Of a stretch of 64,000 nucleotides of DNA, positions 1 through 64,000 are shown piece by piece. The notes below the pieces were generated by a model, which worked only from the letters and a program-made list of their open reading frames with translations, did not search any database and was not told the DNA's origin. A program made the translations under genes and the position numbers. The stretch covers positions 1 through 64,000 of the forward strand of contig NW_023501083.1 of assembly GCF_014066305.1 (NCBI RefSeq), in the 5' to 3' direction. Position 1 is the stretch's first letter. Each line of letters begins with the position of its first letter. This stretch comes from Letharia columbiana. Taxonomy: Eukaryota > Ascomycota > Lecanoromycetes > Lecanorales > Parmeliaceae.

Positions 1-3000
1 TTAATAGAATTATAATAACGCTTTTTATTAAATTTATAATTCTTATTTTTATTCTTTTTATTATTAAATTTAAAGTTATTATCTTAAATATTATCTCTAT
101 TATTATTATTATTAATATCTTTATTTTAACTCTTTTTATTAAATTAATTATATTTTATTTTAATATAATAATACTTTTTATAATAAGTATAATATTTAAC
201 TCGCTTTTAAATTATATAATTATTAAAATTAAATATAATTTTCTTTTACGATTTAATAATAATAATAAAACTTAAGTTATTTAGAGTAAGATAATAAGAG
301 TATTAAGTAGTAAAAATATAGCTAAATTTAATACGCTTAAAAAATAAATTAATAATTATTTAAATAAATTAAATAATAATATATTTTAGCGAGAAGATAA
401 ACTTTATATTTATCTTGTTTATCAATTTATAATTTTAAATATAATAAATAAAATAAATATTATAGATCTTATCTAATTTAATATAAAAGAGAAAAATAAG
501 AAAATTAATTTCTAATTTTAATTTAGATAATATATTAATAATATTAATATAAATACTTTTAAGGCGAGTTATAAAATCTAATATATCTTTATATTAATTA
601 AGATTTAATTTAAATAGCTATCGATAGAGATTATTAAAAGTATTAAAATTTTTAGACTTATTATTAATAATAATAATTTCTTATAGAAGATAGATATTAA
701 TTTCGCTTTTTAGATTTAATAGTAAGTTATTATTAAGATAACTCTAGATAGTATTAATTATTAGTTTATACCTTAGCTCTTATTTAATAACTTTATTTTC
801 AGCGATATTAATAAATTCTACGACTTTAGTGTTAGATATATTTTTGATTAAGATAGAAATAATTGATTTAAAAGTTATTTATTTTATTCGGCTATTTAGC
901 TGAGGTAGCCGCCTTAACGAAGATACCCTATCTAGAAATCTATAGGAACTCGAATTTGTAAATTACTCTTATTTAAGTATATATAAAATACCACGCGAAG
1001 GCCTTTATAGAGGGAGGCTATATTAAATAACTCTATTAAATTAATATTAAATTAAATAAATTAGAGAAAAAAGAGTGTAAGTAAATAAAAAAATTAGAAA
1101 ACTATTTAAATAATAGATTTAAGTTTATTAATTTATCTTAATTACTAATATCGCTAATATCTATATTTTAATTCTTTATAATATTATCCGACTTCTTAAT
1201 TATCTTTACTACCCTCTACTTAATCTAACTTATTATTATAAAAAAATAGAATATTATATAAATAAAGCTCTTATAAATCTTTATTTAATCGAGAAACTCG
1301 TCTTAAAGATTCTTAAATATTTATATATTATACTTTTTAATTTAATATCTTTTATAAAGATATAAAACTCGATTTATAAGAATTTATTTTCGAACTAGGG
1401 TTTAATAGTAACTTCGAATAATATCTAAAAACTAGTATATAACTAAATCGCTAAAATTATATAATAAATAATATTTTTATAAGAATTAAATAATAGTCTA
1501 ATAGAGGATATTTTATTATCTCTTATTAATATTTCTTAGATTAAAACTAAATACTATAAAAGCGATTATCTTATTAATAATTTTTATTTTAAATATTAAA
1601 TTAAAGATTAATTAATTTAAAATAATAGAAAACTCTTTCTATATCGCTTTCGATATTATATATTTAATTTATATATAAAATAAAGATTAATTAATACTAT
1701 AAATAGAGTATAACTATCATTATATTAATACTTAAATAAAATTAGTTTTTAATTAAATCTTTTTATAGAGTAATTATTAGAGGAAATTCTTTATATATAA
1801 TATTCTAAATTTATTATAAGTTATAATCTATATTTTATTTATTAGAATTCTTAATTTATAGCGGCGTTAATAGATAAAAATAGAGTTTTTAATTTTATCG
1901 CTAAAATTAATAGCTTTTAATCTCTTATCTAAGATTATAAAATAAGCTTATTAAAAGCTAATCTTCAATAAAGAAATAAGATAATTATTAATCTTTATAA
2001 AGTATTTTTATTAAAATATATTTAGTCTTTATATATATAGGGTTAAAAGTAATAGATATTAATTTAATAGAATAGCGTTAAGAATTAATTTATTAATAAT
2101 ATAATCGATTTAAAAAAAGTATTTACTATATATTATTTTAGCTAAAATTATTAAAATCGCGTATATTAAGTTTTATATATCTTTAAAAACTCTAATACCC
2201 TTATCTTATAAAGCTTATTAAATCTTAAAATTAAACTTTTTTATATCTTCTAAATTAGTTTTCTCTAATAATAAATAATAGAATATTAATATCGCTAATA
2301 ATTTCGTAGTAATTAGAGGAGATTTAACTTAAAGAATTTATATAGATATTTTTTTTTATCGCTATTAGATAGTCTATATTAATTTTAAAATATAATCAAA
2401 CTAATTAAAAAATCGAGTTATTTAAAGATTAATAAATATCGAGGTATATAAAGGGTTTCAAATATATAATATTAGAATATCTTTAATTAGAATAATTTAT
2501 ATTAATTTAGAGAGTTAATTACTTTACTAACTATAGTTATAATATTTTTATTAATAATAATTTATAGAGTAATTATCTCGACTTTATTTTTATTTATTTA
2601 ATAATAAAAGTAGAGATCGCGAATAATATTTTAAATCTTATTATCTTATATTAACTTATAATACTTCTTTTCTAATTTATTATATATTATTAAGAATATA
2701 TATAAAAATTATAAAGCGAATTTAAAAAAGAATATTATAAAGATAATCTTAATTATTACTCTATTCTTAAGAGATAAATAAAATTATAACTAGTTTTATA
2801 TTAATCTCTTAATCTTTTATAGAATTTTAATTTAAAAATTATTTAATTAGAGATTAATATTTATCTTAATTAATATTTCTAGATATTTATAGAAGTTATC
2901 GAGAAAAATCTCTTTTATGTTAATAATATAGATATAGATAATATTTTCTATATATAATATATATAATTTATTTTAATTAATTCTTATATTAATTATAGCG

Positions 3001-5440
3001 TAATAAACTCTTAAAACCGCTATTACGATATCTATCTCTTCTTAAAATTGTATTATAATTATAATATTATCGATATATATCGTTATCTTTAATATTCTAT
3101 TTCTTACTTATATTCTTAAAATTTAAGAATTATAAGCGATATATTAAATTAAATTTTTAATTATAATTACGAATAAAAGATAACTTAGAGGATTTTTTTA
3201 TCTTATATCGCTTTATATTATAATTATTTCTTTAATATAGTTATTAATATAAATCTTAATCTTAATTTTTTTATAAATAAATTATATTTAAATAATAAAT
3301 TTTTTAAATATATCTAATTCTTTTAAGATCGCTAGAAAAAATTTATAATTAATTTAATTATATATTTTTTTCTAGTCGAGAAAGAGAATAGCGATTTTCT
3401 TTTACTCTTATAATAATTTCTTAATAAGTTTATACTTAGCTATTAAATACTAAATTATTTTAATATTATTATTAATAAGTCTTTTCGATAAGAAGATCGA
3501 TTATTATTCGCTAATTATCTTATCTAGAGTCTTTATTAGATATTATATTAAAATATTTATAAAGATTTTATAATTTATATTTATAATAAATAAAAGGCGA
3601 TAGTTTTTAATATCGACTTATTCGCCTTTATTTTTAAAAAGAATAATAAAAATTCTATTTATTTAATACTTCGAAAGTTTTTACTCCCGCTATATCTAAT
3701 TATAAAAGAAGATTAATTATATAATAATAATTAAGGTTTCTCTCTTTTTTCTTCTTCTTATATCTTATAATAGCTTTATAAAACTCGCTTAAAAGATTAT
3801 CTTTATTTAGCGAGATTTTTAAAAACGCTTAGCGAATAATAACTTATATCTCTTAAGCTTTAATAAAATCTTTTATTTTAATAATATCTATTAAGCTTAC
3901 TCGATTTATTATATATCGTAGAATTTCGTTTTAAGCGTCTTTATTTAAGGGTTTTATATTATAAAGATTTTAATAATAATCTATTACTACTCTAAGAATA
4001 TCTTTCGAGTTTATATATATCTCTTCTTAATTATTCTTTTAAACCTCGATAAAGCTATAATTTATATACTTAATCCTCGCGAAAAATTATCTTATTAGCT
4101 TTTTATTAAGAATAAGATATTTAGCTATAATATTATAGAAATAGAATTAATTATATATATTTATAAGTTATTTTTTACGCGTTTTAATAATTATTTTTTT
4201 TTTTTTAGCTCGAAGTTTAATAGTTTAAGATATCTTTTCTTCTATAGTTATAGGCGATTATATTATAAATTATATTTAACTTTCTAATTCGCCTTATAAT
4301 TATTCTTTATAATACGTTTTATAAATTATATTATTAATATCTTATAAATTATTTACTCTTCTATTAGATTTTCCTCTAAAAGTACTTATAATACTTTTAT
4401 ATATAAGGCTCGCACTTAGTTTCTTTATAGAAATAAAAGCGATAATCTCTATTATTCGGGTTCTTAGATAGTTATAAAGATTATTCTTATTATAGTCGTT
4501 GTAGTCTTATAATTAATAAATAATTTATTTAACGCTATCTCTTAATTCTTTAACTCTTTTATTTAATTATCTCGAATATAAATTTAATTAATTCTAAAAA
4601 CTAAGGTTTTACCCTTTAAGAAGTATATAAAAACTATAAAATTCGAATTTCGAATTCTTTAATTATCTATTAGATAATATACTCTATCTTTTTTAAGCTT
4701 TAATAATAATTTGAATAACGCTTATAGCTATAAGAAAGATAAAGAAATTATAAATACTTTATCTATAACGATTAATATAAGATTTTAATCTTTCTTTATT
4801 ATATTATAAAGTATTTATAATAATATTTATTTAAGCGTTTTTATATTCGCTTTTAATTATAATAATCTTATAATTTCTTTAATTAAAGCGTATATCGATA
4901 TTATCATAAATATATATTCTTTATATTTAACCTCGTAGATTAAAATTCTTTTATTATCCCCTTTATAGAGAATATAATTTAAATCTCTATTTCTTTATTA
5001 TTTTATAAATTTAATATTTATAATAATAGCGACTTTATTCTTTTTAACTCGATAAATTATAATAATTATTTATAAGAATAATCTTTTATAATATTCTATA
5101 ATCTTATTAAATAGATTTATCTCTTAAAATAATAGAATATTAACTCTATAACTCTATATTATATTATATATTTTTCTAAAATAATCTAAATTTAGAATTA
5201 AATAGATATTAAGTAAGATTATTTATATCTTATATATAGCTATAATTATAATATAATAAATCTATTCTTTATAAGAAAGAACTTTATAATATTTATAGAT
5301 TTTAATATCTATAATTTTCTATACTTAATTATTAAATATACTTTTTTATAAATATTATATATCTTAATTAGATTTACTAGCTTAAATTTAACGCTAAATA
5401 TTTTATTATATTTTAATCTTAATTACTTAATTATAAATTT
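1..5440 (-). mobile_element. RIPed repeat family A, copy 1 (truncated by the window edge)
   Basis: This block matches 10567-14533 (positions 1 to about 3930) and 15405-17772 (about 3070 to 5440) almost base for base, with differences dominated by C/T and G/A transitions, so it is an amplified element and not unique DNA. The first 1 kb encodes, on the minus strand, the end of a Copia-type Gag, including the zinc knuckle at 150-191. I could not assign the rest (about 1000-5440) to a protein family on either strand; stops are too dense. The same Gag-plus-extension arrangement occurs in both copies, so either the element is unusually long or two elements were joined before amplification. Homology to copy 3 stops abruptly near 5440. 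Confidence 0.75.
150..191 (-). pseudogene. Gag CCHC zinc knuckle relic (family A copy 1)
   Basis: Read on the minus strand, this segment gives tyrosines spaced exactly as C-x2-C-x4-H-x4-C, where TAT codons are what RIP makes of TGT and CAT. The same segment in copy 2 (10711-10752) has the same spacing and is followed downstream by an aspartic protease, as in Ty1/Copia polyproteins. The window begins before the protease of this copy. In an intact element the knuckle would bind retrotransposon RNA for packaging. The assignment is an inference from spacing and context. Confidence 0.5.
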
Positions 5441-5809
5441 AATATTTAAGAATAATCTTAATATAATAAAAGATTTAATCTCTATATATAGAAAATTTAG
5501 ATAATAATTAATTTAATTAATTTAATTATTAAAGTATTTAAATTAAATTTTAATTCTATATTAATATCTAATAAAATAATTTTAATAATTTTAAAATATT
5601 AATATATATCTTTATTAATATAATTAGTAATTAGAATATTAATTAAATAAATATAATTTTTAATTTTAATAATTAAAATAATATAATAATAAATAAATAT
5701 TAATATTAAAGCGAATAGAGTATATATTATATTAAATAAAAAAGCGTTAATAATTAAATTAATTAAAATTTTAAATTAATAAGATTAAATATTAATTTTA
5801 TATTAATAT
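5441..5809. other. Extremely AT-rich gene-free spacer
   Basis: This stretch is almost pure A/T with no reading frame, no match to the equivalent position beyond copy 3 (after 17772), and no internal repeat that I can see. It separates family A copy 1 from the LTR-like repeat at 5810. It may be a heavily RIPed fragment whose origin can no longer be recognised. Confidence 0.6.
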
Positions 5810-5950
5810 TATTAAAAGTAGTAGATAAAATATTTAATTAATTAGATCTAACTATAGAGAGTATTATAAATATATATATTATTAAATCTCGATAAATCTT
5901 TCTTATTTTGATAAATCTTTTAACTTAGTTAGATAATATATTTTAATATT
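5810..5950. repeat. LTR-like dispersed repeat D, copy 1 (RIPed)
   Basis: This matches 20814-20957 over about 140 bp, starting TATTAAAAGTAG in both. The other copy keeps C and G bases (for example CCTCGGCAAACC) where this one has T and A, the RIP direction. The short length and the TG-like start (TGTT to TATT) suggest a solo or flanking LTR. The sequences on both sides differ between the two copies, so I cannot decide which internal region it belongs to. Confidence 0.55.
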
Positions 5951-6109
5951 TTTATATACTTAAAATATAGCTTAAATTAAATAAGTAGAAAAACGAAAAA
6001 ATACTTCTATTTCTTTACTTTCTCTATTCGAGTAAATAGCTATATTTGAATATCGGGTAATAAAGATAAAGAGGATATATATATAGAAAAATTCCATCCA
6101 CCTTATATA

Positions 6110-6113
<4 letters not shown>

Positions 6114-6142
<29 letters not shown>
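6114..6142. repeat. Poly(T) run of about 29 bases
   Basis: This is an uninterrupted T tract; on the minus strand it is a poly(A) run. Just left of it (about 6091-6106) is a short patch with ordinary base use (ATTCCATCCACC). It could be the 3' tail of a minus-strand retroposed sequence or a plain homopolymer. No target duplication is visible. Confidence 0.6.
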
Positions 6143-6144
<2 letters not shown>

Positions 6145-6565
6145 TAAAAAGTGGTTTTTTAAAAATTTTATTTTTAGTTTATTTAATATATATTAAAGAT
6201 TAATTAATTAAAGATTAAAAGTTTATAACGTTTATAATAGAGTAGATAAAGTAAAAAATCGAAATCTAAAAATAACTATATTATATTTTAGATATTTAAT
6301 TCTTAGCGATAGTAGCTAATAATAATATATATTTTATATATAATACGTTAATAGAATAAGATATAGATAAAAGTATTTTAAAAGAGTCTTAAAGATTTAA
6401 TAGCGATAATAATAATAGCGTTAAAGAAATAGCTATTTTAATATAAAATAATAAGTTTATAAAGTATTAAGTTTAATATAATAATTTAATAAGTAATTTA
6501 AATAAATTATTTAAGATATAAAGATTAATTAAAAATAAACTTTTATATAAGTAATAAGATTAAAA

Positions 6566-6735
6566 TTTATTTACTTCTTAAGATATTAAAGTTAACTCTT
6601 TTTAATAATAATCTATTTATCTCTTAAGATATTAAAGTTAATTCTTTTTTAATAATAAGCGTATCGCTAAGATATAAATTTATTTATCTTTTAAGATATT
6701 AAAGTTAACTCTTTTTTAATAATAAGCGTATTATT
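6566..6735. repeat. Tandem repeat, three imperfect units of about 48-68 bp
   Basis: The core TTAAGATATTAAAGTTAA followed by CTTTTTTAATAATAA recurs three times (near 6577, 6623 and 6692). The last two units share an extra GCGTAT segment. It lies downstream of the minus-strand Copia pol, between it and the poly(T) run, in what would be the element's 3' untranslated region. Confidence 0.7.
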
Positions 6736-7689
6736 AAAATATAAAAAATAATTATTTTATAGACGAGATTTTAGATTAATAAATTCTTAAAAGAGTTTAA
6801 ATTTATTTTTATATAGAGTCTTAATAAATTTATCGACTATCTATTTATTAATAGAAATATATTTAAAATTTATATTATTATTAGTAATTTAGCTATATAC
6901 TTAATAATATTAAATATTAATATATTTAATATAATTATAATATTAAGAATTTTTTATTAAAACGATTATATCTTAATTATTATTAAAAATAATAATTATT
7001 TAAAATAATTTATTAAAGTAAATTTAATTAAATAGTTTTTAAAATTAAATAATTTTCTTTATAATCTAAATTTAATTAATATATTTAATTTTATAAATAA
7101 ATAATATAATAATAGCTTATCGCTTAAAAGATTAATTAATTATCTTATTTCTTAAATTATAAATATAATTTAAAATTAATTTATAAATATTATAATTATT
7201 AATTTAATTAAAATTAATATAATTAATTAGATTTTAAAGCGAATTTTTATAAATAAGATATTAATAAATAATTATTTTAAGATATCGAAAAATACGCTTA
7301 ATAGCTATATAATAGACTTTAATAAAATTTAAAAAATATTATAAAACTATCGATATAGTAAATATAATATTTAATCTTATATTTAATATAATATATATAA
7401 GGAATTTAATAACTAATTAATAAGTTTTTAATAATTTAGTGAACGCTATATAACTATTCTTAATAGAAAAAAATTATATATTAATCTTTATAAAAGTAAA
7501 TTATAATTTAAACTTTTATATTTTATAATATTTAAGAAATTATTTAATATAAATTAATTAATTTAAATATAATATTTAATTAATATAATTATAAGTTATA
7601 ATTATATTTAAATAATAATTATAGAAATTTAAATTACTTATTTTAAATTTAATATTAAGCGTATTTTTAATTTATTAAATATTAAATTA

Positions 7690-8300
7690 AAAAGAGTTAG
7701 TAATAAGACATTATTTATATAAAGAATAATAATAATATTAATATTAAGATTAATAAATATATTATAATTAATATTAATAAAGATAAAATTAATTTCTTAT
7801 ATATAGTTAATAAAGATATTATATTATATATATAAAAATTACTTTAAACTATAAAATATCTTATTAAACTTATAAACTTATTAAGAATACTTTTTTAAAA
7901 TAAAATTAATAAGTTATTTTATATAGATTTTCTCTTTAATATCTTTATAAAGAAAAGCGGTTTTAATATTTATTTATTTTAGATCTTAATCTTTAATAGC
8001 GATTAAGATAAAAATAATTTTATAGAATATAAATTTAATTATTAAGATAAAGATTTTATTATAATTTAAATTTTTATATTATTCGAAATTATATATTATC
8101 TAGTAAGCTTTATAGCGAGTAATTTTATTATTAAATCTATATTTTAAAGTATAGATTTATTTATTATAAAGTATAATATATCTATAAAATAAATTAATAA
8201 GAGTTTAAATATTATTCTCTTCTAGTAACTCGAATTCTTTAATTATATTATCTTTCTATTATTTATAAAAAAAATTATTTATTATAGTCTCTTTATAGAT
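7690..8300 (-). pseudogene. Copia reverse transcriptase relic
   Basis: The minus strand at 7951-8002 reads A-I-K-D-stop-D-L-K-stop-I-N-I-K-T-A-F-L, the Copia RT motif before the catalytic core, with TAA replacing Trp or Gln codons. Downstream come a stretch resembling the 'LYGLKQS' motif and, at 7710-7721, Y-I-N-N, the RIP derivative of the Y-V-D-D catalytic box (GAT/GAC to AAT/AAC). The spacing between these motifs fits the family. The enzyme would copy element RNA into cDNA; this copy is dead. RNase H should lie below about 7600, but I could not see its motifs clearly. Confidence 0.75.
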
Positions 8301-9159
8301 CTTTAATTTATATAGCTTTATATTTATAATTTAAATAATTATAATATAAAGTATAAAAGAGTTTAAAGAGAGATTTTATAGAATTAAATAAGAATAATTA
8401 GAATATAAAGATATATTATTTTATATTATCGAGGTAGATTAAAATATAATAATAAAAATATTTATATTAAAATTAAAAGAAATTATTATAAGCTTTAAAG
8501 ATTTTAAAATAAATCTAAATAATTAAATAAGTTTATTTATATCTATTATATTTATAGAAAGAAAATTTTTAATTAAAAGAGATATTATAGATTTAGATAT
8601 ATTTTTCTTTATAGCTAAATTATTTAGCGATTAAAAAGATATTAAATTAGATAAAAATTTATTCTTTTCTCTATTCTATATAATTTTTAATAAATATATA
8701 ATATTATTATTTAATAGTAATATTTAATAAATATAATTATTATTATAATCTATAAGAATATCTTTTTAAATATAATATTATTCTTTTTTTTATTTAATAA
8801 CTAATTTTCTTATTATAGCGAAGCTTTTAATTTTAATATATTTAATATATATTAAATAAAGCTTATATCTAATATAAATCTTATATAAAATAAATTTATA
8901 ATTTATAATAAAGTTATAATTATAAAAATAATTTATTATTATTATAAGCTCTAATTAAAACTTTTAATTAATATTAATATTCTTTATAATAATATTAATA
9001 ATATTAAAGAGAGTTTAACTAAATTATTTAATAATTTTATTTTATTTAAAATTCTCTAATTAAACTAGTTTTTAAATAATATTATAATTAATATAATAAA
9101 TATTAAAATTATAATTTTTATATTTATCTTTATAATTACTTTATAAATATCTAATAATA

Positions 9160-9540
9160 TAATCGCTATATTTATTATAAAGTTAAAAGCGCTTAAAGGT
9201 CGTAAAGATATTACTCTTTTATTTAATAATTTTAATTTTAAAATATTTATTATAATTATTTAGAAAGATAATAAAATATTTATTTTTATCGAAATCGCGT
9301 AGGGTAATAAAGCTATAAATATCGCTATAAATTAAATTATTTAATCTTTTTTCGAGGCGAATATAGGATTTATATAATATATTCTTCGTTTTTTTAATAG
9401 TATATAAAATATAAGACTTTATTTTTATAATTTTTTTAATAAAATTTATATCTTTAAATAACTCGACGAGTTTTTAAATATTTTAATACTCTAAATAATT
9501 TATATAAATATATTAAAGATTAAGAGTTTCTTCGTTAATT
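9160..9540 (-). pseudogene. Copia integrase relic
   Basis: The minus strand reads a continuous, recognisable integrase frame. It starts with an E-T-L-N-L segment matching the HHCC zinc-binding start. Then comes L-I-Y-S-D-I-Y-S-F-I, corresponding to the first catalytic Asp region, and K-Y-F-I-I-F-L-N-N-Y, corresponding to the family's 'YFITFIDDYSR' (Asp now Asn). The K-x-F-x-x-F end of the core follows. Stops sit where Trp, Gln or Arg codons would be expected. It lies immediately downstream of the MITE-like insert in element orientation. Confidence 0.7.
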
Positions 9541-9777
9541 TTATAAGGCGTTTTATCGAAGTTAAAATTAAAATTAGAGTTAGAGATATTAGACTTAGCG
9601 GAAATAGAAATATCTTTATTTATTAAATTAGCTTTCTTCTTATATTTCGAAGTAATTTAAAATATAGCGAATTTTATATTATACTATTTAGATATTAATA
9701 TAAATATTAATTTAATTTTAAACGATATTAATATAGATTTTAACTTTTATATATAAAAGATATATAGATTATTTTTT

Positions 9778-10179
9778 TATCTAATAACCTCCCATATATA
9801 ATAAATTTATTTTTTCTACTACCCCTTATATTATCCTCTATTATTACTTCACTCCCATTATATAATCTACTATAAATGGCTTATATCTAATCTAAAGACT
9901 ATATAGTAATTACCCTATTATAAAATCGCTTTACACAGTCCCCTTTATACTATAAGATAACTTTATATATACTATACTCTTTTATTTCTAAGGAAATACC
10001 ATTATTATAACTAATCTCTCTATTAAAATCTCTCTTCTTAATATCTATGCAACATTAAATATCATATATAATTACCCTTTAAATTCTATTAGTTATAATT
10101 ATCTTATAAATGCTTTAATAGTATAATAATAGGGGGTAAAGGTAGATTTATTATATTAGATCTTGGAGGTTATCAAATA
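9778..10179. mobile_element. MITE-like element of about 400 bp with TA target duplication
   Basis: The ends form terminal inverted repeats. The left end reads TCTAATAACCTCC and the right end, reverse-complemented, reads TTTGATAACCTCC; a second inverted patch just inside (ATATAATAAAT near both ends) extends them. TA is present on both outer sides (9778-9779 and 10178-10179), the duplication made by Tc1/mariner-type transposases. There is no coding capacity. The interior contains CpA and TpG (TTACACAG, ATGCAACATT), unlike the Copia on both sides, so it was poorly RIPed or arrived later. It sits between the protease and integrase of the minus-strand Copia, and removing it restores a normal PR-to-IN distance. 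Confidence 0.65.
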
Positions 10180-10439
10180 GCTAAGATAGTAATATTATAA
10201 TAATTAATTTTAATATTATTTAAAACGAATTTTATAGATAGACTATTATATATTAATTATTTTTAAGAAATTAGATTAAGAGATAACTCGAGAAGATAGA
10301 GAATATTAATAAGAATTAACTTCTTTTTTTTATTATCGATAATAGTATTAAGATATACTTTATTAATATCGATAAAAATAAGAAAATCCTTAATACTCTT
10401 AATTAGATAAATATTATCGACTTTAGAGTTAAAGAGAAT

Positions 10440-10545
10440 AATATTTAATAAAGATATTTCGATAGAGAGTAAAGTGCTATAAATAGATATAATTTAAAGT
10501 TTATCGTATAGGCGAGCTATCGAATTCAGCTATATATATAATATA
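10440..10545 (-). pseudogene. Copia aspartic protease relic
   Basis: The minus-strand reading has stop-T-L-N where Copia proteases have 'W-x-L-D-S', a Tyr-rich stretch corresponding to the 'A-(A/S)-x-H' segment, and then a V-D-N-I-Y-like segment matching the conserved beta strand after the active site, with one frameshift between them. It follows the zinc knuckle by about 65 codons, the usual spacing. It processes the polyprotein in live elements; here the catalytic Asp codon is mutated. Confidence 0.5.
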
Positions 10546-10559
10546 CATTTCTCTTTCGA

Positions 10560-13500
10560 TATTAATAGAATTATAATAACGCTTTTTACTAAGCTTATAA
10601 TTTCTATTCTTATTCTTTTTATTATTAAATTTAAAGTTATTATCTCGAGTATTATTCTTATTATTATTATCGTTAATATTTTTATTTTAACTCTTTCTAC
10701 TAAGTTAATTATATTTCGTTTTAATATAATAGTACTTTTTATAATAAGTATAAGTATTTAACTCGCTTTTAAATTATATAATTATTCAAGATTAAAAATA
10801 ATTTTCTTCTATAGTTTAATAGTAGTAATAAGGCCTAAGTTATTTAGAGTAAAACGATAAGGGCGCTAAGTAGTAAAGATATAGCTAAATTTAATACGCT
10901 TAGAAGACGAGTTAATAATTATTTAAATAAATCGAGTAGTAGTATATTTTAGCGAGAAGATAGACTTTATATTTACCTCGTTTATCGATTTATAATTTTA
11001 AATATAATAAATAAAATAGGCGTTATAGATCTTATCTAATTCGATATAAAAGAGGAAAAATAAAAAAGTTAATTTCTAACTTTAATTTAGATAATATATT
11101 AATAATATTAATATAAATACTCTTAAGGCGGGTCATGAAATCTAATATATCTTTATATTAACTAAGGTTTAGTTTAAGTAGCTAATAATAGAGATTATTA
11201 AAAGTATTAAAATTTTTAGACTTATTATTAATAATAATTATCTTTTATAGAAGATAGATATTAATTTCGCTTTTTAGATTTAATAGTAAGTTATTATTGA
11301 GATAACTCTAGATAGTATTAATTATTAGTTTATACCCTAGCTCTTATTTAATAACTTTATTCTCAGCGATATTAATAAATTCTACGACTTTAATGTTAGA
11401 TATATTTTAAATGTAAGCTAGAAATATATTAATTTAAAAGTTATTTATTTTATTCGACTATTTAAATAAGATAGTCGTCTTAATAAAGATATTCTATCTA
11501 AAAATCTATAGAGACTTAAATTTATAAATTACTCTTATTTAAGTATATATAGAATATTACGCGAAGGTCTTTATAGAGAGAGATTATATCGAATAACTTT
11601 ATTAAATTAACGCTAAATTAAATAAATTAGAGATAAAAAGAAATAAATAAAATAAAGAAATTATTTAAATAATAGATTTAAGTTTATTAACTTATTTTAA
11701 TTACTAATATTATTAATATTTATATTTCAATTCTTTATAATATTATTTAGCTTCTTAATTATCTCTATTATTTTATATTTAATTTAACTTATTATTATAG
11801 AAGAGTTAGATATTAAGTAGATAAGACTCTTATAAATCTTTATTTAATTAAAAAACTCGTTTTAAAGATTCTTAAATATCTATATATTATACTTTTTAAT
11901 TTAATACCTCTTATAAAGATATAAAACTCGATTTATAAGAATTTATTTTCGAATTAGAGTTTAATAATAATTTTAAATAATATTTAAAAACTAATATATA
12001 ACTAGATCGCTAAAATTATATAATAAATAATATTTTTATAGAGATTAAATAATAGTTTAATAAAGAATATTTTATTATCTCTTATTAATACTTTTTAAAT
12101 TAAGATTAAATATTATAAAAGCGATTATTTTATTAATAATCCTTATCTTAAATATCAAATTAAAGATTAATTAATTTAAAATAATAGAAAACTCTTTCTA
12201 TATCGCTTTTAATACTATATATTTAATTTATATATAAAATAAAAATTAATTAATATTATAAATAAGATATAGCTATTATTATATTAATATTTAAATAAAA
12301 TTAATCTCTAATTAAATCTTCTTATAGAGTAATTATTAAAGAAAATTCTTTATATATAATATTCTAAACTTATTATAAATTATAACTTATATTTTATTCG
12401 CTAAGATTCTTAATTTATAGCGATATTAATAGATAAAAATAAAGCCTTTAATTTTATCGCTAAAATTAATAATTTTTAATCTCTTATCTAAGATTATAAA
12501 ATAGATTTATTAAAAATTAATTTTTAATAAAGAAATAAGATAATTATTAATCTCTATAAAATATTTCTATTAAAATATATTTAATTTTTATATATATAAA
12601 GACGAGAGTAATAAATATTAATTTAATAAAATAATATTAGAAATTAGTTTATTAATAATATAATTAATTTGAGAAGAGTATTTATTATATATTATTTTAG
12701 CTAAAACTATTAAGACTATATTTATAAATTTTATAAATTCTTTAAAAACTCTAATATTCTTATTTTATAGAGCTTATTAAATTTTAAAATTAAACTTTTT
12801 TATATCTTTTAAATTAGCTTTTTTTAATAATAAATAATAAAATATTAATATCGCTAATAGTTCTATAATAATTAGAAGAAATTTAATTTAAAGAATTTAT
12901 ATAAATATCTTTTTTTATCGCTATTAGATAGTCTATATTAACTTTAAAATATAGTTAAATTAATTAAAAAATTAAGTTATTTAAGAATTAATAAATATTA
13001 AAATATATAGAGAGCTTTAAATATATAATATTAAAATATTTTTAATTAGAATAATTTATATTAATTTAAGAAAGTTAATTACTCTATTAATTATAGCTAT
13101 AATACTTTTATTAATAATAATTTATAAATTAATTATCTCGACTTTACTCTCTTTTATTTAATAATAAATATAGAGATTATAAATAATATCTTAAATTTTA
13201 TTATTCTATATTAATTTATAATATTTCTTTTCTAATTTATTATATATTATTAAAGATATTTATAGAAATTATAAAATAAATTTAGAAAGGAATATTATAA
13301 AGATAATTTTAATTATTACTCTATTTTTAAAAGATAAATAAAATTATAACTAATTTTATATTAATTTCTTAATCTTTTATAAAATTTTAATTTAAAAATT
13401 ATCTAACTAATAGTTAATATCTATCTTAATTAATATTTTTAAATATTTATAAAGATTATTAAAGAAAATTTTCTTTATATTAATAATATAAATATAAACG

Positions 13501-14533
13501 ATATTTCTTATATATAGTATATATAATTTATTTTAATTAATTTTTACGTTAATTATAGTATAATAGACTCTTAAAATTATTATTATAATATCTATTTCTT
13601 TTTAAAATTATATTAAAATTATAATATTATTAATATATATTATTATCTTTAATATTCTATTCTTTATTTATATTTTTAAAATTTAAGAATTATAAATAAT
13701 ATATTAAACTAGATCTTTAATTATAATTATAAATAGAGAATAGTTTAAAAAGTTTTTTTATCTTATATTATTTTATATTATAATTATTTCTTTAAATATA
13801 ATTATTAATATACGAATCTTAATTTTAATTTTTTTATAAATAAGTTATATTTAGTATAATAAATTTTTTAAATATATTTAATTCTTTTTAAAATCGTTAG
13901 AAAAAACTTATAATTAATTTAATTATATATCTTTTTTCTAATCAAGAAAGAGAATAGCTAATTTCTCTTTATTTCTATAATAGCTTTTTTAACAAAATTT
14001 TAATATTTAGACTATATAGAACGATTAAATTATTTTAATATATATTATCTAATAAATCTTTTAATAAAAAATTAATTATTATTCGTTAATTATCTTTATT
14101 TAGATTCTTTATTAAATATTTTATTATAGAATATTTATAAAGATTCTATAATTTAGTATTTATAATAGACTAATAGAATAATAATTTCCTTAATATCGAT
14201 TTATGTTTCTTTATTCTTAAAAAGAATAATAAGAATTTTATTCGTTTAATACTTTTTAATATTTTTATTTCTGCTATATTTAATTATCAGAAGAAAATTA
14301 ATTAAGTAATAATAATTATAGATTTTTTTCTTTTTTCTTCTTCTTTTAGAGTTTTATAATAAGGCTTTAGTAAGTAATTTATCTAAAAGATTATCTTTAT
14401 CTAGCGACGATTTTTAAGAATAATTTAATAAATAATAACTTATATCTTTTAAGAGCTTTTTTGACTAAGATTTTTTATTTTAATAATATTTATTAGACTT
14501 ACTCGATTTATTATATATTATAAAATTTTATCT
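10560..14533 (-). mobile_element. RIPed repeat family A, copy 2
   Basis: This is colinear with positions 1 to about 3930, almost without gaps. Copy 2 keeps more C and G in places (for example near 10560-11000), and copy 1 keeps more in others, as expected for independent RIP of two copies. The left part is the Copia Gag with its zinc knuckle (10711-10752). The right part (about 11500-14533) is the unassigned extension. Homology to copies 1 and 3 ends at 14533, where a different sequence begins. Confidence 0.8.
10711..10752 (-). pseudogene. Gag CCHC zinc knuckle relic (family A copy 2)
   Basis: The minus-strand translation shows Y-T-Y-Y-K-K-Y-Y-Y-I-K-T-K-Y, which is C-x2-C-x4-H-x4-C after RIP turned TGT/TGC and CAT into TAT/TAC. 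The protease relic follows 200 bp downstream. This supports a Copia Gag; the rest of Gag would extend right to about 11.5 kb. Confidence 0.6.
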
Positions 14534-15404
14534 TAAAGTTAACGAACTAAATTGCAGTAGTATTCTTCGCTTACTAAGTGATGATTTAATATAGAATCGT
14601 AAAGAGTATATAACGTAGGATCTTGAAGAGCTAAGCCGTGTTCTTAGTGCTAGAGACTTTATTACCGCTTAATTTCTCCGTAATATTCTTCGTATTCGCC
14701 TACTATATTCTCCGCATTTATCTATTATAGTTTCTTCTCTTACTTCTTAATATAGTAGAGATAACGAACTAAGTTATAGTAATATTCTCCGCTTACTAAG
14801 TAATAATTTGATATAAAATCGTCTTTTAACGCGTTTATGAGTAGTAATAGATAGCTATTAAGCTCGCTTACGGCCTCGATTATTAATAGTAATAAATTCG
14901 TCGAGAGATAGTTTAAGGGCGTTAATAGGGGCTCTAAAAGACGAATAGAAGGGGTATATATATCTAAAGTATTTAGTAATATATCGAGGACGAATAGATT
15001 TATATTAGTAAATTGATAGAATAGTAAAAGAAGAATAATTACATAAATAGATGAAAGAATTATTATTCGATCTCGAACGCGTCTAATATAACCATAACTA
15101 TCATATTTAAATATTCATTTAATCTATCAATAGTAGATTAAACTTCATAATTTTTATATCGTTAGAAAGCGTATACTGAGCTCTATAATTTACGAAATTA
15201 TGAAGAAATAGCATTTATAAGAAGCTGATTATTTTAGAGTGTAAGACTTCTATATATAAATTTTTGATAAGAGAGCTCGAAAGGGCTAGCGGGCTAACTT
15301 AGTTAGTCTAGCTAAAAGACGTAATAACCTCGAATTTATAATTAACTATATATATAAATTTAAGATTTTCTAGTTTAGCTCTATCTTATTCTATTATATA
15401 TACT
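14534..15404. mobile_element. Insertion between two overlapping pieces of family A
   Basis: This segment of about 870 bp interrupts family A. The family A sequence equivalent to about 3070-3930 is present on both sides of it (13650-14533 and 15405-16265). Inside are two direct repeats, 14538-14602 and 14762-14826, sharing AACGAACTAA and GCTTACTAAGT. The right end (about 15295-15404) matches the un-RIPed segment 53770-53884, so it is the terminus of a transposon family also present there. It contains more CpG and less TpA than its surroundings. No reading frame is recognisable. Confidence 0.6.
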
Positions 15405-17772
15405 AATATTATTATCTTTAATACTCTATTTCTTATTTATATCTTTAAAATTTAAGGATTATAAGCGATATATTAAACTAGATCTTTAATTATAATTACG
15501 AATAGAGAATAGCTTAGAGAATTTCTTTATCTTATATCGCTTTATATTATAATTATTTCTTTAATATAATTATTAATATAAATCTTAATCTTAGCTTTTT
15601 TATAAATAAGTTATATTTAAATAATAAATTTCTTAAATATATCTAATTCTTTTAGAATCGCTAAAAGAAACTTATAATTAATTTAATTATATATTTTTTC
15701 TAATTAAGAAAGAGAATAGCGATTTTCTCTTACTTCTATAATAACTTTTTAATAAATTTATATTTAATTATTAGATATTAAATTATTTTAATATTATTAT
15801 CTATAAGTCTCTTTAATAAAAAAATTATTTATTATAATCTATTAATTATCTCGTTTAAAGCCTTTACTAAACGTTATATTAGAATATTTATAAAGATTTT
15901 ATAATTTATATTTATAATAAATAAAAAATATTAATTCTTAATATTAATTTATTCCCCTTTATTCTTAAAAAGAATAATAAAAATCTTATTTATTTAATAT
16001 TTTAAGAGTTTCTACTTTCGCTATATCTAATTATAAAAAAAGATTAACTACGCGATAATAGTCGAGATTTTCTCTTTCTTCTTCTTTTTATACTTTATAA
16101 TAACTTTATAAAACTCGCTTAAAAAATTATCTTTATCTAATAAGATTCTTAAAAATATTTAATAAATAGCGGCTTATATCTTTTAAACTTTAATAAAACC
16201 TTTTATTTTAATAATATCTATTAAGCTTACTTAATCTATTATATATTATAAAATTTTATCTTAAACTCTCTTATTTGAAGGTTTTATATTATAAAAGTTT
16301 TAATAATAATTTATTATTACTCTAAGAATACTTTTTAAGTTTATATATATCTCTTTTTAATTATTCTTTAAAGTCTTAATAAAGCTATAATTTATATATC
16401 TAGCCCTCGCGAAAAATTATTTTATTAATTTTTTATTAAGAATAAGATATTTAGCTATAATATTATAGAAATAGAATTAATTATATATATTTATAAGCTA
16501 TTTTTTACGCGTTTTAATAATTATTATTTTTTTCTCTAATTCGAAATTTAATAATTTAAAATATTTTTTCTTTTATAGTTATAGATAATTATGTTATAAA
16601 TTATACTTAACTTTTTAATTCGCTTTATAATTATTCTTTACGATATATTTTATAAATTATATTATTAATATTTTATAAATTATTTACTCTTTTATTAGAT
16701 TTTCCTTTAAAAGTATTTATAATATCTTTATATATAAGACTCACACTTAATTTCTTTATAGAAATAAAAATAATAATCTTTATTACCCGAGTTTTAAATA
16801 GTTATAAAGATTATTCTTATTATAATTATTATAATTTTATAATTAATAAATAATTTATTAAACGCTATCTTTTATTTCTTTAACTCTTCTATTTAATTAT
16901 CTTAAATATAAATTTAATTAATTCTAAAAACTAAGGTTTTACCCTTCTAAGAAGTATATAAAGACTTTAAGATTCGGATTTTAAATCCTTTAACTATTTA
17001 TTAGATAATATATCTTATCTTCTTTAAGCTTTAATAATAATTTAAATAATACTTATAGCTATAAGAAAGATAAAGAAATTATAAATACTTTATTTATAAC
17101 GACTAATATAAGATTCTAATCTTTCTTTATTATATTATAAAATATTTATAGTAATATTTATTTAAGCGTTTTTATATTTATTTTTAATTATAATAATCTT
17201 TTATCTTCTTTAATTAAGGCGTATATCGACGTTATTATAAATATATATTTTTTATATTTAATTCTATAAACTAAAATTCTTTTATTATCTTCTTTATAAA
17301 GAATATAATTTAAATCTCTATCTTTTTATTATTTTATAAATTTAATATTTATAATAATAGCGACTTTATTCTTTTTAACTCGATAAATTATAATAACTAT
17401 TTATAAGAATAATCTTTTATAATATTTTATAATTTTATTAAATAGATTTATCTCTTAAAGTAATAGAATATTAACTCTATAACTCTATATTATATTATAT
17501 ATTTTTCTAAAATAATCTAAATTTAGAATTAAATAGATATTAAGTAAGATTATTTATATCTTATATATAGCTATAATTATAATATAATAAATCTATTCTT
17601 TATAAGAAAGAATTTTATAATATTTATAAGTTTAAATATCTATAATTCCCCGCACTTAATTATTAAATATATTTTTTTATAAATATTATATATTTTAATT
17701 AGATTTACTAGCCTAAATTTAATACTAAACGCTTTATTATATTTTAATTTTAATTACTTAATTATAAACTTA
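15405..17772 (-). mobile_element. RIPed repeat family A, copy 3 (partial)
   Basis: This is colinear with about 3070-5440 of copy 1, and its first 860 bp also match 13650-14533. It may be the other half of copy 2, separated from it by the 14534-15404 insert with a duplicated stretch on both sides. The sequence ends at 17772, at the point where copy 1 also diverges (5440), so a true element or insertion boundary lies here. Coding content is unassigned. Confidence 0.75.
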
Positions 17773-18589
17773 AAGCTATATACTCTAAAGCTTTTTTTAA
17801 AAATAATTATAATCTTATTACTCGTAATATCTCTAAATTTCTAATATTCTACTTAGAATTTTAGACTCTTAAAATTCTTTATCTCTATTATCTATATAAT
17901 TAGAAGATAAAAATCTATAATATCTAACGAACTCTTATTCGTTATATATATTTAAGACTTCTTTATATAATATCTAATAATATTTATAATTACTAAGCCA
18001 ATATAAAAGCTTCGATTTTTAATTTCTTTAACGATTATAAAAGAATAGTAATATATTATTTAGCCTTTAACGTTATAGAGTTTTATAAATATTATATTTT
18101 TAAACTTTATAATCTTTTCTAATTTCTTTATAATTTATTTTAGAGTTAATTTATTCTATTTTTCTTATAATTTAAATAATATTTTTAGATAAAGTTATCT
18201 ATTATCTTTAAGAGCCGATATCGCTAAAGCGATAATATTTTCCTCTTTCTTATTATATTAAATAGATATTATTTTACTCTCTTATATCGATATATATAAG
18301 AGTTTTAGTCTAGATTTAGACTTCGATTTAATATAACTTAATAAGACTACTTCTTTCGATATCTCGCTTCTTACTATCGAAGATAAAGCGCGAATTAAAC
18401 TTATCTTCTATAGTTAAATTTTTTTTATCTTCTTCTTTATTAATAATTAAGAGAAATCGATAATATTAACTCGATTTTATTTAAAGATTAATATTTTAAA
18501 CGATAAGAATAGAGAGATTATTTTTTCTATTAGTTTATCGTAATCTTATAATTAATAATTTTATTTATAAAATTTATAGAGTTAAAAAA
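17773..18589. other. RIPed repeat DNA, unassigned
   Basis: This is AT-rich with dense stops in all frames. It lies between the end of family A and the DDE transposase relic on the minus strand and could be that transposon's 3' end. No inverted terminal repeat was found at its left limit. Confidence 0.4.
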
Positions 18590-19130
18590 AGTCTTCTTTC
18601 CTTAGTTTTAACTCCTCTACTACCCTCTATCTCTTCTTATACTATCTATTCTTCTTAACTCTTCTTTACTTCTTTCTCTTTTACTTCTTTAATACGCGTT
18701 AATTAATATTCTCTTTATTAATAGTTTATCTCTTTAGAGAATCTAGATTAAAACGTTTTTTACGTTAAGAGAGAGAAAATTAATAGAATTTAATAGATAT
18801 TAAATCTACTTTATTATTAGATTATAGCTTATCTAAAGATAGACTACGCTTTAATAATATACTATTCTCTTATATTACTTTATTATTTAATAAATTCTTA
18901 ATAAATTATTTATTAATAATTTTAAATTATCGATTTAGAAAAAACTTTTTTATAATAATTTTAGTAGAGTTAGATATTAATATTATAGCGTTATATTAAT
19001 AATCGATATAATATATTAATTATCTATATTATATTTTAATTTAGATTTTTTAAAATATATCTTCTAATAAGATTCTTAGTCTTTAGATTTTAATCGTTAT
19101 TTCTTTTAATTACCCCGACTTAATAGAAAA
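18590..19130 (-). pseudogene. DDE (pogo/CENP-B type) transposase relic, C-terminal half
   Basis: On the minus strand near 19090 the frame reads L-R-I-L-L-E-D-I-F, matching the fungal transposase motif around the second catalytic Asp ('RILL-DG-SH'). About 45 codons later comes an L-stop-R-Y-N-I-N-I segment corresponding to 'LQP-DVG-F', then N-Y-Y-K-K. Further downstream, 18590-18690 is a purine-rich run encoding a Lys/Arg/Glu-rich tail, typical of the C-terminus of these proteins. Frames are broken by RIP stops. The enzyme would cut and paste a TIR transposon. The N-terminal part should lie above 19440, but I could not read it. The call rests on motif order and is moderately secure. Confidence 0.45.
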
Positions 19131-19440
19131 GTTTTTCACGTTATAACGCGTATACGCTTTAAAGAGTAATATAATAATAGTAAAGTGTTAAATGAAGTAG
19201 TCTATTAGAGTAATAAAAAGACTTTATCTATTATATAGTTATTTTATTTCTCTTAGATATTTAGTAGAGATATAAAGACACTTTATTAGAAAATAGCCGA
19301 GAGTCTATAGCTGAATTTCTTAGGTACTAAGCTCTCGGAGTTATCACGTTAAGGTACTATATATAGACTCGAGTACTATTAGCTAGACGCCGCTGCTAGC
19401 GCCTCTAGAACGTGTTATCGTCGTCAGCGATACTTCTAAA
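19131..19440. other. Less-RIPed patch within the transposase region
   Basis: From about 19300 to 19440 the sequence has normal G+C and contains CpA and TpG (GCCGCTGCTAGCGCC, GTCGTCAGCG), unlike either flank. It may be a short insertion or a rearrangement inside the DDE transposon. No ORF, inverted repeat or target duplication was identified. Confidence 0.4.
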
Positions 19441-20813
19441 AGATTAAGATAGAAATAATAGAGTAATCTTTTTATTCGATTTTAATAAACTTAATAAGAC
19501 GTTATATTATAAGATATTAACGTATATCTCGCTATTATATTTAAAAATCTTTAGATTTTTTAAGCTTAACGATATAAAGAGATAATTTATTAGACTTTAT
19601 ATTTAAGCTAATTTCTTTTAATATAACTTTAATTTTAGCGTATTATTTAAAGCGCGAAGGGATTAAAAGCTTATAAGAGGATTAAACTTAATAAATTATA
19701 CGATAATATTAAAGAGATTCTCGCTATCGATTAATTCGAGAGATAACTCGCGAGTTAAATTATTAAGAGTTATAAAGTTATTAGAGAGATAGATAGATAT
19801 ATAATTATATTCTTAATTTTCTAAATACTTTCTAAATTAATATTAGACTTTATTTAATACTCGATTATATTAAGAGAAATTATATTTAAAGATATATCTA
19901 TCTACGCGTACTTTATTATATAACGTATAAAATTATTTCTAAAAAATATCTAGAAGTATAATAGGCGCGTATAGTTTATAATAGTTTTTAGATTTATCTT
20001 AAACTACGAGGGGCGTTAATAAATAATTATATATAGAGCGTTTAATATTACCTTAATTAGAAGAAGGCGTTAATATATAATTATATCTAAGGCGTATAAT
20101 ATTATCTTAATTAATATAATTAAATAAAGAATTTTTTTAAGATATAATTAAATTTAAAGGTGATTAGATAGATATAGAGTCTATATTAAATAAAAAACCT
20201 AAGAGCTCTTTATACTCTTTATCTTACGCGATAATTATATTCTTCGTTAATTAGATATTTAATTATTAACTCGATAACTCGTTAATTAAGCGATTAATAG
20301 TATTAATATAATAATATTTAACTATAATCTATCTAACTAATATAGCTATATTTCGATTAGGAAATAAGAGTACTTCTTTATATACTACCCCTTTTATAAT
20401 CGTATTATTTCTATTTATAGATTTAGCGTTCTATAAGTAGAATTAATATTATTTAAAGCGCTTAGTCGATTAATTAGCTTAATAAAATTTTTAGCTAACT
20501 TAATACTTAAGCTCTTTATTTTAGCTTTTTACTTTATAATATAGTAATTAGAGATAATAATAGCGAGGTTTTTATAAGGATTATAGCTATTATATAATAA
20601 GTATAATTTATAATTTAAAAATCTATAAAGTTTAGAAAGTGCTATCGAGTTACCTTAAAGTAAATTAATCGAGTATTTAATATTATAATAATATCGCTAA
20701 GCGGTATAGTATTGCGATAGAGCTTTCTCCTATTTTTTAAGCACTTAATTAATAAGTTAGCTGGCTTATAAGTAATATACTAAACGAATATCTTACGATT
20801 TAAGCTTATAATC
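19441..20813. other. RIPed repeat DNA, probably the N-terminal half of the transposase region
   Basis: AT-rich, no readable domain. It lies upstream, in minus-strand orientation, of the DDE core and would be expected to hold the helix-turn-helix part of the transposase. The last 100 bp (about 20700-20813) become less RIPed toward repeat D. Confidence 0.35.
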
Positions 20814-20957
20814 TATTAAAAGTAGTAGATAAAATACTTAATTAATTAGATCTAACTGTAGAGAGTATTACGAATACATATGTCGCTAAGTCTCGGCTAA
20901 TCTTTCTTGCCTCGGCAAACCTTCCAACTTAGTTAGGTGATATATTTCGATAAATAT
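20814..20957. repeat. LTR-like dispersed repeat D, copy 2 (lightly RIPed)
   Basis: This is the partner of 5810-5950. It retains many C and G bases (CTCGGCTAATC, CCTCGGCAAACC, GTTAGGTGATA) that are T or A in the other copy, so it approximates the original sequence. It directly abuts the left end of the minus-strand Gypsy element and could be that element's 3' LTR, but no second copy was found at the Gypsy's other end near 31.6 kb. Confidence 0.55.
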
Positions 20958-23689
20958 TATTATATATTTTTAAATATATAATTATTAATTATAATATTAA
21001 TTAGAAAGAATTAATTTCTAATTTAAAATATCGAGAATAATATAATAATATATTATTAAAGTAATATAAATTTTTATTATAATAAGAAGATATATTTTAT
21101 ATATTAAATATTAAATCTATTTTATTTTTAATATTTTATTTATTTATATATCTCTTTTAATTTTTTTTTAAATATCTTAATTTTAAGATATTAATTAAAT
21201 CTTTATCTAGCGTAAACTTAATTTCTTTAATTAACGATATTTAATATAAAATATTAATAAGTATAGCTTAATATAAAGATAATAATAAACTTTATTTTCT
21301 TTTTAATATTAATAATAAGAAATAATAGATATAGTAATAAATAAAGATAGTATAGGCTATATAGAATTAGTTTAAACTTAATAATAATTATTAATCTATC
21401 TATTAGAGTTTAGAAATTAAAAAATCTTAGAAATAAATATAATTTAACGAATATATATTCGTCGATTTCGAGAAGTTATATATTATTTATTATTACTATA
21501 ATAAGATTTTAATTTACTTATTTATAGATTATAAAATAAATAATATAATAATATATATTAAATTTAAAGAATATATTAAGAAATTTAATTTAAGTAATTT
21601 ATAATAAATAAATTTAATTAATAATTATAAAAATTAGATATATTTTTAAATTAGATAATATAAATTATTAATAAATAAAATAATAAATAAAATATCTAAT
21701 TTATTATTTACTTTAGAAAAAATAATATTAAAATTCTCTTATAATATTAAAAGATCGAAAGCTTATATATAAAAACTTCTTAAAATAATTTTATTACTAA
21801 ATTATAAATATTAATATTTTATTTATAATTATTAATAATTTTAAAATATTATAACTCTTACGCTATCTTAACTTTAATATATAATTAAAATTAATATTTA
21901 TTATAAAAAATTAATTAATAAAAAAAATTATAAAATTAGAGATAGAATTATTAAAAAATTTATTAATTAATAATATTAAAATTTCTTTAATTTTAAATTA
22001 TTAATTATTTTATAATTACTAATTATTTTATAATTACTAATTATTTATAATAATTCTAATCTTTTTTATTAATATTAATTAATAATAATATAAAAAATTT
22101 ATAAATTTTAAATATATTAAAAATAAATATATTAATTAGAAATTTATAAATATTATTAATTTAATTCTTATAAAATATAAGATTTAAATTTATATATTTA
22201 AATTTATAACTAATAATATTAATAATAATAGTATACTCTTCGATAATTTAATTATTTATCTTTTTATTTTTATAGTAGATAATCTACTTAATATTAAAAA
22301 ATTTAAATTTTTAAATTATTTATAATATATTTTTTATATAGCGTATATTATTTAATTAATCTTAAAAAAACTTTTAAATAATATTAAAATTATTTTAATA
22401 AATAAGAAATTTTAGAGAAATTAGAGTAATAAAGAAGATAAGAATTAAGTTTAAATAAATATAATTAATCTATTAATAACTCTAATAAAAATATAATATT
22501 TCTTATTATTATTCTAATTATTATATTATTAATTATATTAAGATTTAAAAAATTACTATATATATTAATATTAGCGATTAATATAAGAAGGTTTTTTTTA
22601 TATTATAAATTAAATAACTTTAAAATAAAAATATTTTAATATTAAATAATTATTAATTTTTTAAAAAGAAGTAATATTATTAAAAATATTCTTTTAAGCT
22701 CTTTTAGAATATTAAAACTTATTAAAATTTAATTTATTAGATATTAATCCGCGCTTTACTTCTTTATATTAATATTATATACTTTTTAAAAAATAGATTA
22801 ACTATTTATTTAAGATTAAATAATAAAAAATAATTATAAATAGAAATTATAATTTAAATATCTAAATAATTTTCGATTAATTTCTAATAGATTTAATATT
22901 TAATTTAATTTATTAGATTTTTTTATAAATTTATAAAGTTAATAAATAGAGAAAAGAAGGCTATAATTTACTATATCTTTAATATTTATAATTATCTATT
23001 TAATTATATAGATAAAAAGCTCGAAAAATTAAAAAGAAAAAGAATTTCTTAAAAAAAGAATTTCTTAAAGCTCTTAAGGCGATTTATAAAAAATTAATTA
23101 TTTATTATAATCGAATTTAATTAAATTTAAATTATCTATATAGATAAATTACGCTTTTATATTTAAGTTATAATAATATAAAATTAAAGAAATTAAATTA
23201 GAAGATTAATATTAAAGAGAAACTATAAATAAAAATCTATTAGAAAATATTTAAAAAGATATTTTAAAATTATTAAAATATTAATATAAGTAATTAATTA
23301 TAAAGAGCTAAGCGAATAGATTAATTAAATAAAAATACGCTTAATTAAATAATAGAATTTAAGATTAAAAATTTAAATAATAAGAATAAATATAATTAGC
23401 TTTAGTGATATAGAAGAAATAATAAATTTTCTAATTATTATTTTAATTATAATTTTACTTCTAATTTTTATAAAACTTCTTTTAATAATCTAGCGAATCT
23501 CTTAATTTTAAAATAATAAAAGAAATTAAAGTTTAAATACGTTATAATCGCTTAAATAGCTTATAATATTCTTTATTTTTTCGCGAAGGCTATTATATAT
23601 AAGCGATACTTTTTAATAATTAAAAGATATTATAATTCTTAGAAATATTATTTATTAATAATATTTTATATTTTAATAATAATTTTTTA

Positions 23690-24600
23690 TATAAAATATT
23701 TTAAGACTTCTTTTAAAATCTTTAATTTTAAATTTAATTAAAAATTTAATAATAGTTATATAATATTCTATAAACTTATAATAATAATTAAAAAAATCTA
23801 AATTAATTTTCAGCTATCTAAGATTTTTTAAAAAGATTATTTTTTAAATCGTTTTAATCTTTTCTTTTATAATATTAAGATTAAATTTAAAGATATAATA
23901 TCTTAAAGTAATAATATTTAGATATATAAAATAATATTTAGAGAATAAAAGAGTTATTTTATTTTTTTCTAGTAAATCTAATATCTAATTAAGATATTTA
24001 ATATAATTATTAAGAGATATTAAAAAAATAATAATATTATTAATATAGACTAGAATAAATTATTAAAAATATAAGATAAGAAGTCTTTTTATTCGATATT
24101 AGAAAAAATTTAAGATATTTATAAGATCTATAATAGAGATCTTTAATTATTCTTACTTTTAATAAGAGTTAATAAAAATAATTTTTTATTAATTCGAAGA
24201 TTTAATAGATTATTAGAAAAAATCTTTAATTAAATTAATAAATAAGAAGATTATTAATTTATCTAAAGTTTTTAATATAATATTTTACTTAGAAAGTAAG
24301 TAGACGTTAAGATATAATTTAGTATTTATCTTTCTTAAATTAATAATAACTCGAGATTTATTATTTTTTTATATTATAAAAGTTGATAAGAAGATAGTAA
24401 AAGAAATTTTTAGAGATATCTTTTTAATATAATCTTACTTTATTAGTAGATTTAAAATAAAATCTATAATTCGATAATCTCGCTAAAATAAATTAAAAGA
24501 ATTTTATTTAAATTTAATAAAATTAGTCTTATTTTTAAAAGATATTAATATTTTAATTTTATTATTAAAACATTTTATATTAGATTAAAATAGTAATTAA
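23690..24600 (-). pseudogene. Gypsy reverse transcriptase relic
   Basis: On the minus strand 24036-24047 encodes Y-I-N-N, from Y-V-D-D after RIP. It is followed by I-I-I-F-L-I-S-L-N-N-Y-I-K-Y-L, the Gypsy 'DDIIIFS..LEEH..HL' segment. Next is a thumb region ending near 23700 with K-N-L-R and F-F-N-Y-Y-Y-K-F-I-E-Y-Y, corresponding to the family's 'LR.FLG..NYYRKFI..Y'. Catalytic Asp codons and Trp/Gln codons are lost. This motif order separates it clearly from the Copia elements in the window. Confidence 0.75.
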
Positions 24601-25736
24601 TATTTTTTAAATATTTTTTTAATTTATTTTTTATATTCTAATTTTTAATATTTAGAAATATCTATCTATAATATTATAACTTCTTTTAAGAAATTTATAA
24701 TATATAATATATTTAATTTCTCTTTAAACTTTTTTATAAAGATATTAATAAAATAAAAATCTATCTCTATGAATTTAATTAAGTTTTAAAAAATAGATAA
24801 TCTTTTTAATAACTAGCTCTTATAGATTTTTGTAAATTATTCTTTAAAGTTAGCTATAGAAATAATTTAAATATTATTATTAATTATAATTTAAATATTT
24901 AATATAAAGATTTTAAGCTAAGAATTAATAATAAAAATAAATTTAAATAAATAAGAATATTTTAATATTAGAGATTAATACTAGATAGAAATATTTTAAT
25001 TTATATTTAATTAAAAAACCGTAGTCGATATAGCGTAGATATTAATCTTTCTCCGCTTCGATATTTATACGATTTTTATCTTTATTAATAGTATAGATAT
25101 AGTTAATAACTCTAGAATCTTAATCTTAATTTTTAGAATTTTCTAGATTACTTAAATAAAAACCTCGTTTTTATCTCTTATAATAATAAGATCGAGTTTT
25201 TCTTATTAAATATTTATTTTATTTAATTTTAAGATATTAGTATCGATAATTATATTATAAAATAAGTTAAATATAATATAAAATTCTCTCGAGATTTGTT
25301 TTTTAATTATTATATATATATTAATAGAGGAGTATATATAATCCCGCGATAGTAATATATTAGCTTCTACTTTTTTATAGCGAAGTCTTCTTTTATTAGA
25401 TATAGAATAGACTTTATTCTTATTAAAAAATTCTAAATAATATTAATTAGATATTAAGAATATTTTAAAGTTAGAGTCGATGTAAAAATTATATATTCGT
25501 CTATCTTTACTATAATAACTATTTATAGTATTAAAAAACTCCTTAAATACTATATTATATTTCTTCTTATTTTTTAATTCTATATTTATAATTAATATTA
25601 ATATAAAATTTAAATTATTAATATTTTTAAAAGATATTTATAAATAATATCGAGAATTCGATATAGCGTTTAAAGATATTCTTATAGTTAATATAATAGT
25701 AAAGTTTTTTTTAATTAAATCTTAATTATTAGTTAG

Positions 25737-25921
25737 TATTAAAAGTAGAATATTAGATATATTAGAAATTGAAATAATTGTAACTAAAAGACTAATTATT
25801 GATTTATGGGATATATGAATATTTATATATATAAAATAGATAGCTGATAATAGCTAGTAATTACTAGTTCTAGTAATATACGATATATTATACGATAGTC
25901 GAAGGGGCTAATATTATAATA
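25737..25921 (+). repeat. Family B LTR (B1, 5')
   Basis: It matches 26510-26693, 28540-28722 and 29439-29621 in direct orientation, and 28030-28206 and 29864-30388 (interrupted) in reverse. Conserved parts are the start TTAAAAGTAGAATA and the near-end GCCGAAGGGGCT. Confidence 0.85.
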
Positions 25922-26100
25922 CTCTCCGATAGCCTTAGAAGCTAATTCCTTAAACCTTAGTATATTATATCTTATATATATTAGTTTTCAAATCCACGCT
26001 TTAAATTCGAGATTAATTATTTACCCGACCTTATTAAATCTATAAAAAACCTCGATAGAGAAAATAGAAAGAGTGCCGGGGCTTTAAATACCCGTTTCGG

Positions 26101-26310
26101 GACCTCGAAATAATATAAGGGTTTTTAATATCTTATTCATATTATTTTAAGACCTCGAAATAATATAAGGGTTTTAATGGTTTGCCTGTATTGTTTTAAG
26201 ACCTCGAAATAATCTAAGAGTTTTAATGGTTTGCCCGTATTATTTCGAGACCTCGAAATAATATAAGGGTTTTAAAGTTTTACTCGTATTATTTCGAGAC
26301 CTCGAATAAA
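26101..26310 (+). repeat. 49 bp minisatellite inside B1
   Basis: The motif GACCTCGAAATAAT begins at 26101, 26151, 26200, 26249 and (as GACCTCGAATAAA) 26298, so the period is 49-50 bp with about 4.5 units. Across unit junctions ATTATTTCGAG meets CTCGAAATAAT, an 11 bp inverted repeat, so the array could fold as a series of hairpins. B2 and B3 carry the same array with different copy number. Confidence 0.85.
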
Positions 26311-26353
26311 ATAAGAATTTTAGTTCGATATTTTTTATATAGAAATTAAATAG

Positions 26354-26400
26354 CGATAGCCCTCTCGTCGATGAATATGAGCTAAAAAAATGGGCTATCG
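26354..26400 (+). other. Hairpin in the internal region of B1
   Basis: CGATAGCCC (26354-26362) pairs with GGGCTATCG (26392-26400). In B3 the same place forms a longer outer stem (29282-29291 with 29321-29330) and an inner stem CTCGT/ACGAG (29293-29297 with 29306-29310). Conservation of pairing in separate copies suggests a structured RNA or DNA element in the family B interior. Confidence 0.6.
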
Positions 26401-26509
26401 TTATAAGATATATCTATTTATAAACGATTATCGAAGACTTAGTTTAATATCTATATTAGAAAGTATAAGAATATTCGATATTATTCTACCCGCTTTCGGG
26501 TTTATAACT

Positions 26510-26693
26510 TATTAAAAATAGAATACTAGATATATTAGAAATTGAAATAATTATAACTAAAAGACTAATTATTAATTTATAAGATATACGGATATTTATA
26601 TATATAAAATAGATGGCTAATAATGGCTAGTAATTACTAGCCTTGATAATACGCGATATGTATACGATAGCCGAAGGGGCTGATATTATAACA
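26510..26693 (+). repeat. Family B LTR (B1, 3')
   Basis: Direct copy of 25737-25921. It contains a perfect 18 bp palindrome, GGCTAGTAATTACTAGCC, at 26625-26642 and ends with TATAACA next to the target duplication GTTAG. Confidence 0.85.
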
Positions 26694-26698
26694 GTTAG

Positions 26699-28024
26699 AA
26701 GCTTTAAGAGAATTTTCTTTAATTTTCCTCTTTAATTAGAGCTTTTAAAGTTATATAAATCTCGAGATTATAAATATTAAGATCTTTCTCTTCTTTTTTA
26801 TTATAATTTTTATTATTATTATTATTTTTATTAATATCTATTTATTTAAAATTAATCTTTATAATCTTTTAACTACTTTCTCGATAGTTATTATTTTAAT
26901 AATCTTTATTATAATATTTATAAAAATAAAATAATAACTTTTTAAATTAATATTTATTCTTTTTAATTTTAGATATCTTTAATAATCGCTTAAATCTAAT
27001 ATCTAAATTAATCTTAAATTTAAACTTTATAATCTAAATTAATTTCTTTATTATTAGATTTTTAAAGAGTTATTAAACTTTAATTAATATTAGAGTTATT
27101 AATAAATTAGATTTTTAGCGAGACTTATTTATCTTATAAACGCGCTTCGCCGCTATTTTATTATTATAAATTTATTTATTAAAATTCTTAATTATATCTC
27201 TCTTTTTATATATAAATATAATAAAAATTAAATTTATATTTAATCTCTATTAGAGATATCTAATAATTATATTTTTATTAATAACTTCGACGTTATATAG
27301 ATAATTAATTTTTTTTATTAAGTATTAACTTAACGTAATAAAAAAATTATTAAATCGAAATTTTATCTTTTTTATCTTCTTTAGAGATTTAAAATAATTT
27401 AATTAATACTCTCGAAAAAGCTTATCTTTTTATATTATTAGACTATAATTTATCTTCTAATAAACTCTTATAGAGAGATTATTATATTATTCTAAAGTAT
27501 CTTCTTTTAGATATATTAGAAGTACTCGAAGAATAAGAGTATTACTTTTTAGTTTCGCGATATATCGAAAGCGGCGAATAAAAAAGATTATAGAGTATTT
27601 TTAAGAATTAAATATTATAATATTTTTTAGACGAAGTTTTAAAGTTTTTTATTAATTCGAAGATTTTTAATAGTTTAGATACTTATATAATTAAAAATTA
27701 TTTTAAAAATTTTTATATTCTTAAAAGAGGCGATTATTTTAAATATATAAATAGTTATATTCTTAAAGTAAACGATTATTTTAATTTTAATAGCGATTTA
27801 AGACTAATTCTAAATAATAATTTTCTTTAAAAATAAATTTAAATCTAGGATTAAGATTATAATTTCGATAAAGCTTCGTATTTTATTAAATAACTCTTAC
27901 TTATAAGTAGATTAATTTATTCTTAATTATTAAGCGATTAGACTTCTTTAATTACTAATAAAATTCTTAAATAAATTTTTAAGACTTTAAATTTTAATGA
28001 ATTTCTAAAAGTAGATTTAGATAA
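26699..28024 (-). pseudogene. Gypsy Gag region relic
   Basis: This segment of the minus-strand Gypsy lies between two family B insertions. Around 26900-26950 the minus strand gives tyrosines spaced C-x2-C-x3-H-x4-C, close to a Gag zinc knuckle. A basic and Asn-rich stretch lies on the protease side of it. The remaining sequence to 28024 has no recognised motif but fits Gag by position. The call depends mostly on order relative to the RT. Confidence 0.4.
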
Positions 28025-28539
28025 ATTTCTATTATAATATTAGCCCCTTCGACTATCGTATATATATCGCGTATTATTAGAGCTAGTAATTATTAGCTAC
28101 TATTAGCTATCTATTTTATATATATAAATATCCGTATATCCCATTAATTAACAATTAGTCTTTCAATTATTCTTTTTCTAATATATCTAATATTCTACTT
28201 TTAATAGGTTATAAGCCCGAAAGCGAATAGGATAATATCGAATATTCTTATACTTTCTAAGAGATATTAAACTAAGTCTTCGATAATCGTTTATAAATAG
28301 ATATATCTTATAGCGATAATCTATTTTTTCTGGCTCGTACTCACCGACGAGAGGGCTATTGCTATTTAATCCCTATATAAAAAATATCGAACTAAAATCC
28401 TTATTTCATTCGAGGTCCCGAAATCAATACGGATAAAAAACCCTTATATCATACGAGGACCCGAATCAATTAAAAACCCTTATATTATTTCGAGGTCTCG
28501 AAACAATACGGGCAAACTAATAAAACCCTTAGATTATTC

Positions 28540-29621
28540 TATTAAAAGTAGGATATTAGATATATTAGAAAAAGAATAATTATAACTAAAAGACTAATTA
28601 TTAATTTATAGAATATATGAATATTTATATATATAAAATAGATAGCTAATAGTAACTAATAATTATTAGCTTTAATAATATGCGATATATATATAATAAT
28701 CGAAGAGACTAATATTATAATACTCTTCGATAGCCTTAAAAGCTAATTTTCTAAATCTTAATATATTATATCTTATATATATTAGTTTTTATATCTATAC
28801 TTTATATTCGAGATTAATTATTTACTCGATCTCGTTAAATCTATAAAAAACCTCGATAGAGAAAATAGAAAGAGTGCCGAGGCTTTTAAATGCTCGTTTT
28901 AAGACCTCGAAATGATATGAGGGTTTTTAATATTTTATTTATATTGTTTCGAGACTAATAATTTACTCGTATTACTTCGAGACCTCGAAATAATATAAGA
29001 GTTTTTAATGTTTTACTCGTATTGTTTCGGGACTAATAGTTTACTCGTATTACTTCGAGACCTCGAAATAATCTAAGAGTTTTTAATATTTTGCCCGTAT
29101 TGTTTCGGGACTAATAATTTGCCCGTATTGCTTCGAGACCTCGAAATAATCTAAGAGTTTTACCCGTATTATTTCAGGATCTCGAAATAATCTAAGAATT
29201 TTATTGATTTGCCCGTATTGTTTCGGGATCTCGAATGAAATAAGAATTTTAGTTCGATATTTTTTATATAGGGATTGAATAGCGATAGCCCTCTCGTCGA
29301 TAAGTACGAGTTAAAAAAATGGGCTATCGCTATAAGATGTATCTATTTATAATAATCATCGAAGACTTAATTTAATATCTATGTTAGAAAGTGTAAGAAT
29401 ATTTTAATATTATCTTACTCGCTTTCGGGCTTATAATCTATTAAAAGTAGAATATTAGATATATTAGAAAAAGAATAATTATTACTAAAAGACTAATTAT
29501 TAATTTATAAGATATACGAATATTTATATATATAAAATAGATGGCTAATAATAGCTAATAATTACTAGCTCTAATAATACGCGATATATATGCGATAGCC
29601 GAAGGGGCTAATATTATAATA
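28540..29621 (+). mobile_element. Miniature LTR element B3 nested inside B2
   Basis: LTRs at 28540-28722 and 29439-29621 enclose a 716 bp interior with no ORF. The flanking five bases are TATTC on the left and TATTT on the right, a duplication with one transition, and the two halves of B2 join cleanly without B3. Its minisatellite (about 28893-29246) is longer than that of B1, so copy number varies between family members. Hairpin at 29282-29330. Confidence 0.8.
28893..29246 (+). repeat. Expanded minisatellite inside B3
   Basis: Repeats of the GACCTCGAAATAAT motif alternate with a variant carrying CGGGACTAATA, so the array has a higher-order pattern not seen in B1. CCCGTATTG and CTCGTATTA segments separate the inverted halves. 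Confidence 0.75.
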
Positions 29622-29890
29622 TATTTCGAGATTCCGAAATAATATAAGTAAAATATTAAAAACTCTTATATTATTTCGAGGTCTCGAAATAGGTATTTAA
29701 AGCCTCGGCACTCTTTCTATTTTCTCTATCGAGGTTTTTTATAGATTTAATAAGATCGAGTAAATAATTAATTTCGAATTTAAAGCGTGGATTTAGAAAC
29801 TAATATATATAAAATATAATATATTAGAATTTAGAGAATCTAGTTTCTAAGATTATCGAGAAGTATTATAATATTAACTCCTTCGACTAT

Positions 29891-30230
29891 TATTAGGGGC
29901 TCACATATTTTTTATTAATAGAATTATAGTTTTAGTATAATTATGATTTGTATAATAAGACTACCCCGGTTTTTTTTTTATAAGTTGTGATGGTTATATA
30001 AATTTTTATTTTTAGTGATTGTATTTATTTTAATGATGTTTGGGTATGATTGGTTTTTTTTTATTTATACTCGTTAAGTTCTTTTTTCTGTGATTATGGC
30101 TGGGTTTTGTTTTTATTTTAGTCCCAGCTTGGGTTTTTTTTATATATATTTAAATTAAAATCGAATAAATCGTGCGTTGATGATGGTTTATAAGCGGGGA
30201 TATTAGTTTTATTATATTTTTTTTTATTGA
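29891..30230. mobile_element. Un-RIPed 340 bp T/G-rich insert within the B2 LTR
   Basis: It interrupts the reverse LTR of B2 exactly: the two LTR parts (27 and 158 bp) add up to a full 185 bp. The plus strand is rich in T and G, poor in C, and has many TpG (for example GTGATTATGGCTGGG), the opposite of the RIPed surroundings. Long T runs occur, A runs if read on the minus strand. I found no ORF, terminal inverted repeat or clear target duplication. It could be a SINE-like or mitochondrial-derived insertion; neither is proven. Confidence 0.6.
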
Positions 30231-30393
30231 GTATATAATATATCGCGTATTATTAAGACTAGTAATTACTAGCTACTATTAGCTATCTATTTTATATATA
30301 TAAATATTCGTATATCTTATAAATCAATAATCAGTCTCTTAGTAACAATTATTCTTTTTTTAATATGTCTGGTATTCTACTTTTAACAATTTC

Positions 30394-31660
30394 TAGATCT
30401 TTTAATTTTATATTTTAATAAGATAAAATGATAATAATTTAAGAAGTTAATTAATATTAAGATAAGAGATTAATAGCTAGAGAGTCTATTAAACTTATAA
30501 ATCTTTTAAATATATATCTAATTAAATCTTTTTTAATCTTTCAATTATATAAATTTAAGTAATTTATTTTTTAATCTTAATAATTTTTAATAACTTCTAT
30601 TTTTTAAACGCGAAATATTAAAAAAGATATTCTATTAAAAAAAGTTAATATTTATAAAAATAACCTCTAATATCGCTATAGAAAGTTTTAAAATTAAAAA
30701 TAATTATTTAATATCGATAATAAATAATAACTAGTAATTTCGTCTATAAGTTCTAGAAATAGATCGAGAATACTTAATTCTCTCGATTCTTCTCTTATTA
30801 TATTAAGCTAAGTTTAAAAATCTTTTTAGTTACTTAATATATATTAAGTTAACTTCTAATTTAGAAGCTATTAATTAATTTTAAATTAATAAAACTTCTT
30901 TTTAATCTTTAATAGAAGTCGATAAATAGTATAGATAATACTTATATTAATATTAATTAAAGATTTATATAAAAAAGATAATTTATAGTCTAACTTCTTT
31001 CTAATTAATTTATTAATAATTATTAGAATAATTATATAGTCTTATTAATAGATATTTTTAAAGTATTATAAATTTCTTAAATTTTTTCGAATCTTAATTA
31101 ACTCTCTAATTTAATTAATAACGTAATCTATAATATCTAAATATATTATTAAATATTTTTCTATAACTTTAAAAGATTTAATAAATATAAAGTTATTAAG
31201 ATTTATATTAAAACGATTTCTAGAGTTAAGAGAATCATTTCTTTTAATTTTAATAGATTCTCTTATTCTTATTAGAAATAGAATCGATATCGATAAAACT
31301 TCTAGAATTACTCTTATAAATAAAAGTAATCTTAAAAGATTCTAGATTTAATTAATATCTTATTTAAAGAAGTATAAGACTAGTTAAAAATCTTTTAAAT
31401 CTTCTATTTAAAAGATAAGCTAGTTAAAATATTAACGATCTATATATAATCGAGAAGATCTAAAATTATTTCTAATAAGATATCTAATAATATAAGTATT
31501 AGCGAGATTAATAAGATTCGAGTTCTCTTAAGATAGCTTCGTATTTAGAAATTCGTATAACTAGAATAATAATTTTAGAATTTTATTAATTATCTATATA
31601 TTCGAAACTAGCTTAATTAAAGCTCTAATAAATTAATATATATCTTTTTAAACTTCTTAA
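30394..31660 (-). other. RIPed DNA, probable 5' part of the minus-strand Gypsy
   Basis: It continues the Gypsy to the right of B2 and would hold the N-terminal Gag and leader. No motif can be read. Near 31660 the sequence becomes less RIPed, which suggests an element boundary. Confidence 0.4.
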
Positions 31661-31881
31661 TACGATGTAATCGTAACTGAGAGTCGAGAATTAAGAGATG
31701 ATAAAAAACGATCTTAAGAGTAGCGGAGTTTAAAGTAATAAAATAGATATAAGCGAAAGCGATTGATATACTCCGGAATCCCTTAAGATATTTATCGATT
31801 AGTTTACTACTAAAATAACCCCGATTTGAGATAATAGCTAGATATATCGTCTTCGGATCGAATACTAGTATTACTATTAGA
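31661..31881. other. Moderately RIPed segment of unknown origin
   Basis: It starts near TGTAATCGTAACTGAGAG and retains G-rich patches (AGTAGCGGAG, CTCCGGAATCCC). There is no match elsewhere in the window and no ORF. It may be an LTR or element end next to LTR family C. Confidence 0.35.
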
Positions 31882-32044
31882 TATTATATTATAAGTATAA
31901 GTATAAATTTTAGTAATAAAAGTTATAATGATTTTTCTAAGAAAAGCTATAGCTAAAGTATCGAATATCAAGCTATACTAAGCGCTAAATTATATTAAGC
32001 CGTACTAAGTCGTAATATCGATAGGTATAGCCATAGCCATAATA
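31882..32044 (+). repeat. Family C LTR, RIPed copy
   Basis: 163 bp matching 63480-63643 across the whole length, from TATTATATTATAAG (TGTTATATTATAAG in the other copy) to GCCATAATA (GCTATAACA in the other copy). Differences are transitions. No flanking duplication is visible here (TTAGA against ATTAT), so it may belong to a larger, now unrecognisable element. Confidence 0.7.
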
Positions 32045-32344
32045 ATTATAATAGATTCATATATTAAATATAGCGTAATATAGATAATTATAATTATTCT
32101 ATAAGTTTAAAAAATATTTAAGTTTTTATATTAATTTTAAAAAGCGTAGCGAGATAATAGCTATTAGCTTTTTCTTAGAGATAAAAAGTTCTAAAAAATT
32201 AACTCGCTATTCTAGTAGAGTTACCGAAGAATAATCTAAAAAGAATTTCTTAAAATTAAGATTAATATAACGCTATTAAAAGAGAGTAAATATTTATTAT
32301 AAATACTCGAGATATTATAATAGTATTTTCGAGAACGTATCTTA
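32045..32344. other. RIPed DNA, unassigned
   Basis: AT-rich and stop-dense with no repeat or motif recognised. It lies directly downstream of LTR C and could be internal sequence of that element. Confidence 0.35.
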
Positions 32345-32745
32345 GAGAAAATATATAATTAGGGTATATCACATGACTATACCATTAACTCGATATTTGT
32401 TATAACTTTCAATCAACTTTCAATTAACTTTTTATTAATATTAAATTTTCTATAATAGTAGATTATTCGATATTCGAAATAAATAGATAGTTATTTAGTA
32501 ATTCCCTTATTATATATTAAGGTTTAAACTAGTTCGAGTATCTCGCTTCGCTTATAATAGCCTATTAATCAACGTCACGTGATTTATTTTTCGATTTTTG
32601 GATTTTTCTCGAAATTTAATATATAAGTAAGATATATAGCCCTATAGGGCTGTGGGACTTAAAGAAATTTTCGAAAAATTTCATATATTACCGCTATTCA
32701 TTAATTCTCTACTAGTAATATATTAATGTATTACTTTATAGCGTA
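32345..32745. other. Weakly RIPed patch with palindromes
   Basis: CpA and TpG reappear (TATCACATGACTATACC, CTTTCAATCAACTTTC, ATCAACGTCACGTGATTT). Short palindromes are visible: TCACGTGA, GCCCTATAGGGC and GAAATTTTTCGAAAATTTC-like inverted halves. No ORF was found. It may be a non-repetitive remnant or a short late insertion. Confidence 0.45.
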
Positions 32746-35700
32746 GTATTAAAATAATAATAACTCGATATCTCTTTTATATTTTATTAACTATCTATTA
32801 ACTATTCATTAATAATAAATTCGACTAAATCTTCTATAAATAGGAAGTTTTATATAACATATTATTTTAAAGTAGTTATATTAAAGTCTAATATATTAAA
32901 ATTATACTCGTTTTTATAGATAATTATAAAGTATTAAATAAAGCTATATTATAAGTTAAGTCTTATTAGATTAGTCGTTACCTTAATACGAAAGAATTTA
33001 TTAAGTATAAATCTTCTAAGCGAGACCTACGTAGAGTAGTACTTATTATCTTTTATAACGCTGTAAAAGTCTTTTATATAACTTTTATCTAGATCTTACT
33101 TATCGATTAAAAAAAAGTTTTATATTAATATTATATACTAGTTATTAAGTAATTTAAGTGCTTTTATTATATTTGAATAATTATAATTCTAAATATCTAT
33201 TAAGTCTAATTATAATAATTATTATATTATATTCTTTATAAATAGATAACTTATTAAATTTAATAGCGTCGCAGCGTTTATTATATCTTTAAAGACCTTA
33301 AAAGCGATTATTAGTAACTGCGATTATAGAAAAAATAGTATAAATAACTTATACTTTAATTCTTTCGTTAAAATATTTAAATTTATAATTATTATATACT
33401 CTTTAATATTATTTATAAGATAAAGATTTACGTAAATATTCGAAAGCTTAAAAAGCTTCTCGAATTTATTATCACGAGGTTTCCTTTATTTCTTATTCTT
33501 TTTCTTTTTCTTTTTCTTTAATTTTAACTAATTTAAACTTCGATATATATTATAATATATCTATTTTCGAGTTATTATACGCTATATTTGAAAGAACTTT
33601 CTTTAAGATAATTTCATCTTCGAAATTATTCTTATTCTTATTAGAGTTATTAAAGCTTTTTATAGCGAGCGTTATATATATAATTAGCTTCTAATAAGTC
33701 TTATATATATCTAGAATTTATTAATATAGTATAATTAGCTTAATATATCTTTAATTATTAATAACGATATTAGATTAAATAATAAGTTTAAATATTTATA
33801 TAATAGCCTAAAGTGGTATTATTTCGAAGGTTATAACTTTTTCCGCAGCCTATAAAAATAAGAGACGGATTTATTTGATTATTACTTTACTATATAGAAT
33901 TAGTGGCGCTAGTAGAATAGCTTTATCTATCTTTAAAAGTAATTATAATTAAATATAGAATATCGGGTTTTAAATACGCTTTTATTTAGAAGAGAAGTAA
34001 AATTTCTAAAATATCTTAAGATAGGTAATAAATTCACGCTTAATGAGAATCGTAATCATTAAGAATCTCTAAAGAATCTTTTTTAAATCTCTTTACTTTA
34101 AGTAGAGAGCGTTATAGGCTTTAGACTAAATAAGATCTAAAGATAGCGCTAGCTTCGTAATTAGAGGGATATCGAATCGTAAATTAATATTCTAAATAAA
34201 CTTCTTAAATTTAATATCGTCGAGATTTTTAGTAAATTCGTATTATTAAATAATCTCTTAATAATATCTATTATTCTCTACGATATTAAAATTTAAATTC
34301 GCTCTTTTATCTTTTAAGTAATAATAAGTATAATAATTTATAATAGCGATATATCTTATAAAGTTATTATTATCTATCTATTAAAATATATCTCTAAGAA
34401 ATATTAAAGCGAAAGTCTAAAATATATCGATAACGCTATTAACTTTAAGCTCTATTTTATAATCTAGATTCTATATAAATTTATAAAAGATTTTTATTAC
34501 GTTCTTAATATTAATATTATAAAATCTTAAAAATAGAGTAAATATATTTATAAGTTTTCTACGCTTCGCGTAGTCTAGATATATTAAAATAAGATAAAAT
34601 ACTTTAAATATATAATATATATTTTTATAAATATCGAAATTATTAATAAAGAGAAGATAGGGAAAATTAATAGAAGATTTTACGATAACGACTTCGAGAT
34701 AATCACGATTAAAATATACTATCTCGAGCTCGTTATAAGTTAGATATAATTAATATAAAGATCGTATAGTAGATAAATTAAAATTAAGAATTTTTTAAAT
34801 AAAGCGATGATCGTCTAGATAGATAATCTTTTTTTATCTTTTTTAAAATTATAATTATAATAAATATTAAGATATTAGATAATAGATTACAAAGTTTATT
34901 CTAATAAAATATTCTTTATAAAAAAAAGCTTATACTTATTATCTAGATTTAAATTAAAATTATCGAGAATAAATACTTTTTAATTTATAACTATTTATAA
35001 TATTATAATAATATATTCTATTATACCTTATTAATAATCGCGATTAATAAATATTATATATTTAAAATAATATAAAGATAAATAAACTTATATTAGATTC
35101 TTAGAAATAATAAATATTCTTTTCTAGATATAATAAACTTTCTCTAATATTAATTAAATAGAAGATCTTTATATATATAACTATTAAAGCTCTATTAACT
35201 TATTTATATACTATATTATTTTAAAGAATATTTTTTCGCGTAGATATATCGCTAATAGTATAGTATATATAAGATTTAAGAATTTATATTAATATTACTA
35301 AGGTATATTTAACGTTTAATACTTTATTATTATATATTCTTCTCTTATTATAATAGTAATAACTATTTCTTAATTATAATTATAAAAGACTTTCATAATA
35401 ATTATAATAAGGGAATATATTGATAAATCTATCGCTTTAGTATATCTAGCTTTAATAAGAGGATATATATATCTAATTTCGAGTTCTTATTTCCTTTCTT
35501 AACTATAGAGCTCTCTACTACTAAAAACTTCGATAACTAAAAAACCTCTCGCAGTCTTATATAGTCTGCCCGCGATCTATTTAATTTCTTAAATTATAGG
35601 CTTAATATTAGATATAGTAATAAAAGTAGAGTATCTTTTTTATCTTATTAAATAATTATTTCAAATAATAAAGTTAGAGAGAAAGTCGATAATTAAGCTT

Positions 35701-36078
35701 AATAGAAAAGAACTAATAAGGATATTCGCTCTAGATTCTACGATTCTAAACTTAATAATAAAGAAACTAATTATTTATTTTTATCGCTAAAGACGTTAAG
35801 ATCTTTAAATAATTTAAAAAAGATAAATAATTAAGATTCTTAAGATACTCTACTAACTTCTTCGATAGACTATACGATAATTAATATAATAATATTATAT
35901 TTTAAAGAATTAAATATAATAAATAGATTTTTTCTATCTTTATCGCTTAAATTCCTATTACTATTTATAGCTATATATATTTATCTCTATCTCTATACCT
36001 CTTTATCGAAATTATAAGATAATAAATCAATGCTTATATCGTTATTTATCTATTTATTATTTTTATAATTACTAAAAA
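32746..36078. other. RIPed repeat DNA, unassigned
   Basis: 3.3 kb with dense stops in all frames. A slightly less mutated patch lies near 33830-33930. The 34560 area contains the palindrome CTACGCTTCGCGTAG. I looked for RT, integrase and DDE motifs on both strands and found none that convinced me. Confidence 0.5.
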
Positions 36079-36267
36079 TTATAAATAAAAGTATCTTATT
36101 ACGAAAGTCTTTATTAAACTATTTAAAGAAATCGCTAGAGGTTATAAATGAAAGTATCTTATTACGAAAGTTTTTATTAGGCTATTTAAAGGAATCGCTA
36201 GAAGCTATAAGTGAAAGTATCTTACTATAAAAGCCTTTATTAGACTATCTAAAGAAATTTTAATTAT
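36079..36267. repeat. 63 bp tandem repeat, three units
   Basis: Units start at 36079, 36142 and 36205, each containing GAAAGTATCTTA or its variant and CTATTTAAAG, with similarity fading at the end of unit three. The period is exactly 21 codons, as expected if it arose inside a coding region. The repeat differences are mainly transitions. Confidence 0.8.
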
Positions 36268-39167
36268 CTTAAAAATACTTAATAGAAAAGTTATTTAAAG
36301 AGATAAAGTTATCGATAAAAGAAAGGTTATTAATAAAGAGAAGGTTATTAAAAAAGCTAGTAGATATTTTATTATCGATTATATCGTCGCGGGTATAATA
36401 GATAAAATTTAAACTCGAAGATAATGAAGATTGATTATTATTATTAGTGTTCTAGTTAAGTACTCGCAATTAATTTATCTTATAAGATTAAGATATTATT
36501 CTTTAATAGAGAATTAATAGAATAATTCTTAATAGGTAATTCTAGATAAATATAGATTTATTAAAAGACTTTAAACGAGGGGGAGAGTGAAGATTATAGA
36601 ATTAAAAGTGTAATCTTATCGAAGAGTTATATAAACTCTATAAGTAAGTCTTAGCGCATCTCGATAGGCTATTAATAATAATATATAATTTAAATTTATA
36701 ATTCTTAATTAGATATTTAGTTATAATAGAAATATCGATTATTAGCCTAGATAGATTATATAAATTATTAAGCTTCTTAGATATAGTACTAAATAGTATA
36801 TATTATATTTTCGATATAAATTTCTCGAACTTAATTAATAGATTTACGAGTATAAAAAGTTCTAATTAAACTTATATCCCTATGGTTGTTATATATATAT
36901 ATAATAAGAATTTAATATAATCTATATTAGAGTTATTAATTCTTTCTCTAAAGATTATTATAGTAGTCTTTAACTATTATTAAGATATATAGATTATAAT
37001 TATAGATCGTAGAAAGAAAAGAAGGGTTTCTCTATTAGAAGCTTTAAAGATATATTATAATTAAGTAGTTACTATATCTTCGATTAAAGATATCGTTATA
37101 GTATATTTTCTACTATAGACTTTATATTATAGACTTTTATATATTATTTATAGATAAAGAAATTAATAGAATAGAAGCTTTTAATAGAAGGGTTTAATAT
37201 ATCTAAAGAAGGATTTCCTCGTTCTTTCGCTATAATAGAATATATTAAAACACCTCGTATGGTAATAAGATATAAGATTTATCTTATTTATTTTATTTAA
37301 TTTAATTATATCTTATTATCTCCTCCTCCTTAAATATCTATTCTTCGAGATTAATGATAACGTCTTCTATATTATCTTCGTTATTAAAAATTTATTAATT
37401 TAACTCCGCTATTATCTATAATATAGTCTTTTTAATATTTCTTTAAATTATTTAATTATTAAAATTATTAGCGATATAGTATTTATATATTTATATTATC
37501 GCACTCGAGTTTTTTATATATATTACGCGTTTAAGAGCTTAAATCTAGATATTTAAATTATATATATATTTAATTATATAAACTCTTTAATATATTTATT
37601 ATAGATTTAGATTAATCGACTTTATTATATATATTGTAATTAAAATTTAAGCTTAATTAATATATTTAGTAAACGTTGTAATAATAATATCGCGCTCTTT
37701 TATTTATTAATAAATATTAAAAATTATATAATTAATCGCGAGAAGTTAAAAGATTATAATAAGAAGTATTATAATAATTAATAATTAATAGAAGATTGAG
37801 ATCTTCTTCTAATCTCTTATAATCTACGGCGAAATTAGTATTTACGGAAGGCTACTATAGAGAGATATCTATAGAAGACTATTACGAAAGCCTATAATAG
37901 GAAGTCTATCGTATATCTATAGAAATAGTAAAGTATATATATATCTAATTACGAATATTACGAAGTAGAGTATATAGCTTCGACGTATTTTTAAATAATT
38001 TCTAAAGTAATAGATTTAAGTTCTTTATATTTAATTTTATATAAATTATAAATTATTTAAAAAAGAAATACTTTTTATTAAAAGTTCTCTTTATATTAAT
38101 TAATTTTAAATTTTAAATCTTATCTAGATTAAAAAGATTAATTTATATTATTAATAATAATAACTTACGCTATATCGTTAGCGATTATTTTATTAATTTT
38201 ATTTTTTCTCTAGAGATAAGAAGCTAATTAGTAAGTTTCTTCTTAAATTTAATATATTATTCTTACTCTTTCTTATTAAATAAATAATTAATAATAATAA
38301 CTTTAATACGCGATAGAGAATTAGTAATCTTATAATCTATTTCGAAAGAAATTCGATTTTATAGAGTATAGCGAATTATTAGCTTTTTTTATATCTTAAC
38401 TATTTAAAAATTTTATTTAATAGAATTTATTTGATAAGTAAGAATCTAATTCTTTATAGCGCGAATAATAAATTATAATTTAGCTACTATATACTCGTTA
38501 AAAACAAAAAATAAATCTTTATTATTTTTAAAGCGTATTTTTATAAGTAATCTTTTTGACTATTATTTATTAATATTAAATAGTTTAATAAAGAATATAT
38601 AGTTTAATTAGTTATTAATATTATTAAGAATAAAAATAGCGCTAATTATAATATAGCGTAAAGTATTTAATTATAATATCGAATTAAAGATATTAATAGA
38701 GAGAGATTTTAATAGATAATATTTATTATTAATTATTAAGTTAAAATAATTTTCTAAGCTTTCTTTTTAAAAAGTATCTACTTTAAAGTAAATTTTATTA
38801 ATCTTTATCTTCGATATAATTAATTTATTAATTCGATATTTTTAAATAGTTATAAGATTATAATGAATTGCGAATATCGTATAGCTACTTATAATTATAA
38901 CTCTAAAACGCTACTTCTTTTTATCGAATAATTTATATATATAATAAAGAGTTTTTATAATTATATACTTATTTACGATAGATTTTAAACGTCGAGTATC
39001 TTTATAATACTTATATACTTCGAAGGCGTTTAAGATAATAAGATTAATAGCTTTAATTTATTATAATATAAAATCTTTAAATATTAAAATAAGAATTAAT
39101 TTCGTAAGAGATCGATTTTTAATAGAAATATCTTTACGAAATTTTTAAAGTTAGATTAATAATTAAC
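36268..39167. other. RIPed repeat DNA, unassigned
   Basis: No protein motif recognised. It contains the 60 bp hairpin at 37261-37320 and, next to it, the polypyrimidine CTCCTCCTCC (37321-37330). The latter could be the complement of a polypurine tract of a minus-strand LTR element, but no matching LTR was found. Confidence 0.45.
37261..37320. repeat. 60 bp hairpin (inverted repeat)
   Basis: GGTAATAAGATATAA at the left end pairs with TTATATCTTATTATC at the right end (14 of 15). The loop is almost pure A/T. It may be a tiny foldback element or an RNA hairpin. Confidence 0.6.
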
Positions 39168-39264
39168 GAAAGTCTATAGTAAAAGTCTATCTACGAAAGT
39201 CTATAGCGAGAAGTCTATGATAAAAAGTTTATAGTAGAAAGTCTATAATAGAAAGTCTATAATA
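39168..39264. repeat. 13-15 bp tandem repeat, about seven units
   Basis: The unit GAAAGTCTATAGTA and its variants are repeated head to tail. The variable unit length argues for slippage rather than a strict protein repeat. Confidence 0.75.
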
Positions 39265-41710
39265 GAGTATATATATTAATAAAAAGAGGTTTATCTATAA
39301 GAGATAGCTAATAATAATTTATATTTTCTTTAAATCGATATAGTCTATTAGAAAGTAAGCCCGTAAGTAAGATTATAGATAAAATTTAATAATCGCCTTT
39401 ATCGCTATTAGCTGCTAAAACTTAAGCTATTAAAATAGATTTATATTAGATATATAAAAAATAATTTTATTATTATATTAAAGTATATAAAATAAATAAT
39501 ATAAATTCTCGAGATTTTCTTATTAATAGTCTTTATTATTAAAGTATAACTGCTACGCGTTAAATTTTATCGCTATTATATTATTTTATAACTAATACTA
39601 AATAGTATCTATTTCTTAATTATATATAACTTTATTAAATTAAATCTTTTAATTATAATCTATAATACGAGTAGTAATTTATTTAGCTAGTTTAAGACTT
39701 TTTTTAAAAACTTTTATATTATTATTTTTTTAAATTAACTCGTCGATAAGCTATACTTTTTAAAATTACTTTTTAATATTAAACTTTCTAGCTTTATTCT
39801 TAATTATTATTATTTAAATATTTATTAAAATCTTAATCTTAATATTATCTTTATTTTTTTTATTAATATTATAATTAAACTTAAACTTTTAATTATTTAA
39901 CTATATAACTTTTATTTATTTATTAAATTATATTATCTCTTAATTATAAGTAATACTTAATAAAAAATTAATAATAAGCCTAATTCGAGTGAGTCGCTTA
40001 TTCTTAAAAGACGGAGGCGATAAAGAAGTAAGTCGAGAAGGGGTTATAGAAGACTATAATGATATACTACTCTACTCGAGATTAGTATATCTATAAAAGG
40101 ATACTTTCTAAAAATACTTATCGAATAAGTATCTATTAAACGATCTAATAGATTCGGAGTTAAAGGTTATAATATATTATTAATCTATTATAGAGTACTC
40201 GCTAAAGGCTATAGTAGTTGAGTACTTACTAAATACTCTAGCTTACTCTCTATAAAAGGGTCTAATATATCTTCTAATAAGAGGCGTTTAAAGAAAGCTT
40301 AATTATACTTCTTATATTTAATAAATAATTAAACTCTTAAATTAATTTATATCGACGAAAGTTTTTTATTAAAGAATAATTTCGAAATACTTTTAGTATT
40401 AATATAATAAATATTATATATTATATAGATATAATAATCTATTTAATTTTAATTAGATTTATTAGAATATAGAGTTAAAAACTTATTAGATTTTAATTAT
40501 TTTCTAATAAGTATACGCTTCTTAATTATAATAAATTATAACCTTTATTTATAAGATATATCTATATATTTTACGACTTTTTATTGCGATAGTATCTAGA
40601 TATAAATATAGGTTTTGAAGTATGATCTAAATCGATTACTTTTAACGAAGCGTTTTATTTTATTTATATTTACGAATTCTAATTCTATATAAAGATCTTT
40701 ATACTTATAAAAAGCTAGCTCTTTTTTATAAACTTCGATTAATAAGAATATTATTATAATTATAGAAGACTTTAAATATAGAATAATAGAATAGATAAGT
40801 TAACTTATAGAGTATTTATCTATTTATATAAGACTTTAATTAAATTAGATTATAGCTTTATATAAAGCGAGTTATAATAATAATATTAAAGTAAGATAAT
40901 TAAAAATTCGTAAAATTAAGGTTTTAAGAATTAATAAAATTTATTTTATATCTTTTTTATAAAGAGTAAATTTATAATTAAGATAAATATAGAAATTAAG
41001 TAACGCGTAAATAAGTAATAATTCTTATCTTATATATATAGAGAAAGGCTTATAGTTATACTTTTATAATTTTATAATAATATTTAATCTAATTAATAGA
41101 TTACTCTATAATAATCTTCTATAGCGAGATCTATATTTTTAAATATATTATTATTTATTAATTTACTTATTTTTCTTAAGTTATAATTAGAATTACGAGA
41201 ATTAAAGAAGATATAAAGATATATTTATTTTATAAGAAAGATAGAGAGATTAGATAAGTTTTAATATTAAAGTCTATCGCGGATATTTAATTTAGCCTAG
41301 AAATACTTTAAATAGCTTCTTCTATAACGAGATATATAATTTATCTAAATTTTTCTCTTCTTTAATTATTATAGCTATAAAAATATTTTATTAATTACTT
41401 TTATAATAATAGATAAATTGATTATTTAACGTAGATTATAAATATTAGATTTTTAATAGTTTAAGTCTAGATCTAAAATACGTAATATTATACTCGAGAG
41501 ATCTCTTATCTAAAATAGTGAGTCTAGAAATAAATTAATAAGAATAATATTTTAATATAATAAATATCGATATAAACGATTTCTTAATAAGTTAAATATA
41601 GAAGAGGTTAATGATATATTTTTATATAGTAGCCCTACTAAAGTAATACGTTATTTAATACTTCTATAACTCTAAACTAATAATTTTTTTAGGCTAAGAA
41701 ATTTAGCATC
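39265..41710. other. RIPed repeat DNA with an LTR-like patch
   Basis: Mostly unassigned. From about 39985 to 40290 G+C is higher and a TATAAAAGGG box occurs at 40251-40260, reminiscent of an LTR promoter, but there is no second copy in the window. Elsewhere no frame or motif could be read. Confidence 0.4.
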
Positions 41711-42087
41711 TAGGCTATATTGTAGGCTTTTAAATATTTACGTATAAAGTCTCTTATAGCTATTATATAGCCTATATCGAAGGCTTTAAAGATCTTATAC
41801 TCGAAGTTTTCTATAGCTATTATATAGCTTATATCGAAGATTTTAAAGATCTTACGCTTGAAGTCTATTATAGCTATTATATAGCCTATATTAAAGGCTT
41901 TTAAATTCCCACGCATAAAGCCTACTATAGCTATTATTAAGTCTTCTATTATTAAATTTATAAATACGACTTTAAAGATTTTAGTAGAAAATATATAATA
42001 CGCCGTAAATATAGGAGATAATAAGACTCTTAATAAGAAGAAGAGAAGTCGAAGTAATTCGATAGTAACGTTAATATCTAAGAGCAA
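41710..42087 (-). pseudogene. Open frame over a 57 bp repeat, probably not a gene
   Basis: A 125-codon frame from ATG at 42087 ends at 41710. The N-terminal 60 residues are hydrophobic and leucine/isoleucine rich; the rest is the 19-residue repeat described above. Its length is remarkable in RIPed DNA, where stops normally occur every few codons. The likeliest reason is that the repeat unit happens to lack stop-forming contexts in this frame. I do not recognise the protein. It could be a fragment of an element ORF with a degenerate repeat domain. Confidence 0.3.
41711..41932. repeat. 57 bp tandem repeat, about four units
   Basis: Full units begin at 41755, 41812 and 41869, with partial units on each side; each starts TATAGCTATTATATAGC. 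The period of 57 bp is 19 codons. Read on the minus strand, the array lies in a 125-codon open frame (41710-42087) that repeats Y-I-I-A-I followed by a basic and aromatic segment ending in F-D-I-G. Confidence 0.85.
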
Positions 42088-42900
42088 TTCGTAGAATTAA
42101 ATGAATAAATATGATACTATTATAAATTAGTTTAGTATTATAAAAAGAAGAATTAAAGACTCTATATACTCGTTAAAGTCTAAAATAAAGATCTTTTCTT
42201 AATTAAATCTGTTAATTAGATATTATTTTCTTATCTTTCTATTAAATATTTACGTAGACAAACTCGTTTAAGCTATCTTTCTAGATATAAAAAATAATTA
42301 TTAAATATATAGAAAGGCTAAATATCGTATCTAATATTTATATAAAATATAAAAAGATAAGATTCTTAAATAGACGCTATAGTAAATATAGTGATAAATT
42401 AAGAGTACTATAGATTTAAAGCGTTAAACGCTACGCTTAAAATTATCGATATTTATAAATATTAAAACGAAGGTTTATAAGAAGTATAATTTTAAATAAC
42501 TAAAGAGTATATTTAGATTTAAAATTAAAATAGTAGATTTCGAGGTAATTATCGAAGATAGACTAAGATTTTTTAAATATAAGTTCCCTACTATATCTAT
42601 TTATAGATCTATCGAAGTCTACTATAAATATAATAACTAATTATTCTACTATCTAGATACCTTTCTATAATTTATTATATATTCCCACTTAATAAAGCTA
42701 TATCTTAAGAATTCGATTAATTTATTATTAATAAAGTATATATATAAGTATCTTCTAAACCTATTTAACGCTCTCTATTAAAAGATTAGATTTAAATATT
42801 AATTACTCGATTTCTATTTTAAGTATATAATACTTTGTAGCGTATAGTATAAGAAATGCTCGAAAATTAATATTAATTAAAACTCGAATATAATTATAAA
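41933..42900. other. RIPed repeat DNA, unassigned
   Basis: No motif recognised. It leads into the A/T simple-sequence zone, whose first long A run begins at 42944, so this could be the 3' end of a plus-strand poly(A) element such as a LINE. No LINE reverse transcriptase was found upstream. Confidence 0.4.
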
Positions 42901-43562
42901 AGAATTTAATATTAATATAAGCGAAAAAAAAATAATAAAAAACAAAAAAAAAAAAAAAAAAAAAAAAATATTCTCTAATAAAAAAAAAAAAAAAAAAAAT
43001 AAATAAAAATATATAAAAAAATTTTTTAATTTTTATATAAAATTTTTTTTTTTAAATATAAATAATTTAAATTTTAATATTTATAAAATTTTTTTATATT
43101 AATTTTTTTTTAAAATAAAATAAAATATTTTTTTTTTTTAACGTAATATTATATATTTTAATATTAATTTAAGACTTTATAGAAGAATATAGTAAGATAT
43201 TATATATAGAGAGTACTATAGTTTTAGTTTTTTTTGTATAAAATTATATATATTAAAGATTTCGATAGACTATTTTTTTTATAAATTTTATTTTATATTA
43301 TTTTTATTTATAAATATATTTAAAAAAATATTTTTTTATTTTTATTTTTAATAATAAAATTTAATATTAAAAAAAAAAATTAATTTTAAATAAAAATAAA
43401 AATTATTTTTATTTTTTTTTTATTTTTAAAAAACTAATAAAAATATGTTTAAAAAATATTTTTTTTTATAAATTATTAATAAAATTTTTTAAAAATATTT
43501 AATAAATTTATATATAAAAGAGAGAAAAATAAAAAAAAAAAAAAAAATAAAATATAGAATAT
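42901..43562. repeat. A/T simple-sequence zone with long A and T runs
   Basis: It begins with A runs at 42944-42968 and 42981-42999 and continues as alternating A- and T-runs to about 43555. C and G are nearly absent except in a small patch at 43155-43275. It ends at a sharp G-rich boundary, GGTGGGGTGGGCG (about 43566-43578). Confidence 0.75.
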
Positions 43563-45466
43563 ATAGGTGGGGTGGGCGTTTATTATACAAATCGTATCAT
43601 TATTGTTAATAACTTATCTATTTTCTATTAATAGTAAATTTCAATATATAGTAGCTCCCGTAAGGTAATTATATCGTCTATATACGCTTTAGTAAAATCT
43701 TAAAATAAATAAAGAATCTTATTTATCTAGCGTTATATATAAGATAATTCTTTATATTTTATAAGAGTAACGTTATATTATTCTTATCTTTAATAAGATA
43801 CTATTATAAGCTTATATCTATCTTTATATTATAAGAAATTAATAAAAATAGTTATTATTATCTATCGTAGAAATATATAAGAATTTTACTATAATAAAAG
43901 TAATATTTAACTATAAGAATAACGAGTAAGAATTAGATTTTATAATCTTATTAAGATCTCTAATATTAATAACGATATAATTCTTTCTATTATTATTAGA
44001 TATCTATCTTTATATTATAAAGATAAAATAATTAGAAGACGTAAACTAGCTAAACTACTTTATCTTATCTTAATTATATATCTTATTAAAAGTCTTATTA
44101 ATAATATTCTTATCTTTTTAACTAATAAAATATATTTATAAAAACTTAATTATAATATTCGACTTTAGAGAAATAAATATCTATTCTTCTTTTAAAATAT
44201 TTATAATAATATCTTAATTCTATTAGATCTTCGAGAATTTCTCTATTACGAAAGTAATTTATAAAGTAATTTTCGAAGTATTATAGACGATAATATCGTT
44301 AAATATTATATACTCGAGATTTAAATCGATTTTAATATAAATCGTTTTTACTATAATAGTAGAATCTATAGATATTAAAATAGAGTAAAATATAGATTTC
44401 TAAATTAATTTAATAAACGCAGCGATAGCTAGTATAATTTCCTTCGTAAGATTTCTTTTCTATAACTTTATATTCTTAATAGCGAGATATACATTAATAA
44501 GTATTATTAGAAAGATATTATCTTACTTATACTTATAGAATACTCTTAGTCTTACTTTATATAGTAGATAAATAGATATTATCGTAAAATTATATATCTA
44601 TATTATTAATATTATATAATTAATAATATAAGCGAAAATCTTATTTATAAGCTTAAAGTTTTAAATATAATTTAACTTAAATAAAAAATCTCTATTTTCG
44701 AAAATAGTATCGTTATATATAATAAATACTTTTAAAATTATACTTAATATTATAATAATTATAATCTTAATATAAATAATACGCTTAAAATAAAGTTAAA
44801 TTCTTATTATAATATTTATTAATACTTTTAATTTCTAATACTTTTCTAATCTAATAATTTAAGTATCTAGATTTATAATTATTTTCTATAACGTTATAAT
44901 ATCTATATTAATAAAAATATTAATTTTAAGATTATTTATAATATATACTTTTATCGTAAAATAGATTATTCTTATTTTCTAAAATCTATTAATAACGTTA
45001 TTAACGTAGATCGTAATATTAATATACTTAACTATATTAATAATCTTATTATCTACTTTTTAAATCGATATAAAGAATATTATCTTCTTAATTTTAAGAT
45101 TAGAAATATACTTTTATAAATAAGTATAATCTTCTAAAATTATTCCGTAGTCGAAGTTAGATAAAACTTCGCTCTTCTTAATATCGAAGTTTATAGCGTA
45201 TTTAATCTTTATAATAATATATTTCTAACTTCTAAAGTTATATCTAGATTTAATATTATAATTTAATTTAATAATAGATTTAATAACTATTTTTATATAA
45301 GTATTATTAGTTATAAGTACTTCGAACTTATTAAGCGTTTTCTTATCTTTTACTTCGAAATTAAGAATCTTATTAATAATAGTAATAAGAGATTTTATTT
45401 TCGTAATCTTCTTATAGTCTAATTATAAATACTTAAAAAGTTTATTTCTTAAAGAAAAGTATACTT
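43563..45466. other. RIPed repeat DNA flanking the plus-strand Copia
   Basis: Stop-dense DNA into which the Copia at 45467 inserted (TACTT duplicated). The minus strand around 44250-44500 has a faint aspartic-protease-like run, too weak to call. The same host sequence should resume at 52602. Confidence 0.45.
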
Positions 45467-45618
45467 TGTTAAAATTCGGATTACATAACTCTTAGCGTCT
45501 TAGCGATCACGTAACTACGTTATATAACACGCCTTAGCGCGCTTATATTAAGTCGCTCTTTTCTTTTATAGAACTTTATAGTTAATATAACTAAGTATTC
45601 TATCTTTATATTTTAATA
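45467..45618 (+). repeat. Copia 5' LTR
   Basis: 152 bp starting TGTTAAAATTCGG. It aligns without gaps to 52445-52596. About 20 sites differ, all transitions, most with this copy carrying T or A where the other keeps C or G. Confidence 0.9.
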
Positions 45619-47829
45619 GATTATAAATCTAAATTATATCTAATAACTATTTTAGTAATAGTATAATCTACTACTATAGCTACGATTATCTTTAAATATT
45701 TATATCTATTATAATAAAGATAACTATAACTATAGAAGACTTTATTAATCTTCTTAATATAAAAAATTCTTATTTTAAAATAATTATTCTAAGCTTAAAT
45801 AGCTATAATTCGCTTATAATTTAAGAATTAAGAATTATTACTTAAGCGCTTTTATTTTTTAACTAAAATTATATAAAGCGAGCTAAAATATATTATATCT
45901 AGCTAGAACTACTAAAGCCGCAATATAATTAATTAAATTATATTATCGCTAAGATCTTTAGAATATTATTAGCTTCTCTATATAGAACACGCTAAATAAA
46001 GAAATAATACGCCTTTATTTATATATTATAAACACTAAAGAATTAGATAGCGAGTATTTAGACTTCATATTTATCTAATTACAAAATATCTATAATAGAG
46101 ACTAGAAATTAACTACTTTAACTACCGCTAGAAGAAGTATAATCTAAAAAAAATAACTTTAGCTTCGATATTAATTATATAGTTTTTAACTATCGCTAAT
46201 AAAGATATATTAATTAAAAAAATAAGAATTTTAATCTCGAAAGCGAAAGGGGAAAGAAACTTCTATTATCGTAAAGAAGCCTTAATATAAATATTTATCT
46301 TAGAGATAAAATACCTCGATAATAAATAAATAATTTTATAATTAATCTCGATCTCGAATTTTAATTAAGTTAATTTTAGAGAAAGTAAATAAAGCTTTTA
46401 ATTATTAAGATAGTTAATATAATTTTAGTAATATAGTATTATACCTATATATAAGAGATAAACCCCTATTATTATAATATTTTTAAATTATTTTAATATC
46501 TTTAATATTTATTAATTATTTAACTTTTTAATAGAATATTATTCGCTATTTCGAGTATTAATAGATAATAATCTTTTATAAATAAAGATTTAAATTATAT
46601 TAAGTTAATCTTAAAGCTTAGCGAGACTTCTCTTATATATTTAAATCTTTAATATATTATAAAGAATATTCTAATAGCGAGAGTAAGTATATATTAAGCT
46701 CTCTTATTAATTCTAATTTAATATTAAAATAATTAACTTCTAAATCTCTATTAAAGTTAATTTTTAATAAAGATCTCTTTAATCTTTAAGCGCGTTTAAT
46801 TTCGTCGATATCGCTTATTCTAATTACTTCTCTAAACTTTATTAATATATAAATTTTATTTTTAAATTTAGACTTTAATAAAGTAGACTTATTTAATTTA
46901 TTTAATTTATTCTCTAATAAAAAAAACTTATTAAATCTCTAGATATTATATCTTTTAAAAGATCTAAAATCTCGATCTTTCTAAGCCGCCTCGATAATAT
47001 TAATAAACTTAAAAATATCTTTAACTATTAAATTTAAAAGTAATAATTTTAAAATAAATTAAAGTTATTTAAACTATAGCGCTATATCGAAAAAAACTAT
47101 ATAAAGCTAATTATTAATATTATTATTATTAAAATCTAGATTAATAGCTAATTATAGATATAAGATTAAATCTATATTATATTAAAATCGCGTTATAAAA
47201 AAAACCCGCGTTCTAAAATTAAGAATAAGATTAATATTAAAGAAATCTAGAAGACTCTAAATAAGTTTAAATCTTAAGACTTAAATATTCTTAATTTTAT
47301 ATTTAGAAAGATAAATAATATTACTTTTATAAGATATAATAATAATCTTTAATTCTATATTAATAGATTTATAAAGATTCTAAATAAGTTCGATAATTTA
47401 TTCTTAAAGCTAAAATTCGATAAGAATTAGAAGATTTATCGCTTTTATTTAAGCTTAGATTCTCTATATAATTTATATTATAAATAATATAATTAAAATT
47501 ATAATATCTTTAAAAATAATAATATTATAAAGTTTAATCTAAATTATATAATTATTCGATTTATTAATATTATAATTAATTTTATTAATTTAATTAATAT
47601 TAAAGTCTATATACTAATTACGCTAATTAATAAATCTTTTATATATAATTTATAAAGCGTTATTATATTAATTATTATCGACGAAACTATCGAGTATAAA
47701 ATTTAATAAAAGATTTATATTAATAACTTTCGTATTTATACTTAAATTTATAAATATTATAATTATTATAAAAAAAATAATATAATAATATCGAATATAT
47801 TACTTTATATTTTAAATTTAAGAAATAAA

Positions 47830-47970
47830 ATAGTAATAGTAGTAGAGGAGATCGCGATAATTACGAAGATCGCGGTAATTATAATAATTATAGCGATAAA
47901 GATAATAATAATAATTTCTTTAGCTCGAATAATAAAGATAAAGATAAAAATATCTAAAATAATAAATTTA
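47830..47970 (+). pseudogene. Copia Gag C-terminus relic with Asn/Asp/Lys-rich linker
   Basis: The plus-strand frame reads a long polar stretch (S-S-R-G-D-R-D-N-Y-E-D-R-G-N-Y) and then Asn and Lys runs before the expected protease. Just upstream (about 47735-47785) a cluster of Tyr codons fits a zinc knuckle, but the exact spacing is uncertain. In this family such linkers join Gag to protease. Unusually few stops occur here. Confidence 0.45.
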
Positions 47971-48699
47971 TTATCGATTATTAGTTTAATAGTATTAAGG
48001 TTATTATTATATATACTTAGTTAGTAATAATATATAGTTTTATAATATAAATCAACTCTAATTTAAAGAATATTATATATCTTATCGCTAATTCTTAATT
48101 CTTATAAAATTAAATTTATTATTTTTTTATTAAAAAAAGCTTAAAGATTATAGCTTAAACTTCTTCGATATTTATAATTATTATACTATTATATTTATAA
48201 TTTATTAATAATATTTATACTTAATATATTACTTATAACTTCTTAATCTTTTAAATCTTTATTTTATTTAAATTATATTATTTAATTAATAGAGTTAATA
48301 GCTTAACTATAGCTATTAACTTCGAATATATTAAATTTAAATATAAGAGTTTTAAAAATAAATAAACTCTATATATAAAAGATATTTAATATATTCTTAA
48401 TAGTAATTTTAATCTAATTTTTTAAAGGTAACTTAAAGATTAAAACTATTTATTTTAGTTTATATTTAAGAATATTAAAATAGAGAAATATAGTATTATT
48501 TTTAGATATTAGCGTAATTATCTTTATACGCTAAATATATAAATAAAGATCTTTATATATTTAATAGTTATTAATAAAAATATTTTTATTTATAATAAAT
48601 TTATTATATTTATATCTATATCTAAATCTAAATTCTTATTCTTATTTATTAATACTTTAAATTCTTAAATTAATAAGAAAATCTTACGTATATAATACG

Positions 48700-49500
48700 C
48701 TCGTTATAATTATTTAAAATATTAGAATCTAAAGAAATTAGTTAAAATATATATCGAAATAAATTTATCTATTTTACTCTCTAAAAACGCGTATAAATTA
48801 TATAATATTATTAATATAAAAGTTAAATTATATAAGCGTTATATAATATTAGATTATTAAGAGAATAATCTAATTTATAATAATCTCTAAAAATCTTTCT
48901 TTATTTCTTATAATAATTATAAATAAATAATAATCTTTCTAAATAATAAAACGCTTTATTTCGCTATATTCTTATTTTCTAATAAAAATAATCCTATAAT
49001 TCTCGCGGCGTTTAAGTTTTTTCTAAATTAAGTTAAATATAAAAATTATATTTATATTAGATTTTATAATAATTATAATTTTAAATATAATAATTATAAT
49101 ATATATACTTTTTAATTTATTAAAGAGATTATCTAGAAAGATATTATATCTAATAATTTCTAAATAAATAATAAATTTAAATATTTTAATTAAACGATAT
49201 AATATAAGACTAACACTATATTTAAAGAGAGTAAATTATTATAAAAATATTAATCGAAATTCGCGTAGACTTCTAATTATCTACGTAATCTATAATTAAT
49301 ATTAAGAAAGAATATTACCCCTTATAAGGCCTTTATAAATTATTTATCTAATATTTTATATCTTTAAATTATTAAATAAACTAGTTTCTATTAAATATAT
49401 TTATTAAATATCGATTAAATTAAATATAAGAATTATATCTATAAGAGGCGCTTAATTAATTATAAAGCTAATTAATTTTATTATATACTAATATTAAACG
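48700..49500 (+). pseudogene. Copia integrase relic
   Basis: Located between Gag/protease and RT as expected. The region at about 49270-49480 fits the integrase C-terminal part (TPYE-like segment followed by a G-rich 'FVGY'-like strand), heavily mutated. The catalytic core could be placed only by position. Confidence 0.4.
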
Positions 49501-49810
49501 ATAAAATTTAAATCTATTTAAATATAATTTAAATTAATAATATTTCTTTTAAATCTATTTTATTTAAACTTAATCTCGCTAAGAAAAGAAAAATTAATAA
49601 TTAAAATCTATTTAAGAATAGAAATAAGCGTTATATAAATATACTATAAAAGATTATATGCGAGCTATTAACCGTCTTTTTAATATTAATTTTAAAGAAG
49701 AAAACCTCGAAAAGAATAAGATAAAAAATATTTATTGAAGCGATAATTATCTTAACTAAAATCGCTAAAAGAGAATTTATTATTATTATATAAATTTCTA
49801 TTAAGGAAGT

Positions 49811-49882
49811 ATCTTCGTAGATATCGCCGTAGATATCGTTATAGATACCGCCGTAGGTATCGCCGTAGATATCTTCGTAGAT
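49811..49882 (+). repeat. 12 bp tandem repeat, six units, in the Copia IN-RT linker
   Basis: ATCTTCGTAGAT, ATCGCCGTAGAT, ATCGTTATAGAT, ACCGCCGTAGGT, ATCGCCGTAGAT, ATCTTCGTAGAT. The period is four codons, encoding an I-A-V-D-like tetrapeptide repeat without stops. CpG and G+C are well preserved compared with the flanks because the unit contains no CpA. Confidence 0.85.
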
Positions 49883-49999
49883 ATATCTAGAAGGAATAGA
49901 GTTAAAATCACTTAAAATCTTAAGCGAAAATATACTCGCGAAATTTATCTCGATAGCTTTATAAGCCTTAGTAAGATCTATAACTAGATCTATAATTAA

Positions 50000-50930
50000 T
50001 TAATAATCTTTTTTAAAATAATCTAAGCAATACGAAGTCTTTAGAGCTTATTATAATCTTTCGCTAAATTTACTTACCCTTTTAGCTAAAGCTAATACTT
50101 TTAAGCTATTTAAATCTTAAATATATTAAGAAATAATAGCGAATAAATATTAAAAAATAAAATAAGAATTTATTATATAGAAAGAAGTTAACTTTCTTAT
50201 AGCTAACGATACTTAAATCTTAATAAATTTATTCTTAAATATATATACTTTAAGTAATAAATAGATTTATAAATTTAAGCGAGACTCTATTAGAGAGATT
50301 ATATAATATAAAGTTTAATAAATAATTTATAATTTTAAATAGCGCGAAAGTATAGATTTTAATAAGACTTTCGTCTTTATAGTTAAGTCTATAAGTTATA
50401 AAGCGATCTTTACTTTAATAATAATTCTTAATTAAAAACTAAAGTAAATAGATATTAAAATCGCTTTTCTTTATAATAATATAAAGGAAATTATTTATAT
50501 AATATAGTTTATAAGTTTTAAAATTAATAATAAGTATAAGATATATAAGCTAAAGAAGACGCTATACGATTTAAAGTAATCCTTAAAAGTCTAATATAAT
50601 ACTCTCTTTATATATCTAAAGAAATTAAGCTTTAAGTCTATTATAGCTAATTTCTTAATCTTTATTAATAATATTATAATTATTATAATTTATATAAATA
50701 ATATTCTTTTAATTAAATTTTATAAAGTAGAAATTTAAGATATTAAAGATAAGTTTAATAGTTACTTCGAAATAATTAATTTAGAATTATACGCTTATTA
50801 TCTAGATATAACTATTATTAAAAATTATATTAATTATATTATTTAATTTAATTAGATAGAGTATATTAAAAAGTTTTTTACTAAATATAATATATAAGAA
50901 TTTAAAGATATATCTACTTTTATAAATATC
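50000..50930 (+). pseudogene. Copia reverse transcriptase relic
   Basis: I-D-I-K-I-A-F-L at 50448-50471 is the conserved 'DVKTAFL' motif. About 25 codons on is K-I-Y-K-L-K-K-T-L-Y-D-L-K-stop-S, matching 'LYGLKQS'. Y-I-N-N-I-L at 50691-50708 is the RIPed Y-V-D-D catalytic box. Then follows D-K-F-N-S-Y-F-E, the 'L...F.M.DLG' region, and Y-Y-L-D-I-T, the 'YFLGI' strand. All motifs are in one frame and at family spacing, with Trp and Gln codons turned into stops. Confidence 0.85.
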
Positions 50931-51149
50931 GAAAGATATTAAATATTTAAAGAGGATTTTTAAATCTTCGAAGTCTCTTATATTAAGTATTAATTAACGA
51001 TAGAGTTATTAATATATATAATACTTAATATAAAATTAGATATTATATTTATAATCTCGATAATATTCTAATATAATTTAAATTTTAATAAAGCTTATTA
51101 AAAAGCGGTTAAGCGAATCTTTCGCTATTTTAAATAAATTATTAACTAT

Positions 51150-51420
51150 TAATTTATCTTTAGAGGAGATTTAAAACTTTTAAGTAATTATATCGACGCT
51201 AATTAGATCGATAATTAAGATACTTATTATTCTATATCTAAATATATATTTAATATTAATAACGAGGTTATTAGTTAATTATCGAAGCGATAACTTATTA
51301 TAATACTCTTAATTTATAAAATTAAATATATCGATTAAATATAAGTTATTAAAGAAGTAATTTAGCTATATAATTTATTAAATTAGCTTAATTTTAGCGA
51401 TAAATAAGTATAAGCGATAA
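51150..51420 (+). pseudogene. Copia RNase H relic
   Basis: The plus strand at 51186-51212 reads N-Y-I-D-A-N-stop-I-D, the RIPed 'GY-DADWAGD' motif. Then come D-T-Y-Y-S-I-S-K-Y-I-F, corresponding to 'R-STSGY-F', and I-S-stop-L-S-K-R, corresponding to 'ISWSSKRQ'. It degrades the RNA strand of the hybrid in live elements. Position and order after RT confirm the Copia call. Confidence 0.85.
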
Positions 51421-52444
51421 TTATTTTTTATAATAATTAAGATATTATAATACTAGCTAAAAATCTTTAATTCTATATTTATATTAAATATATTAATATT
51501 TAATATTACTATATATAGGAATAAGTTACTACTAAGAATATCGCTTTAGACTATATTTTTATCGATCGATAGATAATTAACGATCTTATTAAGACTCTTA
51601 ATAAGAATAAATTTAAGAGGTTTCGTTAATTTATGAAGCTGAAATATCGCCTATAATTATAACTTAATAGTCTTAATATAAAGAAGCCGCTTACTCTAGA
51701 AAAGCTATTTTATTAATTCTTATATTATAAGTAATCGATCTAAGCTACTCGCCGAGCCGCTATATTAAGCTTAATACTCTATAAACTTATTATTCTATAT
51801 CGAAATAGCTATTTCTTTAACGCTATTATCGCTATCGTTATTAAAACTTTTAGAGCTCTTTTAAGAAATCTATATCTATTCGTTATTAATGCTTTAAGTA
51901 TTATACCTTTAAATTACCGCTATCGCAGCTACTATTACTAAGAATTAGTTATTTAAAATAACCTCCGCGAGGACTTTATAGTTAGCGATATATAGCTAGA
52001 AGAATTTCTTCTAATTATTTTAATTATCTCTATAAATATCCTCCGATCTTAAATTAATCGATTTTTAGTATATACTAGATAGTCTAAAAATAAAATTTTC
52101 GAAAAACCGCTTTTTAATAAAAAGTGGAATTTAAGTTATATTTTAATAGAGGCCTAGTCTAACTTAGTCGTTTTCAGATTTCGACTTTTCACTTTACCTA
52201 CTCTATTTTAGACGTCGCGAACTTTAAATCTTATATTTTTTAATTTCATTCGCATAGGGAATAGAGGTATAGGGGGTGTATTTTCACGCTAACTACCCGG
52301 CACTAACTTACCTTAACTATTCGATATTAATTTACTCTTACTACCTAGCGCTAATCTCATCTTATCTACTTAATTTTAATATCGTTAGCGTTAAATTTCG
52401 TATTTATTAGATTTCGCGTATAAAAGAATACGTGTAAAGAGGAG
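51421..52444 (+). other. Copia 3' region without recognised function
   Basis: About 1 kb between RNase H and the 3' LTR. RIP is less complete toward the right (52130-52440 keeps many C and G). No ORF or repeat was found. It ends in the polypurine tract AAAGAGGAG. Confidence 0.6.
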
Positions 52445-52596
52445 TATTGAAATTCGGATTACGTAACTCTTGGCGTCTTGGCGGTCACGTAACTACGTCA
52501 CGTAATACGCCTTAGTACGCCCGTGTTAAGTCGCTCTTTTCTTTCATAGAACTCTATAGTTAATATAACTAAGTATCCTACCTTCATATTTTAATA
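52445..52596 (+). repeat. Copia 3' LTR
   Basis: 152 bp, better preserved than the 5' LTR: GGCGTCTTGGCGGTCACG here against AGCGTCTTAGCGATCACG there. It is followed by the target duplication TACTT. Confidence 0.9.
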
Positions 52597-52601
52597 TACT
52601 T

Positions 52602-53504
52602 TATATTTACTATATACGTAATTAACTTTCTTATTTATAAAATATATATTCTATATATTATTATAATTATTATTATTATAAGATTCTTTTTATTTAAAGA
52701 TTAAAACTTTTTAAGAAATATCGTTTAAAGGCTATTCTTTCGTAATATAATATTAATAAGATCTTATAAACTTCTTATACTTTTTATTAAAGTTCTTATT
52801 TATAATATCTTTAAATATTTAATAAATTCTCTATTATTAAGATCGAAAGCGATTTTCTAAATTATATTAAGATCTAATAGAATATAATAATCTATTTATA
52901 TTATTAAAAGCGAACTAGAAAGAATAAAGCTATTATTCTTAAAGTTGAAAATTCAATTTATTTATAAACTTAATAATTTAAAGGCGTTATAAGGAAACTT
53001 TTAACTAATTTTTATTTAAATACTAATTTAATTATATTAATCTATTTAAATAGCTTAAATAGCGAGATTACTATAATTAATAAATTTAAAAATTTTAATA
53101 AAAAGAATATCGAGGCTATAGCTTAGATTAATATAAAGATTAATACTCTATTTAATAATTAAATTAAAGACTTAATTAAACGAAGCTTAATTAATCTTTA
53201 CGATTAAATAAATTATTATACTAACTATATTACTTTATAAACCTACTTTTATAAAAATAAGATTATTAATTTATCTAGAAAAAAGATCTAGAAGCTATAC
53301 TTTTTAAATCTAGATTTCTTTTATATCTATTAATATAAGCCTATTATTTATACTTATAATTATTAAGAATTATAAGAAATAAATTTATATTCGTAATATT
53401 CTTAGATTTCTTAATATCTCATCGAAGTTTAAGATTAATACTATTATTAATAACGAGTAAAGGCCTATGAATTAAATTCATAGTTATTTTTTTAATTAGG
53501 GCTA
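52602..53504. other. RIPed DNA right of the Copia, unassigned
   Basis: The continuation of the DNA that the Copia entered. Read in one plus frame it gives a basic, leucine/isoleucine-rich sequence with relatively few stops, possibly a Gag-like protein, but nothing specific is recognisable. Confidence 0.35.
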
Positions 53505-53885
53505 TCGAGTAAGTAGGTGAGCGATCTTTGGTGAGCGAACTTTGGTGAGCGATATTTGAATTCCTTGCGCTTTAATAATTATAAGACTAAATTTCAAAAT
53601 TCTTAAAAATTCGGAAAGCACAAACAGCGCTTCAAAAATTAAAAAAAAAATCTCAAAATTTTAATAGAAAACAAAAAAGTTATTCTATGTGTTAATAATG
53701 TACACCTATTTTTTTGATGAGGGAGGCGCGGGAGGGCGAGATTTTGATGGTTGCGGACGCTAATTTATTTACCCGCGGTGTCTAACCAAAAAGCGTAGAC
53801 CTGACGAATTGATGATTGGCTGCACATACAAATTCAAGGTTTTCTAGTTCAGCCCTACCTTATTCTTTTATATATACTAATATTA
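53505..53885. mobile_element. Un-RIPed transposon end with 14 bp repeats
   Basis: This 380 bp segment has normal CpA and TpG content (GAAAGCACAAACAGCGCTTC, TGATGATTGGCTGCACATAC). It starts with three 14 bp repeats of GGTGAGCGA(T/A)CTTT at 53516-53557. Its right 110 bp (53770-53884) align with 15295-15411, which is fully RIPed. It is therefore a terminal region of a dispersed element. No ORF. The G-rich stretch GAGGGAGGCGCGGGAGGGCG lies near 53720. Orientation and superfamily are unknown. Confidence 0.6.
53516..53557. repeat. 14 bp direct repeat, three units
   Basis: GGTGAGCGATCTTT, GGTGAGCGAACTTT, GGTGAGCGATATTT. Subterminal short repeats of this sort are common transposase-binding sites in TIR transposons; that role is an inference. 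Confidence 0.85.
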
Positions 53886-53889
53886 AGTT

Positions 53890-54450
53890 AATTCTTAATA
53901 AATATTATATCTACATTTTTAGCTAATCTTAGAATCTTTTAAATATACTTATATAGCTTATAATAAGAAATTGCGTTATATATAATATAACGCTTATAAA
54001 GTATAGCGTTAATTACTATTATAGTAGATTTCTTAAATCTAATAATTAATAAGATAATCTATTTTTTAACGCTATTATTAAACTTAATAATACGTTTCTT
54101 AATAGTAGAAATTTCTATTATTTATTATTTTAATACCGTTCTATATAAGTTTATTTATAAGTTTTCTTAAACTAAATTAATATTCTTAATAATAATAAGA
54201 TTCTTAGCTCATTTTATAAATAAATATATATCTCGAAAATATATTTTCTTATTAATATACTTAATTAATAATTTAATATTAATAAATTTATTATTATAAC
54301 TAGAATCGAAGAAATTAAGATTATTAGAATTTTAATATATATAATTAAAAACGTTCTCTATTATAATAGCTTCGAAAGATTTTAATTTATTAAATAATTT
54401 TTATAAGTTTAATTAGTTAGAAATACTACGTAGTAATTCTTATAACGCTA
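53890..54450 (-). pseudogene. Retrotransposon Gag relic
   Basis: The minus strand reads F-D-S-S-Y-N, then Y-F-R-D-I-Y-L-F-I, then a segment of the form N-L-x-I-N-L-Y-R-T-V-L-K, then R-F-K-K-S-T (about 54019-54045). Next come N-A-I-L-Y-K-R-Y-T-I-Y-N-A and I-L-R-L-A-K-N. This order matches a Gag type very common in Pezizomycotina LTR retrotransposons ('YFD...YRDV.LFI', 'CLRG.AL.WY', 'RFKE...A', 'Y.M.D.R', 'I.R.AK'). RIP stops are scattered. No pol or LTR can be linked to it, so it is a fragment. Confidence 0.5.
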
Positions 54451-55023
54451 TTTATTATAGTTATAAGAAACTAATATTCTATTATAATTAATTTTCTATT
54501 ATAGCTAGGGTAAAATCAAATCTTTATAAATTATCTTCTCTATTAAGATTATTTTAATAGTTTAATTAATATTTTTAATAAAATTTAAGCTCGTATTAGA
54601 TAAATTTAAAGAAATATTTATTAATAAGATATAAGATATAGAATCTATAGAGGATAGATTACGATTTCTAAAGTATTAAATAAGCTTAAATTTATTTTAA
54701 AAGATAAATATTTAATTATTAAAGACTCTAACTACTCTTTAAAAAATAGATTAATTTATAAATTAGCTATATAGAAAAGTAGAGAATTTAATTAATAATA
54801 TTTTTAAGTATCTTAATAATTCTAATATATATTTTAGTTAATAATTATAATTCTACCTTAGATAATATAGTCGATAGAGTATTTAATAGACTTAGAAATC
54901 TCGTAGTAATAGACTTAATTTATCGTTATAAGAAACTCGTAAATCTAATAGCTAATATTAATAAGATCTTTTATTAGTAATAAAACTAGCTTAATAATAG
55001 CTTTCTTATTTTAAAGAATTAAG
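54451..55023. other. RIPed DNA, unassigned
   Basis: Upstream, in minus orientation, of the Gag relic. It may contain that element's leader. No motif, LTR or repeat seen. Confidence 0.4.
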
Positions 55024-55205
55024 ATTCTTATATTAAAGAATTAGAATTTTTAAGATTTTTATAATATAGTAAAGATAATAGCGAAAGAAGCGAGATTCTT
55101 ATATTAAAGAATTAGAATTCTTATAACGTAGTAAGAGTAATAGCGGAAAGAGCGAGATTCTTATATTAAAAAATTAGAATTCTTATAATATAGAAAGGAA
55201 TATAG
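55024..55205. repeat. 62-71 bp tandem repeat, about 2.8 units
   Basis: Units begin at 55024 (71 bp), 55095 (62 bp) and 55157 (partial), each starting ATTCTTATATTAAA and carrying GAATTAGAA and AGCG(A/G)AAGA. The 9 bp difference between units one and two keeps the reading frame modulo three only for the first. Confidence 0.8.
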
Positions 55206-55439
55206 TAGAAGCGGTAAGGATTTAAGAATCTAACTAAATCTTTAATATAGTAAGAATTGCTAGTATACTAGAAGTATAATACGTAGTAAGTAATTATATA
55301 ATACTTATTATATAATAATCTAATATTACTATTATTATTATAATAGTAGAAAATTAATTACTATTACTATTATAGATTTATAAGTTAAATATAAGATAAT
55401 TAAGATTCTATAGAGAAATCTATTAGAAAGTATTATCTA

Positions 55440-55544
55440 CTAAGTATTAGCAATATGATAGGCTATACCTAATATAATTAGGGCTAGGACTATATATAAA
55501 TACTATATAAATAGATCGCATATATAGATAGATAGAATATAAGG
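55440..55544. other. Boundary between RIPed DNA and the normal-composition island
   Basis: RIP character fades here. TATATATAAATACTATATAA (about 55490-55510) is TATA-box-like, followed by a short ATAG-rich run. The transition to ordinary sequence is complete by about 55545. Confidence 0.4.
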
Positions 55545-55641
55545 AAAGAACTTCATGCAGTGGGCATGGGCCTGATATAAATGCAAAAAGTCGCTTGCCA
55601 AATCACTGGAGATTCGTCCCTTCGAGTCATCCGATTTCGGC

Positions 55642-56079
55642 TTGTGGCCCATAGTAAATCGGATCACTTCGGGGGTCACATCTCAGCCTTCCAGGCGTGT
55701 TAGTTCCACATATGCGCCAAGTGGACTAATTACCCTGGCACACCATAGCCATGACTATATGGCTGTTGCCCATGGCTATGTTACCCATGGCTACTGTTGC
55801 CAATGGCTATGTCACCCATGGCTACTGTTGCCCATAGCTATATTACCCATGGCTATGTTTGCCCATGACTATATGGCTGTAGCCCCCAGCCACATTGTGG
55901 CTAATGGCTATAAGCCGTCAAAACCAACACTCCCTCTTCATTTGGCCACTGGGAAGGCAGAGATGGTAGAGCAAACAGTTGATGTCACTCTCCGAAAAAA
56001 TCTCTATGGAGAAAGTAGAGAAAGTAGAGAAACAACGCAAACTTTTAGTGTAGCTCTCCAGTTTGTTCTCCTGGGATAG
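55642..56079 (+). CDS. Doubtful 145-codon ORF spanning the minisatellite
   Basis: An open frame from ATG to stop with no recognised domain, signal peptide or membrane segment. Its central part is the translated 31 bp minisatellite (H-G-Y, C-H-P-W and similar short repeats in shifting frames, since 31 is not a multiple of three). The C-terminal 35 residues are polar (G-E-S-R-E-S-R-E). It overlaps the minus-strand ORF at 56045 by about 35 bp. The shifting repeat and lack of homology argue that it is a chance ORF. Confidence 0.15.
   Translation: MWPIVNRITSGVTSQPSRRVSSTYAPSGLITLAHHSHDYMAVAHGYVTHGYCCQWLCHPWLLLPIAILPMAMFAHDYMAVAPSHIVANGYKPSKPTLPLHLATGKAEMVEQTVDVTLRKNLYGESRESRETTQTFSVALQFVLLG
55768..55884 (+). 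repeat. 31 bp minisatellite, about 3.8 units
   Basis: Units at 55768, 55799, 55830 and a partial at 55861, built of two half-units, GCCCATGGCTATGTTA and CCCATGGCTACTGTT. The flank (55743-55767) carries a related CATAGCCATGACTATATGG. The units differ by point changes such as CCCATGG to CCAATGG. Confidence 0.85.
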
Positions 56080-56272
56080 GTGGCGGTTTGAGGTATAAGA
56101 CGTCGTTCAGTGCGGTCAGGAGGGTCAGGGGTAGGTGCAGGTATGATAGGTCGTTGAATACCAACCTCAGGTACCGTCCCTTGGTTTGTTGTTTCCTCAC
56201 CACTTGAGGTATCAAGAGTCTCTCTAGCTTCGCGAAGGCCTGGCGGAGATTCCGGTTCACTTTGGCATACAT
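56045..56272 (-). pseudogene. 75-codon ORF cut off at the Gypsy insertion site
   Basis: It reads from ATG at 56270-56272, within the CATTT target duplication, to a stop at 56045. The N-terminus is basic (M-Y-A-K-V-N-R-N-L-R-Q-A-F), followed by a leucine-rich middle and a proline-containing end (K-P-P-P-I-P-G-E-Q). Nothing is recognised. Because the first codon coincides with the insertion site, the real frame may have extended to the right, into DNA now at 63389. However, joining the flanks puts an in-frame TAA directly before the ATG, so if it was longer it is now broken there. Short, unsupported, and possibly the 3' end of a disrupted gene. Confidence 0.3.
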
Positions 56273-56274
56273 TT

Positions 56275-56445
56275 TGTCACAGTAAGCTGTCGTGACTACA
56301 TAGGTACATGGTTTTACCTACCTTCGTACCTGTCAAGGAGATACCTTGGCAAGGCTTAGCATTATAAGTAGTTACTTCTTAATAGAAGAATAATCATCTT
56401 TACTATATATTACTCTTATATCTATATTTCTATATTACTCTTATA
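56275..56445 (+). repeat. Gypsy 5' LTR (left half spared by RIP)
   Basis: 171 bp. The first ~95 bp next to the island keep normal sequence (GTCGTGACTACATAGG, CTTGGCAAGGC), while the rest is TpA-rich. The 3' LTR shows T or A at the corresponding sites and has a 7 bp insertion. Confidence 0.88.
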
Positions 56446-58900
56446 ATATAATAGTAATATTATTATTTAATATTAATTAACTATTAAATAATCTAGAAGC
56501 TTCTCTATTATTATTTATTTATTTAATAATACTTTATTTATTTAATTCTTTATAGCTATTCTACTATCTAAGCCTTTCGCTAATACTCTTTTATTTATTA
56601 ATTAAAATCTTTACTATCTTACTAATTTAATAAGTAATTCTAATCTAATAGAATATCTCCTTAACGTCGATATCGTTTATATCTATATTAATTAAAGAGT
56701 AATTATACTAGTCTTTCAAATCGATAACTTTATTAAAATAGTATATCTATATTTTAATCTACTAAAGCCTTCGATAGTATCTATAATTTAATATCTTATT
56801 ACTTATATCCTTAAGCTTTTAAAATTATTAAGATTTTTATCTATATTATAAAACGATAGAGTAAGAACTAAATTTAATTCTCTAGAATTTAAGTTATTAG
56901 TATTATAACTACTAGATTAAACTATTAATAAGCCTTTCTTTTATAAAATAATTAGAGATTTCGAAAATTTTACTATATAGCTAGTAGAGCTATTAAAACC
57001 TTCTTTAATTAATATTATTTTATTAAATTCGTTTTTACTAAGCTCTCTCTCGCTAGCTATATAAAAATCGTTAAATCTTATTTAAATAAAAAGCTTTACG
57101 TTAATAAGCTTATCTAATAGATTTTTTTTTCTATATTTAAGATCTTTATAGAGATTATAATCTATAATAATATTATAACTTCTAATATTTCTCTCGATTA
57201 TTAATAGTTTTAATAAGATATTAATAATACTATTTAAAGAGCTATTATCTAAATATTATAGAATCTATAAATATTATTTAATTCTATAAATTCTATAGAA
57301 TAGCTAGAGTTATAAGATCTATTTAAAAAGTTATCTATCTTATTAAGTATCTTTAATTAATAAAATCTATTAGATCTTAACTACTTCGATTTTTATCTTA
57401 ATAAATCTTATAGAGAAAATAAGATCGTTATAATTAATAAAGATATTTACTTTTATAATATTATTCTTTTTATAAAACGATTATAAGATATAGCTATTAT
57501 AAAAGGCTTTTCTATAATTAAAATTAATTTTAATATAATATTAAGAGATATAGCGTTATTATAATATATTATTAAGTTATTAAATTTTAAAAAGCTTAGT
57601 TTATAGATAAATAACGATATTAAGAAATAATATAAAGTGCTATTAAGATAATTTAAGAAATTAATTAAAATAATACTCGCTTATCTTATTATTAAGAAGT
57701 ATATCTTAATAAATATATATAATAAAAGAGAGTCTTTAGACTATATATAAGTAGTTATTTATTATATTAAATTTATTAATATAAATAATATCGAAAATTA
57801 ATTAATATTTATCTATTAAGATATTATAGTAGACTTATATACTTTTATAAACCCGCCGTCTATTATAATATCGATTTCTTTATTTATTTAAGTATTTAAA
57901 TTAAAGAAAAATATATAATCTAAAATATTTAGATTATTTTATTAAAGACTTTAATAAAGCTAATTACTATAATAATAATATAATAATTAAATCTTTTAAT
58001 AAGATCTTTAATAAGATTAATTAAATATTAATTATTAAGGTTAATAGAATTATAAAAATTAATTATTTAACTTTTTTTAGTTTTAGTTATATTCGCGATA
58101 GTCTTTTAATTATTGGAATAAACTTTATAATAGAGAATAATACGCTTATAATAATTAATAGTATAATTATTAATTAAATTAGTAATACGCTCCGTAAGAT
58201 AATTATTCGCTTATTATATTACTACGTCTTTAAATTATCGATTCTCTAAATATATTAAATTTGATATTCTCGAATTAATCTAAGTAATTAAACTCTTTTT
58301 TAAAATAAAAGATTTTTAAGATAAGACGATCGCGGTTATTAAAGTAATAGAGGTAAGTAGCTATAATAGTTATAAGGTATTTATTATAGCTAAATTACTA
58401 TTTATTAAACTAATTATAATAATTAAATAACTTATAATTAAGTTAATTATATTAATAAGAATTAATCTAACGTTTTTTAAGAGTATAATAAAGTATAAGA
58501 AGCTTATTAAGGCGAATCGTTTAAGAAAAGCTTCATTAATAATTATAAAGAATAATTATATAAAGAGATTTATATTAACTTCGTCGATATTTATATAACT
58601 TATTAAAATTATAATATATTATTTATATCTAAAATAAAACTCTATATATACTTATAAAAGGGCTATCTATAAGAGTCTTTTATAGTTTAAAAGTCTTTTA
58701 TAGCTTAAAAGCCTTCCGTTTATTAATTAGAAGTCTTCTATTATTAAGACTTTAATTCTATTAAAATTATTAACTCTAATTCCACCGAAAAGTCTAACCT
58801 AGATACGAGATTTACTTTTTAAAGATAGAATTATATTTATATCTTTATATATCTATAGCTTAACGCTATCGATAAGAAGATTTATATTAATATTAATTAT
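56446..58900 (+). pseudogene. Gypsy leader and Gag region relic
   Basis: Between the 5' LTR and the protease/RT. The frames are too broken to align, and I could not place a zinc knuckle with confidence. A short near-tandem repeat of GTCTTTTATAG/AAAAG lies at about 58670-58720. The call rests on position in a complete element. Confidence 0.4.
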
Positions 58901-59899
58901 AAAGTTATTTTAATAAATAAATTATAGCTATTAATATTATTACCTCTTATCGAAATTTAAAAAATAATTTTATCTTTTTATATTAAAGACTTAGATTTAG
59001 CTATATATAATATTAATAAATATATATTAATTTTAATATATATTTCTATTAGTAAGATAGACGATAATAAGATTCTCTATCGTATTTAAAGAGAAATCTA
59101 TCTTATTAATAATTTAAAAGTCTATATATTATTAGAAAATAATATTATAAATCTTAAGAAGATTATATTTAATATTATTTAAGTTAAGATATATATTAAT
59201 AGCTATATCGCTATTATTAATATTATTAATTAATAATATAATCTATATTAGAGATATATTATTTATACTTATAAGGCTTTAATTATAATATTTTATATAG
59301 ATATTATAGTATCTATTAGCTCTTCTAAAGAACTATCTAAGAGAAATTATATTTTTAAATTAATAATATAGCGAAATTTAACTCTATACGCTTATCTTAT
59401 AAATTTATATATCGTCGAAGTTTTAATTAAAAATAAAATTAATTAGATCGTCTAAATCTCTAAAAAGCTTTATTTAGATATATTATATAAAATTAATTAT
59501 AAGAATATTTTCTTTATAAAGCCTTCGTCGAAGCCTTTTATAGATAAATTTATTATAAATAATTAAATTAAGAAAATAATTATCTTTATTATAATAGTAT
59601 TAATAAATATAATTAATAATCTCTTATAGCTTATTTATAATATTATTATATTTTAATTAGATCTTATTAGAGAGATTAAGCTATTAAATAATATTATAAT
59701 TTATAATAATAAATATAATACTTAGATTCTAATAGATCTAATTAATAAATTTCTTATTTTATAAAAAGATAAAGGCTTTATTAAGATATTTAAAGATAAT
59801 TAAATAAAGATTATACTACGCGATAATTAGTAAAATAGATTATTAAAGTTAAATCGTATAAAGATTTATCTTTTAGATATTAATAATAAAGAAGTAATT

Positions 59900-60660
59900 A
59901 ATAATATATTTAACGATTTATAATAATAAAATAAGCTTAAATATACTATTAAGTCTATTCTATTTAATTATTCTATATTCGTAATTTAGAAAACGCTATT
60001 AAATAATAAGCGAAAGAGAAGAGTTATAATAAATATTAGAGGCCTTAATAATCTTATTATCTTAAATATATACTTTATATTATTATAATTAGATATTATA
60101 ATAAGATTACTAGAATATATTTATTTATCTATACTCGATATAATATCTTTCTTCTATTAATAGCTTATTTACTACGATTATCGCTATATATTTATTATAA
60201 TTTCTTATCGAGATTAAGAGATTTTTAACGTACTAATTATAAAATATATAAATTCTATAGCTTATATATAGCGATAGATTAATAAAATTCTATAACTTAT
60301 TAAAGACTTTATTTAAATATATATTAATAATATTATATTAGACTTTAAAATCTTAAAGAAGTATATTATATATCTTCGAAAGTTATTTTAAATCTTAATT
60401 AAATATAATATTACTATTATATCTATAAAAACCTTTTTAAGATATCTTAATATTAATTTATTAGAGTATCGGGTTAATTTTTTTAATATAATAATAGCTA
60501 AAAATAAGCTAAAAGCTATTAATAAGATTATTTATCTTAATATATTTAGTAATCTCGAGTATTATTTTAAATTAATAGACTATTTAAAAAATTTAATTTA
60601 CTATTACGCGTAACTTACTAATCCTCTATAAGTATTAAAAACCCGCTTATTTAAAGAGAT
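59900..60660 (+). pseudogene. Gypsy reverse transcriptase relic
   Basis: The plus-strand frame around 60255-60640 is readable end to end. N-S-I-A-Y-I begins the strand before the active site, and Y-I-N-N at 60320-60331 is the RIPed Y-V-D-D. K-Y-I-I-Y-L-R-K-L-F corresponds to the 'EH..HLR..F' helix. L-L-E-Y-R-V-N corresponds to the 'LGY-V' strand. N-L-E-Y-Y-F-K-L-I-D-Y-L-K-N-L-I-Y-Y corresponds to the fungal 'LE.YLG.TGYLR..I.YYA' thumb. Stops replace Gln and Trp codons. Confidence 0.88.
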
Positions 60661-61649
60661 ATTAATTAAAAATAATTTATATCGTATTTACTTCTTTAAG
60701 CTTCGTCTATTAAAGGCTTTCTTATAAAAGAAATAAAGATTTAAAAGCCTATAGAAAGCTTTAAGTAAATCTTCGTTATTTATATATTTTAATTTAAATA
60801 GAGATCTATAAATAGATTTAAATATCTTTAAAAAATAAGATTTCGATATATAAATATTTTATATTAAAAAGAAATATATTATTATAGCTAATACTAAGTA
60901 GTTATCTAGAACTATTATAGAGTTAATTATATATTTATTAAGAATATTAACTTTTATTAAGAAGAATTATTAGTCTATAAAATTCGAGATAGTAGAATTT
61001 ATATAGATTATTAAGAAGATTTAATATCTTATAGAGTTATTTAAGCGATTTATTATTATTTAAACTAATTATTTAATTATCCTTAATATTATAAAGTAAT
61101 CTTCTATTACTTCTATAATATTTATAATAAAACTAAATATATAATTAATATATACTTCTTAATTTCTTTATTAATTTTATCTTAATATAAAATATAAGTT
61201 TAATAAGAAATATATTATATTAAATACTCTCTTATATCTTACTAATATCGATAAATTAACGCTATTTAAAGATTATTTAAAGCTTAATATCTTATATATC
61301 TATATTATATAAGTAATAAATTATAGTAATATTTATAATTACTCTACTATCGTAATAGAGATAAATAAAATCTTTTATAATAAGTTTATTACTAAATACG
61401 ATATAAATTTAAATTAAATAAGAATTATTAGTATTATAAATATTAATATAAAGCTAATAGCTAAAGGCGAGAGTGTTAAGCTTTCTTTTATTTATAATAT
61501 TATAAATTCTAATCTTATTTTTTATAAGAATAAATTTATTAATTTTAAATAATTATATATATCTTAATCGCTAATTAAAGATATCCTCGAAATCGCCTAT
61601 AAGAATAATTATTTAAATTTCGAAAGATTTTTTAATATAATCTCTAAAT

Positions 61650-62300
61650 TATAATATATATAAGGATTATTTAAGCACCTTTATAGCTATATTAAGTATT
61701 ATTCTAAGTATTTAATATTATAAACTCGCTATTATAAATCTTATAATTATCTATAATCTATAAAGAGTTTTATCTTATCTTTTTACACTTTAACACTTAA
61801 TTTTATTCTTATTATACTATTATTTAATAAGGAATTTAATTATATAATAATCGTTATAAATAAATTTATAAAGCGAATTATTTATATTTCTAATAAATCT
61901 ATTTAAGATATTAAAGAGTAAATTATTATTTTATTAAATTATCTTAATATAAATAATTAGAGAGTATTAAAGATCTTACTATCTAATAGAAATTCTAAAT
62001 TTTTATTAAAATTATAAAAAGTTATATTCGATAAATTAAGAGTTAAACTACTATACTTTATTATCTATTATTTCTAAATAAATAATAATAGTAAATATAC
62101 TAATTAGACGGCCGAAATCGCTTTATACTTTTATTTATATATTCTAAAGAAATCTTTAATATAATCTATTATTCTTTTACGTATATAAATATTATTTAAT
62201 AATATATAATCGACTATTATAACTAAGTTATCGAATAAGCTATTCTATAGATTCCCTCTTAATAAAACTCTTAATCTTATTATATTATTCGAATTATTAT
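61650..62300 (+). pseudogene. Gypsy integrase relic
   Basis: In one plus frame: F-N-Y-I-I-T-V-I-N-K-F-T-K-R, matching the core strand with the first catalytic Asp. Then D-R-N-S-K-F at about 61985-62002 ('SDRG..F', second Asp retained). Then L-L-Y-F-T-T-Y-Y and, about ten codons on, T-A-E-I-T-L corresponding to 'STAYHPQTDG..ER.N...E..LR' with the catalytic Glu. The enzyme would insert cDNA into host chromatin. Confidence 0.85.
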
Positions 62301-62689
62301 AATAGATATATACTATTATTAGAGTTAAAGCTATCGATATAATAAGCTTTATTTAAATATTTTAGAAATTCTACTATAATTATAAATATTAATCTATATA
62401 CTTTAAAAAGAGAAATAAGATACTCTTATATTTATATAAAGATTACTCTATTTTATAATTTATTAATATTATTAAGATAGATAAGATTAATTAATATTAT
62501 ATTAGTTTTTTCGAGATTATTATTAAAATAGATAAGTAAGTATATTATCTCGATATATTTAATTATTAAAGAGTTTATCTTATATTCTCGATAGTATAAT
62601 TAAAACTATAGCTCGCTAATATTAATTTTTTTTATAAATTATTATTAAAAAAGTTTAATTCTATTTATATAAAAGGCGATATTAATAGC

Positions 62690-62870
62690 TATAAGTTATA
62701 TAAACTATAATTCTTATTTAATAAGCGTATTAGACGTTATAGTAAAAGTTAATTAATTAAATATTTAGTATATTAAAAAGAATATAACTTTAAGTATAAT
62801 TAATAATATAATATTAAATAGCTAGATAATACTTCGAAATTAATAAAAGACTATAAGATCGCTATATCGC
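62690..62870 (+). pseudogene. Chromodomain relic at the Gypsy C-terminus
   Basis: The plus frame reads R-R-Y-S-K-S-stop-L-I-K-Y-L-V-Y-stop-K-E-Y-N-F then K-Y-N-stop-stop-Y. This is the RIPed form of 'YLVKWKGY...DT/EWEP', and it is followed by an L-D-N-T-S-K-L-I-K-D-Y helix ('L.NA..LI..Y'). Such domains read methylated histone H3 and steer chromovirus insertion to heterochromatin, which fits the setting. Trp codons have become stops. Confidence 0.75.
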
Positions 62871-63205
62871 CTCTATTAGAGCTATTACCTCTACTATTAA
62901 TAACGTATTTATAAAAGCCTTTTATAATCGATTATACTACTATACTATTACTATCTTTATTATTATCGCTATTATCTATAATACCTTTATTATATTTATA
63001 GAAGTCTTTCGTAATCGATTATACTATTATAATAGTACCTTTATCGTTAATAGAACCTTCGAAGCCTATTACGAAGAAAGCTATTACGATTATAATATCG
63101 AGAAGAAAAGAACTAATTATATAATTACTACTATATTTACTTACTTTATAATACTCTTTACTTATATATATATCGAGGTCGCTATACTTTTTATTAACGG
63201 TATAT

Positions 63206-63383
63206 TATTATAGTAAGCTATCGTAATTATATAGGTATATAGTTTTACCTACCTTCTTATCTGTTAAGAAGGTATCTTAGCAAGAATCTTAGCTTAGTAT
63301 TATAAGTAGTTACTTCTTAGTAGAAGAATAATCATCTTTACTATATACTACTCTTATATCTATATTTTCATATTACTCTTACA
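63206..63383 (+). repeat. Gypsy 3' LTR
   Basis: 178 bp. Fully RIPed at its left end but with intact CATATTACTCTTACA at its right end, beside the target duplication CATTT. Confidence 0.88.
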
Positions 63384-63388
63384 CATTT

Positions 63389-63479
63389 AGACTACTTAAT
63401 CTCAAATCTTTACTATCATTCGTATAACCTAAGAAGTTAGTAGAAACTTCTTTCTCTACTTAAGAATTTCGTATATCTT
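63389..63479. other. Short flank between the Gypsy and a solo LTR
   Basis: The continuation of the DNA disrupted by the Gypsy at 56274. It is lightly RIPed (AATCTCAAATC, CTATCATTCG) and has no ORF. Confidence 0.5.
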
Positions 63480-63643
63480 TGTTATATTATAAGTATAAGT
63501 ATAAGATTTTAGTAGTAAAAGTCATGATGATTCTTCTAAGAAAAGCTATAACTAAAGTATCGAGTACTAAGCTATATTAAGCGCTAAGCCGCGTTAAGCT
63601 ATAATAAGTTATAATATTAATAGATATAGCTATAGCTATAACA
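63480..63643 (+). mobile_element. Solo LTR of family C
   Basis: 164 bp from TGTTATATTATAAG to GCTATAACA, a perfect TGTTATA/TATAACA terminal inversion. TCTT flanks it on both sides (63476-63479 and 63644-63647), a 4-5 bp target duplication. No internal sequence is attached, so it is a recombination remnant. It matches 31882-32044, which is more RIPed. Confidence 0.75.
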
Positions 63644-64000
63644 TCTTTCCCTCTTAGAGAAAAGCTCGTCTCGAGTACTTAAGTAAATGAAAAGAATAAG
63701 TTTAAGATAGATACTTAATAATAGTACTGAGAATTTCGTTAGTTTAGATATAATCTTTTAGACTTATTTATTTATCGAGTGCTAAAGAGATCTTAAAGTT
63801 CTAACTCTCGTATTAAGCGACTAGAGGTTTTATATTTAAAAACTTCGCCGCGAGAATCTTTATAGTGTTATTACTTTTTTATAAAACGACGTTAATATTC
63901 TATTTAATCTACTTTCTATTTATTATAGTAATTACTATCTTTAATATTAAGAATTTATTTATAAGAATTACTATCGCGTTATTCTAATATAAGTTAAAGA
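63644..64000. other. RIPed DNA to the window edge
   Basis: Moderately AT-rich, with some CpG-rich words (CTTCGCCGCGAG). No ORF, repeat or motif recognised. It may be host DNA or another element's start. Confidence 0.4.

Follow-up and report, generated by a model that had tools for sequence, protein, structure and literature searches.

The question raised by this locus was whether three short repeats in the genome of the lichen fungus Letharia columbiana, an ascomycete, are mobile LTR elements and, if so, which machinery could move them. The window analysed was a single stretch of 64,000 nucleotides. An earlier note on this DNA had described the repeats (B1, B2 and B3, here family B) as miniature LTR elements, and all three proved to be real, with 5-bp target site duplications (TSDs) and with B3 nested in B2. 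The sense strand was minus for B1 and B3 and plus for B2, and the features were placed as follows.

25737..26693, minus strand: B1, complete element of 957 bp, defined by LTR pair and TSD
25732-25736 and 26694-26698: TSD of B1, GTTAG/GTTAG, exact
26510..26693, minus strand: 5' LTR of B1, 184 bp
26496..26509, minus strand: primer binding site (PBS) of B1, RIP-altered GGTTATGAGCCCGG, complementary to the anticodon arm of initiator tRNA-Met
26352..26402, minus strand: leader hairpin of B1, arms seen in B1, structure taken from other copies
26101..26322, minus strand: minisatellite of B1, 4.5 copies of a 49-bp unit
25922..25927, minus strand: polypurine tract (PPT) of B1, RIP-altered (least mutated copies: GGGGAG)
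25737..25921, minus strand: 3' LTR of B1, 185 bp
28030..30388, plus strand: B2, interrupted by B3 and a foreign insert, defined by TSD
28025-28029 and 30389-30393: TSD of B2, ATTTC/ATTTC, exact
28030..28206, plus strand: 5' LTR of B2
28207..28220, plus strand: PBS of B2, GGTTATAAGCCCGA
28312..28363, plus strand: putative leader hairpin of B2, placed by eye by analogy with B1
29864..30388, plus strand: 3' LTR of B2, split into 29864-29890 and ~30238-30388, edges approximate
~29891..30237, no strand assigned: foreign insert in the 3' LTR of B2, not RIP-mutated and outside family B, edges approximate
28540..29621, minus strand: B3, complete element of 1082 bp nested in B2, defined by LTRs and TSD
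28535-28539 and 29622-29626: TSD of B3, TATTC and TATTT, a single C/T difference
29439..29621, minus strand: 5' LTR of B3, 183 bp
29425..29438, minus strand: PBS of B3, GATTATAAGCCCGA
29281..29331, minus strand: leader hairpin of B3, arms computed, position read from the sequence
28902..29251, minus strand: minisatellite of B3, with 78-, 41- and 49-bp periods
28723..28728, minus strand: PPT of B3, RIP-altered
28540..28722, minus strand: 3' LTR of B3, 183 bp

With B3 and the foreign insert (about 345 bp, in the distal LTR) subtracted, B2 measures about 930 bp. A single distant relative of the insert was found in this genome; it has no evident identity, and three forward frames (code 4) across ~29890-30240 were inspected by eye. 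The LTRs of family B form a short direct pair with TG..CA ends, and the interior minisatellite that had been described was present, with a unit of about 49 bp.

The genome-wide search proposed in the earlier note yielded about 100 copies. TSDs were counted from 38 fetched loci; five of these (L041 and L043-L046) had one LTR only and were left out, as was L033, which was missed by the boundary pattern, and the set comprised 35 elements, including B1 and B3, in which both LTRs were resolved. Exact 5-bp TSDs were present in 29 of the 35 and duplications with at most one mismatch in 33, the two failures (L014a and L014b) being parts of one LTR chain where no TSD would be expected. As the null, flanks were cross-paired, and these matched exactly in 9 of 1190 cases (0.76%) and with at most one mismatch in 8.2%. 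Exact flank matches at other lengths were found in 0/35 elements at 3, 4 and 7 bp and in 1/35 at 6 bp. A chance origin of the TSDs is excluded. The LTR pairs of the 35 elements differed by 631 transitions and only 24 transversions, which indicates that they were near-identical at insertion and were hit by RIP afterwards. Copy length was 867-1082 bp in 34 elements, and the remaining one measured 1614 bp and carried an insertion.

It was also considered whether the copies arose by segmental duplication instead of retrotransposition. One pair of loci, L025 and L033, has flanks and TSD in common, and this one pair was therefore copied in that way. Against duplication as the general mechanism, no flanks in register over 300 bp were common to any two of the 35 resolved elements (L033 lies outside this set), and TSDs mark not only the complete elements but also solo LTRs, which accounted for 5 of the 11 single-LTR places fetched (three others had no resolvable end and three ran on into the PPT). 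Segmental duplication was thus refuted as a general explanation, and is scarcely credible for the family. The description of the elements as non-coding also held, with no recognisable coding capacity for mobility proteins: the longest ATG open reading frame varied from 41 to 117 amino acids among six little-mutated copies, and the frame of 117 amino acids had no Pfam match.

In the orientation in which the elements were first read, no PBS or PPT was seen on inspection by eye; both were found on the opposite strand. In little-mutated copies the PBS, GGTTATGAGCCCGG, is fully complementary (14 of 14 nt) to CCGGGCTCATAACC in the initiator tRNA-Met encoded by this genome. All 35 elements have a RIP-tolerant form of this PBS just inside the 5' LTR. 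The PPT, GGGGAG, stands just before the 3' LTR, and a TATA-like TTTTATATATATAAATA tract was found in the LTR of 35/35 elements. Genome-wide, the pattern combining PBS and LTR edge had 186 matches, compared with 4 for the reversed control. As each element carries this PBS and PPT on its sense strand, family B is, judging from its sequence, a TRIM with predicted priming at the tRNA anticodon arm, a Copia mode. The earlier comparison with TRIMs was strengthened accordingly.

The sole initiator tRNA-Met gene found was interrupted by three introns bearing spliceosomal signals, and may be more surprising than the TRIM family itself. An initial pattern for an initiator tRNA without introns matched at chance level (3+3 vs 3+3 in the control), an improved pattern had no matches at up to three mismatches, and no tRNA was reported by ARAGORN or Rfam models at the unspliced locus.

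Works on plant TRIMs reportedly include Witte 2001 (cited in PMC4646964) and Gao 2016 (PMC4717578). Family B differs from plant TRIMs in its tandem-repeat interior and anticodon-arm priming. Both Ty5 and Drosophila copia use initiator tRNA-Met as primer; they are autonomous, whereas family B encodes nothing recognisable. In the available text of Kojima (2024; PMC10886601), Ty5 and copia are named as primed at a tRNA anticodon loop, the mode predicted here for B, and plant TRIMs are summarised as having two short LTRs, a PBS, a PPT and no coding region, all of which apply to B. The TRIM limit of 1000 bp given there is slightly exceeded by B copies of up to 1082 bp. The same text describes the Helenus TRIMs of rust fungi, whose PBS matches the initiator-tRNA anticodon loop and which are credited to Copia. 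They are short and non-coding like B, with a 5-bp TSD and an anticodon-loop PBS common to Copia families, and family B therefore belongs to a known kind; the earlier note had associated it with no described fungal family, but elements of this kind are described. The Helenus hosts named in that text are Pucciniales and some Agaricomycetes, and family B thus provides, in a lichen-forming ascomycete, a case of initiator-tRNA anticodon-arm-primed TRIMs beyond those groups (PMC10886601).

The resemblance to Helenus in size, TSD length and PBS (PMC10886601) might suggest that B is a TRIM driven by RNA polymerase III, of the Helenus or Cassandra type, or else a hammerhead retrozyme. Rfam covariance models, however, detected no tRNA, 5S or hammerhead sequence in seven little-mutated loci and the window stretch, and ARAGORN detected no tRNA in the same seven loci. 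The hallmarks of these systems were thus not detected in B: the tRNA-derived LTR sequence of Helenus (TRIMp3), present as a promoter according to the available part of PMC10886601, by Rfam and ARAGORN, and the 5S rRNA-derived LTR sequence of Cassandra/Ajax and the LTR hammerhead ribozyme of retrozymes by Rfam. This origin is very improbable. Weak Rfam matches, such as mir-1245 and MIR1120, were all far below gathering scores and were rejected.

Mobilisation in trans by a resident Copia or Gypsy element had been proposed, and the survey of helpers was confined to Copia elements. Among the 100 of the 186 PBS junctions that were listed, 50 were of B type. Fifteen of the other 50 had a match to a Copia reverse transcriptase (RT) 4.15-5.2 kb downstream on the right strand, with none in the wrong orientation, and another two elements that carry this PBS opened into a Copia gag (PF14223). 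Of 222 RT candidates, 150 were scored. The listed contigs carry 79 RT matches, 65 of which lack a listed non-B PBS at 3-6.5 kb upstream, and an RT does lie at that distance from 2 of the 50 listed B-type junctions. In B the border between PPT and LTR reads GGGGAG/TGTTAC, and the Copia border reads GAAGGGGAG/TGTTG. Seven Copia 5'/3' pairs were tried, four of which gave no LTR alignment and a fifth at first only 37 bp, later completed; TSDs were 5 bp in all three resolvable pairs. Some resident Copia elements therefore have the PBS, PPT core and TSD length of family B, and plausible helpers are present in the same genome. In the available text of PMC5445492, GalEa, a Copia of Pezizomycotina, has TGT..CA LTRs and a 5-bp TSD as B does, but a conserved palindromic hairpin in place of a PBS, and FunCo1 relies on an internal site for tRNA-Lys; the Copia elements examined in Letharia differ from both in carrying the initiator-tRNA site.

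An autonomous element with B-type LTRs was sought, as the earlier note had advised, and none was found in 30 Copia RT loci (1.5 kb either side) or 11 Copia 5' sides, apart from weak matches in AT-rich sequence (E of 7e-7 at best) to the heavily mutated LTR of B3 only. L087, picked as the twelfth Copia 5' side, was in fact a copy of B. Hence no known donor shares LTR descent with B: the sampled Copia LTRs are unrelated to those of B, agreeing only in the termini and the PPT core, and the leaders of B and of the two Copia elements compared have little in common beyond the PBS. This dissimilarity would fit another origin, in which B derives by deletion from an autonomous element of its own with the same LTRs, now lost or unassembled, and the resident Copia elements are not its helpers; internal deletion can yield TRIMs, according to the available part of Kojima (2024; PMC10886601). 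The same source reports a matched TRIM/Copia pair with dissimilar LTRs, LTR homology not being necessary. Remnants of a longer element were not evident among the 100 of 219 LTR edges listed, a check that also drew on 100 of 105 junctions. Five outer edges had the next PBS junction 2.4-9.3 kb away; the wide pairs of 7.9, 8.0 and 9.3 kb, when fetched, all had B interior on both sides and are therefore B copies with nested insertions, and the remaining two edges lead to junctions that belong to other complete copies (L032 and L009). In addition, B and a sister family, B', have a common leader but different LTRs, which also argues against a deletion derivative. Such an origin is unlikely, though it retains some weight.

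Family B is thus very probably a TRIM of canonical type, moved in trans as a non-coding LTR retrotransposon by the resident Copia elements. The earlier proposal was narrowed towards Copia by the common PBS, PPT core and TSD length; mobilisation by Copia, like transcription and packaging via the hairpin, is inferred. The LTR, with its TATA-like tract, would drive the RNA, and the leader, comprising the PBS and a 13-bp hairpin, would admit it into Copia particles. Initiator tRNA-Met, its anticodon arm paired to the 14-nt PBS, would start the minus strand and the GGGGAG tract the plus strand; Copia integrase would insert the copy and so make the 5-bp duplication, and RIP would afterwards riddle it with C-to-T changes.

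The interior minisatellite had been credited with conserved hairpins. The array itself was confirmed, and the hairpins mostly were not, since they tend to grow stronger with RIP, which converts A.C mismatches to A-T pairs, and are therefore partly a mutation artefact. The four least mutated copies had palindrome pairing of 0.59-0.70 and the eight most mutated of 0.73-0.88, and the Spearman correlation of pairing with GC was -0.48. Folding gave, with scatter, a mean z of -2.0 in the eight least mutated copies and of -4.6 in the eight most mutated (L042 left out). A functional core acting in packaging or dimerisation might be supposed from the presence of at least one palindromic unit in 35/35 copies, the strong folding of B1 (z -4.9) and a mean z below shuffles even in the least mutated copies; as pairing and folding rise with RIP mutation, such a role is improbable. 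Folding of the whole interior on the sense strand was not consistently strong (z -4.1 in L034, -1.6 in L036). Since RIP can make better palindromes, conserved hairpins claimed in RIP-mutated repeats need to be tested in the least mutated copies.

The hairpin of the leader is a stronger candidate for conservation. Its arms in the least mutated copies are GGCGAYAGCCC..GGGCTRTCGCC, and z ranged from -1.9 to -5.6 in the eight least mutated copies. The leader pattern missed B1 and one copy of L124, which was read separately; in another L124 copy the 5' arm was disrupted. In B' the hairpin carries one compensatory double transversion, G-C to T-A, and the covariation rests on this one clean pair. Set side by side, B and B' suggest which few cis-signals a Copia parasite needs. 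It is possible, at somewhat less than even chances, that B, B' and a further TRIM family, C, which differ in their LTRs, hold one transferable licence for the Copia machinery: an identical 14-nt initiator-tRNA site and a GGGGAG-type tract, with the hairpin of B and B' as packaging or dimerisation signal and the interior free to vary. If so, this natural experiment would reveal which cis-acting set is the minimum for a fungal Copia. Tandem-repeat interiors were found in both B and C.

The genome surrounding the window comprises 52 Mb in 161 contigs, and we take its host to be Letharia columbiana, a lichen-forming ascomycete of the Parmeliaceae. The GC content of the window is 17% and repeat-induced point mutation (RIP) is strong. 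The three non-coding LTR elements of family B described in an earlier note were recovered as claimed, with their edges corrected on re-reading:

25737-26693, minus strand, element B1
28030-30388, plus strand, element B2
28540-29621, minus strand, element B3, nested in B2

The distal LTR of B2 is split by an insert of about 345 bp (29891-30237) which is free of RIP mutation (CpA+TpG ratio of 0.96, versus 0.20 for the window), and whose sole other genome match is a single 69% relative on contig C49. Tandem arrays were also seen in the window at 36072-36258 and 41728-41937, with units of 63 bp and 57/114 bp, lengths divisible by three.

A genome search with B1 returned at least 54 matches (best 40 of 154 candidates scored). 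Patterns tolerant of RIP, with up to two mismatches allowed, detected 105 junctions between an LTR and the primer-binding site (PBS) and 219 LTR edges genome-wide, and both reversed controls gave 0. As at least four of these junctions (on C5, C21, C22 and C36) belong to a sister family, B', the copy number of family B is about 100 rather than 105. Target duplications (TSDs) were assessed in 38 fetched loci, which provided 35 elements with four resolved LTR edges, including B1 and B3. The 5-bp flanks were identical in 29 of the 35 and differed by at most one base in 33; all four single-base differences were C/T or G/A. When flanks were cross-paired as a control, only 9 of 1190 combinations matched exactly. 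The LTR pairs within the 35 elements differed by 631 transitions and 24 transversions, with 5677 identical sites. No flanks in register were found to be common to any two of the 35, while one pair outside this sample (L025 and L033) does have flanks in common. Solo LTRs with TSDs accounted for 5 of the 11 single-LTR places fetched, one of these TSDs carrying a C/T difference. At one locus (L014; C26:46648-49249), three B LTRs are chained with two interiors between them and a partial LTR in front; neither element pair has matching TSDs, and the chain is probably a recombination product.

TRIMs have already been described in fungi, including the ascomycete genus Venturia (PMC4646964), and are also covered in the Helenus work (PMC10886601). 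No published description of family B was found in the open-licence literature, an absence which is weak evidence. Family B is a real and well supported family of a kind that is itself already known.

On the sense strand of little-mutated copies, GGTTATGAGCCCGG lies directly 3' of the 5' LTR, and GGGGAG lies directly before the 3' LTR. The PBS is the exact complement, over 14 nt, of CCGGGCTCATAACC in the genome's initiator tRNA-Met; the predicted primer of family B is accordingly the anticodon arm, not the 3' end, of this tRNA. A RIP-tolerant form of the PBS was present in 35/35 copies. The longest ATG frames varied from 41 to 117 aa among six little-mutated copies, and the longest of them had no Pfam match. 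The gene for the tRNA was located as follows:

L048:1375-1602 (C10, about 345,717-345,944), initiator tRNA-Met gene with four exons and three introns

The exons measure 7, 15, 20 and 30 nt, and the introns (50, 49 and 57 nt) carry GT..CTAAC..AG spliceosomal-type signals. Joined, the exons form a 72-nt tRNA called as tRNA-Met(CAT) by ARAGORN. This split gene was the only initiator gene found in the genome, and a copy without the third intron had no genome match at three or fewer mismatches. The only other exact anticodon-arm match (L047) was judged by eye not to be an initiator tRNA. No report of such an intron-split gene was found in the open-licence literature, including the consulted portion of PMC11782384.

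The PBS combined with an LTR edge occurred 186 times in the genome, versus 4 in the control. Among the 100 matches listed, 50 coincided with B-type junctions, and 15 of the other 50 had a Copia reverse transcriptase 4.15-5.2 kb downstream on the correct strand (0 in reversed orientation). The same test on the listed B-type junctions gave 2/50 on the correct strand and 0/50 reversed. On the contigs of the listed places, 14 of 79 Copia reverse transcriptase matches were linked to a non-B PBS (best 150 of 222 candidates scored). Two loci with the same PBS, L119 and L121, read into open Copia gag frames, and some resident Copia may therefore still be active. A further Copia element with this PBS (L122) is 91% identical to L119, and a Copia gag frame on C7 has 100% identity to the L. 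columbiana protein HO173_002880. In one Copia family the polypurine tract (PPT) is GAAGGGGAG, or a mutated form, followed by TGTTG (seen in 3 of 30 reverse transcriptase loci, and once more on pairing Copia 5' and 3' ends). Copia TSDs were 5 bp in all three resolvable pairs of the seven tried (AATTC, GTCTT and GATAG). The LTRs of B and of the sampled Copia are otherwise unrelated; Kojima (PMC10886601) reports a similar TRIM/Copia situation for rust fungi and argues LTR homology to be unnecessary. It is well supported that B is a genuine TRIM family, clearly marked as dependent on Copia-type signals.

Fetching of six non-B places with the PBS revealed sister families and further elements:

C36:198100-199620 (L125), B' element of 1346 bp, TSD ATTTT/ATTTT
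C12:24450-25650 (L120), family C element of 997 bp, LTR of 98 bp, TSD GTACC/GTACC, PPT GGGGGAG
C8:911300-912500 (L118), element with the same PBS as B, interior a long tandem array with a GTTACGGCTGGAATGGCCTATT-like unit

In B' (L125 and L124), the LTR is unlike that of B, the leader and its hairpin are B-like, and the interior is not a minisatellite; its LTR had 14 genome matches. The C element has the same PBS as B and an interior tandem duplication of about 180 bp. Its LTRs are 99% alike, with RIP mutation hardly apparent, and start with TGTTGGAATTC, as in resident Copia; 46 genome matches to C were found. By eye, the start of the L118 LTR resembles that of B'.

RIP improves the palindromes of the B minisatellite: their pairing drops as GC rises (Spearman -0.48, P 0.004, n=35 copies), and among 34 copies the mean folding z reached -4.6 in the eight hit hardest by mutation, versus -2.0 in the eight least affected. 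The leader hairpin showed no pairing trend with GC (rho 0.12), and in the eight B copies with the least mutation its folding z lay between -1.9 and -5.6. The leader stem ATGGCGACAGCC/GGCTGTCGCCAT of B is replaced by ATTGCGACAGCC/GGCTGTCGCAAT in B', a compensatory double transversion present in both B' copies with two readable arms, and a change that RIP cannot make. Between B and B', transversions affect 3 of 55 hairpin columns, two of them being the compensatory pair, versus 20 of 121 columns on both flanking sides, counted outside the PBS. A single covarying pair is thin evidence, and we propose no more than that the leader hairpin might serve as a packaging or dimerisation signal.
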